Assembly: GCF_019966535.1 (NCBI RefSeq)
Contig: NZ_JAIMID010000003.1
Coordinates: forward strand, 62,001 to 126,000
Length of the DNA stretch: 64,000 bases
Origin: Mesobacterium pallidum
GTDB lineage: Bacteria; Pseudomonadota; Alphaproteobacteria; Rhodobacterales; Rhodobacteraceae
Reading direction: 5' to 3'
In this document: positions 1 through 64,000 of the stretch, piece by piece
Layout of the letters: each line of letters opens with the position of its first letter
How positions within the stretch are numbered: position 1 is the stretch's first letter
Program-made: the position numbers and the translations under genes
Notes under the pieces: model-generated
Databases searched by the model: none
Told to the model about the DNA's origin: nothing
Seen by the model: the letters and a program-made list of their open reading frames with translations, nothing else

Positions 1-279
1 GCCGTAGCCGACGACGGCGCCGAAGGTGGACGAGCTGACGCTGCCGCTGTCGCCGACGAAAAGCGATCCGCCGCCGATCTCTTCGCCCATGACGATGCCG
101 GAGCGGAAACCGTGCACCGTCCCGTGAATGTCGAGCGAATTGTTGGAAAAGGCACGGATGCCGACGTCATCGGTCGAGATCAGGTAGCGATCGTCGAGCA
201 GGAAGAGGTTGTCTCCGATGCCGCCGAGGGAAAACGCGGTGCCGGGACCGGCGAAGGATGTGGGGACGAAAGTGGGCAT
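1..279 (-). CDS. Partial protein, N-terminal 93 residues, function unknown
   Basis: This is the first 93 codons of a minus-strand gene that runs off the left edge; the frame is open to base 1. The ATG at 279-277 has an AAGG about nine bases upstream. The peptide begins MPTFVPTSFAGPGTAFSLGG and is rich in Gly, Ser, Asp and Asn, with alternating short hydrophobic and Gly/Asp stretches such as SLFVGDSGSVSSSTFG. That composition resembles the start of RTX-type or beta-helical secreted proteins of marine Rhodobacteraceae, which often lack a Sec signal. No calcium nonapeptide is visible in this part, so a type I-secreted protein is only a guess. Confidence 0.6.
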   Translation of the reverse strand, partial: MPTFVPTSFAGPGTAFSLGGIGDNLFLLDDRYLISTDDVGIRAFSNNSLDIHGTVHGFRSGIVMGEEIGGGSLFVGDSGSVSSSTFGAVVGYG

Positions 280-564
280 GTCTGGGAACCTTGTGTTTGA
301 ATGACTGCAGGAAATGCGGAACCAGAATACCATTCAGCCTGAGATTGCCGAAACGCATTTAAAGGTTGTGCCACAGACGCTTGAACCCAACGTCCGGAAT
401 TCCATACCCGGCCGAAAATCGACGCTTTCCTGTTATTTTCAGCAGGTTTGGACTTTTTTTGCGACTCGCTGAAACTCTGCCGCACCGGTCCTCGTGGATT
501 TGGTCAACGCCGCGCCGAAACGGCCGCGGTGGAGACGGAAACCAGACCGAAAGGATACCAACAC

Positions 565-978
565 ATGCGTAACTTCATCCTCACCGCCGCCGCCGCAGTG
601 ACCGCAACCGGCGCCTTTGCCGCCAGCCATTCCATGGCCCCGATGGTCGAGGCGATGGACCAGAGCGTCGCCAACGGCGTCGTCAGCGCCGAGATGATCG
701 TCGCGCCGCAGAACGGCTGGATGGTCGTGCACCGCACCGATGCCGACATGGCCCCCGGCCCGGTCGTCGGCTACGCTCCCCTGCGCGAGGGCGAGAACGT
801 CGACGTCGCCGCGATCCTGACCGAGGACGTCGCGCCGGGCGACATGCTCATGCTGATGGTGCATGGCGAAGACGGCGGCATGACCACCGGCCAGTTCGAA
901 TACACGCTCGGCGCCAAGGAAGACGGCCCGATCCGCATGGACGGCAACCTGGTGATGAAGATCGTCACCGCCAAGTAA
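565..978 (+). CDS. Secreted DUF7282-like protein
   Basis: 137 residues. The ATG at 565 is chosen because AAGGAT lies nine bases upstream and it opens a classic Sec signal peptide (MRNFILTAAAAVTATGAFAA); the frame is open further upstream but without a ribosome site. The mature part contains MVVHRTDADMAPGPVVGYAPLREGENVDVAA, which resembles the DUF7282 pattern (hydrophobic-VVIH..., G-x-V-x-G, acidic loop). The domain has an Ig-like or cupredoxin-like feel, but I see no metal-ligand set. It is probably a small periplasmic protein of unknown role. It lies just upstream of an ECF sigma/anti-sigma pair, separated by strong hairpins, so any link with that regulon is inference. Confidence 0.75.
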   Translation: MRNFILTAAAAVTATGAFAASHSMAPMVEAMDQSVANGVVSAEMIVAPQNGWMVVHRTDADMAPGPVVGYAPLREGENVDVAAILTEDVAPGDMLMLMVHGEDGGMTTGQFEYTLGAKEDGPIRMDGNLVMKIVTAK

Positions 979-1021
979 GCACCGGTTTCGCGACCCGCGG
1001 TGGGATCCCGCGGGGACGCGA

Positions 1022-1096
1022 GCCGGGCCGGGACCTGGGACGTAGTCCCGGCCCGGCGGCCCCTGGCCCCTTGCGGGTCGGGGGCCTTTTTTCTTT
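1022..1096 (+). terminator. Double hairpin terminator after the DUF7282 gene
   Basis: Two structures follow each other. The first is a perfect 13-bp stem (1022-1034 with 1045-1057) with a 10-base loop. The second is a GGCCCC/GGGGCC stem (1065-1070 with 1081-1086) followed by TTTTTTCTTTT at 1087-1097. The second has the form of an intrinsic terminator and would separate the secreted protein from the sigma factor gene. Confidence 0.75.
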
Positions 1097-1157
1097 TGCA
1101 GTTGCCGAACCGTGCGGTGGCCCTAAACTCTGGAGTCACCAAGCGCGAAGAGGGCCG

Positions 1158-1706
1158 ATGGCGACCCTGGAAGAGATCGAAGACTGGATTGCGCGCTGCG
1201 CGCTCGGGGACCGGGCGGCATTTTCTTCCCTATATGATGCCACCTCGGCGAAACTCTTTGGGGTCTGCCTGCGTGTGTTAAAGCACAGGGGCGAGGCAGA
1301 GGAGTGCCTGCAGGATGTCTACATCCGGATCTGGCGCAAGGCCGACCGCTATGCCGTGACCGGACACAGCCCGATGACCTGGCTGATCACGGTGGCGCGC
1401 AACCTCGCCATCGACCGGCTGCGGGCCCGGAGGCCCGATGCCGGGGCCGAGGATATCGCGGACCGCCGCGACCTCAGCGCGCCGGGGCCCTCCCCCGAAG
1501 CCGCGGTGATCGCGGGGTCGGAGGCACGGCGGATCGCCGGCTGCATGAACGAGCTGGACGAAGACCGTGCCGATGCCGTCAAGGGCGCCTACCTTGACGG
1601 CGACACATACCAGGAGCTGGCCGAAAGACACGGCGTGCCCCTGAACACGATGCGAACCTGGCTGCGCCGCAGCCTGCAGAAACTGAGAGAGTGCCTGGAT
1701 CGATGA
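1158..1706 (+). CDS. ECF-family RNA polymerase sigma factor
   Basis: 182 residues, normal for an ECF sigma factor. The start at 1158 follows GAAGAGGG; a longer open frame upstream runs through the terminator and is rejected. Region 2 contains the sequence ECLQDVYIRIWRKADRY and region 2.4 has PMTWLITVARNLAIDRLRARRP. Region 4 ends in a helix-turn-helix (GDTYQELAERHGVPLNTMRTWLRRSLQKLRECL). The sequence resembles the SigK group, and the next gene, overlapping it by the ATGA tetranucleotide, encodes an RskA-type anti-sigma factor, so the pair is probably co-translated and the sigma factor is held inactive until a signal is sensed. I could not identify its promoter with confidence. Confidence 0.92.
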   Translation: MATLEEIEDWIARCALGDRAAFSSLYDATSAKLFGVCLRVLKHRGEAEECLQDVYIRIWRKADRYAVTGHSPMTWLITVARNLAIDRLRARRPDAGAEDIADRRDLSAPGPSPEAAVIAGSEARRIAGCMNELDEDRADAVKGAYLDGDTYQELAERHGVPLNTMRTWLRRSLQKLRECLDR

Positions 1707-2386
1707 GCCAGCCCGACGACCCTGACGACATCGCCCTGGCGGGCGAATACGTCCTGCACCTGATGGATGCAGAGACGCGTCGGGCGTTCGAGGCCCGGAT
1801 CCTGGCCGAGCCGGCGCTGGCCGCTCTGGTCCTGCAATGGGAAGCGTCGCTGGTCCAGCTGTCGGACGATTTCGTGCCCACCCCGCCCCCGCCGCGGGTC
1901 TGGCGGCAGATCGAGGCCGAGCTCTTCCCCAAGGCGCGCGCGCGCACCTCTCCGCTACGCTGGCTGGCCGGGGCGGCCTTTGGCGCCGCACTGGTCGCCG
2001 CGGTCGTGCTGATCCTGCCGCAAACCGAATTCCTGCGCGAGGCACCTGCCAGCCACGCCGCCGAGGTCGCGGCCGAGGACGGGTCGCTGGTCATCGCGGC
2101 GGCCTATTCGGCCGAGACCGGCACGCTGCGGCTTGACCGGGTCGCGGGCGAGGCCCGCCCGGGCCGGGTGCTCGAGCTGTGGCTGATCGCCGAGGGCGCG
2201 CCGGCGCCGGTGTCGCTGGGCGTGCTGCCCGATGAGACCGAGGTCGCCATCGCCATCCCCGCCGCACTGGCCGAGGGGCTGACCCAGGGCGGCACGCTGG
2301 CCGTGTCGGACGAACCGCCCGGCGGTTCGCCCACGGGCGTGCCCACGGGCGACGTGCTGGCCGTCGGCCCTGTTCAGTCGCTTTGA
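1703..2386 (+). CDS. RskA-type anti-sigma factor
   Basis: 227 residues. The ATG at 1703 overlaps the sigma-factor stop (ATGA), implying translational coupling. The N-terminal 90 residues form a cytoplasmic anti-sigma domain (EYVLHLMDAETRRAFEARI) followed by one transmembrane segment (about residues 92-112, WLAGAAFGAALVAAVVLIL). The C-terminal periplasmic part matches the RskA C-terminal domain pattern (GRVLELWLIAEG...PVSLGVLP...GGTLAVSDEPPGGSPTGVPTG). It lacks the zinc-binding HxxxCxxC motif of ZAS anti-sigma factors. In this family regulated proteolysis of the membrane protein releases the sigma factor; the signal here is unknown. Confidence 0.9.
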   Translation: MSQPDDPDDIALAGEYVLHLMDAETRRAFEARILAEPALAALVLQWEASLVQLSDDFVPTPPPPRVWRQIEAELFPKARARTSPLRWLAGAAFGAALVAAVVLILPQTEFLREAPASHAAEVAAEDGSLVIAAAYSAETGTLRLDRVAGEARPGRVLELWLIAEGAPAPVSLGVLPDETEVAIAIPAALAEGLTQGGTLAVSDEPPGGSPTGVPTGDVLAVGPVQSL

Positions 2387-2397
2387 TCGCGGCCCCG

Positions 2398-2416
2398 GGA
2401 CCCCCTCAAGGGGTCC
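2398..2416 (+). terminator. Hairpin after the anti-sigma gene
   Basis: A perfect 7-bp GC stem (GGACCCC at 2398-2404 with GGGGTCC at 2410-2416) lies 11 bases after the stop codon. No run of T follows (TTCCCG), so it may be a weak terminator or an RNA 3'-end stabiliser. Confidence 0.4.
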
Positions 2417-2524
2417 TTCCCGACCGCCCCGACAAATTTTCCACGAATTTTCGGGGTGGCGTGAAACTTTCCGCCGTCCGCTTCGTGACTCCTGTCGGGT
2501 AGCGCGCAAGGCAGGGGGCCAAGG

Positions 2525-2653
2525 ATGCAGCGATGGATCCTCATGGTGATTTCGCTCGGATGCCTTGTCCTCATGGGCCTTGCGTCGCTGACCGCCGCGC
2601 CGGTGTTGTCCCCCGGTGCGGACGCGCCCGCCCCACCGGGCGCGCTGAAATGA
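2525..2653 (+). CDS. Possible 42-aa membrane peptide
   Basis: A short frame encoding MQRWILMVISLGCLVLMGLA followed by 22 mostly small and proline-rich residues ending in GALK. It has one hydrophobic segment of about 20 residues, then a Pro/Ala-rich tail, as in small single-pass or signal-peptide proteins. A purine-rich GCAGGGGGCCAAGG precedes the ATG. It sits alone between the anti-sigma gene and the minus-strand metF operon. Coding is plausible but unproven, since GC-rich DNA readily gives open frames of this size. Confidence 0.35.
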   Translation: MQRWILMVISLGCLVLMGLASLTAAPVLSPGADAPAPPGALK

Positions 2654-2656
2654 ACT

Positions 2657-2675
2657 CGGGCCCCGTCGGGGCCCG
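2657..2675. terminator. GC-rich palindrome between convergent genes
   Basis: A perfect 9-bp inverted repeat (CGGGCCCCG at 2657-2665, CGGGGCCCG at 2667-2675) lies just after the 42-aa frame and about 120 bases beyond the stop of the minus-strand metF gene. It may act as a terminator from either side, but flanking U-tracts are poor. Confidence 0.4.
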
Positions 2676-2793
2676 CGATGCTTGTTTGACGAGTACATCC
2701 CCTCGTTGACGGGTGGGCTGGTGGCTCTTCCATTCCCGGGGCCGTCGGCCTGGCAGGGGCGTGCCGGCCAAGGCCGCGCGCCCCTGTCGCCAT

Positions 2794-3699
2794 TCAGCCG
2801 TCCAGCAGCGCTTCGGCGAAGCCCGCGTTGGTCTTGATCCCACCCAGCGGGAAGAAGTGGACCTTCTGGATCAGGCTGTCCGGGTGCGCCACGTGATGGG
2901 CCGCGAAATCTTCCAGCACCTCGGTCGGCTCGAAGGGCAGCAGCAGCTTGGTCACGTCCTTTGCGCGGCGTTGCAGCACGCGCAAAGACGGCCCGACCCC
3001 GCAGGCGATCGAGAACTTGATCAGCGTTTGCAGCTTGGCCGGGCCGGCAATACCGACATGGATCGGCAGCGTGACGCCCATGGCCTGAAGCCGCGCGGCC
3101 CAGTCGATGACCGGCTGCGCCTCGAAGGCGAACTGCGTGGCAATCGCCATCTCGGCATCGGTCTTTTCCGAAAAGCCCTGCTTCCACATCACCGCCTCGT
3201 CGACCAGCTTGGTCGAGCCATCGGCGTCGATGTCCTTGTTGCCCTCGGGGTGACCGGCGACGTGCAGGCGCTTGAAACCGGCAAGGTCGAAGAGCCCGGT
3301 TTCGAGCAGCTGCATCGAGCTGTGGAAATCGCCATGCGGCTTGTCCACGCCGCCCGCCAGCAGCAGCGCCTGGTCCACGTTCGCCTCGCCCTGGTAGCGG
3401 GCGATCCAGTCGCCCAGCGTGGTCGCGTCCTTGATGATCCGCGCGGGGAAGTGCGGCATGACCGGGAAGCCCTCGGCGTTCAGGCGCCTGGCGGTCTCGA
3501 CCATGTCCTCGATGGGCGTGCCGTCGATATGGGCGATGTAGACGCGGGTGCCCGCGGGCAGGATGTCGGCAAAGCTGTCGACCTTGGCGGCCGTGCGCGG
3601 CATCACCTCGATGGAAAAGCCTTCGAGGAAGCCTTGCAGCGCCTCGGATGCCGGTGCGGGTGCGTCGGTCTTGCGGTCCTTCAGTCTGAAGATGGCCAT
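2794..3699 (-). CDS. metF: Methylenetetrahydrofolate reductase-family protein
   Basis: 301 residues, the usual MetF length. It carries the TIM-barrel pattern of the family, including SIEVMPR near the start, VTPHFPAR-like VMPHFPARII, the AGGVDKPHGDF loop, LHVAGHPEGN and LPIHVGIAGPAKLQTL. A strong AAGGAGGAGA lies before the ATG at 3699. It is the last gene of a minus-strand operon (13 bases after the hydrolase). In Sphingobium SYK-6, metF works beside LigM/DesA: the O-demethylase loads the aromatic methyl group on tetrahydrofolate and MetF oxidises methyl-THF back to methylene-THF. The LigM-like gene nearby suggests this role rather than methionine synthesis. Confidence 0.85.
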   Translation of the reverse strand: MAIFRLKDRKTDAPAPASEALQGFLEGFSIEVMPRTAAKVDSFADILPAGTRVYIAHIDGTPIEDMVETARRLNAEGFPVMPHFPARIIKDATTLGDWIARYQGEANVDQALLLAGGVDKPHGDFHSSMQLLETGLFDLAGFKRLHVAGHPEGNKDIDADGSTKLVDEAVMWKQGFSEKTDAEMAIATQFAFEAQPVIDWAARLQAMGVTLPIHVGIAGPAKLQTLIKFSIACGVGPSLRVLQRRAKDVTKLLLPFEPTEVLEDFAAHHVAHPDSLIQKVHFFPLGGIKTNAGFAEALLDG

Positions 3700-3712
3700 G
3701 GGTCTCTCCTCC

Positions 3713-4399
3713 TTAGCTCTCTGCGGTCAGGAACGGCACAAGCACCGCGTCGACCTGTTCGGGGCGCTCCATGGGGGCGAAATGCCCCGCCTCGTCGATC
3801 ACGACGAGCTGCGCCTGCGGCATCATCGCCGCGATGTCTTCGTGTTGGCTGACCGGGCTCCACTGGTCCTCGCGGCCGACCAGGATCAGCGCGGGGCAAC
3901 GCACCTCGCGCAGGTGATCGGTGTCGGGGCGGGTCACCAGCGCATGGATCTGGCGTTCGTGCAGGTCCGGGTCTTTCGACAGGACCATGTCAGTCAGCCG
4001 CCCCATCAGCTCGGGGTTCTGCTGGTTGCCCTCCCAGACCATGGGCGGCAGCCAGCGCTTGGCCAGGGCCTCCATCCCGTTGGCATGGGCGTAGGCGACG
4101 ATCTCGGCCCGCTTCTCGCGCTCGTCCTTCTTGAGGGGGTGGATGCCGGTATCCAGCAGCGCGACCCGTTCGATCCGCTCGGGCGCGCGGCGCAGCATCT
4201 CGATGGCGACGCGGGCGCCCATGGAATGGCCCGCCACCCGCAGCTGGCCGGGGGTGCGGTCGAGGCAATCCTGCGCCATCTGCCCGATCCTGTCCTGCGT
4301 CGACAGGTCCGCGACCTGCGCCAGCGGGATATGGGCCAGCACGGATTCCCAGACGATGGCATCGCAGAGCAGCCCGGGGATGAGAAGCGTGGTCGCCAT
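3713..4399 (-). CDS. Alpha/beta-hydrolase
   Basis: 228 residues, a compact single-domain hydrolase. The nucleophile elbow is GHSMGA with Ser59; the acid is probably the Asp in GREDQWSP, and the catalytic His lies in DEAGHFAPMERP. No signal peptide is seen, so it is cytosolic. It begins 4 bases after the TRAP permease stop and ends 13 bases before metF, so it belongs to the same transcript. A likely job is cleaving an ester of the substrate that the TRAP system imports, for example a methoxylated aromatic ester; that is inference from context. The sequence alone does not distinguish an esterase from other alpha/beta-hydrolases. Confidence 0.85.
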   Translation of the reverse strand: MATTLLIPGLLCDAIVWESVLAHIPLAQVADLSTQDRIGQMAQDCLDRTPGQLRVAGHSMGARVAIEMLRRAPERIERVALLDTGIHPLKKDEREKRAEIVAYAHANGMEALAKRWLPPMVWEGNQQNPELMGRLTDMVLSKDPDLHERQIHALVTRPDTDHLREVRCPALILVGREDQWSPVSQHEDIAAMMPQAQLVVIDEAGHFAPMERPEQVDAVLVPFLTAES

Positions 4400-4403
4400 C
4401 GCC

Positions 4404-5708
4404 CTAGCCGATCATCGTGTTGGGCAAGAGCAGCACGATCTGCGGGAAGAGCATGAGCAGGATCAGCGTCACCACCATGGCGATCAAGAACGGGATCACG
4501 CCGCGGAAGATGCGCCCCAGCTCGACCCCCGGCGCCACCGATTTCACGATGAACACGTTGAGCCCGACTGGCGGCGAGATCAGCCCCATTTCCAGCGTCA
4601 GCACCACGAGGACGCCGAACCAGATCGGGTCGATCCCCAACTGCTGGATCACCGGGAAGAAGATCGGCATCGACAGCACCAGCATGGCGAAGCCTTCGAG
4701 GAAGCAGCCCAGCACCAGGTAGCAGGCCAGGATCACCGCCAGCACGCCCAGCGGCGGCAGCGCCAGCGTCGACAGGAAGTCACCCAGCGCCTGCGGGATG
4801 TGGCTGAGCGCGAGGAACGGGTTGATCATATGCGCCGCGATCAGGATCAGCATGACGGCGGCGGTGGTCGAGACGCTGTCGCGCGCCGCGCTCCACAGTG
4901 CCTTGAGCGTCAGGGTCCGCATGACCGCGCCGAACAGGATCACCAGGCCGGCGCCGACGGCCGCGGCCTCGACCGGGCTGAAGAAGCCGCCGTAGATGCC
5001 GCCGATGGTCAGCAGGATCACGGTGATGATCGGCAGCGCGCCGACCATGGCGCGGCCTTTCTCGCTCATCGTGGTCTTGGGGCCGGCGGGGCCGAGCTTT
5101 GGGTTGATCCAGCACATCAGCGACACCGTCGCGATGAACATGCACAGCAGCAGCAGGCCCGGCAGCACGCCGGCCAGGAACAGCCGGCCTATGCTTTCCT
5201 GCGTCAGGATCGCGTAGATCACAAAGCCGGTCGAGGGCGGGATCAGGATGCCCAGCGTGCCGCCCGCGGCAACCACACCGGTCGACAGGCGGTCGTCGTA
5301 GTTGAAGCGCTCCATCTCGCGCAAGGAGACCTTGCCCATGGTTAGCGCCGAGGCAACGGACGAGCCCGAGAGCGCAGCAAATCCGCCGCAGCCGATCACG
5401 GTGGCCGAGGCAAGCCCGCCCCGGATCGAGCCGATCATCGCGTAGGCCGCGTCGTAGAGCTTGCGGCTCATCCCTGTTTCGGTGGCCACGTTGCCCATCA
5501 GGATGAACAGCGGCACGACGACCAGCTCGGCCGAGGAGGCGAGCGTGAACGCCTCGGACGCGAGCGTCGAGGTGGCGGCGCCCAGCCCGTTCAGGATCCA
5601 GATGCCGACAAAGCCGACCGCGAACATGGCAAAGGCCACGGGAATGCGCAGGGCGAGCAGCACGAAGAGGATGCCCATCCCCCAAAGGCCGAGTGCGAAA
5701 CCGCTCAT
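4404..5708 (-). CDS. dctM: TRAP transporter large permease subunit
   Basis: 434 residues with about 12 hydrophobic segments, the size and pattern of DctM. Characteristic stretches are VPLFILMGNVATETGMSRKLYDAA, GGLASATVIGCGGFAALSGSSVASALTMG and GGTLGILIPPSTGFVIYAI. The start overlaps the stop of the small subunit by four bases (ATGA on the minus strand). Together with the binding protein and small permease it forms a sodium- or proton-driven importer of organic acids; the substrate cannot be read from the permease. Confidence 0.95.
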   Translation of the reverse strand: MSGFALGLWGMGILFVLLALRIPVAFAMFAVGFVGIWILNGLGAATSTLASEAFTLASSAELVVVPLFILMGNVATETGMSRKLYDAAYAMIGSIRGGLASATVIGCGGFAALSGSSVASALTMGKVSLREMERFNYDDRLSTGVVAAGGTLGILIPPSTGFVIYAILTQESIGRLFLAGVLPGLLLLCMFIATVSLMCWINPKLGPAGPKTTMSEKGRAMVGALPIITVILLTIGGIYGGFFSPVEAAAVGAGLVILFGAVMRTLTLKALWSAARDSVSTTAAVMLILIAAHMINPFLALSHIPQALGDFLSTLALPPLGVLAVILACYLVLGCFLEGFAMLVLSMPIFFPVIQQLGIDPIWFGVLVVLTLEMGLISPPVGLNVFIVKSVAPGVELGRIFRGVIPFLIAMVVTLILLMLFPQIVLLLPNTMIG

Positions 5709-6220
5709 AATTCTGTCAGCCCTTCATGTTCCTGGTGATCCATCCGGCCGGTCAGAAGCGCGAGCAGGCGCACCAGCATACCGAAGGCAGTGAGGGTGGA
5801 TGCGCCGACGACGAACCACTGGAACCAGGCCTTGGGCAGGTAGATGATGTTGGTCTTGAGGTTCAGCATGAGGCTGAGCTTGGAGCTTTCCCAGACATGC
5901 CAGGCGATGGTGGCGAAGATCACCGCGCCCAGCAGGGCGGTGGCGATGTCGCCCAGCCGGATCACCCAGTGGGGAAAGCTGCGCTCGAACAGGTCGACGG
6001 CGATATGCCCGCCCATCCGGTCGCACAGGGCCATGCCTCCGAAGACGATCAGCACCAGGCCCATCTGCGTGATGTCCTGCGCGCCGGTCAGAGGTTGGCC
6101 GAAATACCGGCCGACCACGTCGACCATGATGACGCCCACCAGACCCAGCAGCCCGATGGTGCCAATGAGTGCGGAGAGGCTTGTGAGCCCCTCCGCGATC
6201 TTGTCGAGCGTGCGATACAA
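5705..6220 (-). CDS. dctQ: TRAP transporter small permease subunit
   Basis: 171 residues with four hydrophobic segments, typical of DctQ. Family-like stretches include GVIMVDVVGRYFGQPLTGAQDITQMGLVLIVFGGMALCDRMGGHIAVDLFERSFP. It begins 3 bases after the binding-protein stop and overlaps dctM by four bases, so the three TRAP genes are translated as a unit. It forms the membrane complex with DctM. Confidence 0.94.
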   Translation of the reverse strand: MYRTLDKIAEGLTSLSALIGTIGLLGLVGVIMVDVVGRYFGQPLTGAQDITQMGLVLIVFGGMALCDRMGGHIAVDLFERSFPHWVIRLGDIATALLGAVIFATIAWHVWESSKLSLMLNLKTNIIYLPKAWFQWFVVGASTLTAFGMLVRLLALLTGRMDHQEHEGLTEL

Positions 6221-6223
6221 GGC

Positions 6224-7207
6224 TTACTTGCCCTGCATGGCTGCGAGGACGTCCTCGTAGCCACCTTCGGCCACGATCTGCCCCATGACCGGCAGCGTGA
6301 CCTCGCCAAAGGCGGCGGCCTCTTCGTCGCTCAGGGTGTAGACGGTGTTGTCGCCGGTGGCTTCGAGGTCGGCCAGCACCTGGGCCGCGCGGGCGTTCCA
6401 GCCCTCTTCGGCCGACTTGGACAGCGGGCGGCCGGCGATGGCATCAAGCGCGTCCTTCTCGGCCTGGGGCAGGCTGTCGTACTTGGCGCCGTTCATCAGC
6501 AGGTAGAACGAGATGCGGCCCAGCGGCGCGCCGATCGTGTAGCTGTTGGCCACTTCGTCCAGCTTGAAGTCACCCACCGCCGAGGCCCCGGTGACCACGC
6601 CGTCGATCAGGCCGGTCTGCAGCGAGTTGTAGATCTCGCCCGCGGGCATCTGCACCGGGGTCGCGCCCAGCGCCTCGATCGTGGCGGCCGCGGCCGAGCC
6701 GGAGACGCGGATCTTGAGGCCCTGCAGATCGGCCGGGGTGCGGATGTCGATGTCCTTCATGATGAAGATGTTGGGCTCGGAGAGCCACAGGGCGAGCGGC
6801 TTGGTGGCCGGGAATTCGCTTTGCAGCAGGCCCGCGTCCATCGCGTCCCAGATGATGTCATAGCCGGTCTTGCCCTCGGGCAGCGCGCCGGGCAGTTCCG
6901 AGACCATGGTCTTGGGGAATTGCGACGAGGTGTAGCCCTGCAAGCCCCAGACGATATCAGCCACGCCCTGGACGACGCGGACGTATTGCTCGAGCGGGCC
7001 CTTGCCCAGCTCGCCGCCCGGATAGACCTCGATCTCGAGGCCCGAGCCCTCGACCGCGGCGATCAGCGGCTCGATGGTCGAGCTGGTCAGCACGTGCGCC
7101 GGCGGCACCCAGTGCGCCAGTTTCAGCGTCTCGGCGGCGGCGGGCAGCGCCATGGCGCCGGCCACGATGGCCGCGGCGACGGTTTTAGCGAAGTTCTTGT
7201 GGATCAT
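6224..7207 (-). CDS. dctP: TRAP transporter substrate-binding protein
   Basis: 327 residues with a Sec signal peptide (MIHKNFAKTVAAAIVAGAMALPAAA). The mature protein starts ETLKLAHWVPPAHVL, as in DctP7-type binding proteins, and has the family motif region around IRVSGSAAAATIEALGATPVQMPAGEIYNSLQTGLIDGVVTGASAV, where an Arg normally salt-bridges the substrate carboxylate. GGGAGGACTACC precedes the ATG at 7207. It is the first gene of the dctPQM-hydrolase-metF transcript. The substrate is unknown; from the linked O-demethylase I infer a methoxylated aromatic acid. Confidence 0.94.
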   Translation of the reverse strand: MIHKNFAKTVAAAIVAGAMALPAAAETLKLAHWVPPAHVLTSSTIEPLIAAVEGSGLEIEVYPGGELGKGPLEQYVRVVQGVADIVWGLQGYTSSQFPKTMVSELPGALPEGKTGYDIIWDAMDAGLLQSEFPATKPLALWLSEPNIFIMKDIDIRTPADLQGLKIRVSGSAAAATIEALGATPVQMPAGEIYNSLQTGLIDGVVTGASAVGDFKLDEVANSYTIGAPLGRISFYLLMNGAKYDSLPQAEKDALDAIAGRPLSKSAEEGWNARAAQVLADLEATGDNTVYTLSDEEAAAFGEVTLPVMGQIVAEGGYEDVLAAMQGK

Positions 7208-7381
7208 TGGTAGTCCTCCCGAATGGTTACCGACCGCCTGGACAAGCTTGTGCGGCTGGTTGGCATAAGGCTTAGCGCCCGTGCCCTAGGCGTCCAAGTC
7301 AAATCTCGGACATTTCTATAAGGCCCGGCTATAGACACGCGCTCCTCAACCCTTGCGCGCACCGCCATGACCCTAGGGAAA

Positions 7382-7407
7382 ATGGCGGGAAATTGCCTTC
7401 CCGCCAT
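7382..7407 (-). terminator. Hairpin after the O-demethylase gene
   Basis: A perfect 10-bp inverted repeat (ATGGCGGGAA at 7382-7391, TTCCCGCCAT at 7398-7407) lies 24 bases beyond the stop of the LigM-like gene and is followed on the minus strand by TTTTCCC. It would end or attenuate the demethylase transcript before the TRAP operon, which has about 170 bases of its own leader. Confidence 0.6.
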
Positions 7408-7430
7408 ATTCATTTTCAGACGATCCGGGC

Positions 7431-8843
7431 TCAGCTGCCCTTGGTGCGCCAGCTGTCGGCGTAGTTCTCGCGGGCCTCGCTCGAATACGGGGTCGGCGAC
7501 ACGCGGACGCGGATCTCGGTCTGCTGGTGCGTCTCGGTCGAGGTCTTGCCGGTCGGCTCGGGCTCGCCCCACTTGAGGGTCAGCACGTCACCAACCTGGA
7601 CGCTGGTGTCCACCACGCCGAGGCTCAGCAGGCAGCGTTCGTTGTAGCTGTAGCCGTTGAACATCGACATGCCGACCATCTTGTCGCCGTTCATGACCAT
7701 GTCGGCCGAGGACGAGGCGTAGTTCGGCTGCGGGAAGTCGATCCACTTGTAGGGAATGCCCTCTTCGAAGTTCGACGCGATGACCTTCAGCACGTCTTCC
7801 TTGTTCCACTCGAAGGTGACCTTCTTGCGCTTGGGACCTTCGGCCTTGATCTTCTCGAGAGCGGCCTTGCCGATGAAGTCGGCCTTTTTCCAGCCGATGT
7901 AGAAGTCGTAGCCCAGTTCGAACGGGTTGACGTAGTAGTCTTCGATGTTGTCGCTGACATACGACCCGCCGATCGACCCGGCGGCCTCGTAGGCCTCGAC
8001 GCCCAGCCACTTGCGGTATTCGGCGACCATGTCACCGCCGGTGTAGATGCCCGGCAGCGGCGACGGGATCCAGCCCGATTCCAGCGTGTTGGTCGAATAG
8101 GCGCGGCTGCCGCACTGGACCAGGTTCACGCCGGCGTCGCGCGCGGCCTGCAGGATGGTCGAGTGGATGTAGTCCTTGTCCTTGTAGGGGCCCCAGACCT
8201 CGAGGCCCGGCGCGCCGGACATGCCGTGGCGCAGCGCCTGCACCTTCTTGGAACCGATGTTGATCCACTCGACGTGGAAGAACTTGATATCGGGGATCGG
8301 GCCGCCGTTCATCTTTTCGAAGATCGCGCCGGCGTCGGGACCCTGGATCTGGAAGCGGTAATGCTCGCGCAGCACGCGCTCGCCCTCGGGGCGCGACGGC
8401 GAACGGGGGTCGTGACGGATGCGGACGTTCCAGCTGCCGTAGGAGGCGGCGAACATCAGCCAGTTGGACACCGGGGCGCGGCCGACGAGGATGAACTTGT
8501 CCTCACGCTCACGGAAGATGATGTGGTCGCCGATCACGTGGCCGGCGGGGGTCACCGGCACGTAGTGCTTGGCGCGGTTCAGGTTGAAGTTCCCGAAGGC
8601 GTTGATGCCGTGGTAGGCAAGGAATTCCTCGGCCTGCGGGCCTTCGACGATCAGCTCGTCCATGTGGTGCGACTGGTCGAACAGCACGGCCGACTTGCGC
8701 CAGGCTTCCTGTTCCACGCGCCAGTTCGAGAATTCCGGTGCGACGACCGGGTAGACGTACATGCCGATCTTGGAATCGCGCAGGTGGCCGACGATGTCGC
8801 CGCCCTTCTCGTCGATGATGTCTTGCAGGCTCGTATTGGCCAT
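7431..8843 (-). CDS. Tetrahydrofolate-dependent aromatic O-demethylase, LigM/DesA-like
   Basis: 470 residues, matching LigM (about 471) rather than DmdA or GcvT (about 360-380). It belongs to the GcvT aminomethyltransferase fold: an N-terminal part with DQSHHMDELIVEGPQAEEFL and a central RFQIQGPDAGAIFEKM segment, then MSGAPGLEVWGPYKD and the C-terminal TSTETHQQTEIRVRVSPTPYSSEARENY. In Sphingobium this family moves the methyl of vanillate, 3-O-methylgallate or syringate to THF. The ATG at 8843 follows GGGAGGACACCC; a longer upstream frame crosses the operator and is rejected. An AATGTATACATT palindrome lies just upstream, MetF is nearby, and a GntR gene follows upstream, so substrate-induced control is likely. 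DMSP demethylation remains a less likely alternative. Confidence 0.8.
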   Translation of the reverse strand: MANTSLQDIIDEKGGDIVGHLRDSKIGMYVYPVVAPEFSNWRVEQEAWRKSAVLFDQSHHMDELIVEGPQAEEFLAYHGINAFGNFNLNRAKHYVPVTPAGHVIGDHIIFREREDKFILVGRAPVSNWLMFAASYGSWNVRIRHDPRSPSRPEGERVLREHYRFQIQGPDAGAIFEKMNGGPIPDIKFFHVEWINIGSKKVQALRHGMSGAPGLEVWGPYKDKDYIHSTILQAARDAGVNLVQCGSRAYSTNTLESGWIPSPLPGIYTGGDMVAEYRKWLGVEAYEAAGSIGGSYVSDNIEDYYVNPFELGYDFYIGWKKADFIGKAALEKIKAEGPKRKKVTFEWNKEDVLKVIASNFEEGIPYKWIDFPQPNYASSSADMVMNGDKMVGMSMFNGYSYNERCLLSLGVVDTSVQVGDVLTLKWGEPEPTGKTSTETHQQTEIRVRVSPTPYSSEARENYADSWRTKGS

Positions 8844-8864
8844 TGGGTGTCCTCCCATTGCGTT

Positions 8865-8876
8865 AATGTATACATT
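8865..8876. promoter_or_regulatory. GntR-type operator overlapping the demethylase promoter
   Basis: Perfect 12-bp palindrome AATGTATACATT, 22 bases before the start codon of the LigM-like gene. On the minus strand its TATACAT could serve as a -10 hexamer, so a bound repressor would block the polymerase. FadR/VanR-type GntR proteins often bind sites with a GTATAC core. The same ten bases recur before the GntR gene. Confidence 0.75.
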
Positions 8877-8931
8877 TCGCCGAAATCGGCACGGTTTTGC
8901 AAGGGTCATTTTTCGCCGCAGCGCGGCGAGA

Positions 8932-9657
8932 TCACTCCACCAGCAGCGCGAGGCTGGCAGGCTTGGCGCCCGCCGCGTCGCGCAGGATGTATTCGAGGTT
9001 CCGGCGCGCGATCATCGCGTGCTCGCGGGCGATGGCCTCGGCCCGGGCGCCCTGACGGGCCAGGATCGCCTCGACCAACCCGCGGTGCTGGCTTTGCGCG
9101 ACGATCAACGACAGGTGGAAATCGCGCAGCGCCCGCTGGTCGGGCAGAAAGGCCGAGGGAGAGGCAAAGGGCAGCGACTTGGCGCGATCCAGCTCACGCT
9201 GCACGACCTCTGACGAACAGAGCATTCCCAGCTCATCGTGAAATCGAGCGTTGAACTCATAATAACTTTCAAAATCAACATTTTCAGGTTGTGAACCGAC
9301 ACTCTTTTCAAGCTGCGCGAGGGTCTCCTGGACGGCGCTCATCCGGGCCTCTTCCCAGCCGCGCTCCGCCGCCAGCCGGGCGGCTGTGCCTTCGAGCACG
9401 CCGCGCAACTCTATGGCGTCTACCACGTCGTTGTAGGCAAAGCTGCGCACCATGAATCCACGGCCCGATGCGCGCTCCAACAACCCCTCTTCGGCCAGCC
9501 GCGACATGGCCTCGCGCACCGGCGTGCGCGAGATGTCGAGCTCTTCGGCCAGCGCCACCTCGTAAAGACGGGTGCCGCCCGTGAGCTCTCCGTTCATGAT
9601 CCGGCGCCGCAGTTCGAACACCGCGCGCTTGGTCTGGTTCTGCGTAGTTGTGGCCAT
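8932..9657 (-). CDS. GntR-family (FCD domain) transcriptional regulator
   Basis: 241 residues. The N-terminal winged helix (residues 10-75) shows LRRRIMNGELTGGTRLYEVALAEELDISRTPVREAMSRLAEEGLL, the usual FadR-subfamily pattern. The C-terminal FCD domain contains the metal/ligand-binding residues expected around FNARFHDEL (H140). GGAGG precedes the ATG at 9657. It sits directly upstream of the LigM-like gene on the same strand and has its own copy of the ATGTATACAT site, so it probably represses the O-demethylation genes and itself. Residues 120-139 are encoded by an unusually AT-rich stretch (21 G/C of 60 bases at 9241-9300). Confidence 0.9.
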   Translation of the reverse strand: MATTTQNQTKRAVFELRRRIMNGELTGGTRLYEVALAEELDISRTPVREAMSRLAEEGLLERASGRGFMVRSFAYNDVVDAIELRGVLEGTAARLAAERGWEEARMSAVQETLAQLEKSVGSQPENVDFESYYEFNARFHDELGMLCSSEVVQRELDRAKSLPFASPSAFLPDQRALRDFHLSLIVAQSQHRGLVEAILARQGARAEAIAREHAMIARRNLEYILRDAAGAKPASLALLVE

Positions 9658-9683
9658 GGAACCTCCGATCTCTCCCTTGTCGC

Positions 9684-9695
9684 AATGTATACATA
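9684..9695. promoter_or_regulatory. Second GntR-type operator
   Basis: AATGTATACATA, containing the ten-base palindrome ATGTATACAT (9685-9694), lies 27 bases upstream of the GntR start. As at 8865, the TATACAT can serve as a -10 element on the minus strand. The pairing suggests autoregulation. The divergent NosR-like gene starts about 95 bases away, so effects on it cannot be excluded. Confidence 0.72.
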
Positions 9696-9790
9696 AACCC
9701 GTCGGAACGCCAAACCCGAATCACACGCGGCCTGTCCGGTCAGACCTTCGTCGCATATCCGGGGGCCGAACCCGATCCTATCGTCGCCAC

Positions 9791-11926
9791 ATGTGGAGGA
9801 GATCGACCGGGCCCCTCGGTGCGGCGCTTGCGCTGTGCCTGGCCCTCATCGCGCAAGTAACCATGGCCGAGCCGCTGCCCCGCGAGACCATCGCGGAGCG
9901 CGTGCGCGCCCCCATGTCGCTGGGCGAGCCGGTGAACGACAAGGGCGTCTACCAGCTTCTGAACTCCGGCGGGGCCCATGCCGGCTATGTCTTCGAGACC
10001 GAGCCGATGGCCCCCCTGCCCGGCTTTTCCGGCGCGCCGATCAACCTGCTGGTGACGCTCGACCTCGACGGCCGGTTCCTCGACGTGCAGATCCTGGAAC
10101 ACAACGAACCGATCTTCGTCTCGGGCCTCGGGCAGGCGCCCTTCAACGCCTTTGTCGAACAGTACCGCGGCCATTCGATTTCCGACACGCTGGTGGTCGG
10201 CACGCCCTATGGCGATGCGACGGCGGGCAGCGCGCTGGTCTATCTCGACGGGGTGACCAAGGCGACCGCCAGCGTTCGGATCGCGCACGAGACGATCCTG
10301 GCCGCCGCCCTGCAGGTCGCGCGCGAAAAGATGAACGGCGTCGCGGCGGGCCCGCCCGCCCATCCCGACCCCACGGTCGACGAGGCGCTCGACTGGCAGG
10401 CGCTGGTGGACCAGGGCCTCGTGACCCGCAAGATCGTCACCAATGCCGAGGTGCAGGCCGCGTTCGCCGGCACGCTCTGGGAAGACGACGACCCCGAGGC
10501 GCTCTCGGACCCCCAAGCGCCCTATCTCGACCTCTGGATCGTGGACCTCGGCCCGCCCTCCATCGCACGGGCGGTGCTGGACGAAGGCTCGTTCGAGACG
10601 CTGCAAGGCTTCCTCGAGATCTCCGGCACGGACGAGCCGATCCTGGTGGTCGAGACCGCCCGCCACGGGCTGGTGAGCGAGGATTTCATCCGCAACACTT
10701 CGCCCGACTGGCTGAGCGCGGAACAGGGCGGGTTCCCGATCGCGCTGCGCGATGCCGACCTGATCTTCGACCTGGCGCGGGACGTGCCGCAGGCGCTGCA
10801 TGATGCGGTCTACGACGGCCATGCGCTGATCCTGCGCACCGACCGGCGGCTCGGGTTCGACCCGGCCAGCCCGTGGGAGTTGCAGGTCGCGGCCATTCGC
10901 GAACATGGCGTCTTTCAGCCGCAGGTCGGCTCGGTCACGCTGACGGCCGACCATGCCACGCCCGAGCGGTTCTTTACCCGCCCCGGCGTGGTGCAGACCC
11001 TGCCGCCCTGGCGCGAGGCGCTGCGTGGCCGGGCCGACGACATGATCGTGCTGGGCGTGGTCCTGGCCCTGCTGCTGGCGCTGCTGGGGCCGGGGATGAA
11101 CCGGCTGGCGGGGCTGCGCATCTTCACGCCGGTGCGGCTGGGCATCCTGGCCATTGTCACCGGCTTCATCGGCTGGTGGGGCCAGGGGCAGCTGTCGATC
11201 GTCACGCCCCTGGCCGCCCTGCGCACCGCGCTTGACGGGGGCAGTTTCGCCTTCCTGCTCTACGATCCGTTCTCGCTGCTGATCTGGGCGGTGGTGATCG
11301 TGGGCTTCGTGCTCTGGGGCCGTGGCCTCTTTTGCGGCTGGCTCTGCCCCTTCGGCGCCTTGCAGGAATTCGCCAGCCACATCGGCCGCCTGCTGCGGGT
11401 GCCGCAGGTCGAGCCCTCGGCCGGCTGGGATGCGCGCCTCAAGCTACTGAAATACGTCGTGCTGGCGGGGCTCATCGGCGTGACGGTCTTTGCCCCGACC
11501 CATATCGACAAGGCGGCCGAGGTCGAGCCCTTCAAGACCGCGATCACCACCTTCTTTCTCCGTGAATGGTACTACGTGGCCTATGCGGCCCTGTGGCTGG
11601 TGCTGTCGATGGTGCTGTTCAAGGGGTTCTGCCGCTATGTCTGCCCCCTTGGCGCGCTGATGGCGATCGGGGGGCTGCTGCGCGGCCGCGACTGGATCGC
11701 GCGGCGCGCCGATTGCGGGTCGCCCTGCCAGCTCTGCCGGGTGAAATGCCGCTACGGGGCCATCGCGCCCTCGGGCCGGATCCAGTACGACGAATGCTTC
11801 CAGTGCCTCGATTGCGTGGCGATCCACGACGACCCCCGGCAATGCGTGCCGCTGATCCTCGAGGCGCGGCAGGGCCAGCGCCCACGCCGCCGCACCGGCC
11901 ATCCGAACGAGGTGCCCGCCGAATGA
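9791..11926 (+). CDS. nosR: NosR/NirI-family membrane flavo-iron-sulfur protein
   Basis: 711 residues, full NosR length. The ATG at 9791 opens a signal peptide (GAALALCLALIAQVTMA); no good ribosome site is visible, so the start is uncertain. A periplasmic FMN-binding domain follows, with GVTKATAS resembling the Thr flavinylation motif. About five membrane segments span residues 415-630, interrupted by the motifs FCGWLCPFGALQE and FCRYVCPLGAL. The C-terminus carries two 4Fe-4S sets, CGSPCQLCRVKC and CFQCLDC...C. NosR passes electrons to nitrous oxide reductase in denitrifiers, but no nosZ, nosDFY or nosL is present here. It is co-translated with the ApbE/NosX-like gene. It may serve a nos locus elsewhere or another periplasmic acceptor. 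Confidence 0.85.
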   Translation: MWRRSTGPLGAALALCLALIAQVTMAEPLPRETIAERVRAPMSLGEPVNDKGVYQLLNSGGAHAGYVFETEPMAPLPGFSGAPINLLVTLDLDGRFLDVQILEHNEPIFVSGLGQAPFNAFVEQYRGHSISDTLVVGTPYGDATAGSALVYLDGVTKATASVRIAHETILAAALQVAREKMNGVAAGPPAHPDPTVDEALDWQALVDQGLVTRKIVTNAEVQAAFAGTLWEDDDPEALSDPQAPYLDLWIVDLGPPSIARAVLDEGSFETLQGFLEISGTDEPILVVETARHGLVSEDFIRNTSPDWLSAEQGGFPIALRDADLIFDLARDVPQALHDAVYDGHALILRTDRRLGFDPASPWELQVAAIREHGVFQPQVGSVTLTADHATPERFFTRPGVVQTLPPWREALRGRADDMIVLGVVLALLLALLGPGMNRLAGLRIFTPVRLGILAIVTGFIGWWGQGQLSIVTPLAALRTALDGGSFAFLLYDPFSLLIWAVVIVGFVLWGRGLFCGWLCPFGALQEFASHIGRLLRVPQVEPSAGWDARLKLLKYVVLAGLIGVTVFAPTHIDKAAEVEPFKTAITTFFLREWYYVAYAALWLVLSMVLFKGFCRYVCPLGALMAIGGLLRGRDWIARRADCGSPCQLCRVKCRYGAIAPSGRIQYDECFQCLDCVAIHDDPRQCVPLILEARQGQRPRRRTGHPNEVPAE

Positions 11927-12807
11927 ACCGCCGCCGTTTCCTTGCCCTCTCGGCCAGCTTTTCCGCCCTGATGGGCAGCCACGCCTCGGCCAGCGCCTAT
12001 TCGGACCGCTGGGACGGCGTCGCACTCGGCGCCGACGTGAGCGTGACCCTGAGTGGCCCGCGCCCGGCGGTGCGGGAGATGCTGGCGGACCTGCCACAGA
12101 TGCTGGACAGGATCGAGGAGACCTTCAGCCTCTACCGGCCCACCTCGGCCCTCATGCGCCTCAACACCGAAGGGGCGCTGCCCCCGAACGCGGATTTCGA
12201 CGCCATCCTCGGACGCGCGGCTCAGGCGCATCGTCTGACCGGCGGGCTCTTCGATCCGACCATCCAGCCGCTCTGGCAGGCGCTGGCCAACAGCGAAGAC
12301 CCAGGCCCGGCACGAGCCCTGATCGGCTGGGACCGGGTGCGCAGGGGGCCCGCCGGCACCCGCCTTGCCCCCGGCCAGCAACTGACCTTCAACGGCATCG
12401 CCCAGGGCTTTGCGACCGACCTTGTGCGCAGGCAGCTTGCCGCCCGTGGCTTCACCCATGCGCTGGTGAACCTCGGCGAATACGCGGCGCTTGGCGGGCC
12501 GTTCCGGCTGGGTCTCTCAGACCCCGCGCATGGGCCGATGGGCCAGCGCACCCTGACCGGCGGCGCCATCGCCACCTCGAGCCCCGGCGCGCTGCACCTC
12601 GGCGACACGGGCCATATCCTGTCGCCCGACGGCCGCCCGGCGCTCTGGTCCACGGTGAGTATCGAAGGCCCCTCGGCCACCCTGGCCGACGCCCTCTCGA
12701 CCGCCGCCGTCTTCCTGCCGCGTCCCGAACTTGCCCGCCTCAAGACCGAGGCTCGGCTGACCCGGATCACGGTCATCTCGCCGGACGGCGACCTCTCCAC
12801 GCTCTAA
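11923..12807 (+). CDS. ApbE/NosX-type FAD:protein FMN transferase
   Basis: 294 residues. It begins MNRRRFLALSASFSALMGS, a twin-arginine-type signal, so it is exported. Family features are the LGADVSVTL and FSLYRPTSALMRLN stretches, the GLFDPTIQPLW motif, LTFNGIAQGFATDLV and the C-terminal ADALSTAAVFL with the Mg-binding Asp/Thr. ApbE proteins attach FMN to a Thr of acceptor proteins. The start overlaps the NosR stop (ATGA), the same pairing as NosR with NosX in denitrifiers, so the NosR-like protein is the obvious client. A bidirectional terminator follows. Confidence 0.9.
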   Translation: MNRRRFLALSASFSALMGSHASASAYSDRWDGVALGADVSVTLSGPRPAVREMLADLPQMLDRIEETFSLYRPTSALMRLNTEGALPPNADFDAILGRAAQAHRLTGGLFDPTIQPLWQALANSEDPGPARALIGWDRVRRGPAGTRLAPGQQLTFNGIAQGFATDLVRRQLAARGFTHALVNLGEYAALGGPFRLGLSDPAHGPMGQRTLTGGAIATSSPGALHLGDTGHILSPDGRPALWSTVSIEGPSATLADALSTAAVFLPRPELARLKTEARLTRITVISPDGDLSTL

Positions 12808-12816
12808 ACAAACGAA

Positions 12817-12843
12817 AACCCCCGGCCCATCGGACCGGGGGTT
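12817..12843. terminator. Bidirectional terminator between apbE and coxM
   Basis: A 9-bp stem AACCCCCGG (12817-12825) with CCGGGGGTT (12835-12843) lies between two convergent genes ending at 12807 and 12867. Adenines before it and GGTT after it give short U-tracts, best on the minus-strand transcript. Confidence 0.75.
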
Positions 12844-12866
12844 CCAAGTCTCGAAACCGGCAGCGA

Positions 12867-13655
12867 TCAGCCCGCCGCAGCCACCGCCCGCTTGGTCAGC
12901 ACGCCGATCAGATGCGCGCGATAGGCGCCCGAGCCATGCAGGTCGGTGATCATGCCATCGGCCGAGGCGGCCAGCCCCGCCACCGCATCGGGCGAGAAAT
13001 TGCCGGACAGCGCCTCTTCGGCCTCGGTCCAGCGGAACACGCCCTCCTCGGAGGCGCCGGTCACCGCCACGCGCACGCCATCCGCGTACTTGGCGACAAA
13101 AACGCCGACCAGAGCGAACCGCGATGCCGGCTGCTCGAACTTCTGGTAATTCGCCGCCTCGGGGATGGGGAACTTGACCGCGGTCACGATCTCGCCCTCG
13201 TCCAGCGCGGTGGTGAACATACCCTGGAAGTAGTCGTCCGCCGCGATCTCGCGCTTGTCGGTGACGATGGTCGCGCCCGAGGCCAGCGCCGCCGACGGGT
13301 AGCAGGCCGCCGGGTCGTTGTTGGCGAGGCTGCCGCCGATGGTGCCGCGGTTGCGCACGGCCGGGTCGCCGATGCCGCCGGCCAGCGCCGCCAGCGCCGG
13401 ATAGGCCGACGCCGCCTCGGCCGCCACGACCGCATGCTTGGTGCCGCCGCCGATGGTCAGCGTGCCGCCGTCGGCGCTCACGCCTTGCATCTCGGCGATG
13501 CCCATGAGGCTCACCAGTTTCGACGGGCTCGCCAGGCGCTGCTTGAGCGTCGGGATCAGCGTCTGCCCCCCGCCCAGCGCCAGCGCGTCCTCGTCCTTCA
13601 GCGCCACGACAGCATCGGCGACACTGGTCGGCTTCTCAAAATCGAATGCGTACAT
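12867..13655 (-). CDS. coxM: Form II CO dehydrogenase-type FAD subunit
   Basis: 262 residues, slightly shorter than form I CoxM (about 288). FAD-binding motifs AGGQTLIP-type (LGGGQTLIPTLKQRL, about residues 28-42) and TIGGSLANNDPAACYPSA (about 104-121) are clear, as in molybdenum hydroxylase medium subunits. It passes electrons from the 2Fe-2S subunit to the respiratory chain. It is the last gene of a minus-strand coxG-S-L-M set, separated from coxL by a 135-bp gap that carries a palindromic repeat. Confidence 0.9.
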   Translation of the reverse strand: MYAFDFEKPTSVADAVVALKDEDALALGGGQTLIPTLKQRLASPSKLVSLMGIAEMQGVSADGGTLTIGGGTKHAVVAAEAASAYPALAALAGGIGDPAVRNRGTIGGSLANNDPAACYPSAALASGATIVTDKREIAADDYFQGMFTTALDEGEIVTAVKFPIPEAANYQKFEQPASRFALVGVFVAKYADGVRVAVTGASEEGVFRWTEAEEALSGNFSPDAVAGLAASADGMITDLHGSGAYRAHLIGVLTKRAVAAAG

Positions 13656-13688
13656 TCTGTTTCCTCCTGCAGGTCCACCCGAAGATCC

Positions 13689-13775
13689 CCTGCTTCATCT
13701 TGCCAGATAAACTCCGGGGGTTGCCATTGTCGCGCCATTGGTCCGAGAGACAATGGCGACGGGGCAGGCCCCCGG
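13689..13775. repeat. Modular palindromic repeat, copy with GCCATTGTC hairpin
   Basis: This gap between coxL and coxM holds a two-part element also found at 37585-37669. One part is cttcatcttgccagataaac followed by CCGGGGG; the other is an inverted repeat GCCATTGTC (13723-13731) / GACAATGGC (13749-13757) with flanking GGGG/CCCC. Related sequences lie at 35375, 40055 and 45175. Function is unknown; inside this operon it may set the ratio of coxL to coxM message. Confidence 0.75.
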
Positions 13776-13790
13776 ACATGATGTCTCCAT

Positions 13791-16154
13791 TCAGCCGTTC
13801 ATCGCTGCCCAGACGCGCGACGGCGACACGGGCATGTCGATGTGTTCCACCTTGTGACCGCCCGAGTGCAGCGCGTCGATCACCGCGTTGACCACCGCCG
13901 GCGGGGAGCCGATGGCGCCGGCCTCGCCGCAGCCCTTCACGCCCAGCGGGTTGTGGGTGCAGGGGGTCTGGCAGGAATGGTCGACCTTGTAGAACGGCAC
14001 GTCCGAGGCGCGCGGCATCGCGTAATCCATGTAGGATGCGCTCAGCAGCTGGCCGTTCTCGTCGTAGGCGCAGTTTTCCAGCAGCGCCTGGCCGATGCCC
14101 TGGCCGATCCCGCCGTGCACCTGGCCATCGACGATCATCGGGTTGACGATGTTGCCGAAGTCATCGGTGGCGGCGAAGCTCTCGATGGTGACTTTGCCGG
14201 TCTCGGGGTCGACCTCGACCTCGCAGCAATAGGCCCCCGAGGGGTAGGTGAAGTTCGACGGGTCGTAGAACGCCGTCTCTTCCAGCCCCGGCTCGATGTC
14301 TTCCAGCGGGTAGTTGTGCGGCACGTAGGCGGCGAGGCAGACCTCGCCCCAGGCGACCGACTTGTCGGTGCCGGCGACGCTGAACGCGCCGTCCTTGAGC
14401 TCGATATCGCCTTCCGAGGCTTCCATCAGGTGGGCCGCGATCTTCTTGGCCTTGTTGATGATCTTCTCGGCCGCGCGCACCATGGCCGAGCCGCCCACCG
14501 CGAGCGAGCGCGAGCCGTAGGTGCCCATGCCCATCGGAGACCTGGCGGTGTCGCCATGGACGATCTCGACCTGGTCCTCGGGGATGCCGATCATCTCGGA
14601 GATGACCTGCGGGAACGAGGTCTCGTGCCCCTGCCCGTGGCTATGCGATCCGGTCATGACCACGACGCCGCCGGTGGCATTCACCCGCACGGTTGCGCTT
14701 TCATAAAGACCGGCACGGGCGCCCAGTTGCCCCACCAGGTTCGACGGCGCGATGCCGCAGGCCTCGATGTAGCAGTTGACGCCAAGGCCACGCAGCTTGC
14801 CCTTGGCTTCGGAGTCCTTCCGCCGCGCCTCGAAGCCGGCGAAATCGGCGATCTCGACCAGCTTGTCCATCGTTGCGTGGTAATCGCCCGTGTCGTATTC
14901 CACGGCCACCGGGGTGGCATAGGGGAACTCGGTGATGAAGTTCTGGCGGCGCAGCTCGACCGGGTCGACGCCCAGCTCGCGCGCCGCCTTGTCGATCACG
15001 CGCTCGAGTTGGAAGGTCGCCTCGGGGCGGCCGGCACCGCGGTAGGCGTCCACGGGAACGGTGTTGGTAAAGACCGCCTTCACGTTCACGTAGATCAGCG
15101 GCGTCTTGTAGTTGCCGGCCATCAGCGTGCCATGCAGCCAGGTCGGAACCGACGGCGCGAAGGTCGAAAGATACGCGCCCATGTTGGCGTAGGTCTCGGT
15201 CCGCAGCGCGGTGAAGTTGTTGTCCGCATCCAGCGCCAGTTGGATCTTGGTCACGTGGTCGCGTCCATGGGCGTCGGACATGAACGCCTCCGACCGGCTC
15301 GACGTCCACTTGACCGCGCGGTTCAGCTGCTTGGCGGCAAAGGTGCAGAAGGCTTCTTCGGCATAGTGGAAGATCTTGGTGCCGAAACCGCCACCCACGT
15401 CGGGGGCGACGACACGCAGCTTGTGCTCGGGGATGCCGAGCACGAAAGCGCCCATCAGCAGCCGGATCACATGCGGGTTCTGCGAGGTGGTGTAGAGGGT
15501 CGAGTCGCCGCTGGCGCGGTTGAAATCGCCCACCGCCACGCGCGGCTCCATCGGGTTGGCGACAAGGCGGTTGTTGCGCAGCTCGAGCGTGGTGACATGC
15601 GCGGCCTTGGAGAACGCCTCTTCGACGGCGCCCTTGTTCTCTTCGACAAAGCCCCAGTCATAGCAGAGGTTGGTGCCGATATCGTCATGGACGAGGGCCG
15701 AGCCCTCTTGCACGGCGGCCTTCATGTCGACGACGGCGGGCAGTTCCTCGATGTCGAGCTCGATCGCCTCGGCGGCGTCGCGCGCCTGGTCGAGGCTGTC
15801 GGCCACCACGGCGGCGATCGGGTCGCCCACGTGGCGCACCTTGCCCTGGGCCAGCACCGGGTGCGGCGGCTCCTTCATCGGCTCGCCATGCTTGTCGGTC
15901 ACCTGCCAGCCGCAGGGCAGCCCGCCGATGCCTTCGAAATCGGCGCCGGTAAAGATGCGCACGACGCCCGGCATCGCCGCGGCGGCGGCGGTGTCGATGC
16001 TGTTGATCTTCCCATGCGCCACGTCCGAGCGCAGGAAGTAGACATAGGCCTGGCCGTGGATGTTGATGTCGTCGGTGTAATTGCCGGTACCGGTCAGAAA
16101 CCGGATATCCTCGCGCCGCTTGTTGCTGGCGCCAATGCCATGATCTTTCGGCAT
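13791..16154 (-). CDS. coxL: Form II CO dehydrogenase-type molybdenum subunit
   Basis: 787 residues from the ATG at 16154, which follows GGGAGGAGC. It is a xanthine oxidase-family molybdopterin subunit: [25 protein letters not shown] at the start, [10 protein letters not shown] at 251-260, and the active-site loop AYRGAGR at 370-376. Form I CoxL proteins, proven CO oxidisers, carry AYRCSFR with the Cu-binding Cys; AYRGAGR defines form II (BMS clade), whose CO activity is doubtful. The conserved catalytic Glu is in [16 protein letters not shown] near the C-terminus. The operon lacks coxDEF accessory genes, which also argues for a different physiological substrate. Confidence 0.9.
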
Positions 16155-16173
16155 GCTTGCTCCTCCCTGAAGG

Positions 16174-16230
16174 ATGGTGGGGGTGGGCCCCACCCTACGA
16201 AATGTGGGTAGGGTGGGGTTTCACCCCACC
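16174..16230. repeat. GTGGGGT/ACCCCAC inverted repeats between coxS and coxL
   Basis: Two GC-rich inverted repeats lie side by side: GGGTGG/CCACCC near 16181-16195, and GGTGGGG/CCCCACC at 16212-16230. The joined motif (GTAGGGTGGGGTTTCACCCC) recurs near 52229 and resembles the core of the 55-bp tandem array at 52000. These hairpins fall inside an operon and could stabilise or attenuate the message. Confidence 0.65.
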
Positions 16231-16242
16231 ATGCGTCTCAAT

Positions 16243-16728
<486 letters not shown>

Positions 16729-16761
16729 GTGGCTCCTCCCTCTATCCCGAAATTCCTTGGC

Positions 16762-17283
16762 TCAGCCGCGCGCGAGACGCTTGAGCCAGCCTTTCTTTTC
16801 CGCCGCCACCTCGGCGACTTCCGGATCAGTCTCTCCTTCTTCGGGGCCTTCGACAACCCCTTGGAAGCGTTCAAAGAACTGATCCGCCATCTTCTTGGCA
16901 AAGCCGTCGATGATACGCGAGCCAAGCTGCGCCAGCTTGCCGCCCACCTTGGCCTGCACGTCGTATTCCAGCAGCGTGCCCTCGCCCTCTTCGGTCAGCG
17001 TGACGACCGCCCCGCCCGAGGCGAAGCCGGCCGCGCCACCCTTGCCTTCGCCCACGATCTTGAGGCTGGCGGGCGGGTTCGGATCCTCGATCGCGACCTT
17101 GCCCTTGAAGGTCGCCTTGACCGGGCCGACCTTCTGCACGACGACCGCTTCGAAGCCGTCATCGGCATTGCCGGTCATTTCCTGGCAGCCGGGCACGCAG
17201 GCCTTCAGCACGTCGGGGTCGAGCATGGCCGCATAGACCACCTCACGGGGGGCTGCGATAGAACGGGAACCCTTAAGCTCCAT
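16762..17283 (-). CDS. coxG: CoxG-like SRPBCC protein
   Basis: 173 residues; the start at 17283 follows AAGGAGCG. It has the CoxG pattern MELKGSRSIAAPREVVYAAMLDPDVLKACVPGCQEM, then a SRPBCC hydrophobic-pocket domain and a basic C-terminus KKGWLKRLARG. In Oligotropha, CoxG is thought to anchor or recruit CO dehydrogenase to the membrane. As the first gene of this operon, it suggests that the enzyme is attached to the inner face of the membrane and feeds the quinone pool. About 100 bases separate it from the next gene upstream, leaving room for a promoter. Confidence 0.88.
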   Translation of the reverse strand: MELKGSRSIAAPREVVYAAMLDPDVLKACVPGCQEMTGNADDGFEAVVVQKVGPVKATFKGKVAIEDPNPPASLKIVGEGKGGAAGFASGGAVVTLTEEGEGTLLEYDVQAKVGGKLAQLGSRIIDGFAKKMADQFFERFQGVVEGPEEGETDPEVAEVAAEKKGWLKRLARG

Positions 17284-17388
17284 TGGACGCTCCTTGACTT
17301 TCATGGGCACGCTACGCCGGGACGGCGCGGCGCGGATATAAGACCAATGGACAGGGCCATCCGGCCCGGTCCGCGAATCGTGGTCCGG

Positions 17389-18297
17389 TCAGTAATCGGT
17401 GACCGGCAGCCAGGTCAGGCCGTAGCCCGCGTAGATCTTGGCGATGCGCCCGTCCGCGCTGGCGGCGCGAATGGCATCATCGACCATGTAACCAAGCGCA
17501 CGGTAGCGGAAATTCACCGCGACCCCCAACTCCCATTTTCCGCGGGCAAGGCCGGCGAGCGGCGGCACGTGGTAGGCGGTGCCTTCGCCCAGGCCCCATT
17601 CGACCTGCGCACGCGGGCCCATGGCCGCCATGGTCTCGCCCGCCGACAGGGCCTTCATCGCCGCGTCCATGGACGGATAGCGCAGGACCTTGTCGCGCGT
17701 CTGCCCGCCGGCAAAGGACGACAGGTAGAAATCGGCCAGCGAGTCGTTCTCGACCGCGACGGTATCGAACCGGAAATAGGCCGGGATTGGCTTGTCGTCG
17801 GGATAGGCCTCTTCGCGGTAGGCGATCACCATGTCCTCGGACGCGTAGCGGCCCGTGAACACCGCCTGTTCGACCCGGCAGGCAAAGGCCGAATCATAGG
17901 GCACGCGCATCATCACGTTGGACACCGGGCCGCCCAGCACGTCGCCTTTCCAGATGTTGTTGCGCAGGTCCGCCTCGAGCGTTTCGCCCGCGGCGACGAA
18001 CCGGAACTGCGGCTCGACGCCGATATCCTCGGCGATCAGTTGCGCGATCTCGATGTCGACGCCGCGCGGCTGGCCGGCCTCTTCCCAGGAATAGGGCGGG
18101 AAGTCCTCGTAGACCGCGAAAGTCATGAAGCCGCGGTCCAGGATCTGGTCGATGTCCTGCCCGACGATGTCGCGTCCGGCATTCTGCGGCTTGGCTTGCG
18201 GGACGAAGTCCGCGCAGGGGTCGGCGGCCCGGACGGGGGCTGCGCCCGCGCCCAGCGCCGCCGCCAGCAGCGTACCAAGGAGCCTGCGGCGCCGCAT
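17389..18297 (-). CDS. MoxJ/XoxJ-like periplasmic protein of quinoprotein systems
   Basis: 302 residues. A signal with leading arginines (MRRRRLLGTLLAAALGAGAA) is followed by a type II periplasmic binding fold (FMTFAVYEDFPPYSWEEAGQPRGVDIEIAQLIAEDIGV). This is the pattern of quinoprotein dehydrogenase-associated substrate-binding proteins (MoxJ/XoxJ group), which are thought to help activate or assemble the dehydrogenase rather than import a solute. It begins one base after the stop of the cytochrome c-550 gene, so the two are co-transcribed away from the plus-strand half of the cluster. Confidence 0.85.
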   Translation of the reverse strand: MRRRRLLGTLLAAALGAGAAPVRAADPCADFVPQAKPQNAGRDIVGQDIDQILDRGFMTFAVYEDFPPYSWEEAGQPRGVDIEIAQLIAEDIGVEPQFRFVAAGETLEADLRNNIWKGDVLGGPVSNVMMRVPYDSAFACRVEQAVFTGRYASEDMVIAYREEAYPDDKPIPAYFRFDTVAVENDSLADFYLSSFAGGQTRDKVLRYPSMDAAMKALSAGETMAAMGPRAQVEWGLGEGTAYHVPPLAGLARGKWELGVAVNFRYRALGYMVDDAIRAASADGRIAKIYAGYGLTWLPVTDY

Positions 18298-18298
18298 G

Positions 18299-18988
18299 TC
18301 AGTGCGCCGCGGACAGGCCGATGGTCAGCGTCTCGGCCGCCTTGTGATAGCCCTCGGGCGAGCCGTCGATGATCCTGGCGGCGCGGCTTGCCACGCTGTC
18401 GGCCATGGGCGCGCCCGACAGGGTCTCGATGCCGCTCGCGATCTCGCTCAGGCGGGCCTTCAGCGCATCCGCATCGGCGCCCGTGGCGTCCGTGGCATAG
18501 CCGGCCAACTGGTCGCGCAGCGCCTTCAGCTCGGGGCTCACCTCTTCCATCATGTCGCTGTCGGGCCGCGTCTCGATATAGGTGCGGATGGCCCAGGCGG
18601 CCTCCTGGCCCAGCAGTTCGCCGAAGGCGGGCATCTTGGTGATGCCGTTCTGCGTGTAGCCATCGCGGAACCGCTCGACATACCATTCGTCGCCGAATTC
18701 CTCGGCCTCTAGGAACCGCAGGTCTGGCGCCAGCCCGCCCGAGACGACCTCGAGCCCGTGGCAGCGGGCGCAGTTCTGGTTGTAGCCCGAGGCGCCGATT
18801 TCGACCGCCGTCTGCCAGACCTCTTCGCCCGCCGCCTCGGCGCGGTAGGGATTTTCCGTCAGCCATTCCTCGGCCAGTTCGGGCAGGCCGGTGGTATCAA
18901 CCGCCTGCGGGGCCACGTCGCCATGGGCCAATGCCTGCCCTGCAAGGGCAAGGGCCGCCAGTGCAAGGCCGTGCTTGATCGCGCTCAT
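18299..18988 (-). CDS. pedF: Cytochrome c-550 of PedF type
   Basis: 229 residues with a signal peptide ending LAGQALA. The mature N-terminus HGDVAPQAVDTTGLPELAEEWLTENPYR and ASGYNQNCARCHGLE are hallmarks of cytochrome c-550 PedF, partner of PQQ alcohol dehydrogenases in Pseudomonas. Heme is bound by C73, C76 and H77; M119 in ITKMPAF is the likely sixth ligand. It carries electrons from the dehydrogenase to the terminal oxidase chain. It is divergent from the binding-protein gene, with 164 bases between the two starts. Confidence 0.88.
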   Translation of the reverse strand: MSAIKHGLALAALALAGQALAHGDVAPQAVDTTGLPELAEEWLTENPYRAEAAGEEVWQTAVEIGASGYNQNCARCHGLEVVSGGLAPDLRFLEAEEFGDEWYVERFRDGYTQNGITKMPAFGELLGQEAAWAIRTYIETRPDSDMMEEVSPELKALRDQLAGYATDATGADADALKARLSEIASGIETLSGAPMADSVASRAARIIDGSPEGYHKAAETLTIGLSAAH

Positions 18989-19152
18989 AGGTTTCTCCTC
19001 CCGGTCCTACCGTTTCTGTTCGCTGATCCATGGTGTACCCGCGACTTCGCACCGGCCGGTATTGGACTTTGGTTCAGGCACCATCGTCTTGCGACCAAGG
19101 TCTAGGATGCGTGACTTCCGCGCGTTCCTACCTTGGACGGAGGGAGGATTTC

Positions 19153-20331
19153 ATGAAACGCGCATCACGCCTGCTGGGCGCCATCGCCCTTGGATTGTCC
19201 GCGGCCCAGCCGCTGCGGGCCGAGGTCGCCGTGACCCTGCATTTCCTCAAGATCGACGTGCCGGCGCCGCCGACGCTGACCTCGCTCGACGTGGTGCCCG
19301 AGGGGCTGGGCCTGGACGGGGCCGCGCTGGCGGTGGCGGACAATACGACGACGGGGCGCTTTCTTGGCCAGACCTACAGGCTCGAACAGTCCGAGGTCGA
19401 CGTGGACGGCGATGTCACCGGCGCCGCCCGGGCCGCGCTGGCGCAGACACCCTACCTGGTCATCGACGGCCCGGCCGAGGCGCTGCTGGCCATCGCCGAT
19501 CTGCCCGAGGCGCAGGGTGCCATCCTCTTCAACGCCTCGGCGCCCGATGCCGCCCTGCGGTCGGGCGACTGCCGGGCGAACCTGCTGCACACCGCGCCCT
19601 CGGACGCGATGCGGACCGATGCCATCGCGCAGTACCTCGTGGTGCGCAAATGGACCGACGCGGTGATGATCGTCGGGCCGCACCCCGCCGACAAGGCTTT
19701 CGCCGCGGCCATGGAACGCTCGCTCGCCAAGTTCGGCGCGCGGCTGCGCGAGACCAAGACCTGGGGCGAGAGCGGCGCCGACATGCGCCGCAACGCCGCC
19801 GAGGAGGTGCCGCTATTCACCGCCGATTTCCCCGGACATGACGTGGTGATCGTCGCTGACGAACTGCACGATTTCGGCCGCTTCATCCCCTACAACACGC
19901 AAGAACCGCGCCCCGTCGTCGGCTCCGAAGGGCTGCGGGCCGAGGCATGGGCGCCGGTGGTCGAGCAATGGGGCGCCGCGCAGCTGCAATCGCGGTTCCA
20001 GGATCACGCCGGCCGCCCGATGGAGCCGGGCGATTACGCCGCCTGGGCCGCCGTCCGCGCGGTGGGCGAAGCGGTGACGCGCACCGGCACGGGCGATTCG
20101 GACAGCGTCTATGCCTACATGACGGGCCCGGAGTTCGAACTGGCCGGCTTCAAGGGCCGCCCGCTGTCCTTCCGCCCCTGGAACGGCCAGCTGCGCCAGA
20201 CCATTCCGCTGGTCCATGACCGCGCGCTGGCCGCCAGCGCCCCGTTCGAAGGGTTCCTGCACCCGGTCACCGAACTTGACACGCTGGGGCTCGACCGCCC
20301 CGAAAGCGCCTGCACCGCCTTCGAGGAGTAA
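19153..20331 (+). CDS. ABC-type binding protein of PQQ alcohol dehydrogenase clusters
   Basis: 392 residues. The ATG at 19153 follows GGAGGGAGGAT and opens a signal peptide (MKRASRLLGAIALGLSAAQPLRA). The rest is a type I periplasmic binding fold, with VAVTLHFLKIDVPAPPTLTSL and later LFNASAPDAALRSGDCRANLLHTAPSDAMRTDAIAQYLVVRKW. This matches the family of ABC substrate-binding proteins found only beside PQQ alcohol dehydrogenases. No ABC ATPase or permease is present in the window, so it may act alone as a sensor or chaperone, or with a transporter encoded elsewhere. Confidence 0.82.
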   Translation: MKRASRLLGAIALGLSAAQPLRAEVAVTLHFLKIDVPAPPTLTSLDVVPEGLGLDGAALAVADNTTTGRFLGQTYRLEQSEVDVDGDVTGAARAALAQTPYLVIDGPAEALLAIADLPEAQGAILFNASAPDAALRSGDCRANLLHTAPSDAMRTDAIAQYLVVRKWTDAVMIVGPHPADKAFAAAMERSLAKFGARLRETKTWGESGADMRRNAAEEVPLFTADFPGHDVVIVADELHDFGRFIPYNTQEPRPVVGSEGLRAEAWAPVVEQWGAAQLQSRFQDHAGRPMEPGDYAAWAAVRAVGEAVTRTGTGDSDSVYAYMTGPEFELAGFKGRPLSFRPWNGQLRQTIPLVHDRALAASAPFEGFLHPVTELDTLGLDRPESACTAFEE

Positions 20332-20334
20332 CCG

Positions 20335-21300
20335 ATGAAGCACCTCTCAGCCCTGGCCCTTGCGGCCGCGCTGGCCGGCCCGCTGGCCGCCGACGAGATC
20401 TGGGTCACCAACGAACGCGACGACACGATCAGCGTGATCGACATAGAGACGCTCGAGGTGGTGCGCACGATCCAGGTCGGCGAGCGCCCGCGCGGCATCA
20501 CCTTCAGCCACGATTACAAGGTGGTCTACATCTGCGCCTCGGACAGCGACGCGGTGCAGGTGATGGACCCGGCCTCGGGCGAGATCCTGCATGACCTGCC
20601 CTCGGGCGAGGACCCCGAGCAATTCGTGCTGCACCCGGACAACCGGCATCTCTACATCGCCAACGAAGACGACGCGATCACCACCGTGGTCGATACCGAA
20701 ACGCGCCGCGTCATCGCCCAGATCGACGTCGGGATCGAACCCGAGGGGATGGCCGTGTCGCCCGATGGCACCATCGCGATCACCACGTCTGAAACCACCA
20801 ACATGGCGCATTGGATCGACACCGCGACGCAGAAGCTGTTCGCCAACACGCTGGTCGATTCGCGCCCGCGCCACGCCGAGTTCACCGAGGACGGGACCGA
20901 GTTGTGGGTCAGTTCGGAAATCGGCGGCACGGTCACGGTGTTTGACGTGGCGACGCAGACGGAAAAGGCCAAGATCGCCTTTGAGATCGACGGCATGCAT
21001 CCCGACCGCATCCAGCCCGTGGGCTTCGAGTTCGCGGCCGGAGAGAACCACGCCTTTGTCGCGCTGGGGCCGTCGAACCACCTGGCCGTCGTCAACATGA
21101 AGACCTACGAGGTCGAGGATTACATCCTCGTCGGCCGACGTGTCTGGCACATGGCCTTCAACGCCGACAAGTCGCTGCTGTTCACCACCAACGGGATCTC
21201 GGGCGACGTCACGGTCGTCGATGTCGCCAAGCGGCGCGGGATCAAGACCATCGAGGTCGGCCGCTTCCCCTGGGGCGCCGCCTTCCGCCCGACCAACTGA
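20335..21300 (+). CDS. PQQ-catabolism-associated beta-propeller protein
   Basis: 321 residues with a signal peptide (MKHLSALALAAALAGPLAA) and repeated YVTN/NHL-like blades, for example EIWVTNERDDTISVIDIETLEVVRTIQVGERPRGI and ELWVSSEIGGTVTVFDVATQTE. It matches the family of periplasmic seven-bladed propellers that accompany PQQ-dependent alcohol dehydrogenases. Its start lies 3 bases after the preceding stop, so it is in an operon with the binding protein. The function is unknown; a scaffold or cofactor-handling role is inferred from constant co-occurrence. Confidence 0.85.
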   Translation: MKHLSALALAAALAGPLAADEIWVTNERDDTISVIDIETLEVVRTIQVGERPRGITFSHDYKVVYICASDSDAVQVMDPASGEILHDLPSGEDPEQFVLHPDNRHLYIANEDDAITTVVDTETRRVIAQIDVGIEPEGMAVSPDGTIAITTSETTNMAHWIDTATQKLFANTLVDSRPRHAEFTEDGTELWVSSEIGGTVTVFDVATQTEKAKIAFEIDGMHPDRIQPVGFEFAAGENHAFVALGPSNHLAVVNMKTYEVEDYILVGRRVWHMAFNADKSLLFTTNGISGDVTVVDVAKRRGIKTIEVGRFPWGAAFRPTN

Positions 21301-21309
21301 GAGGACGTC

Positions 21310-21759
21310 ATGAAACCGATTGCCCTGATCACCGCCCTGGCGCTCGCCGCCACTCCGCTGCTGGCCGACGACCATGACGACGACAGCCCCCGCTTCGGCC
21401 TCGCCGGCGTGCTGTCTTCGGGCAACAAGCAAGACCTGCCGCCGATCATCCTGTCGGCCGGGATGCCCCTGTCGGACGCGCCCTGGGTGCTGCAATCGGG
21501 CACCTATTACGAGGTCGAGATTCAGGGCGACGGCAGCCAGGAACTGGCGTTGGTCGGCCCCGAGTTCTTCCGCGCCATCTGGATCGACGAGATCGTCGTC
21601 GAGGGGCTGGAAATCCGCCCCCTCGGCCTCGACTCGGTCGAGTTCGACGAGGCCGGCGAGATGGAGATCGGCTTTGTCGCGATCAAGCCGGGCCAGTACT
21701 ATATGAAGGTTCCCGGAAGCACCGGGGAAACGCAACGCATTGAAATCACGATCAAGTAG
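21310..21759 (+). CDS. Secreted cupredoxin-like protein of the quinoprotein cluster
   Basis: 149 residues with a signal peptide (MKPIALITALALAATPLLA) and an acidic start (DDHDDDS). The mature part, with PPIILSAGMPLSDAPWVLQSGTYYEVEIQGDGSQELALVGPEFF and a final GQYYMKVPGSTGETQRIEI, looks like a cupredoxin-type beta-sandwich. The Cys-x-x-His-x-x-Met copper loop is absent, so it probably does not bind copper in the usual way. It follows the beta-propeller gene by 9 bases, in the same operon. The acidic N-terminus (six Asp and one His within eight residues) might bind cations. Role unknown. Confidence 0.75.
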   Translation: MKPIALITALALAATPLLADDHDDDSPRFGLAGVLSSGNKQDLPPIILSAGMPLSDAPWVLQSGTYYEVEIQGDGSQELALVGPEFFRAIWIDEIVVEGLEIRPLGLDSVEFDEAGEMEIGFVAIKPGQYYMKVPGSTGETQRIEITIK

Positions 21760-21864
21760 CGGAGTGGGTCAGCCGTCCTGACCCGGATCGCGACCACGCA
21801 ACTGGTGATCTTTCAACCGCCGCGTGCTATATTCGAACATTGAGGACACCCGAGGAGACACCCC

Positions 21865-22413
21865 ATGCGCCTGACCCTGATCGCCGCTCTCATCGCCGCC
21901 GGCCCCGCCTTCGCGGTCGATACCCGAACGGTCGAGGACGAGGGCGGCACGCTCAACCCACAGGACAGCGGCTTTGGCCGCGTCATGTCGAACATCGACC
22001 AGGGCGTCACCGACATGACCACCTGCGCGACGGGCTACTACATCACCAAGGCCGGGCGCCACGACGCCGCGCGCAAGCTGTTCGAAGCCTGCGCCGCCGC
22101 CGGCTATCCCGGCGCAATGACCTGGATGAGCCAGCTCGACAACAACGGCCTCGGCGGAGAGTACGACCCCGACGCGGCCGCCGCCTGGGACCGGCGCGCG
22201 GCGGAAACCGGCGACCCGGTGGGCCAGTTCAACTACGGGCTCGACCTGATGCGCGGCCATGGCGTGGCGCGCGACGAGGACGCAGGCCGCCGTCTTGTCG
22301 ACGCCGCCGCCGACCAGGGCCTGCCCATCGCGCGGCGCCTGCAACGGGCGGGCTACGACCTTGACGAGGTGACGCCCGACGCCGACGACTGGAAATACGC
22401 GCCGCTGTTCTAG
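21865..22413 (+). CDS. Secreted Sel1-like repeat protein
   Basis: 182 residues with a short signal peptide (MRLTLIAALIAAGPAFA) and GAGGAG before the ATG. Two or more Sel1-type helical repeats are visible: ARKLFEACAAAGYPGAMTWMSQLDNNGLGG, AAAWDRRAAETGDPVGQFNYGLDLMRGHGVARDEDAGRRLVDAAADQGLPIA. Sel1 proteins form solenoids that bind partner proteins. It lies at the end of the plus-strand operon before a terminator and is probably a periplasmic assembly factor; that is inference. Confidence 0.8.
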   Translation: MRLTLIAALIAAGPAFAVDTRTVEDEGGTLNPQDSGFGRVMSNIDQGVTDMTTCATGYYITKAGRHDAARKLFEACAAAGYPGAMTWMSQLDNNGLGGEYDPDAAAAWDRRAAETGDPVGQFNYGLDLMRGHGVARDEDAGRRLVDAAADQGLPIARRLQRAGYDLDEVTPDADDWKYAPLF

Positions 22414-22479
22414 GCGGCCCCGGTTCCCCCGGGGGCTTGCCCCCGAGCGGTCGCCCCTCCCCTCCCCGGGTGCGACCAG

Positions 22480-22511
22480 CCCCGCCTCGGCTTGCCCGGG
22501 GCGGGGTTTTT
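22480..22511 (+). terminator. Intrinsic terminator before the cytochrome c gene
   Basis: Stem CCCCGCC (22480-22486) with GGCGGGG (22500-22506), then TTTTT (22507-22511). It ends the binding-protein/propeller/Sel1 transcript, so the next cytochrome gene needs its own promoter. Confidence 0.8.
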
Positions 22512-22530
22512 CATGTCTGTCGCACGGCAG

Positions 22531-22542
22531 GGTCGTACGACC
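22531..22542. promoter_or_regulatory. Palindromic operator GGTCGTACGACC, copy 1
   Basis: Perfect 12-bp palindrome, centred about 106 bases upstream of the cytochrome c start. An identical copy stands about 112 bases upstream of the dehydrogenase gene. The matching sequence and spacing suggest a dimeric activator, for example a NarL-type regulator such as the one encoded at 27000. Confidence 0.75.
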
Positions 22543-22570
22543 AAAGGACCAGCGCCGCAGCGCCGCCGGG

Positions 22571-22584
22571 TTGACCTGCATCAA
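22571..22584. promoter_or_regulatory. FNR/FnrL-like box
   Basis: TTGACCTGCATCAA fits the FNR consensus TTGAY-N4-ATCAA. It is centred 65 bases before the cytochrome c start. If it acts at -41.5, transcription would begin near 22619 with TAGCGT (22606-22611) as -10. That would join oxygen control to quinoprotein respiration; one match alone is modest evidence. Confidence 0.55.
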
Positions 22585-22642
22585 CCGGCCCCGCCTGCGG
22601 CGGGCGTAGCGTTCTGCTGCGCAATCCAAAGGAGGACCCGCC

Positions 22643-23074
22643 ATGCTTCGCCCAATCGCCACCGCCGCGTTTTGCCTCGCCGCCCTGCCTGCCCTGTCGC
22701 AGGAAAGCTATTCCGAAGGCGCCTTCGAAAAGATCAAGATCACCGCCGGCGAGACGCTGTTCGACGCCGAATGCCGTCGCTGCCACGCGGTGGACGCCAG
22801 CGACGCCTCTTACGGCCCGCCGCTCGAGAACGTCCTGGGGCGCGGCGCAGGCACCTATCCGGACTACGATTACTCGATCGCGCTCTCGGCCTCGGGAATC
22901 GTCTGGACCCCCGCCGCCCTGCGCGCCTGGATCGAGGACAACGACGGCTTCATGCCCGGCACCAGGATGCGCCACGTCGGGATCACCGACCGCACCGTGC
23001 AGGACTTCATCCTCGCCTACCTCGCCCACATCTCGCCCCGCGACGGCAGCGAAGTGACTGAAAAGCGGGAGTAA
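22643..23074 (+). CDS. Class I cytochrome c of the quinoprotein cluster
   Basis: 143 residues with a signal peptide ([20 protein letters not shown]). Heme is bound by C44, C47 and H48 (CRRCH); M109 in MPGTRM is the probable sixth ligand, as in mitochondrial-type c550. AAGGAGG precedes the ATG. It stands just upstream of the dehydrogenase gene and shares its palindromic operator, so it is the likely direct electron acceptor of the quinoprotein or the link to the cytochrome oxidase. PedF at 18299 would be an alternative or additional acceptor. Confidence 0.88.
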
Positions 23075-23102
23075 ACCCGGCCCCGCCCCACCACCGCCCA
23101 AA

Positions 23103-23114
23103 GGTCGTACGACC
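23103..23114. promoter_or_regulatory. Palindromic operator GGTCGTACGACC, copy 2
   Basis: Identical to the palindrome at 22531-22542 and followed by the same A; centred about 112 bases before the PQQ alcohol dehydrogenase start. A one-sided match, CGACCAAGG (19092-19100), lies before the ABC-like binding protein gene and may be a weak third site. Confidence 0.75.
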
Positions 23115-23220
23115 ATTGCACAATACCCCCCGGGCCCGGCCGCGGCGAATACTGCTGCCGAGGCCGGTCCCTGCGAGGGGCATGTTCCGGCCCCGGGAAC
23201 AACGCATAGGGAGGAGACCG

Positions 23221-24993
23221 ATGAACCGGTTCATCATGGCCGTCGCGGCAGGCATTCTGGCGGCAGGGTCCGCGCAGATCGCGCAGGCGGAAATCACCGA
23301 AGCAGAGCTGGCCGGCGACCAGGCGTCCACCGGCGACGTGCTGACCAACGGCATGGGCCGCCACTTGCAGCGCTACTCGCCGCTCGACACGCTCAACAAG
23401 GACAACGTCAGCAACCTCGTTCCGGCCTGGGCCTTCAGCCTTGGCGGCGAAAAGCAGCGTGGCCAGGAAACCCAGCCGATCGTGCACGACGGTATCATGT
23501 ACATCACCGGCTCGTATTCGCGCCTGTATGCGATCGACGTGATGACGGGCGAAGAGATCTGGCAATACGACGCCCGCCTGCCTGAAGGCATCCTGCCCTG
23601 CTGTGATGTGATCAACCGCGGCGCGGCGATCCACGGCGACAAGATCATCTTCGGCACGCTCGACGCCCGCCTCGTGGCGCTGAACGCCAAGACCGGCGAC
23701 GTGGTCTGGCGTGACAAGATTGCCGATTACAAGGCCGGCTATTCCTACACCGCCGCCCCGTTGATCGTGAATGACCTGGTCGTGACCGGCAACTCGGGCG
23801 GTGAATTCGGCATCGTGGGCGAAGTGCAGGCCCGCAACGTCGAGACCGGCGAACTGGTCTGGACCCGCCCGGTGATCGAAGGCCACATGGGCACGCTCAA
23901 CGGTCAGGAATCCACCATGACCGGCACGCTGAACGCGACCTGGCCGGGCGACATGTGGAAGACCGGTGGCGGCGCCACCTGGCTGGGCGGCTCGTATGAC
24001 GAACGCACCGACACGCTGATCTTCGGCGCGGGCAACCCGGCGCCCTGGAACTCGTGGCTGCGCAATGCCGGCGACAAGAACGACGGCACGGGCGACAACC
24101 TTTATGCCGCCAGCCGCATCGGCATCGACCCCGCGACCGGCGACATCAAGTGGCACTTCCAGACCACCCCGCGCGAGGGCTGGGACTATGACGGCGTGAA
24201 CGAAGTCGTCGCCTTCGACGGACCGGGCGGCGAACAGCTGCTGGCCACCGCCGACCGGAACGGGTTCTTCTACGTGCTGAACGCCGCCGACGGCGGGTTC
24301 GAGGCCGCCTATCCCTTCGTCAAGGACATCACCTGGGCCGAGGGCATCGACGAGAACGGCCGCCCGATCTTCAACGAGGCCAACCGTCCGGGCAACCCGG
24401 CCGACGCGGCCGATGGCAAGAAGGGCGAGGTTGTCTTCTCTTCCCCGTCGTTCCTGGGCGGCAAGAACTGGATGCCGATGGCGTTCAGCCAGAAGACCGG
24501 CCTGTTCTACGTGCCCTCGAACGAATGGGGCATGGACATCTGGAACGAGCCGATCACCTACAAGAAGGGCGCGGCCTACCTCGGCTCGGGCTTCACGATC
24601 AAGCCGAACTACGAGGACCACATCGGCTCGCTCAAGGCGATCGACCCCATGACCGGCGAATGGAAGTGGGAAGCCAAGAACGACGCACCGCTCTGGGGCG
24701 GCGTGATGACCACGGCCGGGGGCCTGGTGTTCTACGGCACGCCCGAGGGCAAGTTCCTCGCGCTTGACGACGAGACCGGCGAAGAGCTGTGGTCCTTCCA
24801 GACCGGCTCGGGCATCGTCGGCCAGCCCGTCACCTGGGACATGGACGGCGAGCAATACGTCTCGGTCGTCTCGGGCTGGGGCGGCGCGGTTCCGCTCTGG
24901 GGCGGCGAAGTGGCCAAGAAGGTCAACTACCTGAACCAGGGTGGCATGGTCTGGACGTTCAAGCTGCCCAAGCAACTGGCCTCGGCCAACTGA
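23221..24993 (+). CDS. PQQ alcohol dehydrogenase with lanthanide-type active site
   Basis: 590 residues with a signal peptide ending AQIAQA; GGGAGGAG precedes the ATG. It is an eight-bladed quinoprotein: adjacent cysteines C127-C128 ([14 protein letters not shown]) form the ring disulfide over PQQ, and tryptophan-docking motifs recur. The catalytic Asp D322 is followed by Y323 and D324 (GWDYDGVNE). An Asp at the second position marks lanthanide-dependent enzymes (XoxF, PedH), while calcium enzymes have Ala or Ser. The cluster (PedF, PQQ-linked binding protein, propeller) favours a PedH/ExaA-like ethanol or short-chain alcohol dehydrogenase over methanol-specific XoxF. It is periplasmic. A terminator follows. 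No pqq biosynthesis genes are in the window. Confidence 0.92.
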
Positions 24994-25015
24994 TCTGCTG
25001 CGACACGTGACAAGG

Positions 25016-25043
25016 GGGCGCCTCGGCAACGGGGCGCCCTTTT
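25016..25043 (+). terminator. Intrinsic terminator after the alcohol dehydrogenase gene
   Basis: Stem GGGCGCC (25016-25022) with GGCGCCC (25033-25039), followed by TTTT. It ends the dehydrogenase message 22 bases after the stop codon. Confidence 0.8.
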
Positions 25044-25098
25044 CGTTGCAATGCCGCCCGATACGCACAACCATGGGGTCGTGATTGCCGGAGGTCCC

Positions 25099-25677
25099 AT
25101 GCGGCGGATCACCCTCGCCCTGACCTTGATGCGCGCCAGCTACGGCGGCATGTACCGCGACGCGCAGGACGCGGGCCGGTTCACCGGCAGCGTCTTCGTG
25201 CACTGGCTTGGCCCCGGCAGCGACACCAGCGGCGGCGGCAGCTTTCTGTTCGTGCCCGACCCCGAAAACCCGCTGACCTTCACCCGCAACCATGCAGACG
25301 GCACGGTCGGCACCCTGCGCCCCGAGATGATCTATACCGACGGCGGCTCGATCCCGCGGCTGTTCCAGCCGCTCAAGGGGCTCGGGCCCTGGGGCTATGC
25401 GCCGGCCTACGTGGTGCATGACTGGCTCTTCGTTGCCAGCCGTTGCAACCGCGACGGCGCCGCCTCGCCCGAAGAGGCGCGGCTTGCCGCCATGCCCTTT
25501 ACCGAGAGCGCCGAGGTGATGGCCGAGATGATCAAGGCCCTGATCGCGCAACGCATGGGGGGCCCGGATGACGTCGCCCCGGCGCAGGTCACCTGGGCGG
25601 TGTCGAGCCCGATCAGCCGGGCGCTCTGGGAACAGGACGACGCCTGCGAGGCTGGCCGCGTGCAGGAAAGACACTAG
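25099..25677 (+). CDS. DUF1353-like protein
   Basis: 192 residues from the ATG at 25099, preceded by GGAGG; an upstream in-frame ATG at 25051 has no ribosome site. The motif YTDGGSIPRLFQPL (TDGxSIPR) and VVHDWLFV (HDWLY-like) are typical of DUF1353, a family found in phages and proteobacteria. Its role is unknown. No signal peptide is seen. It stands alone between the quinoprotein terminator and a LysR regulator, with no other phage gene nearby, so it is not evidence of a prophage. Confidence 0.72.
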   Translation: MRRITLALTLMRASYGGMYRDAQDAGRFTGSVFVHWLGPGSDTSGGGSFLFVPDPENPLTFTRNHADGTVGTLRPEMIYTDGGSIPRLFQPLKGLGPWGYAPAYVVHDWLFVASRCNRDGAASPEEARLAAMPFTESAEVMAEMIKALIAQRMGGPDDVAPAQVTWAVSSPISRALWEQDDACEAGRVQERH

Positions 25678-25798
25678 CGGCAGGCCAAGTCCGCCGTCCC
25701 GGCCCTCAAGCCCCCGTTCGGCATGCGCCGCGCCCCTCCCGGCGCCAAGTTCACCGCCCCGCCCGCGCGGGTGCTCACGACGATTTCCTTCTGATCGG

Positions 25799-25960
25799 TC
25801 ACTCGGCCGGGGCGCGGCATGGCTTGGCTGCCGGGCGGCGGGCCACCAGGCCCGACAAACGGCGCCACGCGCGCCGCCAGCGGCCCGCGCCCGTGCCCAG
25901 CGCGTAGAACTCCTCTTCGGTCAACGGATCGGTCGTCCCTTTTCCAAGCACCGGAATCAT
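25799..25960 (-). CDS. Small 53-aa basic protein divergent from the LysR gene
   Basis: Encodes MIPVLGKGTTDPLTEEEFYA followed by a strongly basic tail with GRWRRAWRRLSGLVARR. ACAGGAG lies ten bases before the ATG at 25960. The acidic-then-basic layout and good ribosome site make coding plausible; a competing 101-codon frame on the same strand has repetitive GC-driven composition. It faces away from the LysR regulator, the usual place for a LysR target. Function unknown. Confidence 0.5.
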   Translation of the reverse strand: MIPVLGKGTTDPLTEEEFYALGTGAGRWRRAWRRLSGLVARRPAAKPCRAPAE

Positions 25961-26049
25961 GGTTCGCACTCCTGTTCATTTCCTTTCCGGAAAGCTATCC
26001 TGCGAAAGTCCGCATTTCTGCGGCCAAGAACGGAGTGAACTTTCCAAGT

Positions 26050-26976
26050 ATGAAAGACCTCAGCTGGGACGACCTCAATCTCTTCTTCCACGTGGCCGAG
26101 GCCGGGGGCCTGTCGGGTGCGGCTCGGCGCACCGGGGTCAGCGCGCCGACTCTGGGCCGCCGCATGCTGGCGCTGGAACAACAAACCGGCCGCAGCCTCT
26201 TTGTCCGGTCCCAGACCGGCTATGACCTGACCCCCACCGGCGCCGCCCTGCTGGACCGGGTGCGCGCCATGCAGGCCGCCGCCCGCCCCGCGCTCGACCT
26301 GCTGTCCGAGACGTCCGAGAGGCCCCTGCTGCGCCTTACGGCCGGCACCGCCACGGCCATGTTCCTTGCCGACCGGATCGCGATGCTCTGCGGGCCGGAC
26401 GATCCGTACCGGCTGACGCTGGTGACCACCGAGGCCGTTCTGGACATCGCTCACCGTGAGGTCGACCTGGGCATCCGCAACCGCCCGCCCGAAGGCGGCA
26501 ACCTCGCCTCGCGCCCGCTTGGGATGCTGCGCTTTGCCCCCTATCGCGCCATGAGTGTGCCGCGCCCCGAGCTGCTGGACTGGGTCGCGCTGGACCCCGC
26601 CCATGCGCGCCATCCCGCCGCGCTCTGGGTGCATGACCAAGGGCACCGGATCGGCACCATGGCGACCTCGGTCGGCACCGTGCACCAACTGGTGCGCGCG
26701 GGCGCGGGGATCGGGGTGATGCCCTGCATGACCGGCGATACCGACCCGGCGCTGGCCCGCGCCGGACCGATCATCGAAGCGCTCACGGAAACGCAGCACC
26801 TGGTCATGCATGATGACGACCGCCACCGCCCGCCCCTGCGCCGCCTGATCGACCGCATCCTGCGGCTATACGACGAAAATGCCGACCTGCTGGCCGGGCT
26901 GCGGCCGCTGCGAGGCGCGGGGCCGCGCGCCGCCTCCGACCAATTGCCTAGTGACCCGGGAGCCGGGTCCGCATAG
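26050..26976 (+). CDS. LysR-family transcriptional regulator
   Basis: 308 residues. Start at 26050 (MKDLSWDDLNLFFHVAEAGG) gives the normal LysR N-terminus; the longer upstream frame is rejected. The helix-turn-helix is AARRTGVSAPTLGRRMLALEQQTGRSLFVRSQTGYDLTPTGAALL. The effector domain follows (LTAGTATAMFLADRIAML, VDLGIRNRPPEGGNLASRPLG) and a C-terminal tail beyond residue 280 is low-complexity. It may control the divergent 53-aa frame or the neighbouring quinoprotein genes; nothing in the sequence decides. Confidence 0.88.
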   Translation: MKDLSWDDLNLFFHVAEAGGLSGAARRTGVSAPTLGRRMLALEQQTGRSLFVRSQTGYDLTPTGAALLDRVRAMQAAARPALDLLSETSERPLLRLTAGTATAMFLADRIAMLCGPDDPYRLTLVTTEAVLDIAHREVDLGIRNRPPEGGNLASRPLGMLRFAPYRAMSVPRPELLDWVALDPAHARHPAALWVHDQGHRIGTMATSVGTVHQLVRAGAGIGVMPCMTGDTDPALARAGPIIEALTETQHLVMHDDDRHRPPLRRLIDRILRLYDENADLLAGLRPLRGAGPRAASDQLPSDPGAGSA

Positions 26977-26999
26977 CCTGAACTCCCGAACCAAATCCG

Positions 27000-27680
27000 G
27001 TGACCGACATGCTGATGAACAAGGACTGGGCCCTCGTGATCGACGATCACCCGCTGTTCTGCGACGCGCTCGAGCTGACGCTGCGCTCGGTCGCGCCGGA
27101 TTGCGACGTGGTCACCGCCGACACGCTCGAGGCCGCGCTGGAGGTGCTGTCAGGTCGCCCCGCGCCCGGCGTCATCGCGCTGGACCTGAACCTGCCCGAT
27201 GTCACCGGGCTGGACGGTCTGATGCGGCTGAAACGCGCCGCACAGGACACGCCGGTGATCGTCGTCAGCTCGATGGCCGATGCGCGGATCATCTCGGGCG
27301 CGCTCAAGGCCGGCGCCTCAGGCTACGTGCCGAAACATTCGCCGCGCTCGGTCTTCAAGGCGGCGCTGGACACCATCGCGCGCGGCGAGACCTTCGTGCC
27401 GGACAATTTCCTCGACGCCAGCGGCGAGGCCGAGCATGCCGATGCCGTGGCGCGGCTGGCCACGTTGACCGCGCAGCAGGGGCGCATCCTGGAACTGATC
27501 TGCGACGGCAAGCTGAACAAGCAGATCGCCTTCGAGCTGACGATCGCCGAGACCACGGTCAAGGCGCATGTCACCGCCATCATGCGCAAACTCGGTGTGC
27601 AAAGCCGGACCCAGGCCGTACTGGTCGCGCAAGAGGCGCGGTTCGCCGCCATCTTGCCAGAGATCGAGCAATCGCCGTAA
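27000..27680 (+). CDS. NarL/FixJ-type response regulator
   Basis: 226 residues counted from the GTG at 27000; ATGs at 27009 and 27015 are alternatives since none has a clear ribosome site. The receiver has acidic residues DD (15-16), phospho-acceptor D62 (VIALDLNLPDVTG) and the KAGASGYVPK switch region. The C-terminal LuxR-type helix-turn-helix reads KLNKQIAFELTIAETTVKAHVTAIMRKLGV. It precedes a FIST protein and a hybrid kinase on the same strand. Related regulators (ExaE/ErdR, PedR, FlhR) control PQQ alcohol oxidation, so it is a good candidate to bind the GGTCGTACGACC sites. Confidence 0.9.
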   Translation: MTDMLMNKDWALVIDDHPLFCDALELTLRSVAPDCDVVTADTLEAALEVLSGRPAPGVIALDLNLPDVTGLDGLMRLKRAAQDTPVIVVSSMADARIISGALKAGASGYVPKHSPRSVFKAALDTIARGETFVPDNFLDASGEAEHADAVARLATLTAQQGRILELICDGKLNKQIAFELTIAETTVKAHVTAIMRKLGVQSRTQAVLVAQEARFAAILPEIEQSP

Positions 27681-27724
27681 CCTGACCTCCGGGACTGGTT
27701 CTCGAAGCAGGGGAGGCTTCGGGC

Positions 27725-28906
27725 ATGGAAATGAAGAGCGGCGGATTGACGTCGCGCGCCGCCGGAGGAGCGGCGCACGCCCTCGTCACGCTTCAGGTGC
27801 CTTCGGATCATCCCGATCCGGTGGCCCAGATGCGCGTCGCCTTCGGCGAAGACGATCCCGAGCAGATCTTCCTGTTCATGTCGCCCTCGGGCGATCTGGG
27901 CGCGCTTGGCGCTGCCTGCCGCACCCATTTCCCGAATTCCGACATCACCGGCTGCACCACGGCCGGAGAGATCGGGCCCGCCGGATATCTCGACGATCAC
28001 CTTGTGGCAATCGCCCTGCCCCGACGCCATTTCCGCACCCGCACCGTGCTGATCGAGAACCTCGACGCGCTCGACTCGCAATCGCTGATCGACCGGCTGG
28101 TCCAGGAGCGTATCACGCTGACACGCGAGAACCCCGAGCGGCCCAACGGCTTTGCCTTCCTGCTGGTCGACGGCATGTCGCTGCGCGAAGACATGCTGGC
28201 CGGCACCATCGCCCCGGCGCTTGGCACCTTCCCGGTCTTCGGCGGCTCGGCCGGGGACGGGATGCGGTTCCAGGAAACGCGGGTGCTGCATGACGGGCTG
28301 CTTTACGACAATGCCGCCGTGCTGACCTTTGCCGTGACCGATTGCGGCACGCGGGTCTTCAGCCTCGACCACCTGGTGCCGACCGGCACGCGCATGGTGG
28401 TGACCGATGCCGACCCCGACCGCCGCGTGGTCAAGGAAATCAACGCCGAGCCCGCCGCGCAGGAATATGCCCGCATCATCGGCAAGACGGCGGGCGATCT
28501 CGACGAGTTCACCTTTGCCGCCCACCCGGTCGTGGTGCGCCTTGGTGACACGCATCACGTGCGGTCGATCCAGCGCGTCGGCGACGACGGAGAGCTGCAT
28601 TTCTTTTCCGCCATCGACGAGGGCATGGTGCTGACGGTCGCCAATGCGCAGGACCTGTCCGTGCATCTCGAGGCCGAGCTGGCGCGCCTGTCCGAGACCG
28701 AGCGCCCGGCCGACATCCTTGGCTGCGACTGCCTTCTGCGCAAGATCGAGGCCGAGCAGAGCCAGATCAAGCAGGCGGTGTCGGACGTGCTGCAACGCAA
28801 CAGGGTGGTCGGCTTTTCCACCTATGGCGAACAGATCGGCCCGATGCATGTGAACCACACCATGACCGGCGTCGCCTTCTACCTGCCCGAGCGCGCGCTG
28901 CGATGA
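27725..28906 (+). CDS. FIST-domain sensor protein
   Basis: 393 residues, cytoplasmic. The N-terminal FIST domain shows IFLFMSPSGDLGALGAACRTHFPNSDITGCTTAGEIGPAGYLDDHLVAIALP, including the typical GCTTAGE; the C-terminal FIST_C part ends with VVGFSTYGEQIGPMHVNHTMTGVAF. FIST domains are proposed to sense small molecules for signal transduction. It overlaps the following hybrid kinase by four bases (ATGA), so the two are translated together and the FIST protein is probably the kinase input module. Confidence 0.9.
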   Translation: MEMKSGGLTSRAAGGAAHALVTLQVPSDHPDPVAQMRVAFGEDDPEQIFLFMSPSGDLGALGAACRTHFPNSDITGCTTAGEIGPAGYLDDHLVAIALPRRHFRTRTVLIENLDALDSQSLIDRLVQERITLTRENPERPNGFAFLLVDGMSLREDMLAGTIAPALGTFPVFGGSAGDGMRFQETRVLHDGLLYDNAAVLTFAVTDCGTRVFSLDHLVPTGTRMVVTDADPDRRVVKEINAEPAAQEYARIIGKTAGDLDEFTFAAHPVVVRLGDTHHVRSIQRVGDDGELHFFSAIDEGMVLTVANAQDLSVHLEAELARLSETERPADILGCDCLLRKIEAEQSQIKQAVSDVLQRNRVVGFSTYGEQIGPMHVNHTMTGVAFYLPERALR

Positions 28907-31110
28907 GCCTGATCGACCCCACCGACAGCCTCGAGCGGCAGAACGAAAAGCTGGTGCGCATCGCCGAAAGCCTGATGCGGCGGGTCGAGCAGAGCCCGAA
29001 CAATTCCGGCCTGGCCTATGCGCAGTTCGAACGGGCCGCCCTGCTCGAGGCGCAGGTGCGCCAGCGGACCAACGATCTCGAACGCACGCTGGACCTGCTG
29101 CATTCCTCGAACGCCCGGCTTGCCCAGGCCAATGCCGAGGCGGAGGCCGCGCGCAAGAACCTGGCCGAGGCGATCGAGGCGGTGGACGAAGGGTTCGCCC
29201 TCTTCGACGTGGACGACCGGCTGGTCATGCACAACACCCGCTTCTGCAAGGAGCTGGCGGACATCAAGCCGATCCTGCGGCCGGGGCTGAGTTTCGAGGA
29301 TTACGTGCAAGCGGTCAGCGGGTCGCGTTTCCTGTCGCTGCCGGGCGGGGACACGCCGGGCAGCTGGGCCGACCGCCGCATGGCGCGGCACAAGGACCGG
29401 CACGTCGTCTTCAACGTCGCGCTGATCTGGGACCGCTGGTTGCAGGTGAGCGAGCATCGCTCGGCCTCGGGCGGCACGGCGATCCTGCAGACGGATGTCA
29501 CCAAGATCCTGCGGCTCGAGCGGCGCGAACGCGACCGGCTGGTCGACCGGCAGGCACGGATGGTGCGGGCGACGCTCGACCACCTGAACCAGGGCGTCTG
29601 CATCTTCGACAAGGACCAGCGCCTCGTCGGCTGGAACATGCAGATGGAGGCGCTGCTGCAACTGCCCGCCGAGGGCAGCGTGCTGGGCCTGCCGTTCTCG
29701 GACCTGCTCGACCGGCTAGACGACACGCTGCGATTCACCGGCCAGGTGGGCCGCGACGACATCGAGGCCTGGGCGCGGCTGGCCAATGGCCGCCGGCCGC
29801 TGAACTTCGAGATCCAGCGCCTCGAGGACCAGATCTTCGCCGTCTTCGCCCAGGAGATGCCGGACCGCGGCTTCGTCATCTCCTTCACCGACGTGACCGT
29901 CGAACGCGAGGCGGCCCGCGCGCTGCGCGACCTCAACGAGACGCTCGAGCGGCGGGTGGAGGAGCGCACGCTGGAGCTGGGCGAGGCGCTGGCCGAGGCG
30001 CAGCGCGCCAATGCCTCCAAGAACCGCTTTGTCGCCGCCGCCAGCCATGACCTCTTGCAGCCGCTCTCGGCCGCCAAGCTGTTCATGGCCTCGCTCGAGG
30101 AACGCTGCGAGGGCGAGGCGGGCGAGACCGCGACCAAGGCAATCTCGGCGCTGGCCAGCGTCGAGGGGATCATCGAGGCGCTGCTCGACATCTCCAAGCT
30201 CGACAGCGGGCAGGCGAGCCTGAACATCCAGCCCGTCCACCTGGGTGCGCTGGTCAGCTCTCTGCGGACGGAAATGATGCCGCTGGCGCGCGGCAAGGGG
30301 CTCGAGCTGCGCATCGTGCCCTCGTCCCTGCTGATCGAGAGCGATCCGATCTACCTGCGCCGGGTGATCCAGAACCTTGTCACCAACGCGATCCGCCACA
30401 CCAACGGCCGCAAGATCGTGCTGGGCGTGCGCCGCACCGGGGGCGCCGCGCGGGTCGAGGTCTGGGACGAGGGCCCCGGCATCGCGCCCGAAGACCAGCA
30501 GGTGATCTTCCAGGAATTCCGCCAGCTGCAGCCGGGCCGCTCGGGCGCCAACGGGCTGGGGCTGGGCCTCGCCATCGTGGAACGCGCCTGCCAGACCCTG
30601 GGCCACCGCCTTGGCCTTTGGTCCGAGCCCGGGCGTGGCAGCTGTTTTTCCGTCTCGGCCACCTGCATCGGCCAGGGCGTGGCCACGGATGCGCGCCGCC
30701 CCGAGGGCCGCAAGATGCCGCTGGCCGAGGGCCTCGTCGTCTTCCTGGTCGAGAACGACCCGGACGTGGCGCGCGGCATCACCCTGACCATCGAGGGCTG
30801 GGGCAGCCACGTCATCCACACTGAATCCGGCGAAGAAGCGCTGTCCCTGATGGAAGAGCTGGGCATCCTGCCCGACGGCTTCCTGATCGACAACCAGCTG
30901 GGCGCGGGCAACATGCCGGGCACCGAATTGCTGGGCCACCTGCGCGCGCGTTACGGCGACATCAACGCCCGCATCATCTCGGCCGATCGCACCCAGGCGC
31001 TGATGGCCGAATGCGACCTGCTGGGCGTTCCGTTCATCGCCAAGCCGCTGGACCGGGCGCGCCTGGTCGAGTTCATGGAGTCCGCCCGTCAGGACTTTGC
31101 CGGCGCCTGA
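28903..31110 (+). CDS. Hybrid sensor histidine kinase (PAS-HisKA-HATPase-REC)
   Basis: 735 residues, no membrane segment. A coiled-coil N-terminus (residues 30-85) leads to two PAS-like regions (about 85-190 and 215-330), then a second coiled coil. The HisKA site is AAASHDLLQPL with H382; the ATPase has NLVTNAIRHT, DEGPGIAPED and GLGLGLAIV. A C-terminal receiver has D663 (FLIDNQLG) and K in PFIAKPLD, so phosphotransfer is possible. This layout resembles the NahK/ErcS' soluble hybrid kinases that sit near PQQ ethanol-oxidation genes in Pseudomonas. It overlaps the FIST gene. Confidence 0.92.
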   Translation: MSLIDPTDSLERQNEKLVRIAESLMRRVEQSPNNSGLAYAQFERAALLEAQVRQRTNDLERTLDLLHSSNARLAQANAEAEAARKNLAEAIEAVDEGFALFDVDDRLVMHNTRFCKELADIKPILRPGLSFEDYVQAVSGSRFLSLPGGDTPGSWADRRMARHKDRHVVFNVALIWDRWLQVSEHRSASGGTAILQTDVTKILRLERRERDRLVDRQARMVRATLDHLNQGVCIFDKDQRLVGWNMQMEALLQLPAEGSVLGLPFSDLLDRLDDTLRFTGQVGRDDIEAWARLANGRRPLNFEIQRLEDQIFAVFAQEMPDRGFVISFTDVTVEREAARALRDLNETLERRVEERTLELGEALAEAQRANASKNRFVAAASHDLLQPLSAAKLFMASLEERCEGEAGETATKAISALASVEGIIEALLDISKLDSGQASLNIQPVHLGALVSSLRTEMMPLARGKGLELRIVPSSLLIESDPIYLRRVIQNLVTNAIRHTNGRKIVLGVRRTGGAARVEVWDEGPGIAPEDQQVIFQEFRQLQPGRSGANGLGLGLAIVERACQTLGHRLGLWSEPGRGSCFSVSATCIGQGVATDARRPEGRKMPLAEGLVVFLVENDPDVARGITLTIEGWGSHVIHTESGEEALSLMEELGILPDGFLIDNQLGAGNMPGTELLGHLRARYGDINARIISADRTQALMAECDLLGVPFIAKPLDRARLVEFMESARQDFAGA

Positions 31111-31176
31111 GCGCTGCGACCGGACTGGACTGCGTGGCCGGGCGTGCTAGCCTAGAAGGATGCTCAAAGTTTCACA

Positions 31177-31223
31177 TCGGCAACGGGAAAAAACGGCGGC
31201 TTGCGTATGTTCCCTGTTGCCGA
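31177..31223 (+). promoter_or_regulatory. Long stem-loop upstream of the Anbu operon
   Basis: TCGGCAACGGGAA (31177-31189) pairs with TTCCCTGTTGCCGA (31210-31223) with one bulged T and a 20-base loop. It ends 27 bases before the ATG of the ATP-grasp gene, in an AT-richer leader. It could be an operator or a leader RNA structure. Confidence 0.45.
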
Positions 31224-31250
31224 GACGACGCCAAGGTATAGGGTCAATTC

Positions 31251-32675
31251 ATGGAAAATGATCGCGTATTTGATGAGATGTGGGGCCGCGACGACAGCCT
31301 GCGGTCTCCCTATGCCAACTTTCACCAATGGTTCGACGATGAGGACCCGGCCCGATTGCGCGCGAAGCAGCGCGAGGCCGAAGAGGTGTTCCGCCTGACG
31401 GGCATCACCTTCAACGTCTACGGCCGCGCCGAGGCCGAGGAACGGCTGATCCCCTTCGACATCATCCCCCGCATCATCTCGGGCGCCGAGTGGCAGAAGC
31501 TGTCGCGCGGGATCGAGCAGCGGGTGATCGCCATCAACGCCTTCCTGCACGACATCTACCACCGGCAGGAGATCCTGAAGGCCGGCCGCGTCCCGCGCGA
31601 GATGATCGCGCGCAACGAGGCGTTCCTGCCGCAGATGATGGGGTTCGACCCGCCGGGCGGGATCTACACGCATATCACCGGCATCGACCTGGTGCGGACG
31701 GATGCGGGCCAGTTCTACGTGCTCGAGGACAATGCGCGCACGCCCTCGGGCGTCAGCTACATGCTCGAGAACCGCGAGACCATGCTGCGCATGTTCCCTG
31801 AGCTCTTTTCGTCGAACCGGGTGCGGCCGGTGTCGACCTACCCGCGCAACCTGCGCCGCAGCCTTGCGGCCTGCGCCCCCGCCGGGGCCGGGCCCAAGCC
31901 GACGGTCGCGGTGATGACGCCGGGCATCTTCAACTCGGCCTATTTCGAACACAGCTTCCTGGCCGACCAGATGGGCGTCGAGCTGGTCGAGGGCAACGAC
32001 CTGCGCGTCATGGACGGCCGGGTGATGATGCGCACGACGCGCGGCTACAAGCCGATCGACGTGATCTACCGCCGCATCGACGACGACTTCCTCGATCCGC
32101 TGAACTTCAACCCCGACAGCGCGCTTGGCGTGCCGGGTCTGATGGGCGTCTACCGCGCGGGCAACGTGACCATCGCCAATGCGCCGGGCACGGGGATTTC
32201 CGACGACAAGGCGATCTACAGCTACATGCCCGAGATCGTCGAGTTCTACACCGGCGAGAAGGCGCTGCTCGAGAACGTGCCGACCTGGCGCTGCAACGAG
32301 CCCGACTCGCTGGCCTACGTGCTCGACAACCTCAAGGACCTCGTGGTCAAGGAGGTGCACGGATCGGGCGGCTACGGCATGCTGATCGGGCCGACCGCGA
32401 CCAAGAAGGAGATCGCCGAGTTCCGCAAGAAGCTGATGGCGCGGCCGGGCAATTACATCGCCCAGCCCACGCTGTCGCTGTCGACGGTGCCGATCTTTAC
32501 CAAGGCGGGGCTGGCGCCGCGCCACGTCGACCTGCGGCCTTTCGTGCTGATGAGCCCGGACGGGATCGAGATCACGCCCGGCGGACTGACCCGCGTGGCA
32601 CTCAAGAAGGGCTCGCTGGTCGTGAACTCGTCGCAGGGCGGCGGGACCAAGGACACCTGGGTACTGGAGGACTGA
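31251..32675 (+). CDS. Circularly permuted ATP-grasp protein (DUF404/DUF407)
   Basis: 474 residues. The family pattern is present: FDIIPRIISGAEWQKLSRGIEQRVIAINAFLHDIYHRQEI, then GIDLVRTDAGQFYVLEDNARTPSGVSYMLENRE and a glycine-rich HGSGGYGMLIGP segment with IAQPTLSLSTVP. These are the ATP- and Mg-binding parts of the circularly permuted ATP-grasp type 2 family, likely forming an amide bond of unknown substrate. It shares a TGATG overlap with the alpha-E gene, followed by transglutaminase and Anbu: the conserved Anbu operon, which suggests a peptide tag or peptide that is made and later processed. Confidence 0.9.
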   Translation: MENDRVFDEMWGRDDSLRSPYANFHQWFDDEDPARLRAKQREAEEVFRLTGITFNVYGRAEAEERLIPFDIIPRIISGAEWQKLSRGIEQRVIAINAFLHDIYHRQEILKAGRVPREMIARNEAFLPQMMGFDPPGGIYTHITGIDLVRTDAGQFYVLEDNARTPSGVSYMLENRETMLRMFPELFSSNRVRPVSTYPRNLRRSLAACAPAGAGPKPTVAVMTPGIFNSAYFEHSFLADQMGVELVEGNDLRVMDGRVMMRTTRGYKPIDVIYRRIDDDFLDPLNFNPDSALGVPGLMGVYRAGNVTIANAPGTGISDDKAIYSYMPEIVEFYTGEKALLENVPTWRCNEPDSLAYVLDNLKDLVVKEVHGSGGYGMLIGPTATKKEIAEFRKKLMARPGNYIAQPTLSLSTVPIFTKAGLAPRHVDLRPFVLMSPDGIEITPGGLTRVALKKGSLVVNSSQGGGTKDTWVLED

Positions 32676-33616
32676 TGCTCGGCAAAACGGCAAACGGCCT
32701 CTACTGGATGTATCGCTACCTGGAGCGGGCCGAGAACACGTCGCGACTGATCGAGACCGGACAGCGGATTTCGCTGACCCGTTCGGGCAGCGGCGACGAC
32801 GAATGGACGTCGGTGCTGCAGACCGCCGGCGCGCTGGAGAGCTATCGCGAAACCCACGACGCGGTGACCCGCGACGGGGCGATCGACTGGCTGCTGCGCG
32901 CGCTCGACAACCCCTCGTCGGTGCGCGCCAGCGTCAACGCGGCGCGGCAGAACGGGCGGCTGGTGCGCACGGCCCTGACCTCCGAGGTCTGGGAGGCGCT
33001 GAACGCGGCCTACATGGACACGAAAGAGGCGCTGGCCCGCAAGGTGGGCGAGCGCGAGCTGCCGGCGGTGCTGGGCCGCATCCGGCAAAGCACCGGGCTG
33101 GTGCGCGGGGCGACCCATGGCACCATGCTGCGCAACGACATCTTCGATTTCGCGCGCATCGGCACCTTCCTCGAACGGGGCGACAGCACGGCGCGGATCC
33201 TCGACGTCAAGTACTACGTGCTGCTGCCGTCGGTGAACGCGGTCGGGTCGAACATCGACAACGTGCAATGGGAAACCATCCTGCGCTCGGTCTCGGGCCG
33301 CGGCGGGTACAAGAAGGCCTATGGCGACCAGATCGTGCCGCGCGACATCGCGCAGTACCTGATCCTTGACCGGCGGATGCCGCGCAGCCTTTATTTCTGC
33401 GCCTCCAAGATCAAGGGCAACCTGTCCTACCTGGCGTCGGACTACGGCGAGAAGGGCGAATCCCAGGCCTGCATCGACAAGCTGGTGCGCCAGTTCATGT
33501 CGCACGACATCGAGGCGATCTTCGATTTCGGGCTGCACGAATACATCCAAAGCATCCTTGGTTCCTTCGGGGAACTGGGGATGGCCATCGAACGCGATTA
33601 CCGGTTCTACGAGTGA
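32675..33616 (+). CDS. Alpha-E domain protein (DUF403)
   Basis: 313 residues, all-helical. It begins LGKTANGLYWMYRYLERAENTSRLIETGQRIS, the signature of alpha-E proteins, and keeps the DSTARILDVKYYVLLP motif. Its start overlaps the ATP-grasp stop (TGATG). Alpha-E proteins nearly always accompany the permuted ATP-grasp and a transglutaminase; the role is unknown but obligate partnership with the ATP-grasp enzyme is likely. Confidence 0.92.
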   Translation: MLGKTANGLYWMYRYLERAENTSRLIETGQRISLTRSGSGDDEWTSVLQTAGALESYRETHDAVTRDGAIDWLLRALDNPSSVRASVNAARQNGRLVRTALTSEVWEALNAAYMDTKEALARKVGERELPAVLGRIRQSTGLVRGATHGTMLRNDIFDFARIGTFLERGDSTARILDVKYYVLLPSVNAVGSNIDNVQWETILRSVSGRGGYKKAYGDQIVPRDIAQYLILDRRMPRSLYFCASKIKGNLSYLASDYGEKGESQACIDKLVRQFMSHDIEAIFDFGLHEYIQSILGSFGELGMAIERDYRFYE

Positions 33617-33620
33617 GATC

Positions 33621-34418
33621 ATGCGACTGAAGATCAATCACCTGACCCACTACCGGTTCGAACAGCCCGTGCATTACGGGATGCAGCAGATCCGGGTGAC
33701 CCCGAAACCGATGGCCTCGCAGCGGGTGCTGTCCTGGTCGCTTGCGCTCGAGGGCGGCAAGCGAGAGCTCACCTTCGACGATTACCACCGCAACACGGTG
33801 GACCTGATCAGCATCGACCGCGACGCGACCGAGGTGTCGATCCGCAGCACGGGCGAGGTCGAACTGACCGAGACCCATGGCGTGGTCGGCGCCCATGTGG
33901 GCCCCGCACCGCTGTGGCTGTTCGAACGCGCGACGCCCCGCACCAAGGCGGGCAGCGGCTGCAAGGCCCTCGTCCGCAAGGTCGAAGGCGAGAGCCAGCT
34001 GGAACGCCTGCACGCGCTGATGGCGCTGATCCACGAAGAGGTCACATACGAGAAGGGCCAGACCGACAGCGGCGCCACGGCCGAGGAATCCGTCGCGGCG
34101 GGGCATGGTGTCTGCCAGGACCACGCCCATATCTTCTGCGCCTGCGCGCGCGAGATGGGCTTTCCGGCCCGCTACGTGTCGGGCTACCTGCTGATGGAGG
34201 ACAGCCCGCATCAGGAGGCCACCCATGCCTGGGCCGAGGCGCATGTGACCGGGCTGGGCTGGGTCGGGTTCGACGTGTCGAACAAGCAAAGCCCCGACGT
34301 GCGCTACGTGCGCATCGCCACCGGCCTCGACTACAACGAGGCCGCGCCTGTCACCGGCACCCGCTACGGCGGCGAGGCCGAGGAGTTGACTGTCGCGCTT
34401 GAAGTCGCGCAACAGTAA
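33621..34418 (+). CDS. Transglutaminase-like cysteine peptidase
   Basis: 265 residues. The N-terminal transglutaminase-N domain begins MRLKINHLTHYRFEQPVHYGMQQIRVTP; the core has catalytic C165 (GHGVCQDHAH), H202 (THAWAE) and D218 (GWVGFDVSN). No signal peptide. Bacterial members of this group act as peptidases or amidases rather than cross-linkers. It follows the alpha-E gene by 4 bases and precedes Anbu, so it probably works on the product of the ATP-grasp/alpha-E pair. Confidence 0.92.
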   Translation: MRLKINHLTHYRFEQPVHYGMQQIRVTPKPMASQRVLSWSLALEGGKRELTFDDYHRNTVDLISIDRDATEVSIRSTGEVELTETHGVVGAHVGPAPLWLFERATPRTKAGSGCKALVRKVEGESQLERLHALMALIHEEVTYEKGQTDSGATAEESVAAGHGVCQDHAHIFCACAREMGFPARYVSGYLLMEDSPHQEATHAWAEAHVTGLGWVGFDVSNKQSPDVRYVRIATGLDYNEAAPVTGTRYGGEAEELTVALEVAQQ

Positions 34419-34431
34419 CCGCACCGCCGAG

Positions 34432-34522
34432 GAAGATTTTTCGCCCGAAAAATCTTCACCTGCGCCGTGCCGGCGATATGTCGCGCGGGATTGCAAGAAT
34501 TTTCATCCGAAAATTCTTGCAA
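34432..34522. repeat. Pair of AT-rich hairpins between transglutaminase and Anbu genes
   Basis: Two near-perfect inverted repeats stand 33 bases apart: a 12-bp stem at 34432-34443/34446-34457 (GAAGATTTTTCG) and a 14-bp stem at 34491-34504/34509-34522 (TTGCAAGAATTTTC). A similar pair with different stems lies at 43671-43746. The A/T-rich stems with tiny loops contrast with the GC-rich surroundings. They may be terminators or folded 3' ends; here they sit inside an operon. Confidence 0.7.
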
Positions 34523-34579
34523 TGGCTGGCGAACAGGAGAAAGACACCTGCTGGAGCTGTTGCCAAGGGAGTCGGGCCC

Positions 34580-35311
34580 GTGACCTATTGTGTGGGGATG
34601 ATGCTGGATGCGGGCCTCGTGTTCATGTCGGACACGCGGACCAATGCCGGTCTCGACAACATCTCGACCTTTCGCAAGATGCAGACCTGGGAAGCGCCGG
34701 GCGACTGCACCATCGCGATGATGACCGCGGGCAACCTGGCCACCACCCAGGCCGTGGTCAGCCTGCTGAACGAACGCACCAAGGCGCCCGAGGACCGCAC
34801 GCCGTCGATCCTGGGCGTGCCGTCGATGTTCCAGGCCGCGCGCATGGTCGCTGACACGCTGCGCGAGGTGATCGCGCGGCACGACGCCTCGGGCCAGGAG
34901 GCGTCGAGCGCCTTCAACGCGACGATCCTGCTGGGCGGCCAGGTCGCTGGAAGCGCGCCGCGGCTGTTCCTGATCTACCCCGAGGGCAATTTCATCGAGG
35001 CCAGCCGCGACACGCCCTTCTTCCAGATCGGCGAGACCAAGTACGGCCGCCCGATCCTCGTGCGCGCCTATGACCCGGCCATGTCCTTTGAAGAGGCGAT
35101 CAAGCTGCTGCTCGTCAGCTTTGATTCGACGGTCAAGGCGAACCTGTCGGTCGGCGCGCCCTTCGATCTGCAGGTCTACGAGGCGGACAGTTTCAAGCTG
35201 GGCTACAGCCGGCGGATCGAGGCGGACAACGCGTATTTCCGCACCATCTCGGACGGCTGGGGCGAGGCGCTGAAGCAGGCGCTGGACAGCCTGCCCGATT
35301 ACGAGATGTGA
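34580..35311 (+). CDS. Anbu, proteasome-like peptidase
   Basis: 243 residues from the GTG at 34580, which has AAGGGAG at the right distance; an ATG at 34478 lies within the hairpin region and is rejected. The start gives MTYCVGMMLDAGLVFMSDTRTNAGLDN, so removal of Met exposes Thr as the N-terminal nucleophile of the Ntn-hydrolase fold. SDTRTNAG and the Lys of STFRK complete the family pattern. Anbu is the ancestral bacterial beta-subunit homologue, distinct from HslV (no hslU here). It is the last gene of the ATP-grasp/alpha-E/transglutaminase operon; its substrate is unknown. A terminator follows. Confidence 0.93.
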   Translation: MTYCVGMMLDAGLVFMSDTRTNAGLDNISTFRKMQTWEAPGDCTIAMMTAGNLATTQAVVSLLNERTKAPEDRTPSILGVPSMFQAARMVADTLREVIARHDASGQEASSAFNATILLGGQVAGSAPRLFLIYPEGNFIEASRDTPFFQIGETKYGRPILVRAYDPAMSFEEAIKLLLVSFDSTVKANLSVGAPFDLQVYEADSFKLGYSRRIEADNAYFRTISDGWGEALKQALDSLPDYEM

Positions 35312-35319
35312 GATGGAAG

Positions 35320-35341
35320 CGGCGCCCGCGGGCGCCGTTTT
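35320..35341 (+). terminator. Intrinsic terminator after Anbu
   Basis: CGGCGCC (35320-35326) pairs with GGCGCCG (35331-35337) with a CGCG loop, followed by TTTT. It closes the Anbu operon nine bases after the stop. Confidence 0.85.
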
Positions 35342-35374
35342 CATTCTTGGTGGGGCGGCCAGGGCCGCCCGTTT

Positions 35375-35439
35375 GGGGGGCGCTGCCCCCCCGGTGCCCT
35401 TGGCACCGCCCCCCGAGGTATTTTCAAAACGATGAAGGC
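35375..35439. repeat. Modular palindromic repeat, direct copy
   Basis: GGGGGGCGCTGCCCCCC hairpin (35375-35391), a second hairpin GGTGCC/GGCACC (35393-35407), then CCCCGAGGTATTTTCAAAAC and GATGAAG. The tail is the reverse complement of the cttcatcttgccag-type sequence in the copies at 13689 and 40055. It sits between the convergent Anbu and transaldolase genes. Confidence 0.75.
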
Positions 35440-35470
35440 AGGGGGTGGCCCTGCCTGGCGTGCGTTTCGG

Positions 35471-36418
35471 TCAGGCGGCGAGCTTGTCGGCGATCAACTT
35501 GAGCAGCTTCTGGTGGTCCGCGTCGAAGTTGCGGATGCCTTCGGCCAGTTTTTCCGTCGCCATGGCGTCCTGGTTCAGCTCCCAGCGGAAGTCCGCCTCG
35601 GTTAGGCTGACCTTTTCGAGCCCGGTGGCGCTGTCTGCAGAGAGGACCTGCGGCAGGGCGACCTCGTCCGCGGCCAGCTGGGTCAGCAGGTCGGGCGAGA
35701 TGGTCAGCCGGTCGCAGCCCGCCAGCGCCTTGATCTGGTCGGTGTTGCGGAACGACGCGCCCATGACGACCGTCTCGATGCCGTTCGACTTGTAGTAATC
35801 GTAGATCCCGCGCACCGAGAGCACGCCCGGATCCTCGTCCGGCGCGAAGCTGTCGACGCCTTGTGCCTTCTTGTACCAGTCGGTGATCCGGCCGACGAAG
35901 GGCGAGATCAGGAAGACGCCCGCCTCGGCGCAGGCGATGGCCTGGGCGCGGCAGAAGAGCAGCGTCAGGTTGCAGTCGATGCCTTCACCCTGCAGCACCT
36001 CGGCGGCGCGGATGCCTTCCCAGGTCGAGGCGAGCTTGATCAGGATGCGGTCGCGGGTGATGCCGCGCGCCTCGTATCCGGCGATGATCGCGCGGGCCTT
36101 GGCAAGGCTTGCCTCGGTGTCGAACGACAGCCGCGCGTCCACCTCGGTCGAGACGCGTCCGGGCACCAGCCCGGCCAGTTCCGCGCCCACGCCCAGCGTC
36201 AGCGCATCGGCAATCTCCATCGGCGTGGAGCCGGCGGTCTTGCCCTTGGCGATCTCGTCCGCGACCAGCGCCTCGAAGGCCGGCGATTGCAGCGCTTTCA
36301 GCACGATCGAGGGGTTGGTGGTGCAATCGATGGGTTTCAGCGCCCGGATTGCCTCCACGTCGCCGGTGTCGGCGACGACGACGGTCATGTCTCTCAGCTG
36401 GTCGAGTGCGCTTGCCAT
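35471..36418 (-). CDS. tal: Transaldolase
   Basis: 315 residues, the length of TalB. The Schiff-base Lys is K128 in [12 protein letters not shown], and D17 ([10 protein letters not shown]) and the NPS motif [11 protein letters not shown] are conserved. It transfers the dihydroxyacetone unit between sedoheptulose 7-phosphate and glyceraldehyde 3-phosphate in the non-oxidative pentose phosphate pathway. It is a single gene with flanking intergenic DNA on both sides. Confidence 0.96.
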
Positions 36419-36495
36419 GGGTCTCCCTCCGGGTGCAGATGCGGTTCGGCCCGTCGATACCGCTAACGGGCGCGAAATGCGAGGGGCAAAGCGCG

Positions 36496-37494
36496 TCAGG
36501 CCGCCGCTTCGGGCGCCAGGGCGCGCATGGCCTCGGCCGCGATCTCGAACGACCGCTTGCGGGCGCCAAGGTCGTGGATCTGGCCGGCCAGCATGACCTC
36601 GTCCGGGCGGAACTCGTCGATCAAGGCACCCAGCTGCGCCTTGACCGTCCCCGGCCCGCCGGTGGCGGTGATGCGCAGCATGTGTCCAATCTGGGCCAGC
36701 GCGGCCGGCCCGGCCACGGCAGTGATGTCGTCGATGGGCGCCGGCAGCTTGCCACGCCGGTCGTGGATCATGTTCAGGAAGGCCTGCTGGACCGAGGTGA
36801 AGAGCCGGGCCGCCTCGGCATCGGTCTCGGCCGCGATCACGTTGACCGCCATCATCGCATGCGGCTTGTCGGTGATCCCGGGCCGGAAGCGGTCGCGGTA
36901 GATGGTCAGCGCCTCGCCCAGCGCGTCGGGGGCGAAATGGCTGGCGAAGGCATAGGGCAGGCCCAGATGCGCCGCCAGCTGCGCGCCGTAGAGCGAGGAG
37001 CCGAGGATCCAGACCGGCACATTCGTCCCCTCGCCCGGGATGGCGCGGACGGGATGGCCCGGCTGCGCCTCGCCCAGGAACCCCATCAGCTCGACCACGT
37101 CCTCGGGGAAGCGGTCCGCCTCCATCCCCCGCCGCAGGGCGCGCATCACGTTGCGGTCCGATCCCGGCGCGCGGCCGAGACCCAGGTCGATGCGCCCGGG
37201 GAACAGCTCGGCCAGCGTGCCGAACTGCTCGGCCACCACCATCGGCGCGTGGTTGGGCAGCATGATGCCGCCAGCGCCGACGCGAATCGTCTTGGTCACC
37301 GCGGCCACCTGCCCGATCAGCACCGCCGTCGCGGCCGAGGCGATTCCGACCATGCCGTGATGCTCGGCCAGCCAGTAGCGGTTGTAGCCCAGTGCCTCGG
37401 CATGGGGCGCCAGCTCGAGCGTGCTCTGCAACGCCTCGGCGGTCGTCTTGCCCTCGGGCACGGGCGAGAGGTCAAGCAAGGAATAGGGGATCAT
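36496..37494 (-). CDS. LLM-class flavin-dependent oxidoreductase
   Basis: 332 residues; ATG at 37494 chosen because it gives the family N-terminus [22 protein letters not shown] with GGAG upstream. It is a luciferase-like TIM barrel: [58 protein letters not shown]. This is the MsnO8/YhbW-like group of single-subunit members, which use reduced flavin and oxygen or act as flavin reductases; the substrate is unknown. It is monocistronic and divergent from the GntR-hpa operon. Confidence 0.88.
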
Positions 37495-37584
37495 GGCGCG
37501 CTCCGGTTCGATGTGGTCCGCATGTATCTGCAACCTAGTGCGTCCCGGTTCGGATTGCGACCCGTCGCCCATTTGCGCACCCAT

Positions 37585-37669
37585 TTCATTGGTCCGCAAA
37601 ATACCTTCGGGGGTCGCCATTGTCGCGCCATTGGTCCGAGCGACAATGGCGACGGGCAGACAGCCCCCA
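37585..37669. repeat. Modular palindromic repeat, copy with perfect 14-bp hairpin
   Basis: The 301-bp gap 37495-37795 holds this element and the operator at 37699. A perfect inverted repeat GTCGCCATTGTCGC (37613-37626) / GCGACAATGGCGAC (37640-37653) encloses gccattggtccga, the same loop as in the copy at 13689. CAAAATACCTTCGGGGG before it and GGGCAGACAGCCCCC after it link it to the copies at 35375 and 40055. Confidence 0.75.
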
Positions 37670-37698
37670 GTCCGCGCTCTCCACTTGCGACTCGGATT

Positions 37699-37733
37699 GA
37701 AATATCGACCTGAACATAAATCATCGATATTTC
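37699..37733. promoter_or_regulatory. Inverted repeat before the GntR-hpa operon
   Basis: GAAATATCGA (37699-37708) and TCGATATTTC (37724-37733) form a perfect 10-bp inverted repeat with a 15-base spacer in an AT-rich stretch, 63 bases before the GntR start. It is a good candidate operator for autoregulation and for the hpaH-hpaI genes, and may also act on the divergent flavin oxidoreductase gene. Confidence 0.6.
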
Positions 37734-37795
37734 ACACATTCATCGTTGATCCACATCCCCGTCCCCGCTATCCCTCCCTCCAAGGAGACCGCAGG

Positions 37796-38479
37796 ATGCT
37801 GGAATCGCCCGCCCCGACCCTGACCGACCAGGCCCATGCCGCGCTGCGCCGCGACATCGTCTCGGGCCGCCTCGCCCCCGGCACGCGGCTGCGCATCGCC
37901 CGCCTCTCCGAGGATTACGCCATAGGCGCCTCCCCCCTGCGCGAGGCGCTGTCGCGCCTGTCCGCAGAATTCCTCGTCACCGTCGAAGGCCAGCGCGGCT
38001 TTGCCGTCGCACCGATCAGCGCCCAGGACCTGCGCGACATCTCGCAGATGCGCTGCGAGATGGAATGCGAGGCGCTGGCCCGCGCCATCGCCGCCGGCGA
38101 CGACGGATGGGAGGCGGGCATCGTCGCCGCCTTCTACGCGCTGGAAAAATCGCACCAGCGCCGCCAGGCCGACCCCGAGGCCACCCAGGACGAATGGGAG
38201 GACCGCAACCGCGCCTTCCACGAGGCGCTGGTGGCCGCCTGCGACAGCACCTGGCTGCGCCGCTTCCGCGACATGCTCTACGCCCAGCACGAACGTTACC
38301 GCCGCATCTCGCGCCAGCGCCCCGACGCGCCGCGCGACGTGCAGGCCGAACACCGCGCCATCCTCGAGGCGGTGCTGGCCCGCGACACCGCCCGCGCCTG
38401 CGCGGCCACGAAATCCCACCTCGACCGGACCACGCAAGCGGTCCTCGCGGTGATCGACACGACCGAAAAGGACACCTGA
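37796..38479 (+). CDS. GntR-family (FCD) regulator of the hpa genes
   Basis: 227 residues. AAGGAGACC precedes the ATG at 37796. The winged helix reads ALRRDIVSGRLAPGTRLRIARLSEDYAIGASPLREALSRLSAEFLVTVEGQRGFAV; the FCD domain has DRNRAFHEALVAAC and the C-terminal AEHRAILEAVLARD with conserved His. It overlaps the hydratase gene by one base, so it is the first gene of its own target operon. An inverted repeat lies upstream. Confidence 0.9.
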   Translation: MLESPAPTLTDQAHAALRRDIVSGRLAPGTRLRIARLSEDYAIGASPLREALSRLSAEFLVTVEGQRGFAVAPISAQDLRDISQMRCEMECEALARAIAAGDDGWEAGIVAAFYALEKSHQRRQADPEATQDEWEDRNRAFHEALVAACDSTWLRRFRDMLYAQHERYRRISRQRPDAPRDVQAEHRAILEAVLARDTARACAATKSHLDRTTQAVLAVIDTTEKDT

Positions 38480-39261
38480 TGCTGACCGAAGACCAGCGCG
38501 CGCAATGCGTCGCCTCGCTGCTTGAGAGCCACCGCACCAAGATCCAGGGAGAGCGCCCCTCGGCCATGTTCCCCGAGATCGAGATTGCCGACAGCTACGC
38601 CATCTCCTCGGCCGTGGCCCAGACCTTCCAGGCCGAGGGGCGCAGCATCGTCGGCCACAAGATCGGCCTGACCTCCAAGGCGATGCAGGCCGCCTCGAAG
38701 ATCGACGAGCCCGACTATGGCTACATCTTTTCCGACCAGGTCCTGGCCGACGGCGCCATCGTGAAATTCGAAGACTACTGCGTCCCGCGGGTCGAGCCCG
38801 AGCTGACCTTCGTGCTGAAGGACCCGCTCAAGGGGCCGAACGTGGGCCTGGTCGACGTGCTGCGCGCCACCGAATACGTCATTCCGTCGATCGAGATCAT
38901 CGACGCCCGTCTGACCGAGCCGCGCAAGATCTTCGACACGATCGCCGACAACGGCGCGGGCGCGGGCATCGTTCTGGGCGGCCGCCCAGTCAAGGTGGAC
39001 GAGGTCGACCTGCGCTGGATCGGCGCCGCCTTCTACCGCAACTCGCAGATCGAAGAGACGGGCGTCTCCTGCGGCGTGCTGGGCCACCCGGCCATGGCCA
39101 TCGCATGGCTCGCCAACAAGCTGGCGCCCTTCGACGTGACGCTGAAGCCGGGCGACCTGATGCTCTCGGGCAGCTTCACCCGGCCCGTTCACGCCAAGAA
39201 AGGCGACACGCTGCACGCGGACTTCGGCCCGCTCGGCTCTGTCGCCCTGCAATTCGTGTAA
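38479..39261 (+). CDS. hpaH: 2-oxohept-4-ene-1,7-dioate hydratase
   Basis: 260 residues (HpaH is about 267). It belongs to the MhpD/HpaH hydratase branch of the fumarylacetoacetase fold: [29 protein letters not shown], then [16 protein letters not shown] with metal-binding Glu residues and SIEIIDARL. It adds water to 2-oxohept-4-ene-1,7-dioate in the homoprotocatechuate meta-cleavage pathway. Its start overlaps the GntR stop (TGATG) and the aldolase gene follows after 9 bases. The ring-cleavage and decarboxylation genes are not in the window. Confidence 0.88.
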
Positions 39262-39270
39262 GGAAATCCC

Positions 39271-40041
39271 ATGTCCCTGCCCCCGCTGAAAAATCCCTTC
39301 AAGGCCGCGCTTGCTGCCGGCACGCCGCAGCTTGGCATCTGGTGTTCGATCCCCTCGCCGACCGTGGCCGAGGTTCTGGCGCAATCGGCCTTCGACTGGG
39401 TGCTCTTCGATGCCGAACACACGCCGGTCGAGCTGTCGGGTCTCGTGCCGATGATGCAGGCCGCCGCCTCTGGCACGGCCCATTCCGCCGTCCGTCCGCC
39501 CTGGAACGACCCCGTCCTGATCAAGCGCGTGCTGGATTCGGGCGCACAGACGATCCTCTTGCCCTTCGTCCAGACGCCCGAGGAGGCGGCCGGCGCCGTC
39601 TCCGCGTCCCGCTACCCCCTGGGCGGCATCCGCGGCGTCGCCGGCGCCACCCGCGCCGGGCGCTACGGGCGCGACAAGCAATACCTGCACCGCGCCTCGG
39701 ACGACATCTGCGTGCTGGTCCAGGTCGAAACCGGCGAGGCGATGGAGCAGATCGAGGCCATCGCCGCGACCGACGGGGTGGACGGCGTCTTCATCGGCCC
39801 CTCGGACCTCTCGGCCTCGCTCGGTCACATCGGCAACCCGGGTCACGAAGACGTGCAGGCCGCCATCAGGCAAGCCGCGCAAAAGATCCGCGCCGCCGGC
39901 AAGGCGCCCGGCATCCTGGCCACCAACGCCGCCGATGCGCGCAAGTACCTCGACTGGGGGTTCCTCTTCGTCGCCTGCTCGCTCGACATGATCCTGCTGG
40001 TCAACGCTGTCGACAAGCTCCACGCCGACGTGACCGCGTAA
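39271..40041 (+). CDS. hpaI: HpcH/HpaI family 4-hydroxy-2-oxoheptanedioate aldolase
   Basis: 256 residues. It has the class II aldolase pattern of HpaI: catalytic H50 (FDAEHTP), R75 (VRPPWNDP), and metal ligands E153 (VQVETGEA) and D179 (GPSDLSASLG). The enzyme splits 4-hydroxy-2-oxoheptanedioate to pyruvate and succinic semialdehyde, directly after HpaH. The gene is in an operon with hpaH. HpaI homologues also act on other 2-oxo acids, so the true substrate depends on missing upstream steps. Confidence 0.9.
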   Translation: MSLPPLKNPFKAALAAGTPQLGIWCSIPSPTVAEVLAQSAFDWVLFDAEHTPVELSGLVPMMQAAASGTAHSAVRPPWNDPVLIKRVLDSGAQTILLPFVQTPEEAAGAVSASRYPLGGIRGVAGATRAGRYGRDKQYLHRASDDICVLVQVETGEAMEQIEAIAATDGVDGVFIGPSDLSASLGHIGNPGHEDVQAAIRQAAQKIRAAGKAPGILATNAADARKYLDWGFLFVACSLDMILLVNAVDKLHADVTA

Positions 40042-40054
40042 CCGCGCCACGAGG

Positions 40055-40115
40055 CAGGATCCCGCTTCATCTTGCCAGTAAACTCTCGGGGGGTGTGGGG
40101 GGCAGACAGCCCCCC
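40055..40115. repeat. Modular palindromic repeat, inverse copy
   Basis: cgcttcatcttgccagtaaa followed by CTCGGGGGG and a hairpin GGGGGGC (40097-40103) / GCCCCCC (40109-40115). It is the reverse-oriented form of the element at 35375 and lacks the GCCATTGTC hairpin module. It lies between hpaI and the SnoaL-like gene and may end the hpa transcript. Confidence 0.75.
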
Positions 40116-40184
40116 ACTTCCATCACTGGACAAACGCGCCCCGCTCTGGCCCATTGGCGCCGAACCGACCAAGGGGCCGAGACC

Positions 40185-40553
40185 ATGACCGAAGACGACG
40201 CCAGACAGGCCGAGGCGCAGATGATCGCCGCAATGAAAGCCGCCGACACCGAGGCGCTCTACAGCCTCTTCGCGACGGATTTCAGCTGGGTCCATGGCTC
40301 GGGCCAGACCGACAGCCGGGCCACGATGGTGCGCAAGTTCCTGACCGGCGCGCTGAAGGTGTCGGACATGACGCCCGAAGCGCAGCGCATCGTCGCCGTG
40401 CCGGGCGGGGCCATGGTCTCGGGCCGGATCCGCATCGCGCTGGAAATCAATGACACGCCCAAGGTCTCGCAGAACCTCTATTCCGCTTTCTGGATCGACA
40501 CGGGCCATGGCCCGCAGCTGGCCCATTGGCAGAACACGCGCGCGCCGGAGTGA
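40185..40553 (+). CDS. SnoaL/DUF4440-like (NTF2 fold) protein
   Basis: 122 residues, a single NTF2-like domain: EAQMIAAMKAADTEALYSLFATDFSWVHGSGQTDSRATMVRKFL, then beta-strands ending SAFWIDTGHGPQLAHWQNTRAPE. Such proteins are lyases, isomerases or binding domains; no catalytic residues can be assigned. Its stop is 5 bases before the dioxygenase start, so the two are co-transcribed. Confidence 0.78.
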   Translation: MTEDDARQAEAQMIAAMKAADTEALYSLFATDFSWVHGSGQTDSRATMVRKFLTGALKVSDMTPEAQRIVAVPGGAMVSGRIRIALEINDTPKVSQNLYSAFWIDTGHGPQLAHWQNTRAPE

Positions 40554-40558
40554 GGCCG

Positions 40559-41365
40559 ATGCATCCTCTCCTGACCCAAGAGACGATCGACGCCTTCGCC
40601 CGCGACGGCGCCTGCGTGGTGCGCGGGCTCTTTGCCGGCCATGTCGATGCGCTCGCCGCCGGCATCGCCCGCAACATGGCCGAGCCGGGGCCTTACGCGG
40701 CCGAGAACCTCAAGCCCGGGGACGCCGGCCGCTTTTTCGACGATTACTGCAACTGGCAGCGCATCCCCGAGTTCGAAGAGGTGATCCGCCAAAGCCCCGC
40801 CGCCGAGGTCGCCGCGGACCTGATGGGGTCGGATTCGGCGCAGCTCTTCCACGATCACGTGCTGGTCAAGGAACCGGGCACGTCCAAGCCGACGCCCTGG
40901 CATGCGGACGGCCCCTATTACTTCGTCCAAGGCCGCCAGACCGTGTCCTTCTGGTCGCCCGTCGACCCGGTGCGCGAGGCGACGCTACGTCTGGTCGCGG
41001 GCTCGCACCGCTGGGACCCGCCGGTGCTGCCGACCCGCTGGCTGAACGAGGATGCCTTCTACCCGGACGAAGGCGCCTATCGCCCCGTGCCCGACCCGGA
41101 TACGGAAGGCATGGAGGTGCTGGAATGGACGCTCGAGCCCGGCGATGCAGTGGCCTTCGACTACAACACCCTGCACGGCGCGCGCGGCAATGCGGCGGCC
41201 AGCCGGCGCCGGGCCTTCTCGCTGCGGCTGCTGGGGGATGACGCGCGCTACGTGACGCGGCCGGGGCCGACCTCTCCGCCCTTCCCGGGGCATGACATGG
41301 TGGACGGCCAGCGCCTGCGCGAAGACTGGTTCCCCGTGCTCTGGCGCCGCGGGCAGGCGAGCTGA
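40559..41365 (+). CDS. Phytanoyl-CoA dioxygenase-family protein
   Basis: 268 residues. It is a non-heme iron, 2-oxoglutarate-dependent oxygenase of the PhyH type: iron ligands H115 and D117 (PWHADGPYY) and H206 (NTLHGARGN), with R209 or the later Arg binding 2-oxoglutarate. LFHDHVLVKEPGTSKPTPWH is typical of the family. The substrate is unknown. It follows the SnoaL-like gene closely and precedes waaA by 8 bases; the short spacing to waaA may be chance packing. Confidence 0.88.
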   Translation: MHPLLTQETIDAFARDGACVVRGLFAGHVDALAAGIARNMAEPGPYAAENLKPGDAGRFFDDYCNWQRIPEFEEVIRQSPAAEVAADLMGSDSAQLFHDHVLVKEPGTSKPTPWHADGPYYFVQGRQTVSFWSPVDPVREATLRLVAGSHRWDPPVLPTRWLNEDAFYPDEGAYRPVPDPDTEGMEVLEWTLEPGDAVAFDYNTLHGARGNAAASRRRAFSLRLLGDDARYVTRPGPTSPPFPGHDMVDGQRLREDWFPVLWRRGQAS

Positions 41366-41372
41366 GCGCCCG

Positions 41373-42617
41373 ATGCTGGCCTACCGCCTGCTGCTGTCGC
41401 TGATCGCGCTGGTCATGATCCCGGCGCTGGCCCTGCGCGCCTTGCGCGGCCGGGAAAGCTGGGCGGTGTTCGGCGAACGGCTGGGGTTCGGCGCGGCGAC
41501 CGATGGCCCGGTGCTCTGGATCCACGGCGCCTCGAACGGAGAGCTGGCGCCCACCCGCCCGCTGATCGAGGCCATCGCCGCCGCCCGCCCGGACCTAGCG
41601 CTGCTGGTGACCTCGAACTCCACCACCGCGCGCGACATGATCGCGGGCTGGGGGCTGGCCGCCCGCTGTGCACCGCTTGACCTGGGCCCTTGCCTGTCGG
41701 CCTTTTTGCGCCGCCACGACGTGCAGGGCTACATCACGCTGGAAAAGGAATTCTGGCCGCAGCGCCACGCCCGCCTTGCAGCGCAGAGCGCACCGATCCT
41801 CGGCCTCGCTTCGGCGATGAGCGAGGCGACGGCGCGGGCCTGGTCGCGCCTGCCTGTCGCCGCCCGCGCGGCACTGACCCCCGTGGCGCGCGCCTGGCCG
41901 CAGGACACGGCCACCGGCCCGCGCCTTGTGGCGCTGGGGCTGGACCCGGCGGCGCTGGGGCCGGTGACGCCGCTCAAGGCCGGGTACACCGCCCCGGAGC
42001 GCGGGACCGACCCGATGTTGGCGGGGCTGGACCGGGCCGACACCTGGCTCGCCGCCTCGACCCATCCGGGCGAGGAGGCCGAGGTGATCGCCGCTCACCT
42101 CGCGGCGCTGAAGAGTCGCCCGGCCCTGCGCCTTATCCTCGCCCCGCGCCATCCGCGCCGGGTGCCGGAGGTCGCGGCCCTGCTGGACGCCGCCGGCCTG
42201 CCCCACCGCCTGCGCTCGCACGGCACGGCCCCTGCCGCAGGCGAGGTCCTGCTGGTCGACACCATGGGCGAGATGGCGCTGTTCTACGACGCGGCCTCGG
42301 CCTGCTTCGTCGGCGGCTCGCTGGTCCCGGGCATCGGCGGGCACACGCCCTATGAGCCCGCCGCCCATGGCAGCGCGATCCTGCACGGGCCGCATGTGGC
42401 CAACCACGCCACCGCCTTCGCCGCGCTGACCCGCGCGGATGCCGCCATCGCCGTGGCGCATGGCCCGGCCCTTGCCGTGGCGCTGTCGGACCCGGCCGCG
42501 CTGGCTGCCCTGCCGGCCCGCGCCTCGGCCGCCCTGGCGGGCAGCCACGCCGCGCAAACCGACCGGGTACTGGCCGGGATTCTCGCAGCGCTGAAATCCA
42601 ATGGCGCCCCTGATTAA
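41373..42617 (+). CDS. waaA: 3-deoxy-D-manno-octulosonic acid (Kdo) transferase
   Basis: 414 residues. An N-terminal membrane anchor (LLLSLIALVMIPALALRAL) is followed by ESWAVFGERLGF and the GASNGE motif with E57 as probable catalytic base. The C-terminal nucleotide-binding half contains APRHPRRVPEVAALL, VLLVDTMGEMALFYDAASACFVGGSLVPGIGGHTPYEPAAHG, which is diagnostic for GT30. It adds Kdo from CMP-Kdo to the lipid A precursor at the inner membrane. The usual GERLG context and length agree with alphaproteobacterial WaaA. Confidence 0.93.
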   Translation: MLAYRLLLSLIALVMIPALALRALRGRESWAVFGERLGFGAATDGPVLWIHGASNGELAPTRPLIEAIAAARPDLALLVTSNSTTARDMIAGWGLAARCAPLDLGPCLSAFLRRHDVQGYITLEKEFWPQRHARLAAQSAPILGLASAMSEATARAWSRLPVAARAALTPVARAWPQDTATGPRLVALGLDPAALGPVTPLKAGYTAPERGTDPMLAGLDRADTWLAASTHPGEEAEVIAAHLAALKSRPALRLILAPRHPRRVPEVAALLDAAGLPHRLRSHGTAPAAGEVLLVDTMGEMALFYDAASACFVGGSLVPGIGGHTPYEPAAHGSAILHGPHVANHATAFAALTRADAAIAVAHGPALAVALSDPAALAALPARASAALAGSHAAQTDRVLAGILAALKSNGAPD

Positions 42618-42683
42618 CGCTGGATTCACCCGCCTCTCGTGACTACGCTTTGGTCAAAAGCAGTCGAGCATACGGGGGAGCCA

Positions 42684-43157
42684 ATGCATTTGCCGCGACA
42701 GCGCCCCATTTCCACCTATGGCGCCGGGAAGTCCGACGTCCGCGTGCAGTTCGGTGCGCTCTGCTACCGGATCAAGGACGGCAAGACCGAGGTGCTCATG
42801 GTCACCTCGCGCAGCCGGCGGCGCTGGATCGTGCCCAAGGGCTGGCCGATGGAGAACAAGACCCCCGGCCAGGCCGCCGAGATCGAGGCCTGGGAAGAGG
42901 CCGGCGTGCGCGGCCAGGCGGTGGGGCCGAGCCTGGGGGTGTATTCTTATGGCAAGATCGTCGAGAACGGGGTGCTGCTGCCCTGCGTGGTGATGCTTTA
43001 CCCGGTCAAGGTGGACAGCCTGGCCGACAGTTGGCCGGAAAAGCACGAACGCAAGCGGCGCTGGATGGGACGCAAGAAGGCGGCGCGCAAGACGGATGAC
43101 CCGGACCTCGCCTACCTGATCCGCAACTTCGACCCGCGCAAGCTGCGCCGCGCTTGA
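42684..43157 (+). CDS. NUDIX hydrolase
   Basis: 157 residues; the ATG at 42684 has GGGGGAG upstream, so the longer frame is not needed. The Nudix box is GWPMENKTPGQAAEIEAWEEAGV: the EE-x-G-V metal-binding core is kept, but the first Glu is replaced by Lys and the Arg of RE by Ile relative to GX5EX7REUXEEXGU. The form RWIVPKGWPM is seen in diphosphoinositol polyphosphate-type Nudix enzymes of alphaproteobacteria. The substrate is probably a nucleoside or polyphosphate diphosphate. Confidence 0.88.
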   Translation: MHLPRQRPISTYGAGKSDVRVQFGALCYRIKDGKTEVLMVTSRSRRRWIVPKGWPMENKTPGQAAEIEAWEEAGVRGQAVGPSLGVYSYGKIVENGVLLPCVVMLYPVKVDSLADSWPEKHERKRRWMGRKKAARKTDDPDLAYLIRNFDPRKLRRA

Positions 43158-43171
43158 TCTTCGGCCGGCAG

Positions 43172-43185
43172 GGTTTATGTAAACC
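43172..43185. promoter_or_regulatory. Inverted repeat GGTTTATGTAAACC
   Basis: A 6-bp perfect inverted repeat with a TG spacer, 28 bases before the DUF1178 gene and followed by TCAGGTAAC. It may be an operator or promoter part. I cannot assign a regulator. Confidence 0.35.
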
Positions 43186-43212
43186 TCAGGTAACAGCCCT
43201 TCCTGCGCGATC

Positions 43213-43656
43213 ATGATACATTACGACCTCAAATGCTCAGACGGTCACCGGTTCGACAGCTGGTTCCAGTCGGCCTCGGCCTATGACAAGCTGCATGCGG
43301 CGGGCATGGTGGCCTGCGCCACCTGCGGCTCGACCGAGGTCGAGAAGATGATGATGGCGCCCGGCGTGCGCACCTCGCGCAAGGCGGCGGCAGACCCCGC
43401 GCCGGCGCCGGCCGCAAGTCCCGGCCAGCCCCCCGCCGGGATGGCCGAGATGATCGCGAAACTGCGCGACACGGTCGAGAAGAACGCCACCTACGTGGGC
43501 GGCGGATTCGCCAAGGAGGCGCGCGCCCAACACCTGGGCGAGGCGCCCGAGCGGCCGATCTACGGTGAGGCCAAGCCCGAGGAAGCCCGCGCCCTGATCG
43601 AGGATGGCGTGACCATCGCCCCGCTTCCCTTCACCCCCCGGCAAAAGACGAACTGA
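43213..43656 (+). CDS. DUF1178 zinc-ribbon-like protein
   Basis: 147 residues. The N-terminus MIHYDLKCSDGHRFDSWFQSASAYDKL with CATCGSTEVEKMMMAP gives C8 and the CATC pair, as in DUF1178 proteins of alphaproteobacteria (FmdB-like zinc ribbon). A Pro/Ala-rich linker follows, then the conserved C-terminal VGGGFAKEARAQHLGEAPERPIYGEAKPEEARALIEDGV. Function unknown. It follows the NUDIX gene on the same strand. Confidence 0.9.
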   Translation: MIHYDLKCSDGHRFDSWFQSASAYDKLHAAGMVACATCGSTEVEKMMMAPGVRTSRKAAADPAPAPAASPGQPPAGMAEMIAKLRDTVEKNATYVGGGFAKEARAQHLGEAPERPIYGEAKPEEARALIEDGVTIAPLPFTPRQKTN

Positions 43657-43670
43657 CCCATCGCTGGGGC

Positions 43671-43746
43671 CCAAGATTATTCTGACGAATAATCTTGGTC
43701 AGCCGCCCCGCCCCCGCCGCAGATTTTTCGTCGGAAAAATCTGCGG
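43671..43746. repeat. Pair of AT-rich hairpins before lysC
   Basis: Two inverted repeats: 12-bp stem CCAAGATTATTC (43671-43682) with GAATAATCTTGG (43687-43698), and 13-bp stem 43717-43729 with 43734-43746 (CCGCAGATTTTTC). Spacing and form match the pair at 34432-34522, though stem bases differ. They probably terminate the DUF1178 transcript in part, leaving lysC a short leader. Confidence 0.7.
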
Positions 43747-43819
43747 GGCCCCATCCTGCTTGCCCTTTTTTTCACCGCGGATTAAACCCCCGTCCGTTCG
43801 ACCCTGACCGGAGCCTTCC

Positions 43820-45055
43820 ATGCCCGTCCTCGTGATGAAATTCGGCGGCACGTCCGTAGCCACCCTTGACCGCATCCGCCGTGCGGCCAAACGGGTCGGC
43901 CGCGAGGTTGCCAACGGTTACGACGTCATCGTCATCGTCTCGGCCATGTCCGGCGAGACCAACAAGCTGGTGGGCTTCGTCGGCGAGACCTCGCCGCTGT
44001 ACGACGCGCGCGAATACGACGCCGTCGTCAGTTCGGGCGAGAACGTGACCGCCGGCCTGATGGCGCTGACGCTGCAGGAGATGGACGTGCCCGCCCGCTC
44101 CTGGCAGGGCTGGCAGGTGCCGCTTCAGACGACCTCGGCCCATGGCCAGGCGCGGATCGTGGACATCCCGACCGACAATATCAGCGCCAAGTTCGGCGAG
44201 GGCATGAAGGTCGCCGTGGTCGCGGGCTTCCAGGGCATCAGCCCCGAGGGCCGGATCACCACGCTGGGCCGGGGCGGCAGCGACACGACCGCCGTCGCCT
44301 TTGCCGCCGCCTTCGACGCCGAGCGCTGCGACATCTATACTGACGTGGACGGGGTCTATACCACGGACCCGCGGATCACCGACAAGGCGCAGAAGCTGGA
44401 AAAGATCGCCTTCGAGGAAATGCTCGAGCTGGCATCGCTGGGCGCCAAGGTGCTGCAGACCCGGTCCGTCGAGCTGGCGATGCGTTACAAGGTGAAACTG
44501 CGGGTGCTGAGCTCGTTCGAGGAATATGACCCCAATGCCGGCACGCTGATCTGTGCCGAGGAGGATATCGTGGAAAGCAGAGTCGTCAGCGGCGTCGCCG
44601 CCAGCCGGGAAGAAGCCAAGATGACCCTGACGTCGGTCGCCGACCAGCCGGGCATCGCCGCGGCGATCTTCGGCCCCCTGGCCGATGCCGGGATCAACGT
44701 CGACATGATCGTGCAGAACATCTCGGACGAGGGCCGCACGGACATGACGTTCTCCTGCCCCACCGACCAAGTGAAGCGGGCGGAAAAGGCGCTGGCCGAT
44801 GCCAAGGCCGCGGGGCTCGATTTCGCTGAGCTGATCGCCGACACGGGCGTCGCAAAGATCTCGGTCGTGGGCATCGGCATGCGGTCGCAATCGGGTGTCG
44901 CGTCCAAGATGTTCAAGGTGCTGTCCGAGGAAGGCATCAACATCAAGGTGATCGCGACTTCCGAGATCAAGATCTCGGTGCTGGTGGACCGCAAGTACAC
45001 CGAGCTGGCCGTTCAGGCGCTGCACGATGCGTTCGAACTGGACAAAGTCGCCTGA
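43820..45055 (+). CDS. lysC: Aspartate kinase
   Basis: 411 residues, the length of monofunctional aspartokinase with alpha/beta overlap. The kinase part begins VLVMKFGGTSVATLDRIRRAA (KFGGTSV) and has GRGGSDTTAVAFAAAFDAERCDIYTDVDGVYTTDPR. Two C-terminal ACT domains follow (about 265-335 and 345-411), including GIAAAIFGPLADAGINVDMIVQNIS, which give lysine/threonine feedback control. It is the first step of Lys/Met/Thr synthesis. The last five bases before the stop and the stop itself belong to a 27-bp tandem repeat. Confidence 0.97.
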   Translation: MPVLVMKFGGTSVATLDRIRRAAKRVGREVANGYDVIVIVSAMSGETNKLVGFVGETSPLYDAREYDAVVSSGENVTAGLMALTLQEMDVPARSWQGWQVPLQTTSAHGQARIVDIPTDNISAKFGEGMKVAVVAGFQGISPEGRITTLGRGGSDTTAVAFAAAFDAERCDIYTDVDGVYTTDPRITDKAQKLEKIAFEEMLELASLGAKVLQTRSVELAMRYKVKLRVLSSFEEYDPNAGTLICAEEDIVESRVVSGVAASREEAKMTLTSVADQPGIAAAIFGPLADAGINVDMIVQNISDEGRTDMTFSCPTDQVKRAEKALADAKAAGLDFAELIADTGVAKISVVGIGMRSQSGVASKMFKVLSEEGINIKVIATSEIKISVLVDRKYTELAVQALHDAFELDKVA

Positions 45056-45146
45056 ACAAGGCGACTGCTTTGGGTCGCCTGAACAAGGCGACTGCTTTGG
45101 GTCGCCTGATCAAGGCGACTGCTTTGGGTCGCGTGACACGGCGACC
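45047..45146. repeat. 27-bp tandem array overlapping the lysC stop
   Basis: Three units start at 45047, 45074 and 45101, with a degenerate fourth at 45128. Each carries GTCGCCTGAACAAGGCGAC (one copy has GATCA instead of GAACA), a 7-bp hairpin, followed by TGCTTTGG. The lysC TGA (45053-45055) lies in the first loop. The rest of the 319-bp gap to ptsP holds the repeat at 45175 and no gene. Confidence 0.85.
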
Positions 45147-45174
45147 CCGCGGGGCGCCTGTTGCGGCCCGCGCA

Positions 45175-45230
45175 TGGGGGCGCTGCCCCCATACCCCCGG
45201 AGTATTTCGGGAAAAGTGAAAGACAGGGCG
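45175..45230. repeat. Modular palindromic repeat, direct copy
   Basis: GGGGGCGCTGCCCCC hairpin (45176-45190), then ATACCCCCGGAGTATTTCGG and GAAAAGTGAAAGACAGGG. Same order and orientation as the copy at 35375. It lies between the lysC tandem array and ptsP. Confidence 0.75.
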
Positions 45231-45374
45231 CGGCGCCCCGGGAAGCCGGCCCGCCGGGCGCTGCGCGTTGCGGGGCGCCGAAAGTTTTCGGGGGCGGTCC
45301 GATTTGCCGTTTCGCTTCGGGCCGCCATGTGGTCTAGTCGCCTGCGGATTCAACCCTGAAGGGACCCCGCCCTG

Positions 45375-47621
45375 ATGCCCCAGAATTCCGAGAGCGAAAG
45401 CCGAAAGCTGCTCGGCCGCCTGCGCACCCTCATGGCAGAGGAAGCGGCAGGCCAGGCGCGGCTGGACCGGATCGTCAGCCTGACCGCGGATTCGATGGGG
45501 ACCGAGGTCTGCTCGATCTACCTCTTCCGCGACGAGGAAACCCTGGAGCTTTGCGCCACCGAGGGCCTGAAGGCCGAGGCCGTGCACCAGACGCGGATGC
45601 GGCTGGGCGAGGGCCTGGTGGGCCGCGTCGCGCGGTCGGGCAAGGTGGTCAACAGCGCCGATGCCCCCTCGGAGCCGGGGTTCCGCTACATGCCCGAGAC
45701 GGGGGAGGAGATCTATTCGAGCTTCCTCGGCGTGCCGATCCAGCGGCTGGGCGAAAAGCTGGGCGTGCTGGTCGTGCAGTCCAAGGAAAAGCGCGAATTT
45801 TCGGACGACGAACTTTACGCGCTCGAGGTCGTCGCCATGGTGCTGGCCGAGATGACCGAGCTGGGCATCTTCGTCGGCGAAGGCGCGGCGATGAAGGCGC
45901 GGCACCAGCAGCCGGTGATGTTCCGCGGCACCACCGGCCAGGAAGGCACGGCCAAGGGCCATGTCTGGCTGCACGAGCCGCGCGTCGTTGTCACCAACCC
46001 GATCGCCGAGGACCCCGAGACCGAGAGCCAGCGCCTGAACGAGGCGGTCGAGACGCTGCGCGTGCGGGTCGACGACATGCTCGACGGGGCGCGGGGCGGC
46101 GACACCGAACAGTTGCAGGTGCTCGAGGCCTACCGCATGTTCGCCAATTCCAAGGGCTGGCTGCGCCGGATGGAGGAAGACATCGCGCGCGGCCTGTCGG
46201 CCGAGGCGGCGGTGGAGAAGGAACAGAGCAGCGCCCGCGCCCGCATGGCGCAGGTGCCCGACGCCTACCTGCGCGAGCGGCTGCACGACCTCGACGACCT
46301 GTCGAACCGCCTGCTGCGCATCCTCACCGGCCAGGGGCAAGAGACCGGGGCCGAGATGCCCGAAGACCCGATCCTGATCGCGCGCAACATCGGCCCGGCC
46401 GAGTTGCTGGAATACGACCGCAAGCTCAAGGGCATCGTGCTGCAGGACGGCTCGGTCGGCAGCCATGCCGCCATCGTCGCGCGGGCGCTGGCGATCCCGC
46501 TGGTGGTCCATGCCGCGCGCATCACCGACGAGGCGCTGAACGGCGACGTCATCCTTGTCGACGGTGACCAGGGCATCGCGCATCTGCGGCCCGACGACAC
46601 GGTCATCGCCGCCTTCAACGACAAGATCGCCATGCAGGCCGAGGCGCAGCAGCGTTACGCCTCGATCCGCGACAAGCCCGCGACGACGCTCTCGGGCGAG
46701 ACGATCACGCTGACGATGAACGCGGGGCTCATGGCCGACCTGCCCTCGCTCGAGGGGTCGGGGGCCGAGGGCGTGGGCCTCTTCCGCACCGAGTTGCAGT
46801 TCCTGATCCGCAACCAGATGCCGCGCCGCACCGAACTGGCCGCGCTGTATGCCCATGTGATGAAGGCCGCACGCGGCCAGCGCGTGGTCTTCCGCACGCT
46901 CGACATCGGGTCGGACAAGGTGCTGCCCTACATGAAGCCGACGGACGAGCCGAACCCGGCGCTGGGTTGGCGGGCGATCCGCGTCGGGCTCGACAAGCCG
47001 GGCGTGCTGCGGATGCAGCTGCAGGCGCTGATCCGGGCCGCCGCGGGCGGGCCGCTGTCGGTCATGTTTCCGTTCGTGGCGCAATACGAGGAATGGCGCG
47101 CCGCCCGCGCCGAGATGGACAAGGCGCTTGAGCGCGAACGCATCCTCGGCCACCCGCTGCCCTCGCGGGTCGAGGTGGGCAGCATGCTCGAGACGCCCTC
47201 GCTGGCCTATGCCTCCAAACGCTTCTTCGAAGAGGTGGAGTTCCTGTCGGTGGGCGGCAACGATCTCAAGCAGTTCTTCTTTGCGGCCGACCGCGAGAAC
47301 GAGCTGGTGCGGCGGCGCTACGACACACTGAACCTCAGCTTCCTGACCTTCCTCGAGCTGATCGTGGAGCGCTGCGCGCAATCGAACACCAGGCTCAGCT
47401 TCTGCGGCGAAGACGCCGGTCGGCCGGTCGAGGCGCTGTGCCTTGCCGCCATCGGCTTCCGGTCGCTGTCGATGCGCCCGGCCTCGATCGGGCCGGTCAA
47501 GCATCTGCTGATGCGATCCGACCTGAACGCGGTCAAGGCCGTGATCGACGGCGCGCGCGCCAGCGGAGAGCAATGCGTGCGCGAGGCGGTGATGGATTAC
47601 CTGCGCAGTTCAAGCAACTGA
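45375..47621 (+). CDS. ptsP: PTS-Ntr enzyme I (phosphoenolpyruvate-protein phosphotransferase)
   Basis: 748 residues, EI-Ntr length. An N-terminal GAF domain (about 15-165; GTEVCSIYLFRDEETLELCATEGL) precedes the enzyme I core. The phosphohistidine is H364 in GSVGSHAAIVARAL; the PEP-binding part has GAEGVGLFRTELQFL, RTLDIGSDKVLPYM, FPFVAQYEEWRAARAEM, SVGGNDLKQFFFAADREN and LSFCGEDAGRP. It takes phosphate from PEP to NPr in the nitrogen-related PTS, which senses glutamine through GAF. The alphaproteobacterial position after lysC is common. Confidence 0.95.
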   Translation: MPQNSESESRKLLGRLRTLMAEEAAGQARLDRIVSLTADSMGTEVCSIYLFRDEETLELCATEGLKAEAVHQTRMRLGEGLVGRVARSGKVVNSADAPSEPGFRYMPETGEEIYSSFLGVPIQRLGEKLGVLVVQSKEKREFSDDELYALEVVAMVLAEMTELGIFVGEGAAMKARHQQPVMFRGTTGQEGTAKGHVWLHEPRVVVTNPIAEDPETESQRLNEAVETLRVRVDDMLDGARGGDTEQLQVLEAYRMFANSKGWLRRMEEDIARGLSAEAAVEKEQSSARARMAQVPDAYLRERLHDLDDLSNRLLRILTGQGQETGAEMPEDPILIARNIGPAELLEYDRKLKGIVLQDGSVGSHAAIVARALAIPLVVHAARITDEALNGDVILVDGDQGIAHLRPDDTVIAAFNDKIAMQAEAQQRYASIRDKPATTLSGETITLTMNAGLMADLPSLEGSGAEGVGLFRTELQFLIRNQMPRRTELAALYAHVMKAARGQRVVFRTLDIGSDKVLPYMKPTDEPNPALGWRAIRVGLDKPGVLRMQLQALIRAAAGGPLSVMFPFVAQYEEWRAARAEMDKALERERILGHPLPSRVEVGSMLETPSLAYASKRFFEEVEFLSVGGNDLKQFFFAADRENELVRRRYDTLNLSFLTFLELIVERCAQSNTRLSFCGEDAGRPVEALCLAAIGFRSLSMRPASIGPVKHLLMRSDLNAVKAVIDGARASGEQCVREAVMDYLRSSSN

Positions 47622-47628
47622 CCCGGGC

Positions 47629-48396
47629 TCAGGCCCGCTTGACCTGCGGCGGGCGCAGCCGGTCGCGCAGGCTGGCCAGCAGCTCTTCGCGCGGGGTGCC
47701 GCTGTCGCGGGCCAGGGCCAGGATGCCGAATTGGATCTCGGCCATTTCCTGGTAATAATTGGTGTAGATGTAATTGGTCGCAGCGCCGGTCACGGCGCCC
47801 AGCACCGGCACGGTCTGCGCGGCCAGCTTCTGGCCCAGCACCGTCGCCAGCCGCGGCGCGACCTTGGCCAGAAGGCCCCGCACCGTCGCCCCGGTCAGCG
47901 TCACGCGGGCGGCAAGGAAGCTCAGCTCGGCCCCGTCGTCGTCGTCAAGCGGCCCGGCCGTGCCCAGCACCTCGAGACAGGCGAGGCGGATCACCTCGTC
48001 GTCAGGGTCGAACCCGTGGCGCGCGGCCACGCCCTGGATCGCGCGCAACAGCACCGTCACGGTGACCGGCAGCTCGGCCAAGGCGCTTGGCAACCCGCCA
48101 AAGCCCCCGGCCCCGCCCAGCGCGGCGCTGACGGCGGTGTTGAGCCAACCCGCCTGGTCCGGCACGGCCTTGCGCGACCGGCCGGCGGCGTTCATCGCCG
48201 TGCGCAGCGCCGCCTCGGTGGCGCCGTCGAGACGCTCCTTGACGCTGCCCGGCAAGCGATCGAGCAGGTTCTCGGCCTGTCCGCCCACCACGTTCAACAA
48301 CTGCACACCAAGCCCGCTGGCGGCCTTGTGCCGCCGGGCCAACTCGTCGAGGCGGGCGTTCACCTGCGCCTCGGTCATGCCGGGTACGATCTCCAT
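47629..48396 (-). CDS. EcsC-family protein
   Basis: 255 residues from the ATG at 48396; an internal ATG at 48378 with GGAGA upstream is an alternative, and the longer frame up to 48546 is unlikely. The EcsC pattern is present: LGGAGGFGGLPSALAELPVTVTVLLRAIQGVAARHGFDPDDEVIRLACLEVLG, and the C-terminal TVPVLGAVTGAATNYIYTNYYQEMA. The function is unknown; in Bacillus ecsC lies beside an ABC transporter. It converges on ptsP with 7 bases between the stops and is divergent from a small membrane protein gene. Confidence 0.85.
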   Translation of the reverse strand: MEIVPGMTEAQVNARLDELARRHKAASGLGVQLLNVVGGQAENLLDRLPGSVKERLDGATEAALRTAMNAAGRSRKAVPDQAGWLNTAVSAALGGAGGFGGLPSALAELPVTVTVLLRAIQGVAARHGFDPDDEVIRLACLEVLGTAGPLDDDDGAELSFLAARVTLTGATVRGLLAKVAPRLATVLGQKLAAQTVPVLGAVTGAATNYIYTNYYQEMAEIQFGILALARDSGTPREELLASLRDRLRPPQVKRA

Positions 48397-48531
48397 GCCG
48401 ATGAATATGGGATGGCCCGCATGGCATTTCAAATCGTCCGCACGAGGCATGGAATACCGGACTGCCCGCCACCTCAGGTTGACGCTAGGGTAAGGACATA
48501 GGCGATCAGCCAGTTTCCAACGGGGCGCGCG

Positions 48532-48834
48532 ATGTTCTTCTTCCACTTCGATATCACCCTGGCAGAGCTACCCCGCCTCTTGGGCTTTGCCGGGTTCATT
48601 CTCTACGTCGCCAATTACCTCTCGCTCAGCATGCGGTTCGTGACCTCGGAATGCCTGTCGTATTTCGTGGTCAACACGCTGGCGGCGTCACTGGTGCTGG
48701 TCTCGCTGACGCATGACTTCAACATGGCGTCGCTGCTGATCCAGGTGTTCTGGATCTCGATCGGGGTCTGCGCCATCGGCGTCCGGGTCAGGCGCCGCAC
48801 GCAGGACCGAAAGCGCCCGCAGGCCATCGGCTGA
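48532..48834 (+). CDS. CBU_0592-like small membrane protein
   Basis: 100 residues with three hydrophobic segments (RLLGFAGFILYVANYLSLS, LSYFVVNTLAASLVLVSL, LLIQVFWISIGVCAIGV) and a basic tail RRRTQDRKRP. This three-helix pattern with FILYVANY is the CBU_0592 family found widely in proteobacteria, role unknown. It stands alone before ileS. Confidence 0.75.
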   Translation: MFFFHFDITLAELPRLLGFAGFILYVANYLSLSMRFVTSECLSYFVVNTLAASLVLVSLTHDFNMASLLIQVFWISIGVCAIGVRVRRRTQDRKRPQAIG

Positions 48835-49022
48835 CAGCGTTTCGCGGGCCTTTACGCCCGTGCGCGGCAGGATTATAGGTCTGTCGCGATGTGTGACAAA
48901 GCGATCATCCTTCGAATTACATGCCCGGCGCTCTGACCAGACGAGCCGCCGGGACAAGGCGTATGGGACACCGCGCCGCTCTCATCCCCTGACAGTCGAA
49001 GACCCATCCAAGGACGCCCGAC

Positions 49023-51992
49023 ATGTGCGCCGAGACGCCTGACTACAAAGACACGCTGAACCTGCCGAAAACCGATTTCCCGATGCGCGCGGGCCTGCCC
49101 AAGCGCGAGCCGGAGTGGCTGGACCGCTGGGCCCGCATCGGGGTCTACGACCGCCTGCGCGAAACGGCCGGCGACCGCACGCCCTTCATCCTGCACGACG
49201 GACCGCCCTACGCCAACGGCCACCTGCACATCGGTCACGCGCTGAACAAGACGATCAAGGACATGATCGTGCGCAGCCACCAGATGATGGGCCATGATGC
49301 GCGCTACGTGCCGGGCTGGGATTGCCACGGTCTGCCGATCGAATGGAAGATCGAGGAGCAGTACCGAGCCCAGGGCAAGAACAAGGACGCGGTGGACGTG
49401 ATCGACTTCCGCCAGGAATGCCGCAAGTTCGCCGAGGGCTGGGTGGACATCCAGCGCGACGAGTTCAAGCGCCTGGGCATCACCGGCAACTGGGCCGATC
49501 CGTACCTGACGATGGATTTCCACGCCGAGCGGGTGATCGCCGAGGAATTCATGAAATTCCTGATGAACGGCACGCTCTACCAGGGCTCCAAGCCCGTGAT
49601 GTGGTCGCCGGTCGAAAAGACCGCGCTGGCCGAGGCCGAGATCGAGTACCACGACCACAAGTCCCACACGATCTGGGTGCCGTTCCGCATTGTCGGCGGT
49701 GGCGACGTGGTGATGGCCGAGGGCGAGGATGACGATTACGCCGGCGCCGATGCGGCGCTGCTGGCGGCCGATCTGCAGGGCGCCAAGGTGGTGATCTGGA
49801 CAACGACCCCCTGGACGATCCCGTCCAACAAGGCCGTCGCCTACAACCCCAAGATCGCCTATGGCCTTTACGAGGTCACCGGCCGCCCCGAGGAATGCTG
49901 GGCCCGCATCGGCGACCGCTACCTGCTGGCCGACGCGCTGGCCGAAGAGGTGCTGGGCAAGGCGCGGCTCGAGCCGTCCATGTACCGCCGGCTGCGCGAC
50001 GTGACGGGCGAGGAGCTATCGACGCTCACCCTCGCCCACCCGCTGCGCGGCATCGACGGTGCCGATGGCTTCTGGGACTACGGCGTCCCCATGGTAGACG
50101 GCGAGCATGTGACCGACGACGCCGGCACCGGGTTCGTGCACACCGCGCCCAGCCACGGCGCCGATGACTACGAGGTCTTCCTCAAGCGCAACTGGCTGGA
50201 CCGGATGACCCACAATGTCGGTGAGGAAAGCGAATTCCTGCCGCATGTCCCGTTCTTTGCCGGGCTTCAGGTGTTCGACCGCAAGGGCAAGGAAGGCAAG
50301 GCCAACGCCGCCGTTATCGACAAGCTGGTCGAGGCAGGCGGGCTGCTGGCCCGTGGCCGTGTCACGCACAGCTACCCGCATTCCTGGCGCTCCAAGGCGC
50401 CGGTGATCTTTCGCAACACGCCGCAATGGTTCGCCGCAATCGACCGCAAGATCGACGACGGCCAGGGCACCTATGGCGACACGATCCGCGAGCGGGCGCT
50501 GACCTCCATCGACCAGCTGGTCAAGTGGACGCCGCAGACCGGCCGCAACCGGCTGTATTCCATGATCGAGGCGCGGCCCGACTGGGTGCTGTCGCGTCAA
50601 CGGGCCTGGGGCGTGCCGCTGACCTGCTTCACGAAAAAGGGCGCGCTGCCGTCCGATCCCGACTTCCTGCTGCGCGACCCGGCCGTCAATGCCCGCATCG
50701 GCGCGGCCTTCGAGACCGAGGGCGCGGATGCCTGGTACAAGGACGGCGCCAAGGCGCGGTTCCTCGGCAACGACTACGACCCCGAGGAGTGGGACCAGGT
50801 CTTCGACATCCTCGACGTGTGGTTTGATTCCGGCTCGACCCATGCCTTCGTGCTGCGCGACCGCGCCGACGGCACGCCCGACGGCATCGCGGATGTCTAC
50901 ATGGAAGGCACCGACCAGCACCGCGGCTGGTTCCATTCGTCGATGCTGCAGGCCTGCGGCACCAAGGGCCGCGCGCCCTATCGCAACGTGGTGACGCATG
51001 GCTTCACGCTGGACGAGAAGGGCAACAAGATGTCCAAGTCGCTCGGCAACACCATCGTGCCCGAAGAAGTCATCAAGCAATACGGCGCCGACATCCTGCG
51101 GCTTTGGGTGGCGCAGACCGATTACACCGCCGACCAGCGGATCGGGCCGGAGATCCTCAAGGGCGTGGCCGACAGCTACCGCCGGCTGCGCAACACCATG
51201 CGCTTCATGCTGGGCGCGCTGGGGCATGTGACCGAGGCCGACCGCGTGTCGCCCGCCGACATGCCCGAGCTGGAACGCTGGGTGCTTCACCGCCTGGCCG
51301 AGCTCGACGCCACCGTGCGCGACGGCTACCGCCGGTTCGACTTCCAGCACGTCTTCAGCCAGGTGTTCAACTTCTGCACGCTGGACCTCAGCGCCTTCTA
51401 CTTCGACATTCGCAAGGACGCGCTGTACTGCGACGGCGACACCGCGCGCCGCCGCGCAGCACGGACGGTGATGGAGCTGCTGTTCGAGCGTCTGACCACC
51501 TGGCTGGCGCCGATCCTGCCCTTCACGACCGAAGACGTCTGGCTCGACCGCTTCCCGGGCGAGGACGGCTCGGTCCACCTGCAGGACATGCCCGAGACGC
51601 CCGCCGACTGGCGCGACCCGGCGCTGGCCGCCAAGTGGGCCCGCATCCGCGCCGCCCGCCGTGTGGTGACGGCGGCGCTGGAAATCCAGCGGACCGACAA
51701 GGTGATCGGCGCCTCGCTCGAGGCGGCGCCGGTGGTGCACCTGGAAGAGGCAGAGGTGCTAGAGGCGCTGAAATCGGTGCATTTCGACGACATCTGCATC
51801 ACCTCGGCGGTGTTCCTCACGGCCGACCCGGCCCCGGCCGAGGCCTTCCGCCTGCCCGAGGTCCCCGGCATCGCCGTTGTCTTCGAACGGGCCGATGGCG
51901 AGAAGTGCCAGCGCTGCTGGAAGATCCTGCCGGACGTCGGCAACCACGCGCATCCCGCAACGTGTTCGCGCTGCAACGAGGCGCTGGGGTAA
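49023..51992 (+). CDS. ileS: Isoleucyl-tRNA synthetase
   Basis: 989 residues. The HIGH motif is H69-H72 (NGHLHIGHAL) and KMSKS is K669-S673 (GNKMSKSLGN). The editing domain (about 190-400) has WTTTPWTIPSNKA and TDDAGTGFVHTAPSHGADDYEV. The C-terminus keeps the zinc ribbon EKCQRCWKILPDVGNHAHPATCSRC, as in bacterial IleRS type 1. It charges tRNA-Ile in the cytosol. The 188-base leader shows no T-box or other recognisable riboswitch. A 55-bp tandem array begins eight bases after the stop. Confidence 0.98.
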   Translation: MCAETPDYKDTLNLPKTDFPMRAGLPKREPEWLDRWARIGVYDRLRETAGDRTPFILHDGPPYANGHLHIGHALNKTIKDMIVRSHQMMGHDARYVPGWDCHGLPIEWKIEEQYRAQGKNKDAVDVIDFRQECRKFAEGWVDIQRDEFKRLGITGNWADPYLTMDFHAERVIAEEFMKFLMNGTLYQGSKPVMWSPVEKTALAEAEIEYHDHKSHTIWVPFRIVGGGDVVMAEGEDDDYAGADAALLAADLQGAKVVIWTTTPWTIPSNKAVAYNPKIAYGLYEVTGRPEECWARIGDRYLLADALAEEVLGKARLEPSMYRRLRDVTGEELSTLTLAHPLRGIDGADGFWDYGVPMVDGEHVTDDAGTGFVHTAPSHGADDYEVFLKRNWLDRMTHNVGEESEFLPHVPFFAGLQVFDRKGKEGKANAAVIDKLVEAGGLLARGRVTHSYPHSWRSKAPVIFRNTPQWFAAIDRKIDDGQGTYGDTIRERALTSIDQLVKWTPQTGRNRLYSMIEARPDWVLSRQRAWGVPLTCFTKKGALPSDPDFLLRDPAVNARIGAAFETEGADAWYKDGAKARFLGNDYDPEEWDQVFDILDVWFDSGSTHAFVLRDRADGTPDGIADVYMEGTDQHRGWFHSSMLQACGTKGRAPYRNVVTHGFTLDEKGNKMSKSLGNTIVPEEVIKQYGADILRLWVAQTDYTADQRIGPEILKGVADSYRRLRNTMRFMLGALGHVTEADRVSPADMPELERWVLHRLAELDATVRDGYRRFDFQHVFSQVFNFCTLDLSAFYFDIRKDALYCDGDTARRRAARTVMELLFERLTTWLAPILPFTTEDVWLDRFPGEDGSVHLQDMPETPADWRDPALAAKWARIRAARRVVTAALEIQRTDKVIGASLEAAPVVHLEEAEVLEALKSVHFDDICITSAVFLTADPAPAEAFRLPEVPGIAVVFERADGEKCQRCWKILPDVGNHAHPATCSRCNEALG

Positions 51993-51999
51993 GGCGATG

Positions 52000-52196
52000 G
52001 GTGGGGTGGAACCCCACCCTACATCTTTGCACCGGGCGTGAGGCGGGGACGTGCGGTGGGGTGGACCCCCACCCTACATCCTTGCACCGGGCGCGTGGCG
52101 GGGCCGAGCGGTGGGGTGGACCCCCACCCTACATCTTTGCACCGGGCGTGAGGCGGGGACGTGCGGTGGGGCGAAACCCCGCCCCGCATCTCTGCC
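52000..52196. repeat. 55-bp tandem array after ileS
   Basis: Four units start at 52000, 52055, 52110 and 52165 (the last incomplete). Each starts with a hairpin, GGTGGGGTGGAACCCCACC in unit 1 and GGTGGGGTGGACCCCCACC in units 2 and 3; unit 4 has GTGGGG/CCCCGC with a G-U pair, so pairing is kept. A linker near CTACATCTTTGCACCGGGCG follows. A related single motif lies at about 52229-52251 and at 16211-16230. The 276-bp gap to ogt has no gene. Confidence 0.85.
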
Positions 52197-52268
52197 GCCA
52201 ATGTGTTGCCCAACGCGCACCAAGGGCCGTAGGGTGCGGTTTCACCCCACCTGCGCCCGAGCCCAAAG

Positions 52269-52730
52269 ATGCCGCGCATGACGCTTGATACACCTACTGG
52301 GACCTTCTCCCTGACCGAAGAGGATGGCGCGATCACCCGCGCCACTTGGGCCCCCGTGGACGACGGCGCGCGGGACGACACACCCCTGCTGACCCGCGCC
52401 GCCGAGCAGATCCGGGCGTATTTCGAGGACGGCCCCCTGTCCTTCGACCTGCCGCTGCGGGTGGCCGGGTCGGCGTTCCAGCAGGCCGTCTGCGCCGAGA
52501 TGGCCGCGATTCCGCTGGGCGAGACCAGCACCTACGGCCAGATCGCGAAGCGCCTCAAGGCCCCCGCCCAGGCGGTCGGCCAAGCCTGCGGCGCCAATCC
52601 CATCGCGCTGATCATCCCCTGCCACCGGGTGCTGGGCACCGGCAACCTGGGCGGCTTTTCCGGCGGCTCGGGCGTCGAGACCAAGGTCTGGCTGCTGCGC
52701 CATGAACGCGCGGGCGGGCTGCTGATCTAG
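52269..52730 (+). CDS. ogt: Methylated-DNA-protein cysteine methyltransferase
   Basis: 153 residues, the size of Ogt. The acceptor Cys is C118 in IIPCHRVLG; the DNA-binding part has FQQAVCAEMAAIPLGETSTYGQIAKRLKAPAQAVGQACGANPIA with the arginine-finger position changed to Gln (QAVGQACGANP in place of RAVGXA). It repairs O6-alkylguanine by transferring the alkyl to its own Cys. It lies after the ileS repeat array, on its own. Confidence 0.92.
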   Translation: MPRMTLDTPTGTFSLTEEDGAITRATWAPVDDGARDDTPLLTRAAEQIRAYFEDGPLSFDLPLRVAGSAFQQAVCAEMAAIPLGETSTYGQIAKRLKAPAQAVGQACGANPIALIIPCHRVLGTGNLGGFSGGSGVETKVWLLRHERAGGLLI

Positions 52731-52836
52731 GCCCTTCGGCGTCGCGCCATGCGCCTTGGCGGACCAAACCACGGGCAGGTACGCCTGCCGACGGTGCCCC
52801 GGCCCGCCGGCGTGACAGGCCCGGAGGCAGAACGGC

Positions 52837-53286
52837 CTAGCGCTTCTCGCGAAAGAAGTCGCGCAGCAGGGCGGCGCATTCGGCTTCCGCCAGCCCCTCG
52901 TAAACCTCGGGGGCGTGATGGGCCTGTGGGTGGTCAAACACCCGTGCCCCGTGGCTCACCCCGCCCGACTTGGGATCGCTCGCGCCGAAATAGACCCGCG
53001 CGATGCGGGCGGCGGCGATGACCCCGGCGCACATGGCGCAGGGTTCGAGCGTCACGTACAAGTCATGCCCCGCCAGCCGCTCCTGCCCCAAGGCGGCGCA
53101 GGCTTGTCGGATCGCCAGCATCTCGGCATGGGCCGAGGGGTCGCTCAGCTCGCGCGTCCGGTTCCCCGCGCGCGCCACGATCCGGCCATCCGGCGCGACC
53201 ACCACGGCCCCCACCGGCACCTCGCCGCGGGCGGCGGCGGCGCGCGCCTCGTCCAGCGCCTCGGGCATGTAGGTGCGAAAGCTCAT
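52837..53286 (-). CDS. tadA: tRNA-specific adenosine deaminase
   Basis: 149 residues; the ATG at 53286 gives the family N-terminus MSFRTYMPEALDEARAAAARGEVPVGAVVV. Zinc is bound by H53 (SAHAEM, with E55 as catalytic acid/base) and C83 and C86 (EPCAMCAG). It converts A34 to inosine in tRNA-Arg(ACG). The frame stays open far upstream, but that part is antisense to the pseudouridine synthase gene. It is divergent from that gene with 63 bases between the starts. Confidence 0.95.
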   Translation of the reverse strand: MSFRTYMPEALDEARAAAARGEVPVGAVVVAPDGRIVARAGNRTRELSDPSAHAEMLAIRQACAALGQERLAGHDLYVTLEPCAMCAGVIAAARIARVYFGASDPKSGGVSHGARVFDHPQAHHAPEVYEGLAEAECAALLRDFFREKR

Positions 53287-53349
53287 GGCCCCGGAGTGCC
53301 GCAAATCTCCCCCTTCCGCAACGGGGCGCTTTGGCCTAAGCCGGACCGC

Positions 53350-54462
53350 ATGAGCGACACTCCTCCCCCCGGCGACCGGATCGCCAAGGTCATTGCCCGC
53401 GCCGGCCACGCCTCGCGCCGCGAGGCCGAGCGGCTGATCGAGACCGGCCGCGTCACCGTCAACGGCAAGATCATCGACAGCCCCGCGCTGAACGTGACCG
53501 TCGCCGACAAGATCACCGTCAACGGCAAGCCACTGGCCGAGGCCGAGGAGCCGCGCCTGTGGCTGTTCCACAAGCCGCGCGGCCAGGTGACCACCGCGAA
53601 GGACGAAGAGGGCCGGCCCACGATCTACGACAGCCTGCCCGAGGACCTGCCCCGCGTGATGCCGGTCGGGCGGCTCGACATGAGCTCCGAAGGGCTCTTG
53701 CTGCTGACCAACGACGGCGGGATCAAGCGCAAGTTGGAACTGCCCTCGACCGGTTGGCTGCGCAAGTACCGCGTGCGGGTGAACGGCCGGCCCGAGGACA
53801 GCGCGCTCGAGCCGCTGCGCCGAGGCGTGACCATCGAGGGCGAGGCGTTCCAGCCGATGAACGTGTCGCTGGACCGGCAGCAGGGGGCGAATGCCTGGCT
53901 GACCGTGGGCATCCGCGAGGGCCGCAACCGCGAGATCCGCCGCGCCATGGCGCATGTCGGGCTGGTGGTGAACCGGCTGATCCGGGTGTCCTACGGGCCG
54001 TTCCAGCTGGGCACGCTGGCGCCCGGTGCGGTCGAAGAGGTGCGCCGCAAGATCCTGCGCGACCAACTGGGGCTGGAAGATCCGGGCGCCGATACGACCG
54101 GGCGGGCCAAGGCCGGCAAGCCGGGAGGGAAGCCCACGGGCAAACCGGGGCGGCCCGGCGGGCCGGGCAAGCCGGACGGACGTTCCGGAAAGGCTGACGG
54201 ACGTCCCGGCAAACCCGACGGACGTCCCGGGAAGGCCGAAGGCAAGTTCGGCAAATCGGACGGACGCGGTGGAAAATCCGATGCGCGGCCGGGCAAACCC
54301 GCCGGGCGGTTCGGAAAGGCCGATGACCGCTCGGGCAAGGCCGCCGGTTTCTCGGGCAAGCCCGAGGGACGCCCGGGCAAGCCGGGTGGCGGACGTCCGG
54401 ACAAGCCGGGCGGCAAACCGGGGCCCAGCGATGGCGCGCGCGGGCCACGGCGGACGCGGTAA
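53350..54462 (+). CDS. rluB: RsuA/RluB-family pseudouridine synthase with basic repeat tail
   Basis: 370 residues. An S4 RNA-binding domain (DRIAKVIARAGHASRREAERLIETGRVTVNGK, about 8-60) is followed by the catalytic domain with D110 in VGRLDMSSEGLLLLTNDG and a C-terminal GRNREIRRAMAHVGLVVNRLIRVSYGPF. The last ~125 residues are low-complexity and strongly basic, with tandem versions of GKPDGR / GKADGR / GKSDGR. Tails of this kind occur in other rhodobacterial RluB proteins and probably bind RNA. It makes pseudouridine in 23S rRNA (RluB) or 16S rRNA (RsuA); I favour RluB because of length and tail. Confidence 0.88.
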   Translation: MSDTPPPGDRIAKVIARAGHASRREAERLIETGRVTVNGKIIDSPALNVTVADKITVNGKPLAEAEEPRLWLFHKPRGQVTTAKDEEGRPTIYDSLPEDLPRVMPVGRLDMSSEGLLLLTNDGGIKRKLELPSTGWLRKYRVRVNGRPEDSALEPLRRGVTIEGEAFQPMNVSLDRQQGANAWLTVGIREGRNREIRRAMAHVGLVVNRLIRVSYGPFQLGTLAPGAVEEVRRKILRDQLGLEDPGADTTGRAKAGKPGGKPTGKPGRPGGPGKPDGRSGKADGRPGKPDGRPGKAEGKFGKSDGRGGKSDARPGKPAGRFGKADDRSGKAAGFSGKPEGRPGKPGGGRPDKPGGKPGPSDGARGPRRTR

Positions 54463-54652
54463 CGGGGCGCGGCCCCGAGGCACGCCCCAGGCCCCCTCGG
54501 GCAATGACGTGCCGTCACGCGGCATGCGGCCGCGCAGAGCATTGCGCCCGCCGGCAATCGTGACACGGACACTGCACCCGCGGCATTCCCCCTAGCGAAA
54601 CCGCCCCCCATACCCTACGTTTGGGACGTTAAGGAATTTTCCCGGGGGTCCC

Positions 54653-54742
54653 ATGTCGGGAAGCGGACTACAGAAAATCGCCTACGTGGCCTTGCTGATC
54701 CTGCTGATCGGCGTGACCTCGGGCCTGCTCGGGGGGCTCTAG
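54653..54742 (+). CDS. 29-aa membrane peptide, first gene of the XpaC-TelA cluster
   Basis: Encodes MSGSGLQKIAYVALLILLIG and VTSGLLGGL, a single hydrophobic span with a short polar start. A purine run CGGGGG lies six to ten bases before the ATG, and the stop is 4 bases before the xpaC start, so it is probably translated as part of the operon. It is too short for most gene finders. It may be a membrane-anchoring or regulatory subunit of the XpaC/TelA complex; this is inference from position. Confidence 0.6.
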   Translation: MSGSGLQKIAYVALLILLIGVTSGLLGGL

Positions 54743-54746
54743 GGCC

Positions 54747-55640
54747 ATGGCACAACGCTACGGCGGCCAATTCAGCCCGGACGGCAAGCAAGGCACCCCG
54801 GCGCCCAAGCGCGGCGCCTACCGGGGCGCCTCGGTCGATCCGGCGGGTGCGCGGGCGAACCTGCTGTTCGTCCCTCCCGCGATCCTTGTCCTGACCTCGG
54901 TCTTCGGCGGCGCCGTGCAGCTGGCACTTGGCCTCGTCGGCGGCGCCGTGCTGGCGCTGGCCGCCTGGCTCTTGCGCGACGGGCTCAGGGCCGAGGCGGC
55001 GTTCCACGCCCGCAAGGTCGCCCGCCCGCCGGGCTTTCCGCGCAAAATGGCCGCCTCGGCCCTCACCGGCATCGGCACGGCCATTGCCGCGCTCTCGGGC
55101 GATCCGTCGATCATCGCGGCCGGGCTTTACGGCATCGCGGCGACCGGGCTGCACGTGGCAGCCTTCGGCATCGACCCGCTCAGGGGCAAGGGCGTCGAGG
55201 GCATCGACACGTTCCAGCAAGACCGCGTCGCCCGCGCGGTGGACGAGGCTGAAAAGTACCTGTCGGCCATGTCCGACGCCATCCTGCGCGCCCGCGACAG
55301 GCAGCTTGAATCCCGCGTCGCCACCTTCCAGCAGACCGCCCGCGACATGTTCCGCACGGTCGAGAACGACCCACGCGATCTTTCCGCCGCGCGCCGCTAC
55401 CTGACAGTCTACCTGATGGGCGCCCGCGACGCGACGATCAAGTTCGCGGACATCTACGCCCGGGACCGCGACCCGCAGGCCCGCGCCGATTACGAGACGC
55501 TGCTGGACGACCTGGAGCGCAATTTCGCCGACCGCACGCAAAAGATGCTCGACGACGACCGCAGCGACCTTACGGTCGAGATCGAGGTGCTGCGGGAACG
55601 GCTCGACCGCGAGGGCGTTCACCTCGCCCGGGACATTTGA
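54747..55640 (+). CDS. XpaC-family (5-bromo-4-chloroindolyl phosphate hydrolysis) protein
   Basis: 297 residues. Two membrane segments (about 38-75: LLFVPPAILVLTSVFGGAVQLALGLVGGAVLALAAWLL) and a possible amphipathic pair (TGIGTAIAALSG, IIAAGLYGIAATG) precede a helical cytoplasmic domain (about 150-297; DRVARAVDEAEKYLSAMSDAILRARDRQLESRVATFQQTARDMFRTVENDPRD). This is the XpaC pattern. XpaC is nearly always followed by TelA, here 12 bases downstream. Function unknown, with links to membrane or toxic-anion stress. Confidence 0.88.
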   Translation: MAQRYGGQFSPDGKQGTPAPKRGAYRGASVDPAGARANLLFVPPAILVLTSVFGGAVQLALGLVGGAVLALAAWLLRDGLRAEAAFHARKVARPPGFPRKMAASALTGIGTAIAALSGDPSIIAAGLYGIAATGLHVAAFGIDPLRGKGVEGIDTFQQDRVARAVDEAEKYLSAMSDAILRARDRQLESRVATFQQTARDMFRTVENDPRDLSAARRYLTVYLMGARDATIKFADIYARDRDPQARADYETLLDDLERNFADRTQKMLDDDRSDLTVEIEVLRERLDREGVHLARDI

Positions 55641-55652
55641 CAGGAGATCCCC

Positions 55653-56861
55653 ATGTCCGACACGATCCGCCAAAAGGCGCAAGCGACCCTGGCCGAGGTT
55701 GAACAGGTCAGCGCCGTGATCCTGCCAGAACCGGCCGATGCCGGCGCCGTGGTCCCGCTGGACCAGGCCGATGCGCCGACCAGCGACGCGATCCGCCGGC
55801 GCATGAACGAGCTCGACATGTCCGACACCGGCTCGATCGTGCATTTCGGCTCGGCCGCGCAGGCCGAGTTGCAGCAGATCAGCCAGGCCATGCTGGCCGA
55901 TGTGCGCAACAAGGACGTGGGCCCCGCGGGCGACAGCCTGCGCGCCATCGTCACCACGATCCGCGGCTTTTCGGTCAGCGAGCTGGACGTGCGCCGCGAG
56001 CGGACCTTCTGGGAAAAACTGACCGGCAAGGTGGCGCCCTTTGCCAAGTTCACCGCCCAGTTCGAAAGCGTGCAGGCGCAGATCGACAAGGTGACCGACG
56101 ACCTGCTTGGGCATGAGCACAAGCTGCTGAAGGACATCAAATCGCTCGACCTTCTCTATGAAAAGACGCTGAATTTCTACGACGAGCTGGCACTTTACAT
56201 CGCGGCGGGCGAGGAAAAGCTGAAAGAGCTCGACAGCACCGACATCCCCGCCAAGGAGGCCGAGGTGCAGGCCGCTGCCGAAGAGCAGCAGGTCATGAAG
56301 GCGCAGGAGCTGCGCGATCTGCGTGCCGCCCGCGACGACCTCGAACGCCGGGTGCATGACCTCAAGCTCACGCGGCAGGTGACGATGCAGTCGCTGCCCT
56401 CGATCCGGCTGGTGCAGGAGAACGACAAGTCGCTGGTGACCAAGATCAACTCGACCCTCGTCAACACCGTGCCGCTGTGGGAAACCCAGCTGGCGCAGGC
56501 GGTCACGATCCAGCGCAGCGCCGAGGCCGCCGCCGCCGTGCGCGAGGCGAACGACCTGACCAACGAGCTGCTGACCGCCAACGCGAAGAACCTGCGCGAG
56601 AGCAACAAGGTGATCCGCGAGGAAATGGAGCGCGGCGTCTTCGACATCGAGGCGGTCAAGCAGGCCAATGCCGACCTGATCGGCACGATCCAGGAATCGC
56701 TGCAGATCGCCGACGAGGGCAAGGCGCGCCGCGCCGCCGCCGAGGCCGACCTGAAGAAGATGGAGGCCGAGCTGCGCGACACGCTCGCCGCCGCCAAGGC
56801 CAAGCAGACCGGGCTGGGCGACACCGTCAACACGGCCGTGCCCTCGGGCGCGGCCTCCTGA
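55653..56861 (+). CDS. telA: TelA-family toxic anion resistance protein
   Basis: 402 residues, mostly alpha-helical and soluble. Family motifs include RRERTFWEKLTGKVAPFAKFTAQFESVQAQIDKVTDDLLGHEHKLLKDIKSLDLLYEKTLNFYDELALYIAAGEEKL, then ETQLAQAVTIQRSAEAAAAVREANDLTNELLTANAKNLRES. TelA was first tied to tellurite resistance; related proteins in Firmicutes influence sensitivity to cell-wall antibiotics. There is no tellurite-specific ter gene nearby. It stands between XpaC and a DUF2927 lipoprotein in one operon. Confidence 0.92.
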   Translation: MSDTIRQKAQATLAEVEQVSAVILPEPADAGAVVPLDQADAPTSDAIRRRMNELDMSDTGSIVHFGSAAQAELQQISQAMLADVRNKDVGPAGDSLRAIVTTIRGFSVSELDVRRERTFWEKLTGKVAPFAKFTAQFESVQAQIDKVTDDLLGHEHKLLKDIKSLDLLYEKTLNFYDELALYIAAGEEKLKELDSTDIPAKEAEVQAAAEEQQVMKAQELRDLRAARDDLERRVHDLKLTRQVTMQSLPSIRLVQENDKSLVTKINSTLVNTVPLWETQLAQAVTIQRSAEAAAAVREANDLTNELLTANAKNLRESNKVIREEMERGVFDIEAVKQANADLIGTIQESLQIADEGKARRAAAEADLKKMEAELRDTLAAAKAKQTGLGDTVNTAVPSGAAS

Positions 56862-56872
56862 GGAAAACGGGA

Positions 56873-57829
56873 ATGGGCGACAGGCTCCGGCACGGATTTG
56901 CGGCGCTGGCCCTGCTGGCGATGGCCGCCTGCGAGGCAACGGCGCCGCTGACCAGCTCGCCCACGCCGCAGGCACGGCCGCCCGCACCCGTGGCGGCGCC
57001 AAAGCCCGAACCGCAACCCTCGGCCGCCAGCACCGAGCTGGCGACCTATTATCGCCGCGTGCAGAATGACCTGCTGGTGCAGGGTCTCTTGCGTTCGGAC
57101 GGGGGCGGACCCGACACGCCCTTTTCCGCCCGCCAGCTGGTCGAGAATTTCGAGACCATCGCCTTTTATGACGAATATGCCCGCGGACAGGGCTTTCGCC
57201 GCTCGGGCGGGACGGCCGGCCGGCTGAAGCGCTGGCCCGGCCCGGTGCGCATGGCCCTGAGCTTTGGCCAGTTCGTCAGTCCCGAACAGCAGGCCAAGGA
57301 CCGCGCGGCCGTCTCGAACTACGCCGCCCGCCTGCGGCGCATCACCGGCCATCCCATCGGGATGAGCGAGGCGAGCCCCAACTTCCACGTCTTCTTCATG
57401 GGAGAGGACGACCGGCCGCAGCTCTTGCGCGAGGTCCAGAAGATCGTGCCGAACATCAACCCGGCCGCGCTGAACATCTTCGCCGACCTGCCCCGGTCGA
57501 TCCATTGCCTGGTGATCGCCTTCTCGGGCTCGGACGGTGGCTACGACTACGCCCGCGCCATCGCGCTGATCCGGGCCGAGCATCCGGACCTCATGCGCCT
57601 GTCCTGCATCCACGAAGAGCTGGCGCAGGGCCTGGGCCTCGCCAACGATTCCCCCCGCGCGCGGCCGTCGATCTTCAACGACGACGACGAGTTCGCGCTG
57701 CTGACCACCCATGACGAAATGCTGCTGAAGATCCTCTACGACCCGCGCCTTTCCCCCGGCATGACGCTGGACGAGGCCCGCCCCGTCGTCGAGGCCGAGG
57801 CAAACCGCCTGCTGGGCGGAGAAAGCTGA
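56873..57829 (+). CDS. DUF2927 lipoprotein, possible zincin
   Basis: 318 residues. A lipobox (LLAMAACEA, lipidated Cys at 20) marks a lipoprotein, followed by a Pro-rich linker. The rest is DUF2927: ENFETIAFYDEY, KRWPGPVRMAL, IHCLVIAFSGSDG, and a C-terminal CIHEELAQGLGLANDSP...FNDDDEFALLTTHDEMLLKILYDPRL. The HEELAQGLGL plus later His resembles a metalloprotease zinc site, but activity is unproven. It is in the TelA operon, 11 bases after telA. Confidence 0.82.
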   Translation: MGDRLRHGFAALALLAMAACEATAPLTSSPTPQARPPAPVAAPKPEPQPSAASTELATYYRRVQNDLLVQGLLRSDGGGPDTPFSARQLVENFETIAFYDEYARGQGFRRSGGTAGRLKRWPGPVRMALSFGQFVSPEQQAKDRAAVSNYAARLRRITGHPIGMSEASPNFHVFFMGEDDRPQLLREVQKIVPNINPAALNIFADLPRSIHCLVIAFSGSDGGYDYARAIALIRAEHPDLMRLSCIHEELAQGLGLANDSPRARPSIFNDDDEFALLTTHDEMLLKILYDPRLSPGMTLDEARPVVEAEANRLLGGES

Positions 57830-57843
57830 CAAGGAGAGAGCCG

Positions 57844-58986
57844 ATGGGCATTTTCGATTTCCTCAAGGGCGAGTTCATCGATGTCATCCACTGGGTCGAC
57901 GACACCCATGACACGCTGGTCTGGCGGTTCGAGCGCGAGGGCCACGCGATCAAGTACGGCGCCAAGCTGACCGTGCGCGAAGGGCAGGTCGCCGTCTTCG
58001 TGCATGAAGGGCAGCTGGCCGATGTCTTCACCCCCGGTCTCTACATGCTCGAGACCAACAACATGCCGATCATGACGACGCTGCAACACTGGGACCATGG
58101 CTTCCAGTCGCCGTTCAAGTCCGAGATCTACTTTGTCGACACCACCCGGTTCAGCGACCTCAAGTGGGGGACCAAGAACCCGATCATCTGCCGCGACCCT
58201 GAATTCGGGATGGTGCGGCTGCGCGCCTTCGGCACCTACACGATCCGCGTGACCGATGCGGCGAAGTTCCTGACCGAGATCGTCGGCACCGACGGCGAAT
58301 TCACGATGGACGAGATCAGCTTCCAGATCCGCAACATCATCGTGCAGGAAACCAGCCGCGTGCTGGCCGGCTCGGGCATCCCGGTGCTCGACATGGCGGC
58401 GAACACGGCGGATCTGGGCAAGCTGGTCGCGACCGAGGTCAGCAAGACCCTGGCCGAATACGGGCTCTCGATGCCCGAGATGTATATCGAGAACATCTCC
58501 CTGCCGCCCGCGGTCGAAGAGGTGATGGACAAGCGTACCTCGATGGGGATCGTCGGGGATCTGGGCAAGTACACCCAGTTCCAGGCGGCCGAAGCGATGA
58601 GCGCAGCGGCCTCCACCCCCGGCAGCTCCATGGGCGCCGGCATGGGGATGGGCATGGGCATGGGGCTGGCGCAGCACATGGCCAGTACCATGGCCGGCCA
58701 GCAGGGCCCCTGGGGCCAGGCGCAACAGCCCGCCCAGCAACCCGCCGCAGCGGCGCCCCCGCCGCCCCCGCCGCCGGTCGAACATGTCTGGCACATTGCC
58801 CGCAACGGCGCGACCGAGGGGCCGTTCTCCAAGGCGCGGATGGGGCGCATGGCGACGGATGGCGATCTTATGCGCGAGACGCTGGTCTGGACCCCGGGTC
58901 AGGACGGCTGGAAAAAGGCCGGTGACGTGACCGAGCTGGCGCAGCTGTTCACGATCCTGCCGCCGCCACCCCCTCCGGGCGTCTGA
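57844..58986 (+). CDS. SPFH (YdjI-like) protein with C-terminal GYF_2 domain
   Basis: 380 residues. The SPFH/virion-core domain (about 1-255) begins MGIFDFLKGEFIDVIHWVDDTHDTLVWRFEREGHAIKYGAKLTVREGQVAVFVHEGQLADVFTPGLY. A flexible linker with Met-Gly repeats and Gln/Pro runs (about 260-310) leads to a GYF_2 domain (HVWHIARNGATEGPFSKARMGRMATDGDLMRETLVWTPGQDGWKKA). YdjI of Bacillus is the close type; there it acts with YdjG to recruit the phage-shock protein PspA to the membrane. Here the partner may be XpaC/TelA. It follows the DUF2927 gene by 14 bases. Confidence 0.9.
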   Translation: MGIFDFLKGEFIDVIHWVDDTHDTLVWRFEREGHAIKYGAKLTVREGQVAVFVHEGQLADVFTPGLYMLETNNMPIMTTLQHWDHGFQSPFKSEIYFVDTTRFSDLKWGTKNPIICRDPEFGMVRLRAFGTYTIRVTDAAKFLTEIVGTDGEFTMDEISFQIRNIIVQETSRVLAGSGIPVLDMAANTADLGKLVATEVSKTLAEYGLSMPEMYIENISLPPAVEEVMDKRTSMGIVGDLGKYTQFQAAEAMSAAASTPGSSMGAGMGMGMGMGLAQHMASTMAGQQGPWGQAQQPAQQPAAAAPPPPPPPVEHVWHIARNGATEGPFSKARMGRMATDGDLMRETLVWTPGQDGWKKAGDVTELAQLFTILPPPPPPGV

Positions 58987-59051
58987 TCGGCGCCGAAGGG
59001 TCCCTCCCGGGGCCAGGACCGAGGGCGTGGCCAGAACGGCGGCGCGACGGT

Positions 59052-59465
59052 CTACATCGCCCGGTCGGCGGCGATCACGGGCGCAGGCCCGTGGCTGGCC
59101 TTCACCTCTGCCCGGGCCCCTTCGATGGCGTCGCGCAGGGCGCGGGTGTGCGTCGAGAATTCCGACCCCGACAGCGCCCGCAGCGCGGCCTCGAACTGCC
59201 CCGCCTCGATCATCGCGGCAATGCGTCCGGCCTCCTGGTGAAAGGCGTTGTGCCGTCGTCGCACCTGCGCCAGGGGATCGTCGCCACCTTCGGGCGCCGG
59301 GCAACCGCACAGCCATCGGCCAAGCCGACATTGATCCGCGCGGGCGATCGTCGCCACGGGCAGGCTGCGTTCGCGCGCCACGGCTGCGGAATGCAGGCGC
59401 ATGCGCCAATTGTCATGGCTGGTGATCGCATCGTCGAGTTCACCGGCAACATAGGGCTGGTCCAT
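59052..59465 (-). CDS. CZB (chemoreceptor zinc-binding) domain protein
   Basis: 137 residues. It has the CZB pattern: H17 and W20 (TSHDNWR), C46 in ADQCRLGRWL, and H72/H76 (HNAFH), giving the three-His/one-Cys zinc site. There is no membrane segment or MCP domain, so it is a stand-alone CZB protein. AAAGGAG precedes the ATG at 59465. It is antiparallel to the SPFH and zinc-ribbon genes that flank it. CZB domains sense zinc or hypochlorous acid; a role in redox/zinc sensing beside two membrane-stress proteins is inference. Confidence 0.85.
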   Translation of the reverse strand: MDQPYVAGELDDAITSHDNWRMRLHSAAVARERSLPVATIARADQCRLGRWLCGCPAPEGGDDPLAQVRRRHNAFHQEAGRIAAMIEAGQFEAALRALSGSEFSTHTRALRDAIEGARAEVKASHGPAPVIAADRAM

Positions 59466-59593
59466 GGGCCACTCCTTTCGCCGGAATCCTGCGCTTGAAA
59501 ACCCTACAAAGGGGTTAAGAGGCCCGCGTTTTCCCGGTTGAACCCCTCGCCCCCGCCCGACATTCTGGCCGCGACAGCCCGAAAGAGAGACGG

Positions 59594-60676
59594 ATGACCG
59601 AGCACCATTTCCCCTGCGACCAATGCGGCGCCGACATGCGTTTTGACCCCGCGGCGGCGCAGATGGTCTGCGACCATTGCGGCCATACGGAAAAGATGAC
59701 CGAACCGGGCCCCTGGGGCGGCGCCATCGCCGAGCTCGACTTCGAAGCCGCCGTGGCCGAAACCCTCAGCGCGGCCGAGATGGAAGACACCCGCGTCTCC
59801 TCCTGCCCCAATTGCGCCGCGCAGGTGGAATTCGGCCCGGACGTGCACGCCACCGAATGCCCCTTCTGCGCCACCCCCGTGGTCACCGACACCGGCACCC
59901 AGCGCAGGATCAAGCCCAAGGGCGTCGCGCCCTTCGTGCTGGACGAACCGGCCGCCAGGGCGGCGATGACCGAGTGGCTGGGCAAGCTGTGGTTCGCGCC
60001 CAATGGCCTTCAGGATTACGCCCGCAAGGGCCGCCGGATGCAGGGCATCTACGTGCCCTACTGGACCTTCGACGCCGACACCAAGACCCAGTACCGGGGC
60101 GAACGGGGCACGGTCTATTACGAGACGCGCACCGTGATGCGCGACGGCAAGCCCGAGACGCAGCAAGTGCAAAAGATCCGCTGGACCCCGCGCGCGGGCC
60201 GGGTCGCGCGGTTCTTCGACGACGTGCTGGTGCTGGCCTCGCGGGCGCTGCCGAAAAGCTACACCGACGCGCTCGAGCCCTGGGACCTGGGCCGTTTGGA
60301 GCCCTACACGCCCGAATACCTCGCCGGTTTCCTTGCTGAAGGCTACACGGTCGCGCTGCCCGAGGGTTTCGACGAGGCCCGCGTCAAGATGGACCGGATC
60401 ATCGAGCGGGACGTGAAGTTCGACATCGGCGGTGACCGCCAACGCATCCTCGCCATGGAGACGGACGTCCGCGACGTGACCTTCAAACACGTCCTTCTGC
60501 CGGTCTGGTCGGCGGCCTACAAGTATCGCGGCAAGTCCTACCGGTTCGTGGTCAATGGCCAATCGGGCCAGGTGCGGGGCGAACGCCCCTGGTCGGCCGT
60601 CAAGATCGCCATCGCCGTGGTGCTGGGCCTGGTCGTCGCCGCCGGCCTCGGCTACGTGATCGCTCAGAACCAGTAG
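59594..60676 (+). CDS. Membrane-anchored zinc-ribbon protein (YdjG-like)
   Basis: 360 residues. Two zinc ribbons at the N-terminus: CDQCGADM...CDHCG (8-30) and CPNCAAQ...CPFCATP (71-93). A large middle domain follows (KGVAPFVLDEPAARAAMTEWLGKLWFAPNGL; YVPYWTFDADTKTQYRGERG) and a single C-terminal membrane helix (VKIAIAVVLGLVVAAGLGYVI). This is the TFIIB-type zinc-ribbon layout of Bacillus YdjG, partner of YdjI-like SPFH proteins. It lies in the same neighbourhood as the SPFH gene, with the CZB gene between. Confidence 0.85.
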   Translation: MTEHHFPCDQCGADMRFDPAAAQMVCDHCGHTEKMTEPGPWGGAIAELDFEAAVAETLSAAEMEDTRVSSCPNCAAQVEFGPDVHATECPFCATPVVTDTGTQRRIKPKGVAPFVLDEPAARAAMTEWLGKLWFAPNGLQDYARKGRRMQGIYVPYWTFDADTKTQYRGERGTVYYETRTVMRDGKPETQQVQKIRWTPRAGRVARFFDDVLVLASRALPKSYTDALEPWDLGRLEPYTPEYLAGFLAEGYTVALPEGFDEARVKMDRIIERDVKFDIGGDRQRILAMETDVRDVTFKHVLLPVWSAAYKYRGKSYRFVVNGQSGQVRGERPWSAVKIAIAVVLGLVVAAGLGYVIAQNQ

Positions 60677-60795
60677 CGCGAGCCTTGATCGGACCGGCCC
60701 GTACGGGCTACCAGCAGGGTGTGGTTCGGCTTGGCCAAAGCGGATGTTTGCGCTAACATGACCCAACCCCGCCCGCCGGACAAAGGAGCCTGGCC

Positions 60796-61710
60796 ATGAT
60801 TCTCTGCTGCGGCGAATCGCTGATCGACATGCTGCCCCGGACCGCGACGACCGGAGAGGCGGCCTTTGCCCCCGTCGCGGGCGGCGCGGTCTTCAACACG
60901 GCCATCGCGCTTGGGCGACTGGGCGCGCCGGCGGGGTTCCTTGGCGGGATCTCGACCGACCTTTTCGGCGAGATCCTCGAACGGGTGCTGACCGACTCGA
61001 AGGTCGACATCTCGTACTGCCCGCGCTCGGGGCGGCCAACCACGCTGGCGCTGGTCAAGCTGACCGACGGGCACGCCACCTATTCCTTCTACGACGAGAA
61101 CACCGCCGGGCGGATGCTGACCGAGGCGGACCTGCCCGACCTGCCCGAAAGCGTCGGCGCGCTGTTCTTCGGCGGGATCAGCCTGGTCTCGGAACCCGCC
61201 GCCGACACCTATGCCGCGCTGATGACGCGCGAGGCGGGCACGCGACTGACCATGATCGACCCGAACATCCGGCCCAGCTTTATCACCGATGCAGACCGCT
61301 ATCGCGCGCGGATCGGCGGGATGCTGCGCGCGGCCGACATCGTGAAGATCTCGGACGAGGACATGGCCTGGATCACCGGCGACGGGGGCGAGGCGGCCTT
61401 CCTCGAGATGACCGGCGCGGCGCTGGTGCTGCTCACGCGCGGGGCCGAGGGCGTGACCGCGATCCGTGGCAGCGACCGCGTGGACGTGCCCGCGCAAAAG
61501 GCCACGGTGGTCGATACCGTGGGCGCGGGCGATACGTTCAACGCCGGCCTCCTGGCGGGCCTGCACCGCGACGGGCTGCTGTCGCGCACCGCGATCGAGA
61601 GTGCCGAGATGTCCGCCATTATCCCCGCGGTCGAACTGGGCGCGGCCGCCGCCGCCATCACCGTCAGCCGCGCCGGCGCCAACCCGCCCTGGGCGGAGGA
61701 ACTGGCGTGA
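60796..61710 (+). CDS. PfkB-family carbohydrate kinase
   Basis: 304 residues, ribokinase fold. N-terminal motif [16 protein letters not shown] and C-terminal [17 protein letters not shown] with catalytic D246. The start [12 protein letters not shown] and the sequence [13 protein letters not shown] fit fructokinase-like members, but adenosine or other sugar kinases cannot be excluded. It overlaps dtd by four bases. Confidence 0.9.
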
Positions 61711-62153
61711 GGGCACTGATCCAGCGCGTCACCGAGGGGCGCGTCAGTGTCGGCGGCGCGGTGATCGGCGAGATCGGGCCGGGCCTTCTGATCCTCGTCT
61801 GCGCCATGCAGGGCGACAGCGAGGCGCAGGCCGACAAGCTTGCGGCCAAGATCGCCAAGATGCGGATCTTCAAGGACGACGCGGACAAGATGAACCTGTC
61901 GGTCCGCGACATCGGCGGATCTGCGCTTGTCGTGAGCCAGTTCACGCTCTCGGCCGATACCTCGCGCGGGAACCGCCCCGGCTTTTCCACCGCCGCCCCG
62001 CCGGCAGAGGGCGAGCGGCTGTATGAGCATTTCGCCGCTGCCTTGCAGGCCCAGGGCGTGCCCGTGGCCACGGGACGGTTCGGCGCCGACATGGCCGTGG
62101 CACTGGTCAACGACGGGCCGGTCACGATCTGGATGGACACGGACGCGCTTTGA
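61707..62153 (+). CDS. dtd: D-aminoacyl-tRNA deacylase
   Basis: 148 residues, full length. It starts [37 protein letters not shown] and contains the catalytic loop [12 protein letters not shown] and the cross-subunit NRPGFSTAA. It removes D-amino acids (and Gly) from mischarged tRNA. It overlaps the PfkB kinase by ATGA, so the two are co-transcribed though unrelated in function. Confidence 0.96.
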
Positions 62154-62296
62154 CCGCGCCCTGACGGCTTTGCGCATTCGGCAAGCCGGCCAAGGAGTTG
62201 TCAGGAGGCGGGGCCTCAATTACTGTGCGACCGGGTGCAGGACCGCGCCCCGGGGCGAACCGGGGCCATGGCAGGACAGAGGGGTCGCGACGACAG

Positions 62297-63778
62297 ATGC
62301 GCAGTACGGGTGCAATCGGACTGGTCCTGGCGGGCCTCATCGCGGCGATGCCGGCCATGGCGCAGGACGCCGAGGTCCTGACCAAGCAATATGACGACGG
62401 CGGTGTCTACGAGGGCACCTTCCGCGACGGCCTTCAGCACGGCACCGGCAGCTACCGCCTGCCCAACGGCTATGAATATTCCGGCGACTGGGTCGAGGGC
62501 GAGATCCGCGGCCAGGGCATCGCGCGCTTCCCGAACGGATCGGTCTACGAAGGCTCCTTCGCCAAGGGCAAGCCCGAGGGCGTGGGCAAGATCACCTTTT
62601 CCGACGGCGGCACCTACGAGGGCACCTGGCTGGACGGCAAGATCACCGGCCAGGGGGTTGCGGTCTATGCCAACGGGCTGCGCTACGAGGGCGCCTTCCG
62701 CAACGCGATGCATCACGGCAAGGGGGTGCTGACCTCTCCGTCCGGTTACGCCTATGACGGCGACTGGGTGAACGGGGTCAAGGACGGCAACGCCACCGTG
62801 ACCTATGCCGATGGCGCGGTCTACGAGGGGCGCATCACCAACGGGCTGCGCGACGGCCAGGGGCGGCTGACCATGCCCGACGGGCTGGTCTACGAAGGGC
62901 TCTGGAAGGACGGCCAGATCAGCGGCGCGGGCCAACTGACCCAGCCCAACGGCGATGTCTACGAAGGCCAGCTGGTCGACGGCCGCCGCGAGGGGACCGG
63001 CAAGGTGACCTATGCCAGCGGCGACGTCTACGAGGGCGGCTTTGCAGGCGACCAGCGCAACGGTTTCGGCACCTTCCGCGGCCAGGACGGCTATGTCTAC
63101 GAAGGCAATTGGGTCGACGGCCAGATCGAGGGCGAGGGCCGCGTGACCTATCCCGACGGGTCGGTCTACGAGGGCAATTTCCAGGGCGACCTGCCGGACG
63201 GCCAGGGCAAGATCACCTACCCGGACGGATCCACCTACGAAGGCAGCTGGTCCGACGGCGTGATCGACGGCGAGGGGCGGGCGACCTATCCCAACGGCCT
63301 CGTCTACGAGGGCGGCTTCCGCAACGCGCGCAACCATGGCACGGGCGTCATGACCTACCCCGACGGCTACCGCTACGAGGGCGAGTGGGTCGAAGGCGAG
63401 CGCGAGGGCCAAGGCATCGCGACCTATCCCGATGGCACAATCTATGAGGGCGAATTCCGCGCCGGCCAGCGCCACGGCACCGGCAAGATCGTCATCCCCG
63501 ACGATCCCGAGACCCCCGAGGAGAACGAGAGCTTCACCTACGAGGGCCAGTGGCAGAACGGCGAGATCTCGGGCGAGGGCATGGCCACCTATGCCAATGG
63601 CGACATCTACGTGGGTCAGTTCGTGGCCGGCAAGCGCCAGGGCGACGGCACGATGCGCTATGCCACCGGCGAAGAGGCGCGCGGCACCTGGGAAAGCGGC
63701 GTCATGACCGAGGGCAGCGTCGACACCCCGGCCGAGGTCGCGCCAGAGGCCGAGACCGGCACCGGCACCGGCAACTGA
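62297..63778 (+). CDS. Secreted MORN-repeat protein
   Basis: 493 residues. ATG at 62297 opens a signal peptide (MRSTGAIGLVLAGLIAAMPAMAQ). Almost all the rest is 18-19 tandem 23-residue MORN repeats of the form (D/N)G-x-x-YEG-x-(F/W)-x-(D/N)G...(G)-x-G-x-x-TYP, broken by a 10-residue insertion near residue 415 (IPDDPETPEENES). MORN repeats form an elongated beta-structure that binds lipids or proteins. It is exported, and the tail is Glu/Thr-rich. Repeat number may vary between strains by recombination. It could bind the outer membrane or cell surface. Confidence 0.9.
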   Translation: MRSTGAIGLVLAGLIAAMPAMAQDAEVLTKQYDDGGVYEGTFRDGLQHGTGSYRLPNGYEYSGDWVEGEIRGQGIARFPNGSVYEGSFAKGKPEGVGKITFSDGGTYEGTWLDGKITGQGVAVYANGLRYEGAFRNAMHHGKGVLTSPSGYAYDGDWVNGVKDGNATVTYADGAVYEGRITNGLRDGQGRLTMPDGLVYEGLWKDGQISGAGQLTQPNGDVYEGQLVDGRREGTGKVTYASGDVYEGGFAGDQRNGFGTFRGQDGYVYEGNWVDGQIEGEGRVTYPDGSVYEGNFQGDLPDGQGKITYPDGSTYEGSWSDGVIDGEGRATYPNGLVYEGGFRNARNHGTGVMTYPDGYRYEGEWVEGEREGQGIATYPDGTIYEGEFRAGQRHGTGKIVIPDDPETPEENESFTYEGQWQNGEISGEGMATYANGDIYVGQFVAGKRQGDGTMRYATGEEARGTWESGVMTEGSVDTPAEVAPEAETGTGTGN

Positions 63779-63797
63779 TCCGGGGCGAGGCGGCGGC

Positions 63798-64000
63798 ATG
63801 AGCACGGAGACAGAGATCAAGGCCCTGCTGGAGCGCTACCTCGCGGCCTGGAACGCCCGCGACCTGCCCGCTGTCGCCGCCTGCTTCACCGAGCCCGCGC
63901 GCTATGTCCTGCCGGGCGCCGACCTGTTGATGGCCGACCACGCGGCCATTGTCGCAGCGCTCAAGACCGTCTTTGCCGGGCTGGACGCGCAGGGGTTCGA
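63798..64000 (+). CDS. SnoaL-like (NTF2 fold) protein, C-terminus outside the window
   Basis: The first 67 codons of a gene that runs off the right edge: MSTETEIKALLERYLAAWNARDLPAVAACFTEPARYVLPG, then a second helical segment. This N-terminal pattern (two helices, then a conserved Pro/Tyr and a beta-strand) is typical of SnoaL-like polyketide-cyclase or DUF4440 proteins. GAGGCGGCGG precedes the ATG. Function cannot be told. Confidence 0.7.
   Translation, partial: MSTETEIKALLERYLAAWNARDLPAVAACFTEPARYVLPGADLLMADHAAIVAALKTVFAGLDAQGF

What the first reader, a model, noticed from the sequence alone, without database searches (positions are those of the whole stretch)
22531..23114. Twin GGTCGTACGACC palindromes at matched distance from two quinoprotein genes
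Two identical perfect 12-bp palindromes lie centred about 106 bp and 112 bp before the start codons of the cytochrome c (22643) and the dehydrogenase (23221). Identical sequence plus matched spacing is hard to get by chance in 64 kb and points to a dedicated activator. A partial site CGACCAAGG at 19092 precedes the binding-protein gene.
Basis: seen in the sequence. Interest (0 to 1): 0.75.

Follow-up and report, generated by a model that had tools for sequence, protein, structure and literature searches.

The report
Conserved regulator site before alcohol-oxidation genes
A short mirror-image DNA sequence in front of two alcohol-oxidation genes turns out to be one part of a larger regulator landing site that is conserved in front of the same genes in related marine bacteria, and the regulator that reads it is probably encoded a few genes away.

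Summary
GGTCGTACGACC lies at 22531 and 23103, 106 and 112 bp before the cytochrome c and PQQ-dehydrogenase genes; the 5.98 Mb genome holds no other exact copy. It is only part of the signal. In 79 orthologous loci plus the window, the conserved element is a 17-bp box, TACGACC-WW-KGTSCAAT, above the shuffle threshold in 76 of 80, with a -10-like hexamer 38-40 bp downstream in 63 of 76. An abutting GGTC, present in 41 of 76, creates the palindrome. The box also precedes cytochrome, pedF, ABC-binding-protein and often regulator genes, and is rare before most operon-internal genes. It resembles the published CrbR "ACTU" motif (PMC5715377) in length, form and promoter position. The likely binder is the NarL-type response regulator at 27000, encoded with a NosP-like protein and a hybrid kinase. 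Three genomes without a close regulator ortholog lack the box. Outside the class, 13 of 31 loci carry a related palindrome, GGTNNTACNACCAAG. Binding, direction of control and signal are untested; the papers I could search showed no operator for AgmR-type regulators.

The parts
22531..22542 (+). Palindrome 1, GGTCGTACGACC
22536..22552 (+). Box before the cytochrome c gene, TACGACCAAAGGACCAG (weak right half; orthologs often read TACGACC-AA-AGCACAA)
   Evidence: score 12.4, beats 20 of 20 shuffles; box found before 32 of 39 cytochrome c genes, window included
23103..23114 (+). Palindrome 2, GGTCGTACGACC, inside a 20-bp near-palindrome CAAAGGTCGTACGACCATTG (23099-23118)
23108..23124 (+). 17-bp box of the dehydrogenase promoter, TACGACCATTGCACAAT
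   Evidence: 26-bp profile score 33.8; conserved in 76 of 80
23148..23153 (+). -10-like hexamer AATACT, 40 bp after the box start
   Evidence: sequence; spacing 38-40 bp in 63 of 76 promoters
19090..19106 (+).
   Evidence: score 5.4, beats 20 of 20 shuffles
17339..17355 (+). Candidate box TAAGACCAATGGACAGG, inverted with respect to the coxG gene that it precedes
   Evidence: weaker evidence
22643..23074 (+). Cytochrome c gene
   Evidence: Pfam PF00034
23221..24993 (+). PQQ-dependent alcohol dehydrogenase gene with the DYDG motif
   Evidence: TIGR03075, 755.7 bits against cut-off 480; motif
18299..18988 (-). pedF-type cytochrome c-550 gene, divergent from the ABC-binding protein
   Evidence: TIGR04494, 193.3 bits against cut-off 122
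19153..20331 (+). ABC substrate-binding protein of PQQ-alcohol dehydrogenase systems
   Evidence: TIGR03863, 473.1 bits against cut-off 413.6
27000..27680 (+). NarL-type response regulator, the proposed binder
   Evidence: Response_reg and GerE domains; ErdR model 161.8 bits, below its cut-off of 390
27725..28906 (+). FIST-domain, NosP-like protein
   Evidence: NosP model 380.9 bits, below its cut-off of 450; FIST and FIST_C domains
28903..31110 (+). Hybrid histidine kinase (PAS, HisKA, HATPase, receiver)

Best explanation
The palindromes are parts of operators for the NarL-type, AgmR-like response regulator encoded at 27000. Shown by sequence: the promoter element is a 17-bp box of two imperfectly mirrored heptamers, TACGACC-WW-KGTSCAA(T), at fixed distance from a -10-like element; in about half of the relatives a third heptamer, GGTCKTA, sits back-to-back with the first and shares its TA, which makes GGTCGTACGACC when K is G. 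Inferred: a dimer of the phosphorylated regulator binds the box beside RNA polymerase and switches on the dehydrogenase, its cytochromes, the binding proteins and, in some species, its own gene; the extra heptamer strengthens or alters that binding. Inferred: the kinase at 28903, with the NosP-like protein, sets the phosphorylation state. The signal is unknown.
For: Box in 76 of 80 dehydrogenase promoters by leave-one-out, flanks unconserved; -10-like element 38-40 bp downstream in 63 of 76; box also before cytochrome c 32 of 39, pedF 46 of 61, ABC-binding protein 43 of 64, regulator 28 of 52, against beta-propeller 0 of 66, NosP 0 of 51, coxL 0 of 21, xoxJ 2 of 63; regulator gene in 51 of 79 loci, directly after the dehydrogenase in 42, with NosP and kinase in 50; of the 28 loci without it, 26 genomes hold an ortholog of 61% identity or more elsewhere, and the two that do not (L052, L066) lack the box; a third genome, G275, lacks both; same length, layout and promoter position as the CrbR ACTU motif, whose acs site scores 17.1 on the profile; the stretch IAETTVKAHV of the DNA-binding domain is identical to that of 8 of 8 gammaproteobacterial proteins that I labelled AgmR-type.
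Against: No binding or expression data. Two loci whose genomes hold the regulator (L088 at 61%, L086 at 52%) fall below the box threshold. The window's own regulator gene has no good box (score 1.6). HK, whose upstream lies inside nosP, still beats all shuffles in 14 of 50, though none scores 8 or more. Genome-wide the 17-mer with up to 2 mismatches is hardly above its backwards control (16 against 13). The profile finds the box in hardly any of 20 more distant dehydrogenase loci (1 of 20 beats all 200 shuffles). The tree does not place this regulator within the AgmR-labelled group.
Confidence: 0.75

Rival explanations
1. The box is read by another NarL-type regulator encoded elsewhere (an ErdR/CrbR-like or PedR2/ExaE-like protein), and the adjacent triad serves a different purpose.
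For: The box resembles the ACTU motif of CrbR; several relatives carry second regulators of 41-46% identity.
Against: In the own genome no other protein comes near: the next best match to the ErdR model is 87.8 bits against 161.4. Loss of the close ortholog goes with loss of the box in genomes that still hold regulators of 37-44% identity.
Confidence: 0.12
2. A LysR- or GntR-type repressor reads the palindrome.
For: A LysR gene (26050) lies beside the regulator, and a GntR gene lies at 8932.
Against: Only one of 79 loci shows any LysR match (27% identity). GntR conservation was not tested. The heptamer layout fits NarL-type regulators.
Confidence: 0.07
3. Chance palindromes or a repeat without regulatory role.
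For: Copy number alone is not above its controls.
Against: Conservation in position in 76 of 80 loci, the gene set that carries the box, and the fixed spacing to a -10-like element.
Confidence: 0.02

Closest known systems
ACTU motif of CrbR/ErdR, Pseudomonas fluorescens (PMC5715377, passages seen)
   Same: 17-bp imperfect inverted repeat; reported at -52 to -36 of the acs start, here about -51 to -35 of an inferred start; TACKACC-WW-..GTC.AAT form; linked to a LuxR/NarL-family response regulator
   Different: Other target genes (quinoprotein alcohol oxidation, not acetate use), a regulator that is not ErdR by model score, and an optional back-to-back third heptamer
AgmR (ErbR/PedR1) with nosP and pedS1/nahK in the Pseudomonas ped cluster (PMC12997753, passages seen)
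   Same: LuxR-type regulator encoded near a nosP homolog and a hybrid kinase; control of PQQ-alcohol dehydrogenases and associated genes
   Different: Only 37-41% identity to the proteins that I labelled AgmR-type, outside their group in the tree; the passages seen give no AgmR operator sequence to compare
NarL 7-2-7 heptamer sites (recalled)
   Same: Two heptamers in inverted order with a 2-bp spacer
   Different: Other heptamer sequence, plus a third heptamer that shares TA with the first

Membership tests
ACTU (CrbR/ErdR) operator | 17-bp imperfect inverted repeat of the ACTU form | tested here: met
   acs ACTU site scores 17.1 on the quinoprotein profile, within the range of the dehydrogenase sites (7.9-30.5) and above all 200,000 random 17-mers; other published sites score from 0.0 to 19.0
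ACTU (CrbR/ErdR) operator | Located just upstream of the -35/-10 promoter | tested here: met
   -10-like hexamer 38-40 bp after the box start in 63 of 76; start sites themselves not mapped
ACTU (CrbR/ErdR) operator | Cognate regulator is ErdR/CrbR | tested here: not met
   161.8 bits against a cut-off of 390 for the regulator at 27000; no protein of the genome is over the cut-off
ACTU (CrbR/ErdR) operator | Precedes acetate-use genes (acs, actP) | not tested
   acs and actP promoters of this genome were not examined; the sites here precede quinoprotein genes
AgmR-type regulon | Regulator encoded beside nosP and a hybrid kinase | tested here: met
   RR, NosP-like and HK adjacent in the window and all three present in 50 of 79 loci
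AgmR-type regulon | Regulator groups with AgmR in a tree | tested here: inconclusive
   33-row tree puts it with its Rhodobacterales relatives outside both labelled groups, several forks open; labels are mine
AgmR-type regulon | Direct binding and activation of the dehydrogenase promoter | not testable with these tools
   needs footprinting and reporter assays

The most novel reading that the evidence does not exclude
GGTCGTACGACC with its flanks is a compound operator of three heptamers that share bases, so that two regulator dimers compete for or cooperate over the same TACGACC half, and the NosP-like/kinase branch thereby makes lanthanide-type alcohol oxidation answer to a second signal such as nitric oxide; the layout would be shared by Rhodobacterales and more distant proteobacteria.
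Probability: 0.17. Interest if true: 0.66.

Novelty: new variant of a known kind. Interest (0 to 1): 0.46.

Why it matters
It gives a concrete operator and a predicted regulon for the AgmR-like control of quinoprotein alcohol oxidation in marine Rhodobacterales, ties it by form to the CrbR ACTU motif, and shows a related palindrome before similar dehydrogenases outside the class. The ped-cluster review calls the signalling that leads to AgmR unresolved (PMC12997753, passages); a defined site makes reporters and binding assays possible.

Tried and rejected
Palindrome alone as the operator: rejected, since GGTC is in 41 of 76 promoters and the exact 12-mer in 17, while TACGACC is nearly constant and the CAAT side is mostly kept. 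Divergent promoter: GTCAA (TTGAC on the reverse strand) sits at the mirror position in 23 of 41 GGTC promoters against 3 of 35 others, but I saw no matching -10 on that strand, so it stays unexplained. LysR gene as regulator: a match in 1 of 79 loci only. Further targets in the own genome: 16 matches to the 17-mer with up to 2 mismatches against 13 for the backwards control; of 12 contexts inspected, 11 lie inside mechanical ORFs and one, C11:159073, is intergenic with no clear gene after it. pqq genes as targets: no pqqE over the cut-off (best 53.5 against 381.35 bits) and no pqqC match, but the pqqC control rang in no genome, so absence is not shown.

Limits: shuffles were mononucleotide; about 1 in 21 of any gene class would beat 20 shuffles by chance; the 79 loci are related and are the best of a capped list, with L060 dropped for want of upstream DNA; the Mann-Whitney test ignores kinship; the GGTNNTACNACCAAG pattern was written after seeing some of the sites that it then counts; some genomes also appear. 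The -10 count breaks ties towards 39 bp. Papers: searches for an AgmR, ErbR or ExaE operator and for motif letters (15 of 82 rows seen) showed no report of this site in the rows listed; PMC5436829, PMC4686015 and PMC5934484 were searched for terms only. The library lacks most subscription journals, among them the 2004 AgmR paper cited.

Full report
Observation. GGTCGTACGACC is at 22531-22542 and 23103-23114, centred 106.5 and 112.5 bp before the ATGs of the cytochrome c (22643) and PQQ-dehydrogenase (23221) genes. The genome has these two exact copies and 10 one-mismatch copies elsewhere. The number of copies is not unusual, since the pattern read backwards is as common or commoner; the placement is. 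In 197 other genomes of the family the exact 12-mer occurs at 15 sites in 14 genomes; of 14 sites fetched, 7 lie about 104-134 bp before the dehydrogenase ortholog.

What is conserved. Of 80 dehydrogenase loci fetched, one (L060) lacked upstream DNA. In the other 79 and the window the flanks carry almost no information while one element stands out: TACGACC, WW, KGTSCAATW, then a -10-like AATAMT. A leave-one-out profile exceeds the 99% level of shuffles in 76 of 80; the exceptions are L052, L066, L086 and L088. The -10-like hexamer starts 38-40 bp after the box start in 63 of 76, 43 of them at 39; 13 had no such hexamer. With a start about 7 bp further on, the box would cover about -51 to -35. 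GGTC abuts the box in 41 of 76 and the exact 12-mer is in 17 of 76; promoters with GGTC have weaker right halves (p = 0.0016, kinship not corrected). In the window the dehydrogenase site extends to a 20-bp near-palindrome, CAAAGGTCGTACGACCATTG (18 of 20 symmetric; sequence).

Which genes carry it. Counting regions that beat all of 20 shuffles (window included): dehydrogenase 77 of 80, cytochrome c 32 of 39, pedF 46 of 61, ABC-binding protein 43 of 64, response regulator 28 of 52. Operon-internal controls: beta-propeller 0 of 66, NosP 0 of 51, coxL 0 of 21, xoxJ 2 of 63, coxS 3 of 31. Mixed: HK 14 of 50 (none scoring 8 or more), sel1 20 of 55, soxY 11 of 51, coxG 14 of 36. With both strands scanned over 250 bp, coxG gives 24 of 36, sel1 22 of 55, soxY 5 of 51, xoxJ 2 of 63, beta-propeller 1 of 66, coxL 0 of 21. 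The window's own regulator gene has no good one.

Regulator. The window encodes a NarL-type response regulator, a NosP-like FIST protein and a hybrid kinase at 27000-31110. An ortholog of the regulator lies in 51 of 79 loci, directly after the dehydrogenase in 42, and all three genes are in 50. I searched 31 genomes for it: the 28 whose locus lacked it, L086 (regulator about 11 kb away) and two positive controls. Twenty-eight of 31 hold a 61-70% ortholog and L086 one of 52%; the two without (39-40% at best) are those of L052 and L066, whose dehydrogenase lacks the box. L088 has the ortholog (61%) but only a sub-threshold variant of the box. In a separate draw, 9 loci outside the own genome have dehydrogenases of 72% identity or more: 7 carry a strong box, L149 (same coordinates as the L086 genome) a weak one, and L150 of G275 none; the best regulator match of G275 is 44%. 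Of the 20 more distant loci, 1 beats all 200 shuffles with this profile. The LysR gene beside the regulator has a match in 1 of 79 loci.

Comparison with known systems. The CrbR (ErdR) ACTU motif is a 17-bp imperfect inverted repeat reported at -52 to -36 of the acs start and needed for CrbR activation (PMC5715377, passages). Its acs site scores 17.1 on the quinoprotein profile, within the range of the dehydrogenase sites (7.9-30.5) and above all of 200,000 random 17-mers; seven other published sites score 0.0 to 19.0. The regulator at 27000 is not ErdR by score (161.8 against 390). Three gammaproteobacterial proteins that I labelled AgmR-type score 177-186 and three that I labelled ErdR-type 285-430, one of them over the cut-off. 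The stretch IAETTVKAHV, which I take to be the recognition helix (recalled), is identical in the window protein and 8 of 8 AgmR-labelled rows, while ErdR-labelled rows read VSEAT(V/I)KAH(V/I). The tree leaves the Rhodobacterales regulators outside both groups, with open forks. The Pseudomonas review places AgmR in the ped cluster with a nosP homolog and PedS1 and names it local activator (PMC12997753, passages).

Beyond the class. Of 31 dehydrogenase upstreams from genomes of the same phylum but another class, 13 carry GGTNNTACNACCAAG with at least 10 of 12 fixed letters and at most 3 of 200 shuffles as good; 12 lie 128-147 bp before the start, one at 244 bp, and L160 has the exact GGTCGTACGACC. 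The other 18 do not, among them all 6 second dehydrogenases of genomes that have two (L185-L190). Which regulator reads these sites is open; in Pseudomonas PedR2/ExaE is another candidate. The DYDG motif, taken as the lanthanide signature (recalled), is in the window enzyme and was matched in 71 of the 79 loci.

Judgement. The site is real and conserved, and is best read as the operator of an AgmR-like NarL-type regulator, with the palindrome as one layout of its half-sites. Binding, activation and signal are inferred. It is a strong prediction within a known kind of regulation, with an unusual compound arrangement.

Noticed in passing
Whole genome of the window (G000): No pqqE over the model cut-off (best 53.5 against 381.35 bits) and no pqqC match (but its control rang nowhere): the host may depend on PQQ from outside.
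   Followed up: partly
15-19 bp before TACGACC in GGTC-type dehydrogenase promoters, e.g. L025, L035, L045: GTCAA at fixed spacing in 23 of 41 GGTC promoters against 3 of 35 others; no matching -10 on the reverse strand seen. Unexplained.
   Followed up: partly
window 13791-17310: Molybdenum hydroxylase (coxL/coxS-like) and coxG genes near the quinoprotein cluster in many relatives; a box often precedes coxG (24 of 36), so an aldehyde oxidation step may be co-regulated.
   Followed up: partly
window 7431-8909: Vanillate/3-O-methylgallate O-demethylase LigM (616.4 bits against cut-off 580), beside a GntR-type regulator gene at 8932-9657.
   Followed up: no
L135 5074 (G000 C11:159073): Strong intergenic box TACGACCAAGGTCCACT with no clear protein gene after it; possibly a small transcript or chance.
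   Followed up: partly
L025, L030, L031, L047, L091 upstream of the dehydrogenase box: A second dyad of the CGACT-TT-GGTCG type lies some 25-35 bp further upstream, so some promoters may have tandem boxes (read by eye).
   Followed up: no
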